In this document: piece after piece, positions 1 to 64,000 of the stretch
Numbering within the stretch: the stretch's first letter is position 1
Layout: each line of letters starts with the position of its first letter
Origin: Punica granatum
Taxonomy: Eukaryota; Streptophyta; Magnoliopsida; Myrtales; Lythraceae
Length of the DNA stretch: 64,000 nucleotides
Assembly (NCBI RefSeq): GCF_007655135.1
Contig: NC_045131.1
Span: 7,688,001 to 7,752,000 of the forward strand
Direction: 5' to 3'
Notes under the pieces: generated by a model
The model's database searches: none
Told to the model about the DNA's origin: nothing
What the model saw: the letters and a program-made list of their open reading frames with translations, nothing else
Program-made: the position numbers and the translations under genes

Positions 1-439
1 AATACAATACCATTACCATAAATTTTGATTATACACATACGTAAAATTATACATTATATAAAAAGTACACTATTTTTCCAATAAGTGTACATTTACATTT
101 TCGATATATACTGGATTAGTTTTACATAATTTATATTTCCTATATACCGGGTAGTTTTACATACTTTCTCTTGAAACTAAAAGATTTTATCGTTGATTTT
201 ATCAGCGAGGCTTGCTGATTGTAATCGAAAAAAAAAGTAATAGTAAATAAGGAAATTATTATAAAAAGTAAATATACACAAGGAATTACTCAATGAATAA
301 TTAATGATCATAATTTCACCGAAAAAAATTAATAATTATATTATCTTTTGAAGTTATAATCATAATTAATTGTTATTACAAGAAATAAATACAAGGAATT
401 TGTCAATTAATAATGAATAAATATATTGAGAAAAACAAC

Positions 440-952
440 ATCGATTCTCTTCTTCCTCTCTCTCTCTCTCTCTCGACAAAATCCTAAAATCGAAGAGAGC
501 CTTCCTTTCCTTCCTTCCTCTTTTTACAATTTTTTTTTCCTCTGCCGCCACAGTTCACACACACATACAGAAAAGCCGCCTCCACCCTCCCCTCCACCCC
601 CGTCGCTCTCCGCCTAGGGTTTCTAGGGTTCTTCTCGGGGCTCCGACTCGCCCCGCCCTGCTCCCCGGGGGCTTCTCCGAGCTGGATTTTCTCTCCTACC
701 TCTTGCGCATCTCCATGCGCCGCTGGTTTAGCGGCTTCGTCGATTAGCTCCCCCCCCCCCCCCCCCCCCCCCCTGCCGATCCCCCGCTCTCGGCCCCTCC
801 CCTCTCTGCTTTCGCTGCTCATGATTTCTCCATCCGTGCAAACTCTCACACGAGCTGGCAGCTGAGACTGCTGATTTAGCTGTCCGCTTGGTATCGGTGC
901 TTTGGTCTCTCTCTGGGAATCGTTCCTTGGAGTGGGTTTGGCGGGGAATTGG
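440..952 (+). promoter_or_regulatory. RAPTOR1 promoter-proximal and 5' leader region with uORFs
   Basis: The stretch upstream of the RAPTOR1 start holds a CT microsatellite (456-474), a telo-box-like doublet (cctagggtttctagggtt, about 613-630) and a run of 24 C residues (750-773). It also holds two short uORFs, at 715-747 (10 codons plus stop) and 821-865 (14 codons plus stop). CT-rich leaders and telo-boxes are common in plant growth and translation genes. The transcription start is not visible, so it is uncertain whether the uORFs are in the mRNA. Confidence 0.45.
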
Positions 953-3900
953 ATGGCATTAGGCGATTTGATGGCGTCCAGGTTCTCGCAGTCCTCTCTG
1001 GTGGCGTTCGGGTCTAACCACATCGACCGCTATGATGCGTTCGCTTCCTCCAGCAATAGCAATGAAGACAGTGATTTGGTCCCCCACAGGAGGGATTCTG
1101 AGGTCGCGAGCAATAGCTATGCAAATGGTGGAGCTCACGCCACCACCAGCATGGCCTACTTGCCGCAGAATGCTGTGCTCTGCGATCTACGGCACGAGGC
1201 CTTTGAGGCTTGTGTGCCCTGTGGTCCCTCCGACAGCGGTCTCGTTTCAAAATGGCGGCCTAAGGACCGGGTAAGACCTCATAGTTCAGTTGTCCTGTGC
1301 TCGTGTACTGAAGCTATTACCTGCGAATGCTTGTTAACTTTCGCAGTATGAATTAGGGATTCTGATTCTAAATTTGTTCTCCTTTAGGTATGCTAATTGC
1401 ATACTGCAAGATGAGATTTTGTGGAAAGGGAAGGCTAGTCTGGAACAGCTTGTTTTTAGTTAATATGAGGTCACTAGGAAAATTTATGCGCATTTTGCTC
1501 AGAAAGTTGCTGTGTGTTTCCAATCTTTCTCTTTGCGATCTTCGACGGTTGCTGTGACCAGTCTAAACTTTGGCTCTGAATTATGTTCAAACTGCAGGCT
1601 GCCTGCAGTTTGAACATTGAAAATACTGGCAATGAGCTTTTGATTGTGATATTCCTGCAGTATGTCAATCCTAGGAAAAAATTTTGGGGGATAGGATACT
1701 CATATTTCACTTTTCTGAATGAAATTGATGGCTGTACCATCGAGGATTTTGCAGTGAGCGAATGGTATCCAATCATCATAGGTAAGTTAAAATCATAGGT
1801 AAGTTAAAATAAGACCATGCGAATTGATTTCTAGTTAAAGTGCCAAAAATTGGTTTGGATAATGATAAAGAGTTCCCACCTTCAGTACTCTCCATATTAG
1901 AGGATTTTTCACAACCATGTCCTTAGAGGTGAGATGAGACAAAGGGGGATTTATCAGGGGTTAGATGCCAGTGTAATGGAAGCTACAACACTGAGCTTGA
2001 GCAGTTCATGGCTAGGAAGAGAAAGGACAGAACTTCCTTATTGGAACATAAACCTTAAGCCTGACCAATTAGTTGATCTTGGATTAAAAGTTGAAAGTTG
2101 TCATGGTTACTAGAACTCTATTCTGGAGCATCCTTGGTATGGAACTTTACTGTCCTCCAGAATCATTTTCTAGAGCAGCGTGTGTCAATTCTGTATTGGT
2201 ATTTTGCATAGTGCTAGTTTTCTGGCAGCTGGTTTAGATTATTGAATCTTGGACAACTGGAAAAGTCAAGTGAATTGGGAAACACCCACTTCTTTATTCC
2301 TGAATAATGTGGGAAGATAGTACATTTTGTTTCTGTTGCTACATCATGCATATTTTTATGAATTTTCCCAGGGGAAAATATGACAGATAAAGAATAGCGA
2401 AGAGGGTAAATCTTACTTTGTTTTATAGCTATAAAATAGGCCATTTATCAAGCGGATCCTTTCTTCCCCCATGCTATGCTGGATAGATGTTTCGAAAAAA
2501 GACATCGGAAGAGTCCAAGAGTTTTCCTTTGTATGCAAGTGGAGAGAATGATATCCTATTAGAAGGAAGAGGATTCTGAGGAGGCCTTTATGGCTCTATT
2601 ACCATTGAATATTTTGTTTTGGTGGGGTTGCAAGGCTCTTATGAGTACATGTCAAGGAGGCCTTTTGCTGCAGTTTCTGAATACTCTGGTCTATATCATC
2701 TTCATACTTCGATTTTATAATATTTTCGTCTGAATGCTTTGATAGGAGTTGTGGAGGAAATGTCGTGTTCCTTTTTCTTAAAGATCAGGATGTTACTATG
2801 GATAAGTTGATCTCTTTTTTTACTTTATTTTGCCTGAAGAATTTGTCTTGATGTCATGGGAATACAAAAATCAGTTAGTTGGAACTGATATTGATGATGA
2901 GTCTGCTTCTAAATGGTTTTGGTGGGAGGGAGAGAGCTTAGAAATGGGCCATGCTTTGCAATACCTATAAAAGAGAAGAATCTTGCAACTATGCTTTCCT
3001 GTATAGCTGTGTCTAATAATGTGCATTTTTTCTGCAGATGAAAACAGGATGTGTAGCTATAGTTTTGTGTTTAAACATAAGCGTTGACCCACCTGATGTA
3101 ATTAAGATCTCTCCCTGTGCCAGAATGGAGTGCTGGATAGGTATATCAGTTAATTGTTAAACTGCAATTCTCTTGTACCATTTTGTATTTAAGTCACTGC
3201 ATCTATTCAAATTAAATAATTTGGAATTTCAGCGCCTCTCTTTATTCCAGGAATGTTTCTATAATAAATGCCAAGGGCTTTTTCTGTAAATATTTGTATA
3301 TTTTTAATTAAAACTATATAAATCCAATTGTTATTCATGAATTTTTGTTCGTTTTAATGTCAAACATTTAGCATGGCATGTTTTTACCTTCAAAATGCCT
3401 CCATTGCAAGAATCAGAGCAGGGGATGACATCTTCCGAGCTAGAGCATTAGAGAGCGGGGGGGAACAATTGTTCTGAAAGTTTTGCAATTTATGCTCGAG
3501 TCATTTAATTTCCCTTACTTAGAAAGGGGAACAAAATCACCCTTAATTTGGTAAACACACCTTCTTTGTGTTTTTGTTAAGATGGGCTTTTATTTCCCCC
3601 ATTTAAATGCAGATCCATTTTCTATGGCACCTCGAAAAGCTATCGAAACAATTGGAGAAGCCTTGAAGAGACAGTATGAAAGGTGGCAACCCAAGGTAAG
3701 GTGTTTCTTGTCTTTACTGATGATTTGATCTCTTGATGTGTGTTGACTCTAACATCATCTGTCTGTTCACCATCAACTGGTCAGGCTTGCTATAAGGATA
3801 AACTCGATCCTACTGTAGATGAAGTGAAGAAGCTTTGTACAGCATGTCGCAAATATGCTAAGTCTGAGCGGGTTCTTTTTCATTATAATGGACATGGTGT

Positions 3901-6900
3901 ACCAAAGCCGACTGCCAATGGTGAAATCTGGGTGTTCAATAAGGTCATTTATGCTGCTCCCAAATTTTTCAGCTAGTCTATTTGTTAACAGTTGCTAGTT
4001 CCTATCTGTTCCTTTTCATTTCCTAACTGAAATTGTTTTCACAGAGCTATACGCAATATATTCCCTTGCCTATCAGTGACCTTGATTCTTGGTTGAAGAC
4101 ACCATCTATATATGTGTTTGACTGCTCTGCTGCTGGGTTGATTGTTAATGCCTTCAGTGAGGTACTATGGGATGCTATTTTTATTTTGCATTATTTGTAT
4201 GCATGTAAATGCATTGATCCTATGCCATAATAATTTGTTTGTAATTTTCCCCCCCTGAAGCTTCATGACTTAGGCTCTTCTAGCTCCGTTGGATCTGCAA
4301 GAGATTGCATTCTTCTTGCAGCTTGTGAAGCACATGAGACTCTTCCACAAAGTGCAGAATTTCCTGCTGATATATTTACTTCATGCCTCACTACACCAAT
4401 TAAGATGGCTTTAAGATGGTAAAAAGTAGCTCCTTATATGTCATTTCTTAAGTAAGCTTGTTTCTTTTAACAGTTTAGTATTAGTATTTAAGGGTGATGC
4501 ACTTTTCTTTCTGGTTACTTCTCTCCCCCACCAATTTAGCTTGCATTCTTCAGTTCTCGTGGTTATCCATTTGCTAAGTATATGCTGTCTGTTCGAGAGT
4601 TGGGTTTATCCTCTGACGGCTAAGTTCTTAGGTTCCTTATTCTTTTATAATTCTTCACTTCTAATTGTCCCTTGAGTTACTCCCCACAATTTGCTTTCTG
4701 TAATATCTAATTCTGAGAAATCGTGTATCAGGTTTTGTGCTCGGTCATTACTCCGCGAATCTCTTGATTATTCACTTATAGATAAAATTCCTGGTCGTCC
4801 AAATGATCGGAAGACACTTCTGGGCGAATTGAACTGGATATTTACTGCAGTAACAGACACAATTGCCTGGAATGTTTTACCTCATGGTAATGCTGTTTCT
4901 TCAATATTTGATCATTGATGCTATTTTCCTGTCTGTAATAATTACTCAAATTTTGGGTTCAGATCTGTTTCGGAGATTGTTCAGACAAGATCTATTAGTT
5001 GCCAGTCTGTTTCGGAATTTTTTACTCGCTGAGAGGATCATGCGGTCAGCAAATTGTTCCCCAATTTCTCATCCCATGTTGCCTCCAACCCATCAGCACC
5101 ATATGTGGTAATGCCAGATTTTCTTAGAAGTCTGATTTAAGTCAAGTGGGGTAAACTTGCTTGGGTTAATTGTACCTGTTGTTTTCACTCCAGGGATGCC
5201 TGGGACATGGCTGCTGAAATCTGCCTCTCTCAGCTCCCAGCTTTGATTGAGGATCCTACAGCAGAATTTCAGGTTTGTTCTCCAAACCATTCTCATCGAG
5301 CATGCTTTATATGTTGTCCTGTTCTTAATAATGTCAATGTTTTCTGTCATTCTTTCAGCCAAGCCCCTTCTTTACGGAACAACTAACAGCTTTTGAGGTG
5401 TGGCTTGATCATGGAAATGAGCAGAAGAAACCACCAGAGCAGTTACCTATAGTTCTTCAGGTGTGAAAATTTTCTATTTCCTGAGCTTAAGCTGATGATC
5501 TAATTACTGTTCTGTTGTGTTGCAGTCTTTATTTATTTATTTATTTGTGTGATGCATAATCTGGTGAACTGTATATAAACTTCGGTAGTCTGGTTAGGCC
5601 TTTCTTTTTTTTTTTTTTAAAACGATTATGTCCTATATACCTTCGCTACTTATCCGTATCATCTTTCGAAATGTTTATTTTGTTGACTTGTCCGAAGACA
5701 TGTGCCCCTTTGTATGAGCTGATGTGGCTGGATGAGTATATAATGGTTTAGTAATATTTAAGCATCACAGAGATAATTGCAGCAGCTGCACCTTCATTGT
5801 AAAAGTTCAAGAGTTTCTAGGTCTAATGATTGACGAAGAAAGCACAATCCATTTGGTTGACATTATGCTTGTTACAGTTGTAAGAAGAATGGACCGTAGA
5901 TTACATATGATATCTCACCATTATGCAACTGTTGTTTCAGGTTCTGCTCAGTCAAAGCCATCGATTTCGAGCACTTGTTCTGCTTGGAAGATTTCTAGAC
6001 ATGGGATCCTGGGCTGTGGATCTGGTAATAGTTGCTGACCTGGGTGTTGTATTCTCTCAGTATATGCTATCCTTACAGTTTTACCATTGTTAACGGATTA
6101 ACAGATGTATTCTTCTCTTGCAGGCCTTGTCTGTTGGAATATTTCCTTATGTTCTTAAGCTGTTGCAAACAACGACACCTGAACTTCGGCAGATTCTGGT
6201 ATTCATATGGACCAAAATTCTTGCACTTGACAAGGTAAAGTTTAATATACTGTCTCGCATATTGTAGCAGTATGTGGAAACCTTGGATGGTAGCAAATAT
6301 TGTCCAAATATACAATGGATATATTATACAGGATATATAACTATCTGAAAAGTTTAATTTTATTACATTTGGTGCGTGCCAATTCATTGTATCAGCATTA
6401 TGTCATTTTGACAGAAGAATGAAAGGGGCAAGACATATACATAAGTTCTGGTTGAAGATGTTTATTTTCAATGCTCTTTTTGCATTTCCCTATTTCTTCG
6501 TTATGATTATCTTTATTTGACTCTGGAATTCTTGTAATATAGTCATGTCAGGTGGATTTGGTAAAGGATGGGGGACACACATACTTCATCAGGTTTCTTG
6601 ATAGCATTGAAGCATTCCCAGAGCAGCGTGCAATGGCTGCATTTGTTTTGGCGGTCATTGTTGATGGCCACAGGAGGGGTCAAGAAGCCTGTATTGAAGC
6701 TGGTCTGATCCACGTCTGTTTGAGGCACCTACAGAGTTCAAATCCAAATGATGTGCAAACCGAGCCTTTATTTCTTCAGTGGCTTTGTCTCTGTCTGGGA
6801 AAGGTTTGGGAGGATTTTACAGAGGCTCAAATGATTGGTTTGCAGGCTGATGCCCCTGCCATATTTGGCCCTCTATTGTCTGAGCCCCAGCCCGAGGTAA

Positions 6901-9900
6901 TATCATGTAGCTTTATCGATTTGTCTTCGGTCTTTCATTTTCCGTCGTCTTGTACTACCTTGATTCTGAAATCTGTTCCAATTCAGGTAAGGGCTGCTTC
7001 TGTTTTTGCACTGGGTACGCTGCTTGATGTTGGCTTTGACTCGAGCAGAGATGGTGGTGGAGGAGATGATGAATATGATGACGATGAAAAGATTAGGACT
7101 GAAATTAGCATTGTTAGAAACCTTCTAAATGTCGTATCAGATGGCAGCCCACTGGTGAGGGCAGAGGTTGCTGTGGGTATGCTATCTACTTATTAACCAT
7201 GGTTTCATTTCTGGCTGTTGCTTCAGTAATATGACAAACATCTAACAGCTCTAGCTGTTGTACATACAAATTTTAGACTTAATTTTTTAGGGGAACAAGG
7301 AGTACCTTATATTTGGACAATACTGACTATATCCCTTTTCTTTTGGATACTTTGTTTTCCACAACAGCTCTTGCACGGTTTGCTTTTGGCCACAACAAGC
7401 ACCTTAAAGCAGTTGCTGCTTCATACTGGAAGCCGCACTCTAGTTTGCTGACATCTTTGCCTTCACTTGCTCAAATTAAAGCCCCAAGTAGTGGTTATAC
7501 CACGCCTGGGAGTATTGTGGGACCATTGCTACGGGTAGGTGCTGACAACTCATCAGTGCGAGATGGAAGGATCTCCTCTAGCAGCCCTCTGGCATCTTCT
7601 GGAATTATGCATGGATCTCCATTGTCTGATGATTCATCTCAACATTCTGATTCTGCAACGGTTAATGATGGCATGAGCAATGGTGTCACCAATAATTGCA
7701 GGCCAAAACCACTAGATAGTACTATGTACTCCCATTGTGTAGCAGCTATGTGTACTTTAGCTAAAGATCCTTCGCCACGTGTTGCAAACCTGGGTAGGCG
7801 GGTACTTGCTATTATCGGAATTGAACAAGTCGTGACTAAACCTTTGAAAGCTGGCTCTATCATACGGCCAGCCGAACCTGCAAAGGGAACTGCCCTTGCT
7901 GGACTGGCTCGTTCATCTTCATGGTTTGAGATGCATGCATCAGGTATTAACAATTCGGTCCTCTATTCACCCCCTTCTTTTCACCATCAATCCAGTAAAT
8001 ATCTAAAACGTAACAGTTTCTACTTGAACGTGACAATTTCCCCCCTTTCTTCAGGTCATTTGCCATTGACATTTAGGACGCCTCCAGTTAGTCCTCCTCG
8101 ACAAAGTTACTTGTCTGGAATGCGAAGAGTTTGCTCTTTGGAGTTCAGGCCCTACCTTATGAGTTCTCCAGATTCTGGTCTGGCCGATCCACTTTTGGGT
8201 TCAGGGGGAACAGAACGCAGTTTTCTTCCACAATCAATTATCTATAACTGGAGCTGTGGCCACTTCTCCAAGCCAGTTCTTGGTGGAGCGGATGATGGTG
8301 ATGAGCTGCAGATTAGAAGAGAAGAGAGGGAGAAATATGCACTGGACCACATAGCAAAATGCCAGCACTCATGTGAGGCCCTTTCCATTGATTTGTCACC
8401 TTGGATTTAATGGTGAAATTGGTGCTTGTGCTCATAGTTCCAAATACTTATGATTTCTTTTTTGAATTCAGCTGTAAGCAAGCTCAACTATCAAATTGCT
8501 AGCTGGGATACCAAATTTGAAACAGGCACCAAAACAGCATTGATGCAGCCTTTCTCTCCAATTGTGATTGCTGCAGATGAAAATGAGCGGATCAGGTATT
8601 TTGGAATTTATTAGTTTATGCTTAGTCTTTACTTAATGGTGTTTTAGACGTACAAATAAAAAGATGGGACAACTATGGAAGCTGCTAGTTTTGGGGTAAT
8701 AATTTAAGCCCAGCAGTTTCCACCCAGACATAAGATGGGATTCATGTGTACGAATCCCTTTGTTGAGTAATGTCATAATTGGCCTTGTTTGTTTCTAGTG
8801 GTTTCATTTTTATATGGCTGCAGCCCCAACCTTTATATATGAACAAATGCTAAGAGTTGAGACATGCCAATGCAAGCACCAGATAATAGAAGTAATACCA
8901 GGAGATGCGACTTTTCACTACTTGCAGATTGAAAATGGATGTCTTACTTTGAGTTTGTGATGTCTAATTTGATGAAGTTGGTAGAAGATCAGGCTTTCTC
9001 TCTCTCTCTCTCTCTATTGCTGGCCGATTTCAAATTTATTACCGTTTGCTGTGTGCATTTCATTTCTTGGCAGGGTCTGGAACTATGAAGAAGCCACACC
9101 TCTGAATGGCTTTGATAATCATGATTTTCCAGATAAAGGAATTTCTAATCTCTGCCTTATCAATGAGCTTGATGAGAGCTTGCTCCTTGTTGCATCATGT
9201 AATAAGCTCAATTCATCTTCTATACTTGGTTGCCTATGGTTTTAGGAAGACTTATCTTGACGATGAGTTGTTGAATATGATTTACGATCTTTGCAGGTGA
9301 TGGGAATATCCGAATTTGGAGAGATTATACTATTAGAGGCCAACAAAAACTTGTCACAGCATTCTCATCTATCCAGGGACATAAGCCTGGTGTGCGGAGT
9401 TTGAATACTGTGGTGGACTGGCAACAACAGTCAGGCTATTTGGTAGGTTCTTCTAAATTTGTATCTTAAAATATCATGAGCCTGGTGTATTTGAACTTTT
9501 TCTCTCTCCTTTTTGGCATGAATTCGAATTGTTTACATTAAACCAATATTTTTATTTCCAGTATGCTTCTGATGAGATATCTTCCATCATGGTCTGGGAT
9601 CTTGATAAGGAGATGTTGGTTCATTCTATTGCATCTGGCTCAGATTGCAGTGTTTCTGCCCTGGTGAGCCTTTCTACCAATATTTTTGCGATTTGAACTT
9701 TTGACTTCGTTTCATGGATTGGAGAATGATATTTACTTTTAGGTTCATGATTTGGTTCACATGTTCCCCTTGAATTGAAGTTGGTCCAACTAAATAAAAA
9801 ATGCTATCTACATGTGATTTTGTATGTGTGGTTCCCAATTCCTCTGTATTTCTATGGTAAACAATATCTACACTTTTTTTGTCCAAATCCTGGAGGTGGT

Positions 9901-10064
9901 GGTTAGATCATAATGCGTTTGATGAGAACTGACTTGATGATACTATTGGGGATTGTGCGTGTGCAGTCTGCTTCCCAAGTCCATGGAGGTCTGCATGCCG
10001 CTGGTTTTTCAGATGGTTCTGTTAGACTGTATGATGTCCGAACACCTGAAATGTATGTTTATTA

Positions 10065-10098
<34 letters not shown>

Positions 10099-11138
10099 AG
10101 GTCAATCTTTTGCTTTGGCTCAGCTGCATTTCTATTTCCAATGTTAAGTATTGCATGCATTGCCATGCTACTAGTCATAGACCTGCCAAATCGAAGTTTT
10201 GAGATATCAGAAGTATAGCCATAGTGTTGCTAATAATACTTTATTTCCAGCTCTTCTTGTCTTCTGCTCCCTGTGGGTGAGCTCTCTCTCTCCCCCCCCC
10301 CCCCCCCCCCATTTTTGTTTGTTTGTTGGGAAAAGTCTGTATAAGTTGTGAAGGCGATTGTTTCTCCAATGTTGGGTAGCAAACCATTCTGAAAATCTTA
10401 CATAATGGAAAGAGTAGGACATTTGATGTTGTAAATATGCAAAATTCTGGAACCAACCTGTATTTCAAATTGGTGATATTTTCAGGCTTGTCTGTTCAAT
10501 GTGGCCTCACAAGAAAAAGGAGAAGGTTGTCGGTATTGGCTTTCAACCTGGACTAGATCCGGCTAAGGTAACTGTTCCTGCATTGGATAATGTACGCAAA
10601 CATGTAGATACATGAATTTACTGGGAAAGTTACCTAATATTGCGCACTTTGAAATTGAGGTTAAATCAGCTGCCAAATTTTGTTGCCAACTGTGTTTTTA
10701 AAAAACTAAAAAATAAAAAAAATTCGGGTGACAGTGGTAACTGCTTTCTATTAAGCACTCATTGTGAACTCATTATGCTGATGTATGGCTTTTCCTTATC
10801 AGGTCGTCAGTGCTACACAAGCCGGAGACATTCAGTTCCTCGATATAAGAAATAACATGGGCACTTATCTAACAATTGATGCCCACCGGGGATCTCTCAC
10901 TGCCCTAGCCATCCACCGGCATGCACCCATTATAGCCAGCGGGTCAGCGAAGCAGCTCATCAAAGTTTTCAGCCTCGAGGGCAAACAGCTCAGCACAATT
11001 CGCTACACCCCGACTTTCATGGCCCACAAGATTGGTTCCGTCAGCTGCCTCACGTTCCACCCCTACCAGCTGCTCCTTGCTGCTGGATCTGCAGATCCAT
11101 TTGTGTCTATATACACCGACGAAAATTCGGAGGCATGA
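953..11138 (+). CDS. RAPTOR1: RAPTOR1, regulatory-associated protein of TOR (WD40/HEAT scaffold of TORC1)
   Basis: This is the scaffold and substrate-recruiting subunit of plant TOR complex 1. I traced 23 exons that join in frame with GT-AG introns: 953-1270, 3038-3140, 3613-3695, 3785-3943, 4045-4161, 4261-4418, 4732-4886, 4963-5107, 5194-5272, 5359-5460, 5941-6024, 6124-6234, 6543-6896, 6987-7176, 7368-7943, 8055-8372, 8472-8595, 9074-9198, 9297-9442, 9562-9663, 9967-10052, 10486-10567, 10803-11138. The sum is 4053 nt, giving 1350 aa, close to the roughly 1340 aa usual for plant RAPTOR. The caspase-like RNC domain covers about residues 70-320 and includes [10 protein letters not shown] and YVFDCSAAG, which hold the conserved His and Cys. 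HEAT-like repeats occupy about 380-780 and seven-bladed WD40 repeats about 1020-1345. The start MALGDLM matches the family N-terminus. Intron 15 is 111 nt, in frame and stop-free. Confidence 0.97.
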
Positions 11139-12193
11139 TACGACTGGTAACCAGGTTCCTTTCATTATTTCGATATCTTTGGGAGCCTCTCTTTCACTAG
11201 AGAGCATCACAATTGTGTGCTCAAGCATTCACCAAAGAAGGTTGTAGATCCTCTGCTCCGTCTCTGGCACACGCAAGCATTTCTCCTCACTGATCAGGGT
11301 CCTGATCCATCTCTCTCAAGATGCGTGGGATATTACTGGGTTTGGATGTCATATTGTGGGAAGTATTCATTAGCCTCCTCTAGCCATAGAAGGGCTTCCG
11401 AGATCTGTCAATATTTATGCACCTTTACCGGGGGCTGTGGCAAATAATCTGTTATACAGGTAAATGCTTGTAAATAGTTTTTTTTTTCCCCTTGTTTATT
11501 ATTATTATTATTATTATTATTTTCGCCCTTTCTTTCGTGTGTTAATTGTTTCCTCCCTCATCCCTTTGTGCAAAATATGTAAAAGCGAAATGGTGTCCAT
11601 CATAATTATTGATTATTCTAAAAAATCAGATGTTTACTGTCATGCGTGAGTGATTGATCCTTCCCTGTGACGTTGTTCGTTCTGTTTGCTATAGGAATAT
11701 TGTATATGACAAAGAAGCCAATATATACATCAGGCAATTAGAGAAGTTGTCGACAACAAACAATGATGTGAACAGATTGTTGTCCAGCAATAGAATTGTT
11801 TGTCCACCAGAATAGAGAACATTCTCAAATTTTCCGACCATTAAAGAAAAAAGTTACCAAGAGCAGTTTTGGTCGGCAACAAAAGAAACATTGTGGACAA
11901 CAAAAGCCAATCGCCAATGCAACAAATCGATGGATCAAGTGCTCCACAAATCGTAAATGTCTGGATTTTGTGCAGCGAAACCATCCGAACGTATCAGAGC
12001 AAATCATTTACAGCTGTCACTTGGGGGAGTTCAATTCATTATAGCATGGGCTGGCTATCAGGAGACGCATTCTGGTCAACAATCCTTCAAACCCTATCTT
12101 CTGCTTCTGCCGAAGCTCCAGCTTTTAACAGAATTGGGATTCAATTTTTGTACACATTCCTACGCAATCAGAAGAGGTAACTTTCTGCCTGTT
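11139..12193. other. Convergent 3'-UTR interval between RAPTOR1 and TOL
   Basis: The two stop codons face each other about 1.05 kb apart. The interval is AT-rich and includes a TTA microsatellite (about 11496-11521). I see no conserved protein here; the short open frames between 11796 and 12235 have no recognisable motif. The 3' UTRs of both genes probably lie in it, and no polyadenylation site could be fixed by eye. Confidence 0.5.
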
Positions 12194-15100
12194 TCACCTC
12201 CACCCACCAACCCTATTTTGCCCAGAAATGCCTGACAAGCTCGAGGTTGATGTACCATTTCCCGTCTTATTTCCTTTGTCTCCATTACCGAGCACGTTGA
12301 GATCTTCAAACAACCTGTATGAAGGAACGTAGGGTTTTTGACCTGTTGAAGATGGGGCAGACGCAGGACCTGCAGTAACACTTGTCCTGTTATTTACTAG
12401 AGGCGGGTTGATGTTTGGAAAAGGTCTCCCCCCTTCAATTGAGGTTTGAGACGACCCCTGCCCTCCAGCAAATCCAAATGGACGAGCTGACATGGGCAGA
12501 GACTGCTGATTATCCAAAGAGCTCAAACTGGATGCCCATGGTGGAGGAGGGTACCCATAATTGTTCTGAGGATACTGAGGTTGCATGCGTGTCTGCTCCA
12601 AAGGTAGCGCCCGTGGTTGCATTTGTTGCTGAGCCCACGGGGCAATGTAACTGCTATAAGCAGCCTGTCCGGGAATATCAAAATTTGGCTGGGAACTGTA
12701 TGGATTTGCCTGCCCGTTTGAGGAATTGGGTATAGTGTGCACACTTTGGTTGGAAGGGGGAGTACTAGGAGGATCCTGAGAAGAGACGGAGGTAGTTGTG
12801 AGGGCAAGACTTAGAAGGTCAATCATGTCCTGCTCCTTTGTAGTCCTAACAGGTGGAGGCAGATCTGTCAAAACCAAGGCCTTTGAGGTGGCAGTAGTTG
12901 GGGCATCTGGCGTCGGAATACGAATTTGATCGGCTGTTTCAGTTGATGTGGGACTCATAACGCTTCCAGTGAATGTACCTGGGGAAGCAGGTGATCTCGA
13001 ATGCCTACATTAAAAGGGAAGAGTCCTCGTCAAGGAGGAAGAGAAAATGAAACTCCGAAAAAAGATGGTTTTATAGAACATGAGGGCATAAACTGATTGG
13101 TTATACGGTCAATATCCAATGTTGGTGCAAAGGAATCTGTTACTGACCTTCGAGCTAGCTGTGCAAAGTCATCGTCCTCTTCCTCCTCATCGACGAATCC
13201 CCTTGAGAAAGTGGCAGCAGGGGACTGGGGACTAACATTAGTTCTCGGGCTGATGTCTCTTTTGGTTTCACTCGGTTGGCTCCTCTTTTCAGCTGCTGGA
13301 GGGCTCAAACTCGTAGATTGACTCGACACTGTAGATTCAGAGGCAATATCTGTAGCCTGACTTGGAACCACAGAGCCATTGGCTATAGCATCATGCTTTG
13401 CGAGAGAGTTCTGCATAACATCAAGCAACTCGAGGCCTCGACCAAGAAGTTCCTCGTCCCTGCACCATGTCAAAATGTTATGACCAGTGCTTGAAACTTG
13501 TTAAATTACACTTAAGGAAAGAAAGTACTTGGGATTAGAGATTTACTCGGTTGTGGTAAGCATTTGCATTAGCTTCTTTTGGTTTGCACGACAGCGGTCA
13601 ATAAGATCAACTACAATATCATCCTTCACAGCCTACAACCACAATTTATGAGTCAAAAACTACAGTGAATGCACGGAAAGGACTAACCATCTCAGGGCAC
13701 CTACCGCTGCGTCACCGGGATTCATAGCCTGAAGCATGTCACTTAAGAGCTCCACAATATTCTGCATGGATTCCAATGTTGATGCACTACAGAGAATGTC
13801 AAAGAAAATGTCGAGATTGTATGTTTGACGTAACATGCATAAGGGAAATAACACCAATACATTGGGAAAGGCTGATAAAAAAAGCAGTGTCTACAGAATA
13901 AATCCTAACCTCAGTCTGTCTTTATCTGCTGCCATAGCTTCATCAAGTCTTCTCGACGAATTGGTTGGCATTCCATAACCTCCTTGAGCATGTGCGATAG
14001 GATGAGCAACAGGAGGCGTAAATATAGGAGCCACAGGTGATAAGCGTCTTGGGAATGTTACTCCAGAACGCTGTAAAAGAATGATCCTCCAATGAATATT
14101 GATGATGAACAAGCAACGAAAATACTGTTGTCTTGACATTTAAAAATTTTCCATCTTCCTAATAGTGTGTCATGAGTCATTCCATCTCAGATGCTACTAC
14201 ATAAGGAGAAAGGGCAGAATTGGGGTATCAACAAATGAAGGCTAACCTAAAGGAATGGCGCTCAGATCCGGATCCTAATTTTAAGCATTATTGCTGAAAT
14301 TGAAATTAAGTAGGCTGCTGAAAGAGATTTCCCTCCTCCCCCACTTTCTTTCTTTTAATCAAGCCGAAAGAGATTGCACTGGCAATGTTTCACTTAAGGC
14401 ACAAATTAATTCTTAATTGTGTCTATTGGCAAAATTAACGGAGAAAGTATAGAGATGTCATCAGTGTGCTTACTCTTAATTCATCGTATGCATAGTAATA
14501 TTGAGGATATTTTCCTCCTTGCCCGCCAAAAGCTTCCTGCCAAATATCTAATAGTGACAGAGTTTTATCCTGCACACTCATCTCTCTCTGCAACATAAGT
14601 TCAACAAGGTAACATGGCCATGAGAAGATTTCTCACATTCAACATAAAACGCTCTCAGGAGAAATTGCTCATCGGTCGCTAGATTTTTTAAACGTATAGT
14701 CTAGTATTTCAAGTTGATAGAACCAGCAGAACTAACCATAATACTCTCCAACATTTTCAGTTTCAGCAACATGATATGTAATGGTTTTTTTTTTTTTCCG
14801 TGACTTGAATTGTTGACAACATAGGTATGAGCAATATTACTTTTATAGGGATTCATTCTGATAAAAGTAATATGTTTGCTAGATGCTAACAGCAAAGCAG
14901 TAAACAGGAAGAATTTCTCAAGTACTCACCTTTTTCTTTACAATTTTGACCATTTCCTCGAGTATATTCCTCTCCACAATTTGAAAATGGATATAATCAC
15001 CACAGTTATTCACCATGGCCTCCAAAAGCTGCAGAAAAGATGCTTCTCTTTCAGGATAATAAACTGTGTAGTGGCTCATTTGAAAATGAACCCGGTTCTT

Positions 15101-15885
15101 CCCACACTGAATATTTGCAATATATGCATGACAAAGAATAAGATAAACGGCAGAACACTATCTAGTCATGTCTCTCAAACAAGCACCTATATTTCCAACT
15201 CGCAAGCTTGTAAATCAGAATTACATAGGTGGTATCTGGTTTGATCAATTATTCATTCGGAAACTACGAATGAGACCCATAGATTCATTGCATATTAATC
15301 AACTGAAGCCCAAAAGAGAAAAGTCATCGAAAGTACCGTCAGAGCAAGGAATTGAACTCTAGGATTCTTATGCTGTAGCCTTTTCTTCACTGCTTTTAAG
15401 ACATCTCTAGCCTGCCTGAGCAATGGGAAGGTGTACACATCAGGACCGTAATTCGAAAGCAAAATTGAAGCAACCGGCAAAAATCTCTCTTTAATAATAC
15501 AGAAGCAGATTGAGAGCAGACTGCGGAGAGTTTCGTCTCCCTCAGCAAATGAGGAAATTAATGACAGAAAATTTCAATCAACAAATTATGGCATGAACAT
15601 CAAACGCTCGAAGATGCACATAATTCAGCAAAAAACATAATCATCAATGGATAAATTCAACGTCGAGCAGAGCTGACAGTCCAATACATGCAAAACCTAG
15701 AAGCTCCTCTCCTCGTGATGGAACCGGGAACGGCACTCGAGTAAGGAAAACGGCTCGGATTACCCGGGATAAGTGTTGACGAAATCGCATATGTCGATGT
15801 TCATAGTCCAGTCAGGGTTGATCAGAAGGTCGCTCGTCGCCTTCTCCACTCGGACCGTAGCTGAGGAAGACGAAGCTGACAACAT
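12194..15885 (-). CDS. TOL: TOM1-LIKE (TOL) protein, VHS-GAT ubiquitin-sorting adaptor
   Basis: TOL proteins bind ubiquitinated cargo at the plasma membrane and endosomes and act as the plant ESCRT-0 substitute. Nine exons in transcript order are 15885-15764, 15415-15337, 15028-14930, 14587-14474, 14070-13910, 13786-13705, 13632-13547, 13459-13107 and 12978-12194, totalling 1881 nt or 626 aa. The VHS domain covers about residues 10-165 and includes LINPDWTMNIDICDFVN and KAVKKRLQHKNPRVQ. The GAT domain covers about 195-280, through ANQKKLMQML and DEELLGRGLELLD. A clathrin-box-like DMIDLLSLAL and a Pro/Gln-rich tail ending in the conserved PYVPSYRLFEDLNVLG follow. The gene is closest in type to Arabidopsis TOL6/TOL9. 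The acceptor of the last exon was chosen at 12978 because the nearer AG (exon start 13004) breaks the frame. Confidence 0.93.
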
Positions 15886-16080
15886 CCTTTCTCAGGAGAC
15901 TGCTCCACTTCCGCCGGAGTTCAGCTCCTTGGCTTCTCCGTCCAGCCGAAACCCTAGCGAGAGAGAGAGAGAGAGGGAAGAGTGGGAGAAAGGCCTTCGG
16001 AGTTATATGCTGAATTGCAGTCAACCGCAAGCTGCCTTCATCCAAAACGAATCATCCCCTCCCTCCTTTTCACCGCCCCC

Positions 16081-16121
<41 letters not shown>

Positions 16122-16140
16122 CTTTTCTGCTATGATATGA
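15886..16140 (-). promoter_or_regulatory. TOL 5' leader / core promoter with CT tract
   Basis: On the + strand this interval shows a (CT)n run at 16082-16118, which is GA-rich when read with the gene. It also has a GA cluster at about 15959-15976 next to ccgaaaccctagcg, a telo-box (AAACCCTA). RAPTOR1 has a similar pairing of pyrimidine tract and telo-box. No TATA box was recognised. Confidence 0.4.
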
Positions 16141-17375
16141 CTCCTTTTCAACGAAACCCCACGCGCCTCCCGCTATTTTTGAGTGCCACGCGCCGCCCGG
16201 ACGGCCGGTCGCCGGATTTCTTTCTATTATCTATCTGCAAGGAAAATAAAAAAATTCGCCTAAAATTATATTCATATTCATATTCATTCAGATTAAATTA
16301 AATTTAATACACTATTTTAACTTATTGAAACATGCTACATATGATTGTTCCTAATATATCTACGCTAATATTCCGCCTTCAATCAAATATGTGAACTATA
16401 TAATATTTCAGGATTAAATGACGTTTAATAAACCAAAAATATTTTTGAAAAACAGATATAAAATTAAAGAAAATGTGAAATTTGTTAGGGAATATAAAAT
16501 TGGACCTACTCACAGGTCAATTCAGCATCTTAGGCCTACCTTGATACACCAAATCGGTAACACAATCTTGATGATATATTCCATCCATAATTATGAATAC
16601 AAATATCTAGATACATGTTTCCTACGATCTTTATAAATACCCTAAAAATTAAGCCTCTACTCAATAAAATAATTTATTATTTTAAAATCTCTATAAAATT
16701 ATATAGGAAAGTTTATGAAGAAACGAAGAAACCAAAAAAAAAAACTAATCAATAATTTAACACATCGAGCAAAGGAGATTCCGAACTCTCTTTTAGCTTA
16801 TTAAAAATATAGCATATAGTATGGATATAAATATAGATATATAAAGATAGTAATGATGTAGATATAGATACAACGTAATGTCACTTTTTTTTGGGGGGGG
16901 GGGTTTGTTTTACAATATAATGTAGTCTTTTATATTATATTCTACTAATATTAATTATTATATACTATTGATAACTTCTTATGCAAGTTAATATATATGG
17001 ATAACTGAATTAAACCGAAAATAAGAACAACAGAAGGCGGAATGAAAAGAAAGACGCTCGAACGCTGTGATTTTGATAATTAAACTGCATATTGATATTA
17101 TATATATATATATATATATAGATAAAGTCCTAACCCAAGAGATTATAAAAGAAAAAGAATTGCAATTTTAGGATAAAGAAAGAAAGATAAGCACGGAACA
17201 TGAAGAAATTGTCATAATTCAGTCAGTATAAGAGTTCGATTATGACTATACGATAAATTGGGATTACCTGCCGGAAGGGACGATGGATGTCAATGTCAGG
17301 TCCCGCGCCAGCAATTTTTTCTTTGTTTTGTTATTATGCCTTCCACTCCACTCATGCCCTAAGCATAATAAGAAA

Positions 17376-17404
17376 CTAGTTTTCTATCCCGTGTGTCCCA
17401 CGGG
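17376..17404 (-). mobile_element. Helitron-like 3' terminus (hairpin plus CTAG)
   Basis: Read on the - strand, a perfect GC-rich hairpin (cccgtgggacacacggg, 17404-17388) is followed eight bases later by CTAG and then T. This is the layout of a Helitron 3' end. The element would then extend to the right into the AT-rich DNA after 17404. I could not find its 5' TC terminus, so only the end is annotated. Confidence 0.4.
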
Positions 17405-19109
17405 TTCGCTTTCATATATTCCTATATCATTTTGTATTGTAATTATTTACATGCATAAAGTTTTCTGATAAAAAATAATAAAAATTTTCAATTATTAATT
17501 ATAATAAAATGTTTATCTTAACATCTCTTTGTTAACAATTAGAGTAAATTAATAATTTTTTTTGCCACATAGCGAGTTAATTATTATTATAATAATATTT
17601 TGAAACTACTTATTTCAATTGGTATGCATCATCATATTTTTGTTAATTATCAATATAGATTGACATATATTAAGTTTAGTAATTAGAATAAACTTCATTT
17701 TACTCTTTTTTTAAACAACATTTATGATTTTATTATTTTTAAAATTTTATTTTATTTATGAGTTTAAACTCATAGCGCTATATCATAATATTTTTCGTAT
17801 ATAAGACCATAACTTTTTTAAAAATCATATTTTTATTTATGACCTTAAGACATTTATATATAATTAAATGATCAAATTACATCAATTTTGCATGGTTCAA
17901 TATATATTTTGCAACAAATAGTTCCAATTAGTAAGCATTATATTATGTGTTTTTTTAATAGTAAGTATATTAAAAAGATTTGTTGTAGATGATGGTAAGT
18001 TCATATATATATATATATATATATATTTACTTCATTATCCATTTTTAAATGTGCAAATATTTTGGCATCTTTTGTTTGATTTTTTTTATATTATCATAAA
18101 TTCATAAACAATAATAAAATCCTTAATCTTATATAGAAATTAGGTTAACATACATACAATTAAATAAATGAAATTCTCTTAAATTTTTAAAATTATGTTC
18201 ACTAATGAAAAATCATTTATTAATATATGAGTCAATTTTAATTCTATGACCAAAAGTTCGTAGAACTAGTGATTTGTTGTTATTTTTTAGATATATATAT
18301 ATATATATATATGAAAAACTATTTATTTTTTAGTGTTCTATTTTTGTATTTTACGGATTCCATCTTTTCATACATTTATTTCATTTATATAATAATTATA
18401 TATATTTTTAAAAAATTTGATTATTAAGAATCATAAAAATATCAACAATAGTTTAAAATTTTACACAATAATTTTTGAATAATAACCTTTGATGAAGTTG
18501 GACTAATTAATTTATTCAGATTTTTTTGAAATTTCTCTTACAAATTTGATTTATACATTTTTATACTCAATTTTATATATTTTAATTTCTTTCACACGCC
18601 AATAGTATATGATTTAGTCTTATATGATCGATTAATTGTTTTTTTCAATATAAGTTATATAATAATATCCCATTAAATATTTTACTATTATATAATTACA
18701 AATTGACAATTTTAACCTTACTAACTATGATCCTATTTAATGTAAAATGAAATGAATTTTACTATATATATATATATATATATATAAAATATGGATGGAT
18801 ATGGATTAGATAAGCGTAATCGGATGCCAATGAGCGATGAACCTCACGCTTGTCATATCCGATACCGATGGGAAAAGATGATACCATGTTTTGGCGGACC
18901 ACCACCGACTGACTACCCGATGCGAGATTTTGTTGGTATCGCTTCATCGTTAGCATGGGATTGAGTTCTGACAATACGAAGTATGTTCTGAATGAATGAC
19001 ATTAAAGTAATAAAAGCAAATCTGTGGGTCACATCCCTTTCTAGTAGTCGGATCAGAAAAGCAGAGAGAATGTTTACGATTATCAACTATCAATATGGAT
19101 TGATTCAAA

Positions 19110-19225
19110 TATCTCGATGTTTAAATAAGATCAAATAAGATCTCGAGTTAGAGTTTTATGAATGGAAAAAATCTATAATTGGAAGTGTTTTAGCCCTTAA
19201 TGGGCCGATATAACTCGAATTCGTT
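19110..19225 (+). repeat. Degenerate copy of dispersed tRNA-derived SINE (family B)
   Basis: The order of blocks matches other copies in the window: a box-B-like tctcgagttagag, then ttatgaatggaaaaaatc, then ttttagcccttaatgggccg. No target duplication was seen. The identity rests on similarity to copies such as 45846-45998 read in the opposite orientation. Confidence 0.4.
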
Positions 19226-20149
19226 AGGTTTCTTGACACTAAAATATACACCGAAAAATTTATTGCACTACAGACCTAATGAGTACATCGTCATTACAAT
19301 ATGTTTTACGACTTCCAAGGTGATGTACATTATCTTTTCTATATGATATAATTCTGAGTCGAAAGGTTCGTTGGAGAAACGAAACAAAAATACGAGCGAC
19401 GTGACCTGATGGAAAATTCTACCTTCCGTCTTGAATATAATCCAGAGGCAACATTTTCCTCCTCGATCATTCGGGAAGAAAGTACACATTAGCTGTCACT
19501 AATAATCACGTGCACTTCACAATCATACCATCAATGAATCCGCGGGACCATCATTGACATTCCGGTATTCCAATGATTCATCACTAATCCCGATTATTCG
19601 TCTTAAGGACGGACGAGTCACGATGGAGTAGGGTAGGGTACAGGGTCGGCTGCTCCTACTGTCCATTCAGGGGACCGATCATAGAAGGTTGATCGGTTAG
19701 TCGCAGAATATGCGTGGACGAGGAAATTTCTGTATCATGTCTTGTGAAGTGTATCTTTTTTCAAGTTCTCTCTCTAGCAGAAGAGAAACATGGAATGCTG
19801 GAAAACCGGAAAAGGGGAAACTAAAGACATTCAATGCAGAAAAAGAGAAGATCGCATAGTTCAATATTATATTTCTTGGGAGACATTATCCTGGAAAATC
19901 AAACTCCAGAGCATATTAAGCAAGAATACATGGACCTAATCTCGACCGATCTGGAGAAGCTTACAAGTGCACGAGCCACCTCATATTATCAAGCAGGATA
20001 AGCTAAGCAGATTCTCTTCTTCCCTGTATAGTCTCAGATGGCACGGGGTACAACTTATGCCAAAAAAGAAACAAAGAAAAAAAGAAAAAGAATAAGAAAA
20101 ATCAATGTTATACCACAACTTAAGAAGGAAATTTTACCCGTTAAGAACT

Positions 20150-22862
20150 TTAATCATCGTTGTCCTTGTCCTCATTGATCTCTTCAAGAATCACGATCAG
20201 TGCAGTGATGAAGGCACGGTCGATGTTAGGGTATACTGTCACAGAGAAGGTATCCTTCCCGAGGACAACCTTCTGCACCGTGTGTTTTGTATGCATCTGC
20301 ATAATTCAATTTCAATAAGAGAATCAAGGGAGAACTTCTACAGAAGATGGAAAACCAAGGGAAACAAATGGGTGAAAAAGAGAATATTGGTCGCTCCTTT
20401 TTAATTTCAAATTATACAAGGGCTATCTTTAAAAAACAATGAATTCTTCGCTCTTGCAAGGTCTCATTTAGCAAAGAGACTTCAAAAGACTATATTGGCG
20501 GATGCCGGATCACTGTATCCAACTTTAATGTTCAGTCATTGGAAGTGGGCTGCTATGCGAACAGGACTGAACTGGCTGCCACACGAACTATTCCAAATTG
20601 AACGTCCATTGAACCAACTGGACCCAAATCACATGATTGTATAAATCCTAGATTTCTGATATAAATAGTGAGATCGTTCCAAACATATAAATTTCTCCAA
20701 TTGATTAGACCCATAGCAATGCCTGGAAGACTAAAGCCTATCCAGATGTCTGATCCCTCTACTTTTGGGTCTTTAATAGTTGGGACTGATTGTGATCTTA
20801 AGGACTATATTTACCTGAGCAATGACCATGGAACTGTCCCCAGCATATATGGTGCATGATCTCTCTAACCAGCTCCCTTCAACCTTAAAGTTGGGAACAT
20901 CTTCTTTCGTGTTAGCAGCAAGGAACACATCTAACTCGGTCTTGTACTGGATTAAGGATGATTTCTTGGCACTGAAAAGCAAATCCTCAGAGTCCGAGCT
21001 TTCTCCCCTGAAAACTTGCCATCGCCGGTGTGCTGTTAATTTCTGAATCAGAAAAATACAAGCAACATTTATTTCTTAACGAGGTTTGTAGATACTTGTT
21101 ATTCAGATCAGACAAGAAACTACAAACAACTTTCATAATATATATGGGACTGACTAATCACCAAAACTCAAGCAGCAAATTCCCTATTTGTAATGGAAGT
21201 ATGAGCTATCAGTTATCATTAATTGCATTGTATTATATGCATGTGTTCCAGCACAAAATGAAGGCACACATACTCTGAAGAATATCATATAGGTTCATGA
21301 ATCTCATTTAGCAACAGGTTGTGTAAAGCCAGTCCAAGGCCGTACTTGGCTCTGTTCGTGAATTTGTAGATGGCAAGCGATGATCCCATACACATAGTCA
21401 TAACTGGTGTGTTAAAACGAAGTTGTCGCTTTCTTTTCTAACAATGATCTAAGATTACGATTTGGCTGCAGAATAATCAAGTTCAACAACTGAAGATAGT
21501 TACATCTCCAACGACCCTCATTACCCATAGAAGGTATAAAGAGATCTGGAGTTTTAACCAATGCATGCCACTATGAATATATTTTTCTTTTCATCAGCAA
21601 AAGAAAGAAAAGTACAGTGGTTGCTCCAGGATTTAATTAGTTCAGGCACGAAACTGCAACTCTCCCCTCTTAAATCAAAGCAAAAAGTAGCAAAAGAAGC
21701 ATAGTTGCCTCACTGAAGAAACATTGCATCGATTGCGTGACTTAGAGAACGAAACAACGAAAATGAACTTGTAAATATCAGTTTCTGCACATTCTGCCAT
21801 TGAAATGATATCATTCTCATCAGTATATCCACCATTTAATGTTCCCACATCTCTTTACGCTAATGTTCATGGCTCGAAACAACTCCTTCCATTAGCCAAG
21901 TTTGTAAGCACATTTTTGGAGTAATTTAAACTGGAGATATACACCCATTAGATCCACAGACAGAGTAGACACGAACAGCCAAGCAAAAAGAGTTCACAAG
22001 GGTACAGAATCTCCCCAGATACAGAAAAATGTTTGTTTATTTTAGGGAAAAAAAAAAACCTACGAAAGAGCTAATCGTGGGGCCGGTTCCAAAAGGCTCG
22101 GAACTGTTGGATGGGGGACTATTCCCCCTCCAGGCCTCCTGACTGGTCCGACCTTAGGACCATAAGATTTCCTGGTAAAAAGCTTCCGGAACTGCGACTA
22201 GAACCGATGGATGGTATCGGTAATTTGTGGAAAGCGACTCCTCAATGAATTTCATTTGTTTATTTATTAATGACAAATGAAAAATGCTTGATACCATTTG
22301 AAGATACATATGTCTTTTTCAAGGTGGTCTTGTCCTGTTCTAACACGCTCTGTCCCAAAGGTTTGGCTCCCCACTTCCCTTAATATGATTCATTCATTCC
22401 GACATCGAGTAAACTAAACTTGCAGCATTACACCATCTGCTTAATCCTTATGATCTAATGAAATGCAAAAATAGAATTGGAAATCTCAAAAGCACTGCAA
22501 GCCATTACAAACGCATTAGACGACAGAGCAGAACTTATCTATATAAGCAATGAGTGGAGGATGAGGGAGGCGTTGGGGACGGGGTGTCGGGATACCTTCT
22601 GGCGAAGAGTGGCGACGGGGTGGCCGGCGGCGTCGAGCAGGACGCGCCGGTCGTGGAAGCTGAAGTGAGCGCCCCGCACTCTGAAGACAGTGTTGTCGTC
22701 GACGTCTGTAACGAGGAAATTGCCGTCGGTGACAGCGATGAGCTTCCGGACGATGGTGAGATCCACCACGTAGGGGACGCAGAAGGCGGAGCTGACAACC
22801 GCCACCGGCCGGGCCATCGCCGGGTAGCTCGACTCCGCCGCCATCATCAGAGACTTGGCCAT
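20150..22862 (-). CDS. LURP-one-related (LOR, DUF567) protein
   Basis: Three exons, 22862-22596, 21042-20815 and 20296-20150, encode 213 aa. The family is the tubby-like LURP-one-related group; Arabidopsis LURP1 is needed for defence against oomycetes, but the biochemical role of most members is unknown. The protein matches LOR15-type members along its length. Exon 1 has CVPYVVDLTIVRKL and FRVRGAHFSFHDRRVLLDAAG, exon 2 has HRRWQVFRGESSD and GSWLERSCTIYAGDSS, and exon 3 has KDTFSVTVYPNIDRAFI and an acidic C-terminus. The first exon is much more GC-rich than the other two. The start at 22862 is the first ATG in frame. The introns are about 1.55 kb and 0.52 kb. Confidence 0.92.
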
Positions 22863-22939
22863 CCGCGATCGCCGCAATGCGACAGCCAGCCCAGCTGAGA
22901 GAGTGGCTCAAACTTACTTTACGGATGGGGATTTTGAGC

Positions 22940-22985
22940 TGATTTCGTTGACTTCTGGGATTGACTTTGTACACGTGGAGGGCCC
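22940..22985. promoter_or_regulatory. Two W-boxes and a G-box upstream of the LOR gene
   Basis: TTGACT occurs at 22948-22953 and again at 22961-22966, and CACGTG at 22972-22977, about 86-116 bp upstream of the LOR start codon. TTGAC(T/C) is the WRKY-factor W-box and CACGTG the bZIP/bHLH G-box. Function is inferred from sequence only. Confidence 0.4.
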
Positions 22986-24035
22986 ATAACGTGCCACGAG
23001 TGCATGGACCCACCCAACCCAATCTACTTGATCATGGATCCGACTACTCTTCTATCGTGCATGATAGGAAGTCGCATCGCGTTCGTCTAATTAATGGCCT
23101 GTATTTGATAATTTTAAGGGCTTCAGGTTCTTGTCTCATCCGTGACAACATCAACGTATGACTTTCACACTTGCTTGTACATATCCGTGTACTTAAACAT
23201 TCGTCTTCAATGAATCATATATTCTTTTGCTCATGCAAAGGAGAAAAAATAAATTGACGATGAGGTTTGGACTTCCGCACTCTGAGTCTACTACTAAATA
23301 CGAGTTCACACTTGGATTTTCACTAGTATATATGAGTATGCATAGACGTGTAAGACCCGCTCTATTATAATATTAAACTTCTCATTGCACCGAAAAGTGA
23401 TTTGGACATGCTACACTCAAATTTAAAACTCGGTTAAAAATTTAAAAGATCCAATTTGTGGAGCTGCTCTTGTTAGATACGAATGCCTCTTAGAACGGCA
23501 AATTCCGCGAGGACTTTCAGGAGAGCTTTGGTGGTTAGGGTTGTTATCGATCGAAGTGTCTCCACACATACTTGTATCTTCTATTGACTATAGTGAAGAA
23601 GATCCGTTGTGCCTCTTTTGCCCATGGACATACAACATATGCCACATTGCCAACATGAACAACGTACATCTCACATGTTCATCTCCTATCCCTCCTCTTT
23701 GTTTGTGAATCAGATTTATTCGTTCACTTTCTGGACACTTATAATATGGCGAATCCAACTATCTTATATACTTAGAATTTTTGTATGGGTTTTCCGACAT
23801 ATGAATCCAACTCTAAGCAGTCGGCTCCATCCTCCGATACCTGGGTGGGTTGGCTGCAGAGGGTGCCCAAGCGTGCGGTGGCCGGCAGCGACCCGAACCC
23901 TAGGCACCCCAGTTTCCTATTAAATATTTTTTATTTGTCCTTTTAATTTCTTAATGTGCAATGCGCATGTCATTTTTAATAATAGGCTATGACTAATTCA
24001 GGTCGAGAACTGGATCAGTCCCATTAAGGAATAAA
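22986..24035. other. Intergenic DNA left of the plastid insertion
   Basis: There is no supported gene. Short open frames around 23609-23923 show no recognisable domain. A GC-rich patch at about 23820-23910 stands out from the AT-rich surroundings but is too short to identify. Confidence 0.45.
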
Positions 24036-24037
24036 AT

Positions 24038-24310
24038 AATCGAGGAGCTCTAGAAGCATGCATACAAGCTCGTAATGAGGGACGTGATCTTGCTCGTGAA
24101 GGTAATGAAATTATCCGTGAAGCTAACAAATGGAGTCCTAAACTAGCTGTTGCTTGTGAAGTAATGAAAGAGATCAATTTTGAGTTTGAAGCAATGATTA
24201 CTTTGTAATCCATTAATTTTCGTCCATTCTCTTAATTGAATTGTAATTCAACCAAATGCAATCTTTTACTAAAAGGATTTAGCCGAATACAAAGATGCTA
24301 TTATAGATAT
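24038..24310 (+). pseudogene. rbcL: Nuclear plastid DNA insertion: 3' end of rbcL plus downstream plastid spacer
   Basis: Positions 24038-24208 encode the last 56 residues of the Rubisco large subunit in one open frame, through its own TAA stop: [28 protein letters not shown] and EINFEFEAM. The normal CEVWKEI reads CEVMKEI here (tgg to atg). After the stop, about 24209-24310 still resembles the plastid spacer downstream of rbcL (cttaattgaattgtaattca, ttttactaaaaggattt, gccgaatacaaagat). Sequence before 24036 does not match rbcL, so that is the left breakpoint. It is a fragment without its own promoter and is not functional. Confidence 0.9.
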
Positions 24311-26440
24311 GAGATGAAAGCAGAGATGATCGAGGGGTCTGGGGGTGACACTACCCCTTAAAATTTTGACATTATATGCTATCATAAGTTTTTCTTCTAT
24401 ATTCGTCCCCCCAACACGGGATAGTTTCTTTTAGTTATTTAATTTCTCTTTGATAGATCAAATGTATGATAGAAATCCTAATAATTAATAAAGTAGTACG
24501 GGTAATCTGACAATAAGTATTAAATCTGAAACATCTTGATTATTATGTGAAAGCGTGCGTTACTGCGCTACATCTTCTTTGATTAATTACAATACTCGAA
24601 CCCAAGATTTGATTAAGGGAAGATGTGTTAAATTATCTAAACTAACTCACCCTGGCGCTAATTTTCATCATATATAGCTGAAGGGGTTATCTTATTTCTG
24701 GTCAAAGCTGTAGGGGTTCTCTTATTCATTGGAAAAATGAAAAACAAACGGAAAAACGAAAACACAAATTAAGGCACAGACAAGGTACAAGATATATTAG
24801 TTAATATAAGTCATATGGCTGCGACAGCCAAACCGTATATACCTTAACTTCTTCCTTCTCTGTGTAAATCTTTCGACAAAGTCCCACACAACGAGATTAC
24901 AACTGAAAATATTCCCACGCAACTCCAGCTGCGTTTTGCGCCACTTCACGATCATTACCGATCTACCAAAAATGCCCTCGATTTGGAGAGCTTGAGAGAA
25001 GAAAAAGGGCGGCCAAAAAGGAGATTTTGTTCCGTGAGCCCCACATAAATTCTAGCTCGTGCAAAATACACGGACATGTCAGCACTCTGTTAGCCACTGT
25101 ATCTCCGTCAATTTGCCATGTCAGATTCTTGGATGGAATCATGGATGGATGATAAATTGCGTGATATAATGAAAGTTGTGTATTTTACAAATAAAATTTT
25201 AGTTTGTGATAAAAAGTGGAAAATATGTAAAGCTTGTGATTTATTAGGTCATTTTCCCTAATGTTAATAGCTGCCTGGTCGGTATGTCTAGATGCGAGAC
25301 ATCCTAAACATAGTATGCTATTCGGGTTTTGCTTTGCATATATCTTCCCCAAAAGTTAAGCTAAGATACAGATATAGTAAGATATCAGTTGGTAAATGAT
25401 CTTTAGGATGCGGTTATGGCATTGTTGTTCGGTCGGGGCTGATGATCGATAATTTCAGATGATGTTGTGCTAAGAGGATTAACAATGTCTAATTACCACT
25501 TTTATAAACCGATCCCAAATATTGAGGGCCGCCTCTATGAATTTCCAAGTATCCAATAATCTCATCGAACAAGATTTTCTTTTTCTTTTCTTTTTTTTTC
25601 TTTTTTCAATCATAGGGTATATATGGTCGTGTCTCATCACGTAATACCATAGGCATGAATATGCAAGAGCTAGAAAACTAAAGATTGATTGAGACCGGGG
25701 GACCACGGCCGCCATTGGGATAAGTCGTCTTCATTATTCAGATTATAGAATTGATATCACTCGTTTTCCGACATTGAAAATTCATAAGGCAAGTTGATGA
25801 TCTATTGCTTGGCTCCCAAAGTAAAAGCCCCCACGGAAACTAGACTTTTTTTCCAGCTCATTTTTCTCCCCAGTACGTAAGATTTTCTACCGAAAACTAC
25901 AATTCTGAAAATAAATGAAATAATTCGGCAGAAATATTATACGTACGCTAGATTTTAATTTGGAGTTTTTAATGAATCAGTTTGAATATATCAAATCTAA
26001 AATCTTTAGTCCAATATACACATTTAGCTCAAACCGCTCCATTTTCCGTTAGGTCCTTTTTTTTTTTTTTGGCCACCGTTAGGTCTGTTTATCGGGTGAT
26101 AACATGGACATAATGAAAAAATGGCTAGTTTGGATGAAATGTATATAACGGACTAAATGTTTTAAAATCGATGTAACCAAATCGATTCATTTAGGACTCG
26201 AATTCAGAGTTTAGCGTACTTTATATGACTTTCGTTGTAATTATCGCTCCAGCGAATTAATAAACCTGCATAAGATATATAATATGATAAGTGTATTGTG
26301 TATAACTAAAATAATGGTTCAACTTTATTGTAATCTCATATACACATACCAATTGCTCATGACTCATAGGCACGCCCCGGATCCTTCTAGCTACGACAGC
26401 ATATAATGTAAAGCCGAGAGAGAATCGATGAATAAGGTGC
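24311..26440. other. Intergenic DNA between the plastid insertion and MIR164
   Basis: There is no supported gene. A tRNA-SINE-like stretch lies at about 24420-24660, with taagtattaaatctgaa, gcgtgcgttactgcgc and ctcgaacccaag; it resembles 58070-58185. A TTTC-rich tract lies at about 25575-25606. Nothing else was recognised. Confidence 0.45.
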
Positions 26441-26893
26441 GAGGGTCACGATGGGGAAGAAGGGCACATGCACAAGATAAAATAATAACACCCAATTCAT
26501 ATGTTCCTAGAATGTGTAGATTTTCATGAAAACTGTTGCATACACATCCACAATAGCTCGATATAGCTGGTGCTAACATTAGAAATATATAAGGGATTAT
26601 TTCATTCTTTCATCATCATAAAAAAAAAAGAAAAAAGAATAAATAGTATTTGTGAAAATATGAGAGGTTTTAATCAAAGAGAGGAAGTTGATCAGGATGA
26701 AGGGAAGTGAGAAAAAGGAGTTTTCTAGTTCCTACAAAAATGATCGAAATGATTGATCAAATGGGGGTATATATATATATATAATGTAAAATTAAATTTT
26801 ACAAATAGAAATAGATTGTTAAATTACCATATGATGAAGTAATGTACTATTATGTAGATATATGCACGTGCCCTGCTTCTCCAGCGTGCTCTC
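26440..26893 (-). ncRNA. MIR164: MIR164 precursor (microRNA164)
   Basis: On the - strand, 26883-26863 is an exact copy of mature plant miR164; it begins TGGAGAAGCAGG and ends CACGTGCA, 21 nt. The opposite arm is at 26472-26452, which pairs with it at 18 of 21 positions, and the expected star with a 2-nt 3' overhang (CATGTGCCC...CCCCATC) is 26470-26450. Star strands of this form are known for miR164. A short GCAC/GTGC match below the duplex adds to the stem. miR164 directs cleavage of NAC transcripts such as CUC1/2, NAC1 and ORE1, and so limits organ boundaries, lateral roots and senescence. The 5' arm carries the mature strand, as in the family. The long loop, about 390 nt with a TA tract at 26769-26782, is unusual. 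Confidence 0.85.
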
Positions 26894-27019
26894 TTCACAC
26901 ACCTTCTGTTCTTGTTCTTCTTATGATGAATATGATCATCAGTTCAAGCTCAGAACTCCGCAAGCTTGAACTGATAAGTATATATGCTATATGTCGTGAT
27001 TAATGAAGCCTTGGCTGGC

Positions 27020-27029
27020 TTTTATATAT
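27020..27029 (-). promoter_or_regulatory. TATA box for the MIR164 primary transcript
   Basis: Read on the - strand this is ATATATAAAA, followed by gccagcc. It lies about 137 bp upstream of the mature miR164 and would place transcription start near 26990. A perfect 13-bp inverted repeat (26938-26973) then falls in the 5' leader of the primary transcript. The inference is from position and sequence only. Confidence 0.45.
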
Positions 27030-27171
27030 GGAGGAGAGAAGAAATTGACGAGTACTCCCCCAGCCAACCAGAGCCAGTGTTTTTTTCTTTTTCTTTTTCC
27101 TTTTCGGATTTCCACCATATATGGTATTCGAAAGCCTAATAGATACTAAATGATCTATGTTCGAGCTGGAT

Positions 27172-27284
27172 CATGCCCACTAAAGGATAAGCTATTTATA
27201 TCGTGGATTTTCTCCATTCAAAAATTCACCCGAGATTTTGCTTGAGGAGAAGAGGCGTTGAACTATCTGAACTAATTCACGTTT
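27172..27284 (-). repeat. Degenerate family-B tRNA-SINE copy
   Basis: Blocks cccactaaaggataag, gtggattttctccattca, attcacccgagattttgctt and gaactatctgaactaattc match the order seen in the other family-B copies. No target duplication was found. Confidence 0.4.
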
Positions 27285-27914
27285 TTTTTTTTTCCCTTTT
27301 GTTGGGCAATAAGGACCTTCTACGGTCATACATGCAGTAGATCGATCTATTAAATGGACAGAGCAAGAAGGATATCTATTATAACCTTGAAAAAGGAATA
27401 AAGATATAGTCGTAATGTAGACTTCGATTGACGATGTTAACTCGAATTCGGATCATTGATTGTCATCCCTCGTTGGGAACGTCACACATTATTTTCTTGG
27501 CACGATCCAAACTTTTGTTTATCTGTGGGTTTATAAATAATTTGGTTCAATCGACAGTAATTGGATGACTGATTGTCATTTTTACTAGACCCGGACATGC
27601 TCATATTGTCATTTCGAGTGAGTCTAGTTAGATGCTTTTCGACGAGGATCTTATGATTCTTGTCCCATAATCTTACCTTTCCCCTATCCAAATTTCACTT
27701 TTGGAAGACAAATCAATGCGAGTGTTTTAGACGCAAATCCAGTTGAAAAACTCTTACATTTGACTGTGCCTTGATGGCTATACGGGGATCTAGATCATGA
27801 TTAATTAACTGATTAAATCATGCTTTAGTTCTAGTCAACAAAATCTTGTTTTTGTGAGTAACAAATCAAAGGTCAATTTTCATCAGGTAAAACTGAAAAT
27901 TTCTAAGGACGGAT

Positions 27915-28691
27915 GTGCCAGTCATGGTTGTTAGAATCGCGATTCGAATCGTAGAATCTTACGATTCTACGATGCAAGGGGTGGTTACCGATTCCGATTC
28001 CATGGCATGAATCGGAAAGATAGAATCGTGACTGAATCGCGATTCGAATTGCAGAATCGTAGAATCAGACCGATTCTACGATTCTAGTTTCAACCCAAAG
28101 TCATATGCCCCCTCTCTCTCCCCCTCATCTTTCTCATTGTGCAACAATATTGCTCATCGGTTCTCTTATTTTATGAAAAGTTTAAAACTTGTCTCCTGAC
28201 TGTAAGTGATAGGGATTTTGAAATTTTCTGGAACTGTTTCGAATTGAGTTCCGGCCAATTCCTGATTGTCGTATGGTTTGAGATGATTTAGGCTGAAATT
28301 TTTTTGACTTTTTTAGATGCAAAGATGATTACAAGAAGGAATAGACCAAGAAGAAGTTAGGGAGAAAAAACAACTTCGCCTATAATATCCGTGACCACGG
28401 TACTATGTCAATTTTCATTTGAGGTTTATCATCGTAATAAAAAAATTTCATTTGAGGTTATTGTAGTGGGAGCGCTCTCTCGTGAAAACTAAGCACCATC
28501 TGATTTTGACGAACGAAATAGAAAGCAACAAGATTTATCATTTGATTTGGTGTGTATATATATATATATGTTGTTTTTTTAATTTTAGGTAGAATCTTAC
28601 GATTCACGATTCGATTCTACGATTTACGATTCCACGACTCTCAACCGATTCTAGGTAGAATCGCGATTCTGACAACCTTGGTGCCAGTCAT
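27915..28691. mobile_element. Non-autonomous hAT-like transposon with 8-bp target duplication
   Basis: The element is 27923-28680. Its left end, CATGGTTGTTAGAATCGCG, and the inverted right end, CAAGGTTGTCAGAATCGCG, match at 17 of 19 positions. It is flanked by GTGCCAGT at 27915-27922 and 28681-28688, an 8-bp duplication as made by hAT transposases. The next three bases also match, so an 11-bp reading starting at 27926 is possible. Inside both ends are overlapping palindromic copies of gaatcgtagaatc and gattctacgat. No transposase frame is present. Confidence 0.75.
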
Positions 28692-31600
28692 ATAGTCGAA
28701 TGATGGCAATATCGCGGCCTTCTGAGACCATCTTCCATTCTTTTATTATGTAACGCCTCTCTTTGGTGCGACTAGCATATATAAGCACTAATAAAATCTC
28801 CATTTGGTTTTGTAACCTCAGATAAACATCCATATTTTTATGTGAGGAAGTTAGCACGCCAACAGCGGGACTACTCGAGCTATATCATGCCCTACATCTG
28901 CCGCATCCAGACATGAGATGCACAATAACATTAACATTGCAACTAGCAAAAAAAAAAAAATTGTCTAAGTAGTGTGTAACAATTTTTGGCCCTCCTACTT
29001 AATCGCGTCGACACTCGTATGGAGGCAACATATTATCGAACTTTTAATTTTCCAATGACTATGCCTATCAACATTCCTAACGTTTGAAACAACAATTTGT
29101 TTGTGCGGCTCGTTGACAGGGCTTCCACTTATTTACACTGATGGCGACGTAACCAACAAAAAGCCAATTAAGTAATTTGAATCTAATTGGAAAGGTCAAA
29201 TCAAATGAGCTGTACGATCTCCTTTTGAGATATCATCACAAACTCGACTTACAATTCCTCCAGATGTAGTGTCAAATATAGAAGGTTAGTCGGCATCATC
29301 ACTTTTTGATTTACAAGTGAAAAAAAGGAAATAATTGACCCGAGATGTGGTACAATTGCAAATTGCACGCTCCATATGGCCGGTATTACTTGCAATGCAG
29401 GGAGTGCTAAATTCACTGGCCAGAGCCAGCCCGAGTCGATATATACCTAAACTAATAATAGTCTTGCTTTATAAGTTGAAAATATCTAGTGATCTAATTA
29501 CCGAAAAATAAGTATTAGAATATAAGAAATTAATTGCTTCATTACACATATTGAAAGTAGAAAAAGACTTTAGTGGTAGTGGCTAATGAGGCGATCATCC
29601 AGCATAATTTTTTTGGAGCTGGTAAAGTTGCCATTAGACTGCAATTCTTAATGCAAAGGAACAAACCAGATAGAAGCAAAATCCATGACAGTAACTAAAG
29701 AAGATTTTTCTCTTATTTAAATTGGTTTTTATATGACAATCATGTATACTGTTTACTCCAATCACATCATAGATAATTTATATACATAACATACACATTT
29801 CATATAGCCTTCACCTCATATATATTGAAACCACAAATTAATGTCCAAAAAACTCGAGACTCTAGTTAAATTAATTCGGTGAATACTTGTGCTACTTAAC
29901 ATTTACATCTTATAAAAGTGACTTCTCAGCTAACCATATGCAAACCATGTCCATCGAGAGTTCCGATTATCATGGTACTACTACTGCTCGAATAATCTAT
30001 GACCCGTAATGAGGAGAAACTAACTAATCTGTCTCTCTCCAAACTTCATCTTAATAATGTTTCACTACGTGACCTTGTAATATCCATATCAACTAAGAGT
30101 ATATGCCATTCTTGATTTTTATGAAAAAGATGAGACATATCAATTCAGTGGGAAAGCATAGAGGGAATGTATGATTAATTTATTAATTATGATATGATTA
30201 AATTTTTAATTGTTATAATTGGTGAGTTGTCTCATCAGTGGAAAATCATAGAGGGAAAGATCACAATGGATGTGCTTATACATTTGTCTCACCTCTCCTG
30301 GGGATTATAATGTAGACTGCAGATTTCTCAAATAGGTAACTACTCGACTTTACGAATATCTAATGATATGTATGGCCCTAATTTTAAGTTTGATTAGATG
30401 CTTCCTCAGTCCATTATTAGGCCTATTTTGATGTTGATCCTTTCATCCCGTGACACAACTTGTCGGGAATCCAATCGGATGCACAAATAATAATGTAGGT
30501 TAATTAATTTATATGTGAACAATGGGTTCTGTGACCTAGACGTTCCGATTCCTTATAAGGGGAAAAAAATTAATTCTGGATGTGAAATATTTCACATGAT
30601 GTGGTCTAGGTCGATTTACATTGAACAAAAATCTCTTTGTCGATCTTGTTGAGTAGCAATAGCAAGAAGGTTCACACAAGAGATTATTTTTCGAACATCT
30701 ACGAAACTAGACTGACTATAGTGTTCCTTCCCCTTCAGTGTACACGTGCTTATGAGTTACGCTAACAAATATAGCTTTTGACATTTTGTTCGATCGAGCT
30801 GGATCAGGTCAGTGTACTTTGTCAGCCCTTTCAAATTTTTGTTCTTCGTATAGCTTGGTCTACGATCCGGGAAGTTCCAAAATGGAAGCAAGAATGGTTG
30901 CAGATTGCACGAGGGAAGCTTAGCACCAACAAAACATTATCCGGATATCTAATTTCAAGCTGAGGAAAATATTAACCGGGAGAAATCGGAATGTTTTGGA
31001 TTCGATTCTTGTCGGTAGATTAATTTATATCTCTTTGTTTCCCATTCGTCTTGGTCTCAATCAAGCTTTGCAAAGGTAGTCTCCTTATTTAAAATTTGAA
31101 TAATTAATTAACGGTGCAAGAAATGTATGCTTTTTTGTTCCACGCTCTCAAAATTCAAATTAGGAATTTTTTTTATATGCATTCTGCTATCCAAAGTATA
31201 ATATTGAGCTATGACTCATTCAATTCGAGTTGAGTCAGCTATCATAATTTTCTTCATTTATAAAACTCGAACACGAGACCTAGGTTAAGGGAAACATCAA
31301 CGAAACCACCTGAAATAACCTAGTTGGTAATAAATTAGGATTTAATAAAATAGGGGGAAAATACCACTACTCGTAGAAGTCCAATCTCGGACTCAAATAT
31401 AATCCACATAAAAATTTACAAGAATATTGTATCAATTATTTGTGGTATTCTCAAAGTTTCGTGCTGAGTACAAATATTAGACGATGTTGAGTCACGCATC
31501 GGAAAATCAAAAGAAAAATTAATCAAGCATGTGGATAGATAGAGTTTATGGTTTGAAATGGACCCATCAAGTGAAGAGGATCAATAATATACCTTTACCA

Positions 31601-32720
31601 CATGGGCAAGAATCCTTCAATTTGTTGGTAAAGAACTGCCTAATCTTTTGGAGTAAAAGCTACTAAACAATGTGATTACAACATGAACAGAACCCACTCA
31701 AATAGAGTTTCTAAGATTATATTCGAAGTCTTCTATAGTGAATTAGTGGTCCTTACTTGGTTAAACGAGGAAATAATAATTCAAGACGTTTTGTGTTGAT
31801 AAGGATACGAAAATATTCCATCTGTATCGAAATGAAACCCGTAACTTCAAATATTGAAGAAAAGGAATAGGAACCCTTGTTATAGTGACAATGGCAGAGT
31901 CGTAGTAGAATCCTATCTATTCTGATCGGAAAATAGACGTGACTGTGACAGAAATATAAACTGAAAATCGATCATTGGGTAGTCGAAGAATGAATCCCCC
32001 TGGCAGGGGAAATCTTTTACTTCGAAAAATTGTGAGAATCAGTTACGGCTACTCACGGCATACTAAGATCCTCCAGCCGGCTCATGTTGGTTCGAACTCA
32101 GCTACAGCCATTTGATTATTTTCGATTACGGGCTAAGTCAAATGAACTAGGCGCATTCAACATGTGTTGAATTCCACAAGTAGTCTGGTTTACCCGTATG
32201 TGTAGTCCATGTCCGAATTGGGGGATCAGCCCAAGTTCGAGTTTGCCTTGGTTGCTAGATTTAGTTTATGATTCTTGGCCCAAGCCCAGGTTGTGACCAT
32301 TTTTTTTTTTTTGGTGAATAATTGTGACCAATTCATACTCTCAGTTTCAGTCCTTTCTAAGAAATGCATTTTAAAGTTTAAACGATCGAATGCTGAGATT
32401 CAATTCAAAAAATTTTGAAGCATTCACTTTGAAAAAAGTATAACAAGGAGACTATGGTTTCATGCCAGTTGCAGCAATACCCCCGTGCCTTGCATCAATT
32501 CGGGATAAAAGATCAAGGTATAAATGATTGAGTTCATCACTTACTGTGTGAGGTGATTTGCATTAGAATATAGAGTCATATATACTATTCTATTTATAGA
32601 AACTATTTATAAACGACTAAAATACATGATCTATATAAGGTAACTGCTTCACACTTAAAGATGAGTCAGTCCTATTATCGCTCAATGGTCCCTCAGTAAT
32701 ATACAAATCCGAAGGAAGGT
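28692..32720. other. Intergenic DNA before the PLAC8 gene
   Basis: This is AT-rich DNA with no supported gene. A degenerate family-B SINE copy sits at about 31205-31325 (listed separately). The open frames in the interval are short and lack recognisable motifs. Confidence 0.45.
31205..31325 (-). repeat. Degenerate family-B tRNA-SINE copy
   Basis: It shows cattcaattcgagttgag, ttcttcatttataaaactcg, aacacgagacctaggttaag and the head-like aacctagttggtaa, in the order of the family. No clear target duplication. Confidence 0.4.
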
Positions 32721-33275
32721 GGAGCTCTACCCCGTGCGATGACCTTCGACCCCAATGTCGGAAATTACGGGCCACACCACTTTTCTCGCTTTAGTTTTTT
32801 TTGTAATTCAACGGCCACAAGGGAAAGTTTTTGGCTGCTTCATGATAAAATATCATACTTTGAACATCACTCAAATTTGAATCCACTTGGCTCCCTCTTC
32901 GTTAAGCTCAGCGCCAGAGCTCCCCTGTACATAATATATTCGTTGAAAACTATAAATTAAATCTTCCTTTGAAAGCAGAGTTCAGAGTCTTCGTTCGAAC
33001 TGACAGGCAGCTTGTGGTAAAGAATTAGTAACATTAATTCACGACCATCTTGCTGTCCCTCTGACATTGCCCATTTGTTTGATGTTTGCAAGCTTATGGA
33101 ATAAGTATGGGCTAATTGTTCTTGGCTCTGCGCAGGTTGATCGAGACTCGACAGCAAGAAAGCTCGTAGAGATCAAAACTTGCTGCCTAGTGATGGTATA
33201 TTGAAGCTTGGAGTGGTTTGAGTAAATTTTTCATACGCTTGTTAGATCTATAGTTGAAGAATTGATTCCAGGGCC

Positions 33276-34571
33276 ATGGCCAAAGTTCGGGATGAAGAAA
33301 ATCCACCGAGTTTGCAGGAAAATGCTTATCGGGCTGGAAGCAAGAATACCTTTCAGTTTTCTAACACAAAGAAGGCACCGCTAAGTTATGGAAATTGCAA
33401 GACGGGAAGGTCAATAATCGATAGAATCATTGATTACAAGTTCGAGTGGAAATCCTTACGGATATCATGCAAGGATTGGATCAACAACCCTCTAAAGCTT
33501 GTCCTCCTTCTATGGATAGCTTGTGTTGGGATATCCGGGGCAGTTCTCTTCCTCGTAATGTCTGGCATGCTGAACCGTGCGCTCCCAAGGAAGCCACAGA
33601 GAGATGCGTGGTTCGAGATTAACAACCAGATCCTCAATGCACTCTTCACTCTCATGTGCCTGTACCAGCACCCTAGAAGGATCCACCACCTCGTACTCCT
33701 CCTTCGGTGGAGAGCACAGGACGCTTCCGAGCTCAGGAAAGTGTACTGCAAGAACGGGTCACAGAAACCCCGGGAGCGTTCCCACGTGGCAGTTGTGATT
33801 CTATTGCTCCACGTGAACTGCTTTGCTCAGTATGCCCTGTGCAGCCTCAACTTGGTGTACGACCACCTGAACCGTCCCATTATAGGTGTCATCATGGGCC
33901 TCTCCATTGCAATCGCCGCTCCTGGGATAGCAGCGATCTATTCCATCCTCAGTCCTCTTGGGAAAGAGTATGATGTTGGAAACAATGAGGAACGTATAAA
34001 CAAGTTGAGAGACAAACACGGGACTATTGAGTATGAACCAAAATGGAGAGGGGGCCTATTGGATTTAAGGGATGATCCTGGCATAACTTTCCTATCTATC
34101 TTCTGTGGATTCTGCCTGTTTGGGTGGAATATGGAGAGGCTTGGGCTCGGGAACAAGTACGTTCACATTGCCAATTTTACTCTCTTCCTCGTAGCTCCCT
34201 TTTGGATCTTCAGCCTTGCTGCAATGCATCTCGAGAATGAGACCGTGAGGGAGTTCATCAGGTTTTCTGGGATCATCCTCAGTGTTTTTGGTCTGTGCTA
34301 TGGCGGTTTCTGGAGGATACAAATGAGGGAGAGATTCAACTTGCCTACGGATCATCCGTGTTGCGGGAAACCCGGGATCCTGGACTGTGCAAAATGGCTC
34401 TTTTGCTGCTGGTGTGCTTTGGCTCAGGAAGTTCGAACGAGTAATTTCTATGATATAATCGAAGACAAGTTCTGCAGGAAGCAATTAGGCAGTCACCCTA
34501 AGGATGCCATATTGGAGCCCCCTCACCCTCTAACAATCGAGCTGCGTGGTTCTCTCGAGCATAACCTATGA
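33276..34571 (+). CDS. PLAC8 (Cys-rich) family multi-pass membrane protein
   Basis: This single-exon frame encodes 431 aa. The hallmark PLAC8 cysteine region is at residues 361-393, PCCGKPGILD then CAKWLFCCWCALAQEVRTSN. Likely membrane segments are at about 73-97, 171-194, 201-224, 270-285, 301-317 and 331-347. The N-terminal 45 residues are polar, and the conserved basic block GRSIIDRIIDYKFEWKSLR follows. Plant PLAC8 proteins include the cell-number regulators, MCA calcium channels and PCR metal-resistance proteins. This long form with extra N-terminal membrane segments is a separate, poorly characterised plant group, so no substrate is claimed. The start sits in a good context (gccATGG). 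The sequence ttgattccag just before it looks like a 3' splice site, so a 5'-UTR intron is possible. Confidence 0.88.
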   Translation: MAKVRDEENPPSLQENAYRAGSKNTFQFSNTKKAPLSYGNCKTGRSIIDRIIDYKFEWKSLRISCKDWINNPLKLVLLLWIACVGISGAVLFLVMSGMLNRALPRKPQRDAWFEINNQILNALFTLMCLYQHPRRIHHLVLLLRWRAQDASELRKVYCKNGSQKPRERSHVAVVILLLHVNCFAQYALCSLNLVYDHLNRPIIGVIMGLSIAIAAPGIAAIYSILSPLGKEYDVGNNEERINKLRDKHGTIEYEPKWRGGLLDLRDDPGITFLSIFCGFCLFGWNMERLGLGNKYVHIANFTLFLVAPFWIFSLAAMHLENETVREFIRFSGIILSVFGLCYGGFWRIQMRERFNLPTDHPCCGKPGILDCAKWLFCCWCALAQEVRTSNFYDIIEDKFCRKQLGSHPKDAILEPPHPLTIELRGSLEHNL

Positions 34572-34673
34572 AAGATTGAAGATGCATCAACGAATGTATT
34601 CATAAGAATCGCACTACTAATAACAGTCTCTAGTGTTTTTTCAGCATTTATCTCCTTCCATCAGAAATTAATA

Positions 34674-34906
34674 GGATCTGTTTGGTTTCAGAGTTGTATT
34701 TTAGAATCACAATTCTAACTTAATTCTACCAACTACAAAACAAAATAACTCATACAAAGTCAAAGAGTGAGTCTCATTTATATTACTTTTTCCCACAACA
34801 AAACAACATAACTCTTACAAAGTCAAAGGGTGGGCCCCATTTATACCACTCAAAATCAAAATCAAAATCACAATTCTAAAATCCTACTATGAAACCAAAC
34901 ACCACC
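34674..34906. mobile_element. Tourist-like MITE
   Basis: The termini TAGGatcTGTTTGGTTTCA and, inverted, TAGGtggTGTTTGGTTTCA match closely, and TA flanks both sides. The inside has two tandem, diverged copies of aactcttacaaagtcaaag. There is no coding capacity. A related copy lies at about 60127-60338. It sits about 100 bp downstream of the PLAC8 stop codon and may be in or near the 3' UTR. Confidence 0.65.
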
Positions 34907-35728
34907 TATATCTGTGCCTTTCGAGCATACTTTCACCGGAATTGTACAATTCTGACAGGGGACTCGTGGCACAAAAATGCAGAAATTATATCACTCTGTT
35001 TGCATCTTACTGAATCAGTGCTTCATTCCGCTCCCACAAAAATGCCGTTTCCTTAGGACTCGGTGAGAAAGCCTGTTTTTGAAACTTTCTCGTGAAAAAC
35101 TGCTCATATGTAGTGTCACTGACTTGTCTTCGACCATGTCCTATGATTCGTTGCATTTAAAATATAGACTTATAGACCGAAGCAGTGATCTTTAACAGAA
35201 AACTACCATAGTCTCTCTACCTCATCACAGGTTTTTCCGCATCACATCTTTCATTACATACCCCATGCTGAGTTAGCTTGGAAAATGAGATTCGGGTTCA
35301 GTTTAATTTAGTATTGCCATATGTTGCGTATTGGTTCAGTTTCACGGCATTTCTTTGTGCATTGATCACATTGATCATACGTTCCTTTGCATGGCCGATC
35401 TGCAGATTTATAATTACGAAATCTTCTGCATTCCGTATTAGAAAATCCAATGAAACTGCATAACCGAACTAGCCATTTCCTTCATATGTATCTACTATGG
35501 AATCAGTCAACAAGTACCATCCTAGTCCATTAATCATGACCCTACGGAAGCAAACCTTAAGACTGACTGCAGAAATATCGAAAATTCAACCTTTGAGGTT
35601 CAGTTTTGAACCAATTAGTTGATTTTCGACGAAGAGGGGGTTCAAAATTAAAATGAGACCAAACGTATTGATCTATATGCTCAGCTGCAGGGCACAACCT
35701 GAACCGAACTGGAGAAGGACGACAAAAT

Positions 35729-35946
35729 CCGGTCCCTTTTTGTTTTTGTTTTTGCTAACCTGGGGTGTCCGGGTTTCGCCCGACTAATCCCCGGGATTCC
35801 GTGAATCCCTGGCGGCATACAGAGCGGGTAATTACTCCAAAAGCGCTCCGGTGGCCCCAAGGAGATTCGAACCCGGGTCTTGGTGCAAACTTAGGTGCAC
35901 ATTAACCACTAGGCGGAACTCCTTGGGGTTTTCCGGTTCTTTTTTG
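35729..35946 (-). mobile_element. tRNA-derived SINE (family A) with target-site duplication
   Basis: The element is 35743-35932 on the - strand. Reading that strand, the head has box A (gcctagtggttaatg) and box B (ggttcgaatctcc), as in a Pol III promoter. The body has ggggattagtcgggcgaaac, the domain typical of angiosperm SINEs, and the tail is A-rich (gcaaaaacaaaaacaaaaag). Flanking repeats ccggtccctttttg (35729-35742) and ccggttcttttttg (35933-35946) match at 12 of 14 positions. Confidence 0.85.
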
Positions 35947-37160
35947 TTAGGTTTCATGTATATGCTTAAAGACGGAATGATCTTATACATGTACCTACAA
36001 TTTTACACCTTCCTTCGTTCACGGTGCACCAACTAACCGTGCCCGCTGCCCACTCTTCCAATGTAGTATTTGCCGTAATAAAGAAATATCTGGCAGGTTC
36101 CGTGATCTCTGCCATGTTATTCAAATGTCACCATTACACATTGTGAATAGCGAAAAGAACCGTGCAGGTGGTCCAATAGGGAGCATTCTTATACATGATT
36201 TATGAGGTGACTCGAACTTTACGATTCTAAGGAAGTCACGTTCTATAACCACTACGTTGATCCTATTGAATTTATTAATTTAATTATTTTATACTCGAAT
36301 CTGCCCATATAATTCAATTGCTGCTTTTTTATTTCTTTTTTTTTGAAAGGAAAAGCTCAAAGCTTTTTGGTACCAAAAGAACTTTTCGAAGGAGGGACGA
36401 AAGTGAGCTTTTGGGGACAGAAGCATTAATTTGTGTCTAACCAATCCAATTAGTCTTCAATAAAGAAGAAATTGATCCAATCAGAAGCAGAACGACTACA
36501 ATAATGACCAATAATTTACAGCTCAGAATGCGTTTATATATATGTATATATACATGTAATAATTTATATACTATACGAACATTGTCCAATACAAACTATC
36601 TGTCTGTTGAATCCGAAAGTCGGATGACTCCTAATTAATTGATGTTGTGGCATTTTAAGGAAACGATGATTTCCATACATTATTATACTGTTCACTTTAT
36701 TCTCCGTTTCCTTTTCTTGTTGTCCCTCAATTATACGCATTCGATCATGAGCGTCGCGTGAGTTGTCCGGGTATAGGGTGAGTTTAACTACATGCATTTC
36801 CGATTTTGCATGCCAACAATCAATTTCAGAATGTAGAACCCGTTCAGTCGGTGTTTTATGGTGTCCCTACCAATCCGTTGATTGTGCTACGGAGAGAGAC
36901 CCTGCTTAACCTTATGTACTAACTATATAAAGCAAATATTATTTATTACAAAAGGCAAAAGTAAGATGATGCAATACCAATCCAAAACTTCAGCAAACTA
37001 ACACTTGAATCTCAGCAACATTAGTGGCACCGGAGCTGTATGCAATCAAACGAGAGGGTTCGAGAACTTTGTCACCAAATCGGGAGATTTTAATCTCCCA
37101 ATTTTACTGATTAGCATAACAAATTAGACTCTCCCATTCAAGTGATTGGGAGAAGATGTC
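35947..37160. other. Intergenic DNA, no gene
   Basis: Nothing coding is supported. A tRNA-like head fragment (gactcgaactttacgattct, ataaccactacgttgatcct) lies at about 36190-36265 and may be another SINE remnant. The rest is AT-rich single-copy-looking DNA. Confidence 0.4.
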
Positions 37161-37335
37161 CAACATTCAGCCCAAAGCTTCAGTCTTGTTTAGTTCCCCT
37201 GGTCGTCGCATTACTTCATTGAACCTGTAAAGAGAAAAACAAAGAGACAAAGGAAATTGATAAGAAGGGGGAGTAGTGAGGGGGAAAAGAGACTTTGGGA
37301 TTTTGACCTTTTTTAAAAAAAAAAATTGGGAGCAA

Positions 37336-37606
37336 TATGCCGTGGCAATTTCCAAACTTTGCCATAGCAAATTGATCTGAAACCAACACAGTAAAACATC
37401 AATTTGCCATGGCAGTTTCCAATTTCTGTTGCGGTAAGTTAATCTGAGGCTAGCAAGGTACATTGCCACAACATTTTTTTTATTTTGCCATGTCAAACTT
37501 TATTGAGGCTAGAGTATAATATTGCCGCGGCAATTGTCATGTGTTGCCGTAGCAAATTTAACAGAGACGAACATAACCACTTCCAGGTACTTTGCCGGGG
37601 CAATTT
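37336..37606. repeat. Array of palindromic TTGCCRYGGCAA motifs
   Basis: Degenerate copies of a 12-bp palindrome (ttgccgcggcaa and relatives) recur about nine times between 37339 and 37606, for example tgccgtggcaattt, ttgccatggcag, ttgccgcggcaattg and ttgccggggcaatttt. Two more lie at about 38727 and 38772. Longer blocks around some copies (aaattgatctgaaaccaac and aagttaatctgaggctagc) show that a unit of tens of bases has been duplicated. Confidence 0.6.
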
Positions 37607-37639
37607 TGGATCTTACTACTGCAAAAATAACATAAACGA

Positions 37640-39090
37640 TTTTCTCAATTTTTGCCATCACTGAACTCCCAAAACTACAAACTAAGTATTATTGCATTGG
37701 ACACTAATCAAAATAAAAATAAAAATCACAAAAATAAAATAAAATAAATCAAAAGGGATTTTAGCTAAAACAAAACTAAAACGAGAATTAATAAAAAGAT
37801 AAGTACAATGATGATAAGTACCTAGAGCATACAACTTCCCCTAGGGCTAATCTTAATTCGATCACTTACTTCTTTCACTATTAACTAATTATTTTATTGT
37901 TAACCTGGGTTTTTAATCTTCTTGCTCATCTTCAGATAGTTACAAGAACGTATCCACATGTATCAAATTGACTACACTATTCCTAAGCAACCGACTAGTG
38001 ATAACCGATTATGATCGATCCCTAATTGGCTACCCAAGGCGATTGATTATTCCAAATCCTCTTGCAAATTAATCATATTTCCCAACTCGAATTAATCTTA
38101 TGTTATTCTATCACAGGTCTAAACTTACAATCTGTCTCCCAAGTTCATCTAAATTGCTAGAACAATCTAATTGGTGGCCAATCAATCAAATAACAATTAG
38201 AACGGAATAGAATAAACACGATCAATCAATTGAATAGCAAAGAAGCAAGATCACAAATTAAGAATAAACCCTAGGTTCCATTGAAACCTAGGCAAAATTG
38301 ATTTAGCTCATGATAATGGAGTTCAACAACCAAGAATTCAAAAAAAAAAACGCAAGAATAAAGAAGAATTGAAAGAAAACACGACTGATCTCGAGCTTGG
38401 ATCATCTCCGTCTTGACCTTTGTCTCCCGTCGCTCTCTCACGTAACCCTTTCTTCCTTGGTGTCGACTCCCTTTTTCTTCAGCAAAAAAGAGCATATATA
38501 TACCAAGTAAATCCCGAGAAACTCTCAGCAAATCTCTAACTCCATTTTCCTAAAATTCACAAAAATTAATTGCCTAAATAATCAAGAGAGATATCGTTTT
38601 CTAACTTGGACCCCAAGGTAATCCATTACATCCCACATGATGTCATCCATCCCAAGAATTCTCAAACAAATTGGGAAAATCGAAATTCGCAAAGCAGCTC
38701 CAGTTGCTGCGCAAAATAGGAATATTGTCATGGCAATTCGAACAGATTTGCTTCTCTTCTTCTCAGCCAAAAATGCCGTGGCAATTTCATCTGAATTGAA
38801 CTCTTGCTTCCCTCTTCAAGTACACACCTCGATCTTAGTCTCCAAACCTCGTGTAACTTTATATAAGTCCCTAAAACACAAAGATTGACATCAACAGCAT
38901 ATAAACATGTAAAAATCTTGAAAGACCAACTGGAAACGATTAAAATGAGAACAAACCAATTAAAACTAAATTAACACTAAACTTGTAAAATTCATCTTAA
39001 AACACGACTAACTCGAAATCTTGCATGCAAATAGAGCCCAAAATGTGATTATTTAACTCGGTTTCCACGGAGTTATCAAAAGACGCATTG
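37640..39090. repeat. Possible non-coding remnant of an LTR retrotransposon
   Basis: The text style of this stretch (tacctagagcatacaact, aataaaccctaggttcc, ttgaaacctaggcaaaatt, tcggtttccacggagttatc) reminds me of terminal-repeat and spacer DNA of plant LTR elements. I found no pair of LTRs, no polyprotein and no target duplication, so this is only a suggestion. Confidence 0.25.
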
Positions 39091-39410
39091 ACTAACCCAA
39101 AAATGAAATTAACAAGACACAGATGAATAATCAAACCCCAAGTTGAGGGGTAATTAATTAAGATTTAGTTGAACATCAAGATCTTGGATTATTATGGATC
39201 TTAATTATTAGGGAAACTTAACGTTGAACTCTCCATAGCTCCCAAAGGCAATGGCTAGCTGTTGCCCTCCCTTTTGTTTAATCTATCTATATATGCATTA
39301 ATTTCTTAATTTACTACTTTCATTGCTGTAAATTGCGACTTACGATGGTACGGATCCTCGAGTCAAGGACTAAGCTAAACTTATCTATGCGGTCTCTCAT
39401 GTGCGAGTAT

Positions 39411-39547
39411 AAAATTATCAATGCTCTAAAATCCATGCAGTAAGAGTTTTACTCTTTAGTGGGCCGACCCGGCTCAACTGGATTAGTCGAGTCCAATTGG
39501 GCTTTCGAATATCATGATTCCTAAAAAAAAAATTATCAATGCTATAA
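39411..39547 (+). mobile_element. 5'-truncated family-B SINE with target-site duplication
   Basis: The inserted segment is 39430-39528. It contains gagttttactctttagtggg, ccgacccggctcaactggat and tagtcgagtccaattgggct, and ends in a short A run. Near-identical repeats attatcaatgctctaa (ending 39429) and attatcaatgctataa (ending 39547) flank it. This copy defines the 3' half of the dispersed family. Confidence 0.75.
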
Positions 39548-39646
39548 GGTCAATATCTGATACCAACATAATTTTCCGGTTAGCTTAATTAAAGAATATC
39601 GGTCTACGTAATCTCCAAAGGCTCGCCCATGCCAGATGGTTGGAAT

Positions 39647-41920
39647 CACTATAAGAAATTTTTTATGTTGTGACAAATTCTCTTGTTACGAAAGAAATTT
39701 TATCACAAGAACGACATATTATGATAATAATGTTAAATTACACTATATAAAATCTCAATATACATATTAAGTACATACATATTAAGTAGGTGCATTATGA
39801 GACTTTATCAAATATATTTATGTCTATATACATATTAAGTATATGCACTATGAGACTTTATTTAGTGTAATTTAGCCTTTTTATCACAATATACTTTTCT
39901 TGTGATAAAATTTTTTTCGTAACAAGAGAATTTGTCACAACATACAAAATTTCTTGTAGTGGTGGGTTTGGTTGGGGATTTCTGTTGTGATGATATTTGA
40001 AGTTTCGGGTGGTGAATTAGCTCAGTTTCTACTCATCACTGTAATATTATATTCTTTTTACAGATGACCGCTTGGATGATTATGGCATTAGTTGCACTTC
40101 TGTTGGCCGCAGCTTGCTATGCGCACGAGATCCCCCCATTGTCCTGCAGGTCGAGCGAGCCAAGCCCTCGCTCAATCGGAGGTGAGGGTTACTTCCCACT
40201 CCTTGGGTCCGGCACTAATATCGGGTAATTCTCTATTACTTTCAACAATTATCAAATATTTAAATGAGAATATGGGAAGCTAAAAGAACTTTATTATTCT
40301 AAAACTACTTTTTTTTTATTGACATTTTTTTTTCTTCAATCATATTCACGTTTGAGTCTATTCCTGATATATTCATGTATAACTTTAATCTTGTTCATAT
40401 ATTTTGCTTATAGAAGTCCAAAATGCATGTTGTTTTTAAATATACTTATGTATAGGAAAGAGAGGTAATATATGCGATAATATACACCTAGTATGATAGT
40501 ACAAGACCGGAAGAAATTACTTGGTTTGGCAAAGCTCTTTTTTTTTTTTCATTTTATCAGCTTAATAAATTTTGTGGAGATATTTGAACTGAACGTAACA
40601 TATGAGATAAGAAAAATTACAAGTGAGAGCATTATTTTATAGTGAATTTAGATATAGGCAGTAAGCATGATGAAATGAGAAATTAAAAAAAAAAAAAAAC
40701 TTTTGAAGCCTTTATAATATTTCAATTGGTGATAACAATAATTTCTCGATATATATTCTTATATGATTATTTAAATAATAAGATCATCATATATGGATAT
40801 TGTTATTGCTTTTGCTCCGATTACGCTACCCGTTTTAAACTAATCTGATTAATTGTAATATTAACAAGAAAACTAGGTAAAAGATAAAGTATATAATGAA
40901 TTTCTTTTCAAAAATTTATCACCAAATTTTGCATTTGTTTTTCTCGATTGATAAATTTTTTTGTTGTTAAATACATAGAGGTCATTCTACTCCTATTCCA
41001 ATTCAAATCATACAGATATAGATAACAATTATGTAAAGGATCCGTGCAATATAAATAATGAGTTTTATTTTCTATAAAATGATTCAATTTCGTTATAAAT
41101 TATTTCCTATACAATAATTTCGTTAATCAGTTCTTGTTTTATTTCTGTATAAATTATTTCCTAACTCCTCTCGGTTCTATTCTTTTTTGCAGGAATTATT
41201 ATTATTATTATTATTACGCCAAGGCTGAATTTGGAACTCCGCCACCGGAGTTCTCCTTGGTGGTCGTTCCTTGTCCCATTTTTCAATGTTAAGTGTGCTT
41301 TGCTCCGGTATCTTTGGGCTTCATTCCCTTTGGGGGTTTCCTTAAGCTCTGTGTCTTGCGGGTTCGTGGCGCACGCGGTGGACTTGTCTGTGTGACTCGA
41401 TCAATTCCGGTCTTGGATCTGCTGTTTTGGGGGGTTCTTGTTCATGCTAGGGTTTAGCCCCATTTTCTGTGCACAATAATATATAAGATTTTATGCCACG
41501 AAAATAACGGATAACTTGTTACGAGTTTTGTCAAAATAAGTTCGTTCTAATAAGTATATTGTGACAAAATAACATTTGGTCACAATATCTTATAACTTAT
41601 GGTGATAAACTTATTTTCGCGATGAAAACGTTATACAATGTTAGTTATAATGTTCCTTATGTCACAATATATGAAAATATGTATATATATATATGTTAGT
41701 TATTTTGCGAATATTTGGTTTGTAGAGTTCACACAATATTGAAGATATGTGTGTATATATAAATATATATATATATATATATCTTCATACATATTAAGTA
41801 TGTGCATTATGAGACCTTATTTAGTATAATTTAACATTCTTATCACAATATACTTTTCTTGTGATAAGATTTATTTCTTAACAAGAGAATTTGTCACAAC
41901 ATACAAAATTTCTTGTAGTG
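39647..41920. mobile_element. CACTA-like composite element
   Basis: The left end is CACTATAAGAAATTTTTTATG at 39647, and the right end, inverted, is CACTACAAGAAATTTTGTATG at 41920. AAT flanks both sides (39644-39646 and 41921-41923), the 3-bp duplication expected of CACTA transposons. About 65 bp of each end are inverted copies. A second right-end copy stops at 39961; the 141 bp before it match 41780-41920, so a 315-bp MITE (39647-39961) may sit at the left, or the two may be separate insertions. A GC-rich gene-like segment lies inside at 40064-41470. No transposase frame was seen. Confidence 0.55.
40064..41292 (+). CDS. Possible two-exon gene for a small secreted protein
   Basis: Exon 1 (40064-40224) begins with an ATG and encodes a convincing signal peptide, MIMALVALLLAAACYA, then HEIPPLSCRSSEPSPRSIGG. 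A GT donor at 40225 and the acceptor ttcttttttgcag at 41180-41192 join it in frame to exon 2 (41193-41292). Exon 2 encodes seven tyrosines, AKAEFGTPPPEFSLVVVPCP and IFQC before TAA. The joined product is 86 aa. Without splicing, exon 1 stops at 40228. Both exons are much richer in G+C than the surrounding AT-rich DNA. An acceptor-like tttttacag directly precedes the ATG, so an upstream exon is possible. I do not recognise the family. It lies inside a CACTA-like element and may be a captured gene fragment. Confidence 0.35.
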
Positions 41921-43420
41921 AATTGTGGCAAGAGTCACGTGAAAAGGGAAAATTACTTTTGAAATGTTGCCACAATATGGAATTAGATGAAATGCATCGC
42001 AAAAAGGTACGATTTTCAAATGTAAAACTAAGAAGGAATAAACAGAAAGGTTATACAAGAAGACTTTCCTCGTGGAATAAAATCGATTGGCAAAATAATC
42101 GAATTATAAAGGAAGCTATACAATGAAAGAAAATTTCTAAATAACTATTAAAATGGCACAGATCGTCCGATTTCGCAAAATAATTTTGATTATATAAGAG
42201 AGGCTCATATGATTTAGTCCAAGAAATAAATAAAAAATCTAATTAATGAAATGCAGATATGTAATAAAAAAGGGACACAGATGGTTAATATTACACTTAC
42301 TGTACGTCTCCTTTGTCATTCATGGAATAACTTTTAGTATTACGGATTTAAGTGGTTCCAACTTTGAGTGAACCTAGTTGCAGAAATGAAAGCTAATTAA
42401 GTGACACTCCTACTTTGAGAAAGTCTTGGATATAATGGGTATATCACGTAATATGTATCACAAATTAATTGATATTAAACACATCAGCACATGTAATTAC
42501 AAATTTATAATATGGTACTATTGAAAAAGATATTTGAGTTTTGTGATACAATGCCGCATGACGTACTCGTTAAACATAGACTTTCTTAATTTTGTGGCTT
42601 CCAAAAATTTTCCCTTTTCCTCATACTTCCCCTTATAATAAAAAAGTACATCACGATGCCATAACAATTATATCTTTCTCTCACCTTTTTCTTTTTAAAT
42701 TAATCTTATATATATATATATATATATATATGATAAACAAGACAAGATAAATGAAATTGATCGAATAGGGTGGTGGTGGCCCCTTGCTGACCTTGAAGCT
42801 GCGTAGGCGACCACTTGCAATGCCCATGCCTGTGGAGCTGTTTATGTCATTGTCAACTTCCCAATTTGTTCGACCAAAAATAAAAAATTCCCAACTTGCC
42901 CATAATTGATGGTTTTTTTATGGCTCGTTAATTGTTTTTCCTTTTTGTAATTATTGTTATTAAATTCCCAAGATTGCATCTCGTTAATTGGCCTCCAAGA
43001 ATTAATATAACATAAAAGATTTAATGTATGACTTATCTTATTTGTTTAAAGGGATAGGAATATATGTAGAGAGAGCGTTATTTCTCTGAATCTAATAATA
43101 TCTTGGGGAACTATATTTTTCTATGTGAACTGAATATATTAATCTTGATTTGAAATCTCTTTTCATCGATTTAGGAAAATATAATTAAAACTCCTTGTTT
43201 GGATAGACATATATGTCTCAATCAAACAAACTAAAATATAACTCTGAGTCTCTTTCATGGAGAAGTTAATCATTAAGTAAATATAACAACATAACTTATA
43301 AAAATCGAGCGTTGGGGTCAGGGAGATGATCCTAAATTTTTCTATGATCACGTGAAATTGTGTTTGTTTCTAACTTGGGCCAGGTCAAAAGGGGTTACAT
43401 ATTTTACAATCGTGCCCACT
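41921..43420. other. AT-rich intergenic DNA
   Basis: No gene is supported. A (TA)n tract lies at about 42710-42731. The frame at 41923-42126 has no recognisable motif and begins at the end of the CACTA-like terminus. Confidence 0.4.
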
Positions 43421-43429
43421 TCCTAAAGT

Positions 43430-43770
43430 AGCGTTTTGCATTATGGCTTTTCAAGATCGATGCGATTGGTAACTGGGCGAGCGGCTTTTTTGCACAATAT
43501 AGGTTTTGCCTTCTTGGTGTCTGCCAAGCTTGGAGGGGTGATCCCAGAACTACAACATAGCGTGATCCATTGGGATTTTTAGACGACTAGTGGTCGAAGT
43601 GGACTCCCAAGCCATCTGCGATTTGGTGTTTGGTACCGCTTGGCATGTTGCAGAGGAGTCGACAGCGCACAGTGGTATGCGACTCGCACCTATCGCAAGG
43701 GTAAGGCCTGCACTGATTGGCTACCTCCAAGGGTCAATCCTGGGTCCTCGGACATTACGAGTCATTAATT
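43430..43770 (+). pseudogene. LINE RNase H domain remnant
   Basis: LLGVCQAWRG-like sequence is followed by LVVEVDSQAICDLVFGTAWH at about 43587-43646, then after a frameshift by YRKGKACTDWLPP (about 43691-43730). VEVDSQ and YR.GN.C.DWLA are the third and fourth RNase H motifs of plant non-LTR retrotransposons. There is a stop before VEVDSQ and a frame change after it, so the copy is dead. No reverse transcriptase was found next to it. Confidence 0.55.
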
Positions 43771-44280
43771 CTTTTCGTATCATCTTTTATTAAGAGATAT
43801 TGTAGGAATTTCTATGCCCCATCATTCTTTGTTTATTTCGAACTCCTCGCGTCTGCCGGTTTGTTTAAAAAGAAATGGAATTGATTAATAGTGTCATGAA
43901 TCACAATCTTCATATATAATTGATAACATCGCTACCGAAATCATGGGAAGGCAGAGAGTGGTGGAAAGCTCATTCATTTCATTGGTTGATACGACTAATT
44001 AATTTTGGAAAATCGTTGGAAACTGGTGCTTGGATGATTTCGACAACCATTATTAAGCACCTTACCAAAAAAAAAAAACCATTATTAAGCATTTCGAATT
44101 TGCTACTCCTGAAACCGAAACCAATGCTTTATGAACAAATTTGACTTTTTAACCAAGTGGAGGAGAAAATTGTTGTTTGGGTTTTGTTAATAAATTTTTT
44201 CTTTGATGACATCACTTATTAGATAATTTAGACCCACAGTAGGTATTTTTTTTCATATGCATCTTAATATTCAGAAACTC

Positions 44281-44436
44281 AACGAATTCCAATTAATTCA
44301 ATCTGACCTAGATCGACTCACTAAAATGATAAAAAAAATTTCAAATCATGGATTTTTTTTTCCATTTACAAGGCTCGAATATGAGATCTTGTATAAGGAA
44401 TAAGCATCGAATCGCTTAAGTTAGCCCATGTTGATC
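44281..44436 (-). repeat. Family-B tRNA-SINE copy
   Basis: The full block order is visible: ccaattaattcaatctgacc, catggatttttttttcc, atttacaaggctcgaatatg, agatcttgtataagg and gcttaagttagcccatgttg. The head with box B (cgagcc on the - strand) is at the right. No target duplication was identified. Confidence 0.55.
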
Positions 44437-45380
44437 GTGCTTATAAAAGAAAAACAATGGTCCCGTCATAGGTATTTTGATCTTAATAAGTCACGACAAG
44501 ATATTTAATTATGTTGAAATTCAGTATATGATTTCTGTCATAAATCATCAGGCAATTCAGGTATTACAAGATGCTAACCAATGATATATCCAACAAAATG
44601 TCATAAGATGCTAACCTTAATAGATAAACACGTAATTTGCTTTTCATTAATTTTCCCTCTCGCACTGGTTGGAACAGTCTGAAATTATGCGGGAAATTTA
44701 CTGAATCAAAGTGGAAAATATGTACGTTGAATTTCAAATTAGATGTGTTAGTGTACCATATAGAATGACCATCTACTGCTGCGAATTAAACGTTGACCTT
44801 ATTAGATTAAGATGCAGTTTGTCATTTATTAATGAAGTACTTCAAATCAACTCTTGTATGTAGAAGGTATAACTTATATATTATTAATTGTTGGTTTTTA
44901 ATGCACTTTTAAATATATATTTTTTTCACAATAATATATTATGACACTCAATCTGTAGAACTAATACGGTCCCCGAATTGAAATACTACTCGCTTAATTC
45001 AGCCGACCGAATGAATAATTATTATTATATGTTATATATAATAGACTGCGCTTGCAATAAATTATCCTAACAAATGCTATTGATATTGTAAAATTAATAA
45101 CTTATTAAATATATAGTTGACATAAATATCATAAATGCTTAGTATTTGCAACAAATAATAATAGTGTGAGCTTATTTATTAGCTATTTAGAATTTCTCTT
45201 TCATTGTACTAGGATTTGGACCTCTTTTAAACCGAAAAAAAAAAGTAAGATTATAGTCAATCTATATATATACACACAATACAAATACATGCTATAATGC
45301 CATTAATAACAACAAAAGTTATGCTATTATTACAGATACAATAAATAAATAAAGTATATATTGATATATGACAGTATAAT

Positions 45381-45545
45381 TTCTGTTGAGATATATAAAT
45401 ATCTTATCATATAGGTGAAAACTAATTGAACTACTCAAAGTTTATATTGATAAAGTTTATAAATATCTTATCATATAATTTCTGTTGAGACATAAATATC
45501 TTATCATATATAAATAAAGTTTATATTGATAAAGTTTATAAAATA
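45381..45545. repeat. Short direct-repeat cluster
   Basis: aagtttatattgataaagtt occurs twice and atatcttatcatat three times within about 165 bp, with gttgaga before two of them. It looks like local duplication in AT-rich DNA. Confidence 0.6.
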
Positions 45546-45845
45546 TTATTTCTCAACAAATTTGAAAACTAAAGTTTAAAATAATAGATAAATCTACGAG
45601 GCATAATGATAAATTCATAATTGAACTATTCAAAGTTAGTCCAACTCTATTAAATTTGTTCAACTCTATTTAAGATTATTTTCTAATTTTAATTATTGAA
45701 AATTTTTTCTCTTTATTAGTTAATTAATCTTCTAAAATATGATATTCATTATGACATGTAATATAAAAATATGAATATGAATCCGTGCAACACACGGATT
45801 GGAAATTAATAATCTTTTCAGTGTGTGCCCTCGTGTTTGGAATGC

Positions 45846-45998
45846 TAGTGGGCATTGATTAATCCAGTTCAAATTAGGTCGGCCCATTAAAGGGTAAAAC
45901 TCTCATGGTATTGAATTTCTCCATTCACCATACTCGAATTCGAGACCATGCTTAAGGGAATAAGCACCGATTCACTTGAACCAACTAATGTTGGCAAT
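45846..45998 (-). repeat. Family-B tRNA-SINE copy
   Basis: This is one of the best-preserved copies: aatccagttcaaattaggtc, ggcccattaaagggtaaaac, tttctccattcaccatactc, gaattcgagaccatgctt, aagggaataagcaccg and cttgaaccaactaatgttgg. The tRNA-like head is at the right end. Confidence 0.6.
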
Positions 45999-46044
45999 GG
46001 TCTTAATTAGGCTAATGAAGTCTTCATTAATTGATCGTAGATAT

Positions 46045-46270
46045 GTCATCAGATGCTCTTTTTTCCTTCGGTGAAGCTCCTTTTTTCCATGAAAGAAAAT
46101 TATGGAAGAAAATACTCTCACAAGTTTGGAAGATTAAACATTAAAGGTTATTCTCTCTTCCAACAAGTGTATTTCTTGGGACTCGAACTTGCGTTCTCCT
46201 CCGTATGGATTTAAACTAAAGTTGTTTATCACTCAACCAACGCTTTGTCAGTCATTAGATGCTCTTTTTT
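46045..46270 (-). mobile_element. SINE of a third type with a 20-bp target duplication
   Basis: The insert is 46065-46250, flanked by gtcatcagatgctctttttt (46045-46064) and gtcattagatgctctttttt (46251-46270), 19 of 20 identical. On the - strand the head reads gttggttgagtgataaac (box A-like) and then agttcgagtccc (box B). The tail side on the left is less clear. A family-B SINE is inserted at its right target repeat. Confidence 0.75.
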
Positions 46271-46446
46271 ATTCGATGTGAACACTGCTATTCAGAAGCC
46301 TAATTGGGCAGGTCGGCCTATTAAAAAATAAAACTCTTTTAGCATGGATTTTTTGCATTTACAAGGACTCGAATCCGAAACATTATTTAAGCAGAACAAG
46401 CGCCGAACTGTTTCAACCAACTTACTTTGGTATTAGATGTTCCTTT
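46254..46446 (-). mobile_element. Family-B SINE nested next to the preceding SINE
   Basis: The insert is 46269-46431, flanked by attagatgctctttt (46254-46268) and attagatgttccttt (46432-46446), 13 of 15 identical. Its body has ggtcggcctattaaa, agcatggattttttgcattt, acaaggactcgaatccgaa and gtttcaaccaacttactttg. The left duplication overlaps the right duplication of the SINE at 46065-46250, which dates this insertion as the later one. Confidence 0.7.
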
Positions 46447-46651
46447 CCATCAGGATTAGTCATCTCCTTAATTTCATGAAAATGGCAAGAAATTCATATA
46501 TTGTAAAGTAAAAATTGGCTACTTAACGAGCCAAATGAAATGCTGCATGAATTGAATGAAAATTTTATGCTTGCAAGAATTTTATCTAATCAATTACATG
46601 CATTCCTAACAATTTTTACCATAAAAGGTCCAGAAAGGAATTAAATGACAA

Positions 46652-47873
46652 TCAAAGGCCTACACAGTTCCTCGCGGTCGTGACTCCACCATCCACGACA
46701 AGATTGTGGCCGCTAACGTACTTGGACTCGTCGCTTGCAAGGTAGAGGGCCGCCTCGGCGATGTCCCTCGGCCTGAGGATGGTGCTGCTAAGGTTCGCGA
46801 GCCCTCTGACAAACTCCTCCATTTTCCCGACCTCCTGTTCATCAGGGACACCGAAGCTCATGCAGTCATCCTCGTCATCGCCCGTCCTCCACGCATTCAC
46901 TAGCATCGAGGTCGCGACCCCAAAGGGCGAGATGCAGTTGACCCTAATACCATATCGGCCCAGCTCGCAGGCGGTGTTCTTGGTGAGCCCCACGATGGCA
47001 TGCTTCGAGGCCGTGTATGTGTGGGGACCGAGGCCTCCCATCACTGCCGCTACACTTGCCATGGAGATGATGCACCCGCCGCCCCTTGGGATCATGACAC
47101 GGGCAGCGTGCTTAATCCCAAGGGCGGTTCCCTTCACATTGATCTGCATGATTCGGTCGAACTCAATGGGGTCGAAGTCGATAATGCTCTTCTTGGTCTG
47201 GTTCCCAAGGACCCCGGCATTGTTCAAGAGCACATCCAGGCGACCGTACCGGGACACGGTCGAGTTCACGAGGTTCTCGACATCCTCCTCAGAGCTGACA
47301 TCACAGTGGACGTAGGTGACCGAGGGGCCCAGTGAGCTCGCAAGCGCGTCCCCCAGGGTGTCCTCAACGTCCGCGATAACTACCTTGGCGCCATGCTTGG
47401 CAAATAATCGGACCGTAGCCTCCCCAATCCCTCGAGCTCCACCCGTCACAATCGTGACCTTTCCCTCCAACCTATATAAACGCAAATATATATATATACA
47501 CATAATGAGAAAACATATATATAGACGTGGAGAAACCTAAGTGAGGTTTCCGATTATATAAGAAAACATGGCTGAAAGTCATTCATCTTCTAATAGTTGG
47601 ATATTATATATTTCGGTTATATTACGCTTTCAGTTCGATCGTACTGAACCTAGTCAAAGTGAAAAGAAATAAAATGAATTGAGATATCGATATTAAATGG
47701 ACGAAGAATTAATGAAATGAGGATCAATTGTTTAGTCAGAAAGTAGGAGAAGGGAAGTGAGGACGGTACTAGCTAGTATACCTTCTGGGAGACGGGGCTG
47801 GCGATTCCGGTCGTCCGGTAAGGTGAAATCCTTGAAGGGCTTTCTCCGGGACCGGGAGAACTGGAACTGGCAT
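46652..47873 (-). CDS. SDR2a: Short-chain dehydrogenase/reductase, SDR2a-type
   Basis: Two exons, 47873-47782 and 47471-46652, encode 303 aa, the length I recall for Arabidopsis SDR2a. It is a classical NAD(P)-dependent SDR of the plant group that includes xanthoxin and secoisolariciresinol dehydrogenases. The Rossmann motif TGGARGIG is at residues 40-47, an acidic D65 follows strand 2 and suggests NAD(H), NNAG is at 114-117, and the tetrad is N142, S170, Y183 and K187 (YTASK). [20 protein letters not shown] and a C-terminal GHNLVVDGG complete the fold. Exon 1 gives a short Pro-rich N-terminus ([20 protein letters not shown]). The coding sequence is far more GC-rich than its surroundings. The true substrate is not predictable from sequence. 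Confidence 0.93.
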
Positions 47874-47929
47874 TCTTTCTCTAATATATAGATAGATTCG
47901 AATGTCTATTAATAGGAGAATATAATTCA

Positions 47930-48020
47930 CAGAGAGAGAGGGAGAGGGAGAGAGAGGAACTGCAGACGAGATGAGAAGGGTGCGATTCTGGGAAGGAAAG
48001 GGAGGGGAATATATAGGGAG
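47930..48020 (-). promoter_or_regulatory. SDR gene core promoter and leader
   Basis: On the + strand a GA-rich tract (about 47931-47957, CT-rich in the transcript sense) lies upstream of the start. The sequence gggaatatatagggag at about 48006-48021 gives a TATA-like ctatatattcc on the - strand, some 140 bp before the start codon. Confidence 0.4.
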
Positions 48021-48021
48021 A

Positions 48022-50280
48022 GGGGGAGAGAGAATGTGGGGGCTGACTGTGTATGTGTATGACAGAGAGATACGTTAGATTAGAATTTAGACGTCTATTT
48101 CATGGTAACTTCCCAAAACACAACTTTTACCCTGGAAATATGTTTTTATTGACTACCTTTTTCCCTTTTTTTTCTGGCTTCTTTCTCTTCGTCAAATCAG
48201 TGTTTCCGAACATAGGTTCTGAATTCAAATGTGTCGACCGACAATATTCAAAAATAATCAACGTCCAAATGTCCTGAGAAAGGGGATTTATAGTGCACTG
48301 CCATTCATTTTTCCTCGGGTGGTCGACTTGAAATCGAAATATCTCTAATACAATTTTTATCAGTAAAATTACTTGTGTTCCATTAATTCTTTTTTTCTTT
48401 CTATTCCTTGAAGTAATTTAATTTCAGTAGGTTTGAAACTTTTGTGCTACAGGTCAAATATTTTGAATGAAAAAGAATCTCGAACCAAAGATCTTCCTCG
48501 ACTACTATAATTAACCTATAACCTAGTACTTAACAGCCAGCTAGCACGTTGCTTATTATTGGGACCAGAGTGAATGTTGATCGAGTGGTTGACCAGATTG
48601 GATTCGCATCCAATGGTTCACACTGGTCGAATCTATATACGATGCCAAATGAAATCCAAAATATTCTCAAAAATATTGATATTAATACACCTCTCGTGCA
48701 GCATGAGGGTATGGGTATGGTCCAATACCGACTTGACCAAATATTCAAGTCCCACATACCACTGTTCACACGTACGCGGTACAACCAAGTTTTTTGTCTT
48801 TATTATGTTACTTGACATCTTTTTTTTTTTAATAATATAAAATAACATTTCGATGTAATTAATGTAATTTAATAATGTGTCTTGTACATGAATCATTGTG
48901 ATAATTTATTGGGATATGGCCGAAATCGTGGAGGACAGAGTCGGAGACTTTATCGTCTTCAAGACAGACTGTCTGAGCTCGGGAAAAAAAAAAAAAAAAA
49001 AAGAGTAATGGTGCCGACCACCGTGGATGTGTAGTGTAACAGAACGATGACTTTTTTCTTTTTTCTTGTTTTTTTAAAGCAGATTGAAATTATATTCTAT
49101 GACTCTTGACGGAAATTTTATGGTCCTCGATGACCTTCCGTCATCCGAAACCGTCGGACGAGATTCCGCCGATTCTCAGGAGCCGAAATGGTTCGTTGAG
49201 GCCATGAATTCTTCTGATTCTACCGGCCCAAAAGCTGCTCATCACTGCCAACGATAAGAAAGGTTTCAGATCCCAAAGAACAAATTTGGCCTTCTGTGGT
49301 GGTTTTCTATACTTGCGCGTCACTTCAGACCAACTAATTAATGGAAATTAAATTTTTTTCGATGAAGCTGGATAATAAAAAGTGCTAATTATCTGTTAAT
49401 CCTTATATGGACACTAGTGGTGGGACATTTCATTTGTCAGATCTTTTTTATCTTACTCGTTCTGTCTAAAAGTTAGGATTCTTCTTCCATTAGTAGCAAG
49501 TTGCTTCAAATATAAAAGAAACAAATGTCTTCAGAGAACATTAACTTATATCTTTCTTTTTTGGGTAAAAATTATTTTATTTTTTAGTTATTCATTATGT
49601 TGGCCGGTTGGCCTTTTTTTTCTTTTTTTTCTGTGGGTGCTGAAAATTATGATCGTGTTTTTTTTTTCTTTTCACTTGAGGATTTCAATAAAATTATTAT
49701 TTTGATATAACACTTAATTATACATAACTATATATAGAAATTATGCTTTGAGCTTTATCCACAACTATTTTGACCACCTCCAAAATATTTAGTAGTGATT
49801 GAAGGTGCAACCCCATTAGAGAAGTGGCCTCCTGTGACTACCACAATGAGTTGGCCATTAAGCAAGTGAACAGGTGTGGGCTGGCCCAAACTCAACCCCA
49901 AAATAGTCCAAATTAAGGTAATAACAAGAAATAATGTCGCAGGGCTAGCCTTACTATGAGCAGTCGAGGGTTCTCGGTTAAGTGCAGGAAATCCGGACGT
50001 CCTTCGAGGACTCAGACCGGGTCTGGGGTACGCGCCAGGTCCCGATAACGTTAAACAAAATGTATCTACGTCATCTTATTATTCTTGTTGTAGATACCAA
50101 CAAAACAACCACTCTCAACGATTAAAAAAAAAATCACTCTCAACGATATTCAGTTTCCTACATTTAAAGGATTGCTAGGTCTCCGGCATGGAGCGCACAA
50201 AGATTAAACGCGAAACGTTATCGACAAGGAAAGTAAACATTACAGCAAGAAAGCCTTCTTCGGATTGTTCCTGGAGATCG
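48022..50280. other. Intergenic DNA right of the SDR gene
   Basis: No gene is supported. The overlapping short frames around 48530-48896 have no recognisable domain. Homopolymer and T-rich runs are frequent. Confidence 0.4.
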
Positions 50281-50282
50281 GG

Positions 50283-50708
50283 CTATGTTTGGTTATAGAG
50301 TAAGAGTTCTCAACTCTACCCAACTCTTCACTCAATTCAACAACACAATCATTATATTTTTATCTTTTTATTTAATATAATAATAAATTTTCTTACATAT
50401 TTTTTTAACCATTATTATAATTAATTTTTAATATTAAATTCTTTCAACTATTTTTTACTTTTTTCTAAATTCAATAATACAATCATTACTTTTTTATATC
50501 TTTCTTCAATTAACTAATAAATTCTCACACATATTTTTTTATAATCATGATTATAACCCCACTTAAATATATATATATATATTTGGAATGGAGTAGAGTT
50601 ATTACCGAACACTACTAATAGGACCGCGGTAATAACTCTACTCCATTCCAAATATATATATATATTTAAGTGGGTTATAATCATGATTATAAAAAAATAT
50701 GTGTGAGA
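50283..50708. repeat. AT-rich MITE-like repeat ending in a large near-perfect palindrome
   Basis: The palindrome is 50523-50708. The left arm (50523-50607) and right arm (50627-50708) are almost exact reverse complements around a 19-nt loop. To its left, about 50340-50420 is a diverged direct copy of about 50478-50555 (caatcatta, taataaattctcacacat and relatives). The left edge tgtttggttatagagtaag resembles MITE termini. Confidence 0.6.
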
Positions 50709-50724
50709 CTTCACTTTGTACGGT

Positions 50725-50980
50725 CTTCACTTTGTACGGTGCTTCTCGTTCAATTCTTGACTCTGCGTTTCTTATAGGCATCCCCACATGCTCAATCAAA
50801 TGGCCGGTGCTTTTCTCACCTACCAAACTACGAATGCCCGGCTCTAAGTTGTTCAGCTCACGTATATTTTCACCTCATATGGCTCCTCATTGATTCAAAT
50901 TGCGGTTCTGCGATATCTCATAGGAAAAACCATCCTGCATGCTTGATCAAAGGGGTGCTTTTTTCATGACATTGTGACTA
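50725..50980. repeat. Diverged direct duplication of unknown origin
   Basis: About 50748-50815 and about 50893-50965 share ttcaa, tctgcg, tatctcataggaaaa-like, catgctcaatcaaa-like and ggtgctttt blocks, about 147 bp apart. Read on the - strand, the first unit can be translated as VGEKSTGHLIEHVGMPIRNA, which looks protein-like, but I recognise no family and the second unit has stops. Confidence 0.35.
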
Positions 50981-51103
50981 GACTCGTCCTCCCCTCTTTT
51001 TTTTCAAAACTATGGGAAATATTGCCCTTATCATAAAAGTTATTTGTTGTCGGGCACTAAGATGCCCAGTTTTGCTTTTCTTTTTTCGATGTGCCCTCTG
51101 TCA

Positions 51104-51242
51104 TTTGAAAATTCAATGAATTTCAACTAATTACTTTAAGTCAGGTTGGCCTACTAAAACATAAATGATAAAACATTCTCTCGTAATTCATAAATTTGAA
51201 TCAAGATTTTATTTAAAAGAACCAAGTGGTTACACCCCCAAT
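51104..51242 (-). repeat. Degenerate family-B tRNA-SINE copy
   Basis: attcaatgaatttcaacta, agtcaggttggcctactaaa, cataaatttgaatcaag and accaagtggttacaccc follow the family order. It lies about 95 bp upstream of the PPR start codon and may contribute to that promoter or leader. Confidence 0.4.
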
Positions 51243-51335
51243 TAGATCCATACGTCCTGACGCACTGACAATTAACAGAATGAAGAATCTGCTATTCGTC
51301 AGTTTCACTTATGGCGGCGCAAGAGACTGCGGTAA

Positions 51336-53390
51336 ATGATGTCTGCTTCAGTCTGCGACACGACCGGGCAAATCAGGAACCTCGTACAGGGTCTCTCCTC
51401 CCTTTCCCAGCTCCGGCCTCTTCATGCCGCCCTCCTCCGCCACGGCCTTGAACAGGACCCCTTCCTCCTCGGCCCCATCCTCCGCTTCGCCTTCGGCCTC
51501 GGCCGCACCTGCTACCCTCTCCTTCTCTTTCATCAGATCAAACGCCCCAGCGTCTTCCTCTGCAATACCGCCATCCGCGGCCTCGTCTCCAGCGACCGCT
51601 TCTCTGATGCCATACAGCTCTACCACTCCATGCGGAGTCGTCATAACCTCCTCCCCAACAACTTCACACTCCCCTTCGTCCTCAAGGCCTCCGCTCGGTC
51701 CTCGGATTCCGTCCTCGGGGTCAAGTTGCACGCGCTGGTGTCGAAGCTTGGGTTCGATCGGGATGTCTTCGTGCAGACGGGTTTGATCAGTTTGTATGCA
51801 AAGTGCGGGCTCCTCGAGGATGCGTGCAAAGTGTTCGATGAAATTCCCGATAAGAACACGGTATCATGGACTGCCATCATCACGGGGTACATGGACTCCG
51901 GGATGTTCCGGGAAGCCGTCGATATGTTCCACAGGCTTCTCGGTTCGGGCATGAAGCCTGACGGTTTTACACTTGTGCGGGTACTTTCTGCCTGCGCCCA
52001 CCTGGGGGACTCGGCCACCGGGGAGTGGATGGATCGGTACGTAACCGAGGAGAGCGGGACGGGAAGGAATTTATTTCTTGCAACCGCATTGGTGGACATG
52101 TATGCAAAGTGCGGGGACATGGAGAAGGCCCGTGGTGTCTTTGACTCGATGCCAGAGAAGGACATAGTCTCATGGAGCGCGATGATTCAGGGCTATGCAT
52201 CCAATGGGCTTCCCATGGAAGCCCTCGACATGTTTTATCGGATGCTGGATGAGAATATGAGACCCGATTGCTATGCCATGGTCGGGGTGCTCAACGCCTG
52301 TGCAAGGCTTGGAGCACTGGGGTTTGGTGAGTGGGCCTGTGATCTGATGGGCCGGGACGAGTTCCTCGATAATCCGGTATTGGGCACAGCGCTGATCGAC
52401 ATGTATGCCAAGTGTGGGGCTATGGCACGGGCCTGGGAAGTCTTCCAAGAGATGAGGAAGAAGGACCAGGTGGTGTGGAACGCAGCCATCTGTGGCCTTG
52501 CCATGAACGGCCATGTGCAGGCCGTTTTTGGGCTATTTGGTCTCATGGAGAAGTTCGGGATCAAGCCCGATGGGAACACGTTCATGGGCTTGCTCTGTGC
52601 GAGCACCCATGCCGGTCTCGTCAGCGAGGGGCGCCGGTACTTCTACGGCATGGCTCGCATGTATTCCATTTCTCCGACGATTGAGCATTATGGTTGTCTA
52701 GTCGATCTCCTCGGCCGGGCAGGTCACTTAGACGAGGCACACAGGTTGATTATAAGTATGCCAATGGAGGCTAATACTATCGTCTGGGGAGCTCTGCTCG
52801 GAGGGTGTCGAATGCATCGAGACACCCAGCTGGGTGAATACACGCTCAAAAAGTTAATCGAGTTGGAGCCATGGAACTCAGGCAATTATGTGCTCTTATC
52901 GAATATCTACTCTGCGACCCGTCGATGGGACGATGCAGCGGAAATCAGGTCTAGAATGAACAGTGAGGGGATCCAGAAAGTGCCTGGGTGCAGTTGGGTC
53001 GAAGTAGGTAGCACTGTCCACGAGTTTCACGTCGGGGACAAGTCTCATCCATCCTCGGAGAAGATATATGAAAAGCTCAACAAGCTGGCTAGGGAAATGA
53101 AAGCGCTAGGTTATGTCCCGACCACAGAGTTTGTGTTGTTCGACATAGAAGAGGAGGAGAAGGAGCATTCCCTCGGTTGGCACAGCGAGAAGCTTGCGGT
53201 TGCCTTCGCCCTGATAAGTACCGAGGATAATGAGGTCATTCGGGTGGTGAAGAACCTCAGGGTGTGTGGCGACTGCCACGAGGCGATGAAGCTCATCTCG
53301 AGGATTACAGGGAGGGAGATCATCGTCCGGGACAACAACCGGTTCCATTGTTTCCGAGACGGTTCTTGCTCGTGTAAGGATTATTGGTGA
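51336..53390 (+). CDS. PPR protein, PLS-DYW class (At3g08820-like) organelle RNA editing factor
   Basis: This intronless gene encodes 684 aa, close to the length of Arabidopsis At3g08820, whose sequence it follows closely. PLS-type pentatricopeptide repeats run from about residue 40 to 490, with repeated [29 protein letters not shown] and [15 protein letters not shown] helices. E and E+ regions follow ([49 protein letters not shown]). The DYW deaminase has the zinc/catalytic motif H616-S-E618 with C644-G-D-C647, a second metal set around H671, C678 and C680, and ends in KDYW. Such proteins bind specific mitochondrial or plastid transcripts and convert C to U. The target peptide is not obvious. 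Two in-frame ATGs begin the frame (51336 and 51339), and an overlapping uORF starts at 51311. Confidence 0.95.
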
Positions 53391-54354
53391 TGCCGAGGTA
53401 TTAGCATTCAGATAACCGGTCTAGAACAGATTAAATCACAGTCATCGCAGACAATTTGGATCGCTCTACCAAATCAACATTTCGCCCGAGCAATGAATTG
53501 ATACCAGATGGTTTAAACGCCCAAGATTGCAATCCTAGTTGGTAGCTGGCCCATATCATGTTTTGGACACACATATACGGGGTCGATGCAAGAGTTGATT
53601 TTATGTAGCGTACAACAGTCACATTAGATGTCAGTGAAATTTTATTTTATTCAAATATTAATTAATATTGTAGTAAAATTCCTCTAAGGTTCAGTAGAAA
53701 AGCATATAATACTTTGAAATAAAGAGTTAATTTTGACAAGAACAGTCCCGTAAGTTGGTCGAGGCGCTCAAACTGCGGAAGCAAATTCAACAATTAGCAA
53801 ATGAGTGTGTGTAATAGTTTGAAGACTTAATTGAATCTATCAATCTTGGATTCAAAATTGCTCTATAAAAAGTTCCTTAAATCATCAGAACAGTAAGAAA
53901 AAGGAAAATTCAATAGCACTAGCTTGGTGGTTAAGATGCGGTTTTCTTGATAAAAACTCAAATTTAAATAATTATTATAAATTTAAACAGAAGAATACCT
54001 TTTATTGAATCGCCCGAGTGACATATTTGGCTTGGATTTACCTATTTTGGGAGTTTGCTGTTCACATGGGATGTGTCGACTAGTCGAACAAACCATTTAT
54101 ACAACAAAATAAAAATAGTTTTCTTTATTGAAAAAAAAAAATTTAAAGGAAAAGGAGAAGGACTAGTTGTATGCATCCGTACAGCTAAATGCTGGCGATT
54201 GATTCTATAATGTAATTACGAAATTATTGACTATTGACTTCATTAAAATAATTGTTCATTTGATTGTATGAATCGGACATCTTTGGGAGCAACCATTTAT
54301 CAATGAGATGATAACTCATTGCTAACAAGCCGGTGTTTTAAGTTTTAAATAAAA
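53391..54354. other. Intergenic DNA downstream of the PPR gene
   Basis: This presumably starts with the PPR 3' UTR. A possible degenerate SINE head (agcttggtggttaagatgcg, then acttcaaattta-like box B) lies at about 53920-53990. No gene is supported. Confidence 0.4.
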
Positions 54355-54705
54355 GGAATTTTTACCTTAAATAATTCATGGTTTACCCATTTTGTCAAAT
54401 TTATTATATACTTTTTTTTGTCAATATATCACATGATTTACTTTTTGCATCAAATCTATCTCAACATTATCTTTTTTGTTAACATCTAACGGCTGTGCTG
54501 ACGTGGCACGTGAAAGGATAGTGAGCCACACTTGCCACGTGGGCGTCACGTCAGTATGACCGTTAGATGTCGACGGAAAAAATAACGTCGGGATAGATTT
54601 GATGAAAAAATAAATCATTGGATAAATTTGACCAAAAAAACATATGATAAATTTGACAAAATGGGTAAATCATATGCCATTTTAGGTCAATTCCACTAAA
54701 TAAAA
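54346..54705. mobile_element. Foldback (Mutator-like) MITE
   Basis: The element is 54355-54696. Its arms are inverted copies over about 140 bp each (gtttacccattttgtcaaat, tcaaatctatctcaacatta, aacatctaacggctgtgctg on the left; their complements on the right). TAAATAAAA flanks it at 54346-54354 and 54697-54705, a perfect 9-bp duplication of the size made by Mutator-like transposases, although the repeat is AT-rich. The centre is GC-rich with several ACGTGGCA/TGCCACGT boxes. Confidence 0.7.
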
Positions 54706-55085
54706 TAAAATAAAGAAGGTAGATTCTTTTTCTTTTCTTTTTCTTTTTCTTTTTTGCTTGAGACAATAATGAAGATCATTAATTCATATCTAACTAGATA
54801 CAACGGTCCACTACAAAAGCGGATACAATAGAAAATACCCAAACAAAAATTACAAGAACGAGATACATCGGTTGACTCGCCAAACAATCTATAAAGGAAA
54901 ATGGGCATCAAGCCACAAGGAAAAAGAACGTCACAATTGTAGAAGGCATCCTAAAACTAATAATTCCGATCAACTACCTTCCTGCAACAATTCTTCATGG
55001 AACCCAGTGAAAACCGGGAAGGGGATTCTCAGTCCAGTCCATTAATCCATGGTAAATTTATATATCCACTACGGGAAATAAAGCA

Positions 55086-55684
55086 GGAAGGATTAGGAGT
55101 GATCGGTTCTGGGTACCTTATACTTTTCACGATATCCGAACCCTACCTTGTAAGGGACAAGTTTTAAGATTTTAGAACCGGACCCTACCATGTTGAATCT
55201 TGGAACCGGAACCTACCCGGAACCTATATCATACCACAGGTTCTGGGTACCCTGTTGGAACCTATAAATCTTTTTATTTCGCTAAATAAAATCGAAAATG
55301 TCACATACATAATTAGTAATCACGCCAAATAGAATATCTACAAATTTAGATTAATCCACAACAACAAAAAAATAATATGTTTCATCAATTCAATGGTAAA
55401 ATTAAACATCCATAATACGATCTCACATAACAAAGTACCTATATTCTGATTTATTGGAGGAGACAGTAACTTTACTTTTTCCTCTCTATTTTTTTTAATA
55501 AATAACCGATTTCCGGGTACCCTGTAGGCATGAACCGAAACCGAAACATGTTTTCGCAGGTTCCTGATTTTAATACCCGAAACCTACCATATTTTCAATA
55601 CGAACTACCCGGATCCTACCATAACGGGTAGGTTCCGACCGATTTCGGGTATACCCAGTACCCATGCACACCCCTAGGAAGGAT
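55086..55684. mobile_element. Non-autonomous hAT-like transposon with 8-bp target duplication
   Basis: The element is 55094-55676, beginning TAGGAGTG and ending CACCCCTA (inverted TAGGGGTG), with GGAAGGAT duplicated at 55086-55093 and 55677-55684. Subterminal regions carry many copies of short ggaacctaccc, gggtaccctgt and accggaacctac motifs in both orientations, as expected for transposase-binding repeats. There is no coding capacity. Confidence 0.8.
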
Positions 55685-57350
55685 GCCTTGTGTCGGTATT
55701 CGAGCGCAGGCTCTCATCACGGATCACAACTCTTAGACAGTCAAACCTAGGGAATTAAGCTAGAGCTCCCTAGATCAATTCAAACCTAGATCAGTTCAAA
55801 TCAGTGACCATCTTCCGATCTTAATCAACCTAACCTAAGCTGTCCAATCCTAAGACAATCAAACCTAAGGAATTAGAGCGACTAAGCAACTGAAGCTCCC
55901 TCGATCGGTTTAAACTAGCGATTGTCAAAAGAGAGCCGCCGAGCCATTTAAAATCAACAACAAAAAATAGCCACAAAATAGATGATTTAAACCAGTGGGA
56001 AGAAGAGCGGACTAGCTGGAATCATGGTCCTAATCGTGATGGGTGGGGGTGCTGCCACTGATGAGGGGCAGTATTGTCGAAGAGGAGAAGCCGCCACCGG
56101 AGAGGAGAAGGAGAGCAAAAGGTTGGGCAGGTAGGGAGGTGGGGCAAGGGCGACGCCACTATTTTGTTGGAGAATGGGTGCTTTGCCGGTCAAGTCGGGC
56201 GTGTAGAAGACAGTTGAATCAAGGTGAGCGTGACGGATCAAGTCGGGTCGTCTGCCGGTTCGGGTCGGGGCGAGGCGAGATGCTCAGTTTGGGATGGCAA
56301 GTCCTCCACTGTCGTAGCTAAAGATCGAGGAAGATAAGTCAATCTTCCCTCTCCACAATCTACTCGGAGGTGAAGGAGACGTGACCCCAGCGGAGAGCGA
56401 GAGACTTCTCCACAGGGGACACCTCTACGCACCACCAGAAACAAAGAGGATGAGGAAAAGGGCCATTCAACCAGCCTCTGACTCAGATTTCGGCAGAGAT
56501 GTCAGAGACGACCAACAACCCAAGGACAGCCGCCTGGACAGAAGCAAGGCAGCCCATCTGTAGTAGCTTCATAAGAGTAAGAAGGTGACGGTCGGCAAGC
56601 CTCATGGTCGGATTCGAGTCATACTGCCCTAGAGAGCTTCGTGACCCCTGTCATGGAGGAGCACCATGACCCAAGCCGTGGATGAGCGCCAAGTAAAGAC
56701 CCACACCCACACCAATAGATCCCTGGACGAGCCGCACAGTGGCTGGGGACCGGATTAGAGGACGACTGACTTGAAGAGTCCACCACTCTTTACCATCGGC
56801 TTGAGGTATCAAGCGGAGCCGTCGCCTCCTCGGCCTCCCTCATCCATCCGAGGAGAAGAAAGAGTGAGGAGGAGATGGGAAAAGGGGATGAGCCAACGGG
56901 ATCGAAGATAATTGGTAGATAGGGGCGGCACCAATATCTTCGATCCCGGTATAGGTGTAGCCAGACGCACTTGACCGGTGCCGGATGCACTGGTGAAGGT
57001 GGAGTAGACTAAGGTTTCTGGCTTAGAGGGAGAATGGGAGAGAGAGAGTATCCGACACAAACTTGATTTACAATCAAAAGTCTTCAAAAAAAAAAATGAA
57101 GATTCCCTTATTTCTATTATGGGAAGTTTGGATTTGATTATGTACTTGAGAAAGAGTAGTGTTTCTCTGAAAGTTCATCAGAATTGTAGTAACGAGTTTT
57201 AGACCCTTAGTCTTGATGTAACTTGGCTCAAACTGGATATTTCATGATAGGACTCAGCCCCAAATGGTGTTGTTTTTGGGAGTTTGTTACGTCGGCCACC
57301 TTCAATTCTTTTTTTATTTTAATTGGATGCAGGTTGAATGTCTAAATAAG
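55685..57350. other. Intergenic DNA with GC-rich open frames of no known family
   Basis: About 55738-55790 and 55852-55915 are a diverged duplication (caaacctaaggaatta, gaagctccctcgatc). From about 56040 to 57000 the DNA is GC-rich and gives frames of 60-92 codons on both strands, with repetitive Pro/Ser/Arg composition and no conserved motif. I treat these as chance or transposon-derived. Confidence 0.4.
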
Positions 57351-57424
57351 AAGCTAACGAATACAAAGACGAGGTATGAAGATCTCTACTAAATGGACAA
57401 ACAAAAAGTAATCTATACAGTTAA

Positions 57425-57842
57425 GCACAAAAGACAAAACATGAACTTCGAGAAGTAAAGAAATGGTGCTACGGGCAAGGCAGCCGGCACCACTATTCCA
57501 TTCCCGATAGATATGTTTGATGACAACCTCCCAATCCTTTGACAGGAGCTGCTTGATGTCGTTCACAAGAGAATGAAGGATTGGTGTGCAACTTGAGCCA
57601 TCCTCCAAGCTAAGACCACGGGAAATAAGTGTCAACCTCAGGAACAAGCTTACAGCGACTCCCCAAAACTCTACAACTACAATGATGGAAAAACCAAGAT
57701 TGTGCATGAAGCCACTCACCCATTTGCCATGAGTTTCTCGAATGAGGCAGCTCGCTCCAGCAAGTCTTGCATTCCCTCGAACCGCTCCATCCGAGTATAG
57801 TTTGAACCACCCAGCAACTAGTCTGCTCCAACCTATGAGTTT
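57425..57842 (-). pseudogene. LINE RNase H domain remnant
   Basis: One frame on the - strand reads AGWFKLYSDGAVRGNARLAG, then LIRETHGKWVSGFMHNLGF, VVEFWGVAVSL, IKQLLSKDWEVVIKHIYREW and NSGAGCLARS. This is the RNase H fold found at the 3' end of plant non-LTR retrotransposon ORF2. The first acidic residue (SDGA) and the Glu of EFWG remain. The third motif has decayed to LEDGSS, and the last Asp (usually GADCLA) is Gly, so the enzyme would be inactive. No reverse transcriptase or poly(A) tail was seen. Confidence 0.75.
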
Positions 57843-57849
57843 CCATTCC

Positions 57850-59161
57850 CTAACTGAGCCAGGAAGGACACAGGATTCTCGATCATTTTACTTAGAAGAA
57901 ATGGAGCAATAAATTTGAAAAGTATGTGTCATTAATGGCACAGGATTTTAGAATTACCAAAACAAATAATTTATACAGTCCCAAAAATTAATATTAGAAA
58001 TTTTTTTATTATGATGATTATAGTTCATACTTTCGATTTTTTTTAACGGTTGCAGAGGGGCTACTGATCTAGTACAAATAAAATAAAAGTCTTAATGACT
58101 TATAAAGGGATAGATAATCCCATAATAAGTATCGAATCTAAATTTTTTTAGTTGTTAAGCAAAGGCATGCGCTACTACGTTATACTCTCTTTAATTCATA
58201 TTATTGAAAGTACCATAATTTACATTGGGATACTAACTAAGCCACCAGCCAAGATAACCTCAAGACTGACCAGCCAAAAGACTACCAACTAAAGAACGAC
58301 TGTCAATCACAAGGCCAGCCACGCAGACGTGGATAATTGAGTTATCATCCCTTATTAAAACAAATCCACAAAACAAACCACACGATAAATATAAACAGAT
58401 CATACCCAATGGATGCCAAGCGATTCTAACTTGACTCAGCACGAGACATGACTGACCAAGCATGAACTAACTAGACCGAGCACACCTCAGTATGGACACT
58501 AAAATGGATAGAGAATCGGATAGATGAGTGGCGCCGAACTACGTCAATAAATTGTCGATGGTAATGTCCGACGACCAAAGTTTTTTAGTCATAAACGGGA
58601 GGGGGGAGGTGACCATAAGAAATGCCATAATGAATCATGATCGGGATGGGGTGGCAAGCCATGGGCTTGATCAGAACCCTGGCTGGTCATTGCGAAGATT
58701 TGAGGGCGAACATACGGGGTGGAGGAACTGTTGTGGCGTGCGACAACCACCATCGGGCTGCAGCGGAGGTCAACAGGCAACAACAACGACCATCAACCAC
58801 GAGCATCAGCAGCTGTAATCGACAATCAGTAGCCACGATATCAGGAGAGGGCTGAGGTACAAGAGGATGAGGGAAGTGATAAGCTTATGGACAAAGAGGG
58901 AAGAGGCAGATGGATAAAAAAGGACGAAGGGATTAGATCGATGAGAGCAGGGGAAGAGGATTCGCGGTCGGACATGCCCAACCGATGCAATACGCGCCAA
59001 AGACAGTGGCGAAGATCTAGGGTTTGGATTTCCTGTGGGAAGGTTTTTTGGAGGATCCTTCGAGATGATGGCTTTGAATTTACATGTTAATTTGATTGAT
59101 AGATGGTTTGAGTTACCATTTTCTATTTGTTTTATCTTTTTCGTTACAAGGGTATGATTAA
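57850..59161. other. Intergenic DNA, no gene
   Basis: A tRNA-SINE-like stretch lies at about 58070-58185 (taagtatcgaatctaa, gcatgcgctactacgtta) and resembles 24500-24590. The purine-rich region 58530-59080 gives short frames without motifs. No gene is supported. Confidence 0.4.
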
Positions 59162-60124
59162 TAAAGATTGAAAAAAATATATGGCATAATATAACATTTT
59201 ACTTTTGCGTCAATTTTATCACAGATTTTAAAAATTATACTATATAACACAAGATTTAGGGTGTAATGTCAATAATAGCACAACTTTTTATTTTTGTGCC
59301 AATTTTATCATAACCTTTTAAAATTATACTATATAGCATATCGTTTATGGAGTAGTATCAATTATGGTATGCACGCGGTCAAATTTTTCGTAAAAATTAA
59401 ACGGAAGACCGATGTGGCACACCCGTGGATGAACAGTGAGCCTAGACTCTTGCCACATGTGAAATTACTCATATTCCGACATGCCTGGTGGCTTTTTACC
59501 CACCGACTCCATCGCTATTAATACTTGAATCTCATTCGCGCCTCTTCACACATTTTCCGCATCACAACAGTCCCAAATTTCTCTTTAGTTCAGCGTTTTG
59601 CCCTTTCTCCCCTCTTCACCCACGAACTTGTCAACCTCTCTCTTCACACTTTTTCCTCATTTGTTCACATAGAAGAAAACAAATTAAGGTTTACATTTCA
59701 TTTGACAAGTATGAGCTTTCTTTTTTTTTAACAATTTTCTTTCGTTATTCACTCCATGAATTATAATACGTTCAATGTGTGATTTTTTTCATTAAATTGA
59801 TGATGTGATTATTTTTCAAAAAAAGTAATTCCGTATATGAAGGGACGGGAATGAAATTCGAGTATTGATAGTGAATGAGTCGGGTGGGTAAAAGGACACC
59901 AGACGAGTCGAAATATAGGTTATTCCGCATGTAGCAAGAGTTTAGGCCCACTATTCATCCACATGTGCCACAAATTAGCCTTTTTTACGGAAAATTTAAC
60001 GTTAGACTATAATTTACACTACGTTCTAACCGTTGGCTATATAGTATAATTTTAAAAAGGTTGTGATAAAATTAACACAAAAGTAATATGTTGTGCTATG
60101 AAATATATTTTTCCCTTAAAGATT
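59162..60124. mobile_element. Long-TIR Mutator-like element with internal non-TE sequence
   Basis: The element is 59170-60116. Arms of about 380 bp (59170-59550) and 280 bp (59838-60116) are inverted copies: acttttgcgtcaattttatc on the left against acttttgtgttaattttatc inverted on the right, and tacttgaatctcattcgcgc against tactcgaatttcattcccgt. TAAAGATT flanks it at 59162-59169 and 60117-60124 (8 of 9 if one more base is counted). The left arm has a tandem duplication of about 100 bp. The pyrimidine-rich centre (59551-59837) is unlike the arms and resembles a plant 5' leader. Confidence 0.6.
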
Positions 60125-60126
60125 TA

Positions 60127-60338
60127 TACTGCGTTTGGTTTCAAAGTATGATTTTAAAATCGGATTTTGATTTTGAAAAAGAGTGGTATAAATAGGGTAT
60201 ATCATTTGACGTTATATGAGTTATTTTATTTTATTGTGAAAAAAAAAAGTGCCATAAATGGGGCTCACGCTTTGACTTTGTATAAGTTATTTTATTTTGT
60301 TGTGAACAGAATTAAGTTTTTGAAATCAAACAAGCCAT
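60127..60338. mobile_element. Tourist-like MITE, relative of 34674-34906
   Basis: The ends ctgcgtttggtttcaaag and, inverted, tggcttgtttgatttcaaaa are similar, and the interior keeps gactttgtataagttatttt and ggctcacgctttgacttt, which are reverse-complement versions of blocks in 34674-34906. It starts immediately after the preceding Mutator-like element. Confidence 0.55.
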
Positions 60339-60414
60339 TAGATTTTAGTACTTTTATTTATGGTTTTGTCTTGTCATTTTGCAGACAATATATCTTCTAC
60401 CTCAGTGGTCTGCC

Positions 60415-60563
60415 CATACAAATTATATTTTTTCCGCGTGAGCACCGATATTCGGAAATCCAATTGAACTCCGACTAATTTAGTCGAGTCAGGTCCGCCT
60501 AGTAAGGGTAAATCTCTCCCAACGTGAATTTTTTGCATTATGAAGTCATACAAATTATATTTT
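60415..60563 (-). mobile_element. 5'-truncated family-B SINE with 17-bp target duplication
   Basis: The insert is 60432-60546; catacaaattatatttt flanks it exactly on both sides (60415-60431 and 60547-60563). The body has ccaattgaactccgactaat, ttagtcgagtcaggtccgcc and acgtgaattttttgcatt. The tRNA-like head is missing, which indicates truncation during insertion. Confidence 0.8.
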
Positions 60564-63190
60564 ATAGGCATACGAAGAAGCCACCTAAACGGGAATAACG
60601 AATGGGCAAGTTAGCACCTCCCAGGGTATAAAGAATTAGTAGCCAAGAATTAAGTCGAACGCAAATTACCTGAATTTCATGTCCTCTAAAAAAAAAATCA
60701 ATTTCCAGATTCTGCAGTTGGACGGGCAACAGAGATTATTTTCTTCTTTTTTTTTAATAAAGTGCATTTCCAATTAAAAGTAAAAGAAAAAAAGTCGGAA
60801 ATCCGAAGATAATTTCAGATTATTTAAGGAGAATTTTAAAGCGCCAGCCAGGTAGTACCGATATAATGTTGTATAATTTTCTAAGCATCCGATCCGATTG
60901 TTTTAGACCACAGTTTGGCAAAGCTATTCCATTAGCATTAGCACGAACATTCGCAAAAGCATTTCTCAATTCTCCTCGTAAAATTTCCGTAGATTTATGA
61001 GACGGGAAGAGAAAGAAAGTTAAGTTTGAAATTACATACACGACTTTTAAACGTTATGTATCTTGGGCAATATTCCATTTATGTATCTAATATTTCAAGA
61101 ATGTTTTGCTAGCTAGCACATCTGCAACTACTAAAGGAGAGGATCTCGGCCAGGGACGGATCTAGAAATTTAATTCAAGAGGGGCGAAATTAAAAAGGAG
61201 GTGAAGAAAATGTAGAATAGTAAAGCAAGATGGCGAGATATGACAATTCATGTAAAAAAATTAGCAAACTCATTAGGATATATGAAAATTTTGTAGTTTT
61301 TCCAGTATCCAAGGGGGGCGAACACCCGCCCAAACAGATCCGTCCCTGGGCCCGGTTGACAAACGTGCTCTCTGCATCAACATGACGTATTTGCGTCAAT
61401 AGTTGTTAAACAATCTAGTTGTTGTATGATTATCTTAAACAGGTAAATGAGATATTTCTTATCCGTACGTACAAAATTTTCGAATGATCACTTAAGTATT
61501 TTATAAAATATTATTTGCATATGAGATGACATATCTTAATTACTTTTATAAAGAAAACATATGAAACTGACTGACGAATATTTTTTTCAGTTCACGAATA
61601 TTTTGATCGTAGTTATTCTAGAGAACGGATGTACTATAGAAGCAAAAATCAGGGGAAGGTATCAACTTTTCAATGATGAACACTTATCATGGCAAGGATA
61701 GAACCTTCACCAGTTGAACATGCGATAGAAGAATATATTTGTTTTTTCCTTTTTTAGGTACGAATATATTGATGGATTTCTTTGGACAGGAAAACGGAAA
61801 AAGAGGAGAAAAAGGAATAAATATAAAAGAGGAAAACCGAATTACAGCCCAACCTTTATTTGTCTTCTACTTTATATTTAAAGGAGAAGTATTTATAAAA
61901 GGAGGGTGATATACATTTTTACCAGATAATTATTAAGATATTTTAATTTCAATACTTGTAATGAGACAATCGGTGTCCGTTCATTATTAAAATTTTATTT
62001 TATTATATTAGGTAATAGGGTCTCTCTTGCAGTAAAAAAAATAGAAAAAAAATAAATAGTTGTTCCTCTCACTCCGCATGTGCCGAATGTCTCTAATTGA
62101 TAAAATGCCCTTGCTTTTTACACCATTTACAGGAAGAAACGCTTGTAATTTACATAATGGTCCCTATATTTGGCGTAAATGCATAAAAGTCCCAGAATTT
62201 GAGGGTTTTTTTGTTGCTTTCATCCCTGTTAGATAGTTTGAGGACATCTAGGACGTACATATTTTGGAGGGGAAAAACACATGCGTACTTGAAGCAAAAA
62301 TCATGGAAAGACATCAATGAGCACTGTATGTATCAGAATTTTCACAGTTGGATCGTCAATATATTGAGGTGGGCCATGCATTATTATTAACTAATCCATA
62401 ATAATATGATCCTCGTGAATGGTATTCATTTCATAACCTTCACAAGTTATAACTACATAGAAGAATTAATTTTTTTTTCATGGTATGAATATTTCCGATG
62501 GCTTTCAAAAGAAAATTAGAAAATTAGAAATAGAGCAGAAAAAGGAAAAGGAAAACCGAATTGTAATCGAATTTTAAGTTTGACCAAGAACATAACTGAA
62601 AAGGAATGTTTATGAAAGTCTACTACATCCATCCAGCAAAAAAGAAAAAAAGTCTACTAATCTAAATCAACAATTCTTGAACTTAGAATCAAACAACCAC
62701 ATACCTCGAAAAAGACGAGGATAATGTGTAAACCTCGTCGAGGACCTTGTTGCTTTCGCAAATCTTAAAAGGCCAGTGTCTTGCCAGCAGGCCTCATTCA
62801 GGGCCTTGGGAAGACCCTCTCCATAAATCGACAAGTCGTTCAATAATGGATATATAATGAGATTCAATCAAAGACACGTAACACGTATCTATGATACAAA
62901 AGTTAATGTTAGACATGCACCTTGAGGTCAATTTATGGTAGAATCCTTATTATTGCACTTGGGAAGGACATATATGTAGTACCAACATGATAAGTCTTGT
63001 AGAACAACTATTCAATAAGAAAAGAAAGTCTTGTAGATCAGTTATGAGTGATGTTAATCCATGTCCAAGTTATACCACTTTTTCGAGAAATTGATTGCCG
63101 CACAGTGCTTGTTCCTCTTTTAGAAAGTGTCATGTGCAATAATAATACTGTAAAAAAAAAAAAGAATCGAGTAAGTTCTTTCAAATAATT
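60564..63190. other. AT-rich intergenic DNA
   Basis: No gene is supported. A hAT-like MITE lies at 61151-61348 (listed separately). The segments around 61715-61890 and 62452-62610 share gaagaata, ggaaaaccgaatt and related blocks and may be an old duplication about 735 bp apart. Confidence 0.4.
61151..61348. mobile_element. hAT-like MITE (CAGGGACGGATC ends)
   Basis: The left end CAGGGACGGATCTAGAAATT and the inverted right end CAGGGACGGATCTGTTTGGG share the first 13 bases; CAGGG ends are typical of hAT MITEs and this family is widespread in plants. I could not recognise an 8-bp target duplication, so flanks may have changed. No coding capacity. Confidence 0.65.
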
Positions 63191-63194
63191 TGTG

Positions 63195-63300
63195 TGATTT
63201 CTTTAAGTAAACTTTCGATTGAGTTTTGTGAATGAGAAAATCTACGATTGAGAAATCTCTATCTCTTATAGGACCAACTCTATTAAATTTTGGATTAATA
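63195..63300 (+). repeat. Degenerate family-B tRNA-SINE copy
   Basis: ctttcgattgagttttgtga, atgagaaaatctacgattga and tctcttataggaccaactct follow the family order read from the head. No target duplication was seen. Confidence 0.35.
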
Positions 63301-63799
63301 ATAGTATTTTGACCTTTCGAATAGCACGTGGTGCACGGAAAAGAAATATGAAACTAACAAAAAGTCTTCCAGGCTCCAACGTAATGGAGAGGTGTTCATC
63401 GTGTGGACGAGAGATGTGTTTGCAAATTCCTGATCATTTATAAGGCAAATTGATGGGATGGAAGTTGGGTTGGGGTCCATGTGGCAATTAATCATAATGG
63501 GGAAATAAAGAGAATTTTGAAGACCGTGAAGCAATATTGTCCAGTGACTTATATACTTTCATCTAAGAATAAAAATGTTTCAGATTCGATCACGACTAAG
63601 AAGATTATTCGTATGTTTTTATTTAGAATTTTAATATTGAATATTAGATTCGTGAATTTCTCTGATAGTATAAACTAAGGAAATTTATTTTTTTAAAAAA
63701 AAAACAAAAAAGCGAAAATTGAGGTTACGTTACATGTTGCGAACGTACGTAAGACCTGACCTCCACGAGATATGACCTCCCTCAGCTCAGCTAAGAATA

Positions 63800-64000
63800 G
63801 AAACGCCCGGGAAGGAATCCGGTGGGGCCCACACTGGCAGCCTGCCCGCCTGCCTGTCCGTATGGGTCTTTGTCTTGTCTTTGCTTTAATCCAAAGCCGT
63901 TCTTATCTGAGTAAGGCTGGTACCACGTAAAGGCCATTGTATAAGTACGGCCATCCCTCACCACCGAAAGATCATCTTGCTTTCCCCACTTTTCTCTCTC
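63800..64000 (+). promoter_or_regulatory. Promoter and leader of a + strand gene beyond the right edge
   Basis: The sequence becomes GC-rich and gene-like: a ggtggggcccaca element (63821-63833), an ACGT core in ccacgtaaagg, a TATA-like tgtataagta (63938-63947) and a CT-rich end (ttttctctctc) as in plant leaders. No start codon lies between the TATA-like box and the edge. The gene itself is not in the window. Confidence 0.45.

Follow-up and report, generated by a model that had tools for sequence, protein, structure and literature searches.

The window, the whole 64,000-nt stretch of Punica granatum DNA analyzed here (C5:7688001-7752000), holds, one after another, a RAPTOR gene, a VHS-domain gene, a LURP-one-related gene and a MIR164 locus. 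The protein-coding members of this series were as follows (positions are those of the window).

875..8410, + strand: exons of the RAPTOR gene, matched by PDB 5wbi, Regulatory-associated protein of TOR 1 (E 4.8e-24 for 875-1348; 1.3e-79 for 7283-8410).
12194..15573, - strand: exons of the VHS-domain gene (Pfam VHS at 2.6e-7, and a second match at 1.1e-4 that is under the curated cut-off), with a copy on C1.
22542..22907, - strand: exon of the LURP-one-related gene (Pfam LOR, 3.1e-18).

The VHS-domain gene is presumably TOM1-like. The only PDB match of the LURP gene at E 0.01 was At5g01750. The parts of the MIR164 locus, some of them predicted, are listed next.

26434..26449, - strand: lower stem, 3' side, ending 16 nt below the star, which fits the 15-17 ruler discussed below.
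26450..26470, - strand: miR164 star (3' arm).
26471..26862, - strand: loop, 392 nt, 27% GC, not clearly structured, with one match in the genome.
26482..26491, - strand: predicted upper-stem helix, 3' side (minimum-energy fold only).
26732..26827, - strand: candidate 96-nt intron in the loop (speculative, from a splice-site pair score).
26768..26783, no strand assigned: (TA)8 microsatellite in the loop (tandem repeat search).
26844..26853, - strand: predicted upper-stem helix, 5' side, pairing over 10 bp with 26482-26491 (minimum-energy fold only).
26863..26883, - strand: mature miR164 (5' arm), present in four exact copies genome-wide, this one included.
26884..26905, - strand: lower stem, 5' side, predicted to pair to -22, with bulges.
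27022..27028, - strand: TATA-box-like TATATAA that precedes the mature strand by 145 nt (consensus match only).

The query used for matching was the mature sequence of the miR164 family. It matched all 21 nt at 26883-26863 on the - strand, as the original prediction had it, which places it in the 5' arm, and no match with three or fewer mismatches appeared in 100 shuffles of the window. None of the viral contigs searched for the 21-mer contained it. The star proposed at 26470-26450 was likewise recovered: in the mature/star duplex 17 of 19 positions paired, with few mismatches and with 2-nt 3' overhangs at both ends. For the mature strand as a whole the predicted fold paired 19 of 21 positions, with a G-U pair at position 17 and mismatches at 4 and 9, so that the 18 of 21 given originally was off by one.

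The next-best ungapped partner of the mature strand within 900 nt on either side reached 15 of 19, so that the number of pairs, taken by itself, singles out the star only moderately well. The overhangs, the lower stem and the shuffle tests add to the evidence for a hairpin.

The inner distance between the arms was 392 nt, close to the 390 nt anticipated, and the whole hairpin measured 434 nt from end to end. Folding of the - strand, which had been proposed as a check, brought the two arms together in a 531-nt fold (z = -3.93), and none of 100 shuffles was equally stable. Flanks of 20, 50, 100, 200 or 400 nt were added on both sides, for folded lengths of 474 to 1234 nt, and the 17 duplex pairs then had a probability of at least 0.96. 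Without flank, the value for the first duplex pair fell to 0.72 and that for the second and third to 0.94.

When the loop was subjected to 60 dinucleotide shuffles, the pairing of the arms was kept in every one (mean pair probability 0.993, lowest 0.905). Shuffling of the 3' arm (the star plus 50 nt), also 60 times, abolished it (mean 0.017, highest 0.178). The loop folded alone gave -57.2 kcal/mol vs a mean of -53.6 (SD 4.7) for 100 shuffles, and the hairpin gave -112.5 with its native loop vs -105.0 (SD 4.7) with shuffled loops. The stability of the loop is thus at most slightly above chance, and the signal sits in the arms.

Just upstream of the MIR164 stem, 26930-26983 contains an inverted repeat whose 13-bp arms match perfectly and are separated by 12 nt (26938-26950 / 26963-26975). 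It is predicted to form a leader hairpin of -23.1 kcal/mol and was one of five places from the same window scan.

The 320-Mb genome was searched for miR164 with one mismatch allowed. Four sites were found, all of them exact, and each forms a hairpin with a partner that pairs at 17 of 19 positions.

L001, on C1: loop 119 nt, 39% GC, exact miR164.
L002: loop 44 nt, exact miR164.
Window locus, on C5: loop 392 nt, 27% GC, exact miR164.
L004: loop 54 nt, exact miR164.

The earlier statement that the loop is much longer than is typical was thus confirmed within this genome, in which the remaining loops measure 119, 44 and 54 nt. The stars are of two types, one in L001 and the window locus and the other in L002 and L004. 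L002 and L004 share the exact mature strand and a closed hairpin with the window locus, but differ from it in star type and in their short loops.

L001 shares the star type of the window locus. It has the exact mature strand, the same lower stem end, and LURP and VHS neighbors in the same order as the window locus, and its star differs at a single base. The loops, on the other hand, could not be aligned with each other, and that of the window locus is more than three times as long. Some 40 consecutive C residues in the leader of this duplicate (L001:1405-1445) are perhaps an assembly artefact.

Downstream of L001 on C1 are a LURP copy (46-47% identical), at 9 kb, and the VHS gene, at 23-26 kb, on the same strand. 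The relative order and orientation of this MIR164-LURP-VHS block are those of the window. When 11 protein pieces of the window were compared with the 70 kb around L001, one LURP piece and four VHS-gene pieces matched, and the RAPTOR, PLAC8, SDR and PPR pieces found no match in these 70 kb. A third, weaker LURP match was found on C8. It follows that one ancestral MIR164b-type gene gave rise to both the window locus and L001, and the duplication would most simply have been large-scale.

The Arabidopsis MIR164b precursor is roughly 150 nt, far below the 434 nt found here. Its mature strand is presumably of the same family as that of the window, and we take AT5G01760, in the MIR164b region, to be a VHS gene. 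MIR164b is AT5G01747 according to the portion of PMC5608315 consulted, and an excerpt of PMC12018779 places it in one region with RAPTOR1A (AT5G01770). RAPTOR1A and At5g01750 are the neighborhood that it has in common with the window. Thus the locus is syntenic with a known MIR164 locus, and this synteny, together with the duplicated block, makes the window gene a MIR164 by descent.

Farther along the window, the PPR gene at 51336 gave many matches named after At3g08820, a region that RAPTOR1B presumably adjoins. In a PPR tree of 39 proteins out of 40 (one unlabelled row omitted), drawn from 120 of 7976 matches and containing no other named Myrtales family, the window protein grouped with Eucalyptus, Syzygium and two unlabelled rows, with support 100/99, so that the host is most likely a member of the order Myrtales.

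Below the duplex, the 3' side of the lower stem was paired to -16 in the predicted fold, where a 4/5-nt internal loop opens. The stem ends at -16 on this side in three of the four genome copies (the window locus, L001 and L002), and that of L004 pairs to -11 and then elsewhere. The base-to-loop ruler, as given in parts of PMC8688358 and PMC9893293, is a lower stem of 15-17, and a paired lower stem of this length lies below the duplex at the window locus. Positions 1, 3 and 23 were paired in the window's hairpin; these are mostly paired in precursors, according to a section of PMC7577975.

Since the lower stem is kept, ordinary base-to-loop cutting by DCL1, with the loop discarded, is most likely the best reading of this hairpin. 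The original prediction held that the hairpin must be processed from its base. This seems reasonable from the predicted stem to -16 and from the inclusion of mir164b and mir164c in a list of base-to-loop precursors, as excerpted from PMC5322449.

A likeness may be drawn with precursors of the pri-miR166c type, which have multibranched terminal loops; the window's gene, too, has a long loop predicted to branch. In such precursors base-to-loop is reported to be the more effective direction (PMC9893293, in the part consulted, citing Zhu 2013). However, pri-miR166c belongs to another family, and the window's loop, folded by itself, does no better than its shuffled versions.

Rfam at the gathering score gave no match in the window, RF00647 being below threshold at the window locus, and at a relaxed threshold 25900-27400 gave eight weak matches, none of them to MIR164. 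RF00647 also missed L001 and L002, and was met only by L004, where the Rfam MIR164 match (L004:1428-1523) lay antisense to the mature sequence. RF00647 is thus a poor test for these loci. The miss in the window does not come from loop length alone, because L001 and L002 were missed too.

Plant miRNA annotation under the 2018 criteria limits the foldback to 300 nt, as used in the portions of PMC6611575 and PMC6906386 consulted, and the 434-nt foldback exceeds this limit. The limit is an annotation rule, not a definition of the family. No statement about a MIR164 loop of this size was found in the passages of the literature searched, which does not mean that such a loop has never been published.

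On our interpretation, which is very probable, the locus is a MIR164 gene that corresponds to Arabidopsis MIR164b, has a long passive loop and is processed base-to-loop. The exact mature strand, the star with its overhangs, the ordinary lower stem, the conserved neighborhood and the duplicate all point to a gene. What stands against this interpretation is the Rfam miss, the 434 nt that exceed the 300-nt limit, the unalignable loop, and the absence of RAPTOR from the 70 kb around the duplicate.

The tandem repeats found in the loop were a 16-nt TA run, which is the (TA)8 at 26768-26783 and confirms the predicted microsatellite, and a 24-nt A-rich repeat. Searched against the whole genome, with a tool that skips simple repeats and at the sensitivity it states, the loop matched only itself. 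Its matches to the rest of the window were mostly in its TA-rich and pyrimidine-rich stretches. Alignment with the loop of L001 did not rise above chance (24 of 200 shuffles were as good or better), and because the two loops do not align, they reveal neither where an insertion would end nor in which direction and how the length changed. Of the original suggestion of an expanded or invaded loop, expansion relative to the duplicate (392 vs 119 nt) stands, and invasion found no support.

It is possible, though unlikely, that the loop contains an intron, either the 96 nt of 26827-26732 or a 255-nt form with its end at 26573, in which case the working precursor would be shorter and the output of miR164 would depend on splicing. 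The loop is AT-rich, and its best donor/acceptor score, computed with a matrix written from recall, was reached by 3.5% of 3000 stretches of 392 nt drawn at random from the window, a weak figure, and by 3.4% of the 555 AT-rich ones among them, real genes included. The 255-nt form scores below the 96-nt form, which is the only one that the random comparison covers. Moreover, the fold works without splicing, and removal of the 96-nt form would still leave a hairpin of 338 nt. We regard the sequence as a weak hint of an intron.

About as improbable is a decaying duplicate, which has kept its arms and lost expression or efficient processing; in that case the length of the loop would reflect relaxed selection. 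The loss could be made up for by the three other exact miR164 loci, whose loops are far shorter. Decay would, however, be expected to touch also the mature strand, the star and the lower stem, and here the first is exact, the second compatible and the third kept.

Slightly less probable still is the invasion of the loop by a transposable element. The loop is 273 nt longer than that of the duplicate, and it contains an imperfect 19-nt inverted repeat, 79% complementary (26598-26616 / 26831-26849), with ATAAT overlapping either outer end as judged by eye. This repeat, though, is one of 35 inverted pairs in 1.8 kb, and the loop's one match in the genome is itself. There are no convincing element ends, nor can ends be set from loops that do not align.

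Outside the hairpin, at 26004-26157, lies another imperfect inverted repeat, perhaps a small transposable element, with a MIR4208 match far below threshold (E 0.014).

That the locus is a NAC gene fragment read in antisense, and no miRNA gene, is highly improbable: the + strand at 26863-26883 is complementary to miR164 by nature, but the locus has a hairpin partner with correct overhangs, is overlapped by no reading frame of at least 120 aa, and is syntenic with MIR164b.

MIR164 is a brake on NAC growth-boundary genes. A degenerate target-site search of the genome gave seven places, namely the four MIR164 loci and three others (L013, L014 and L015). L015 is a near-complementary miR164 site in a NAC gene, with a Pfam NAM match (1.5e-9) in an upstream exon. 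L014 (G000:C7:27871682-27871702) encodes EHVSCFS, adjoins a stretch of 100 N, and presumably resembles the CUC genes. L013 (G000:C3:5436325-5436345) is a site resembling a miR164 target that adjoins an ABC transporter; no NAC domain was seen there.

As a MIR164b counterpart, the gene would be transcribed by RNA polymerase II, probably from the TATA-like box. DCL1 would cut first some 16 nt up from the stem base and then about 21 nt further on, and this would release the duplex. The 392-nt loop, an AT-rich and passive spacer, would be lost at the second cut. The miR164 so released may restrain mRNAs of the NAC/CUC type.

The locus is thus an ordinary, ancient plant microRNA gene with an unusually long and apparently passive loop. 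If an intron were present after all, splicing would set the size of the hairpin and couple the miR164 output of this copy to splicing, a coupling not shared by the short-loop duplicate on another chromosome. A deeply conserved miRNA can have a copy that goes unseen because of a 300-nt foldback limit, and common size filters would skip the window locus. The two duplicates form a natural pair within one genome, with the mature strand and the lower-stem length in common and loops of 119 vs 392 nt. Should they prove equally good at making miR164, the size of the loop would hardly matter for base-to-loop cutting.
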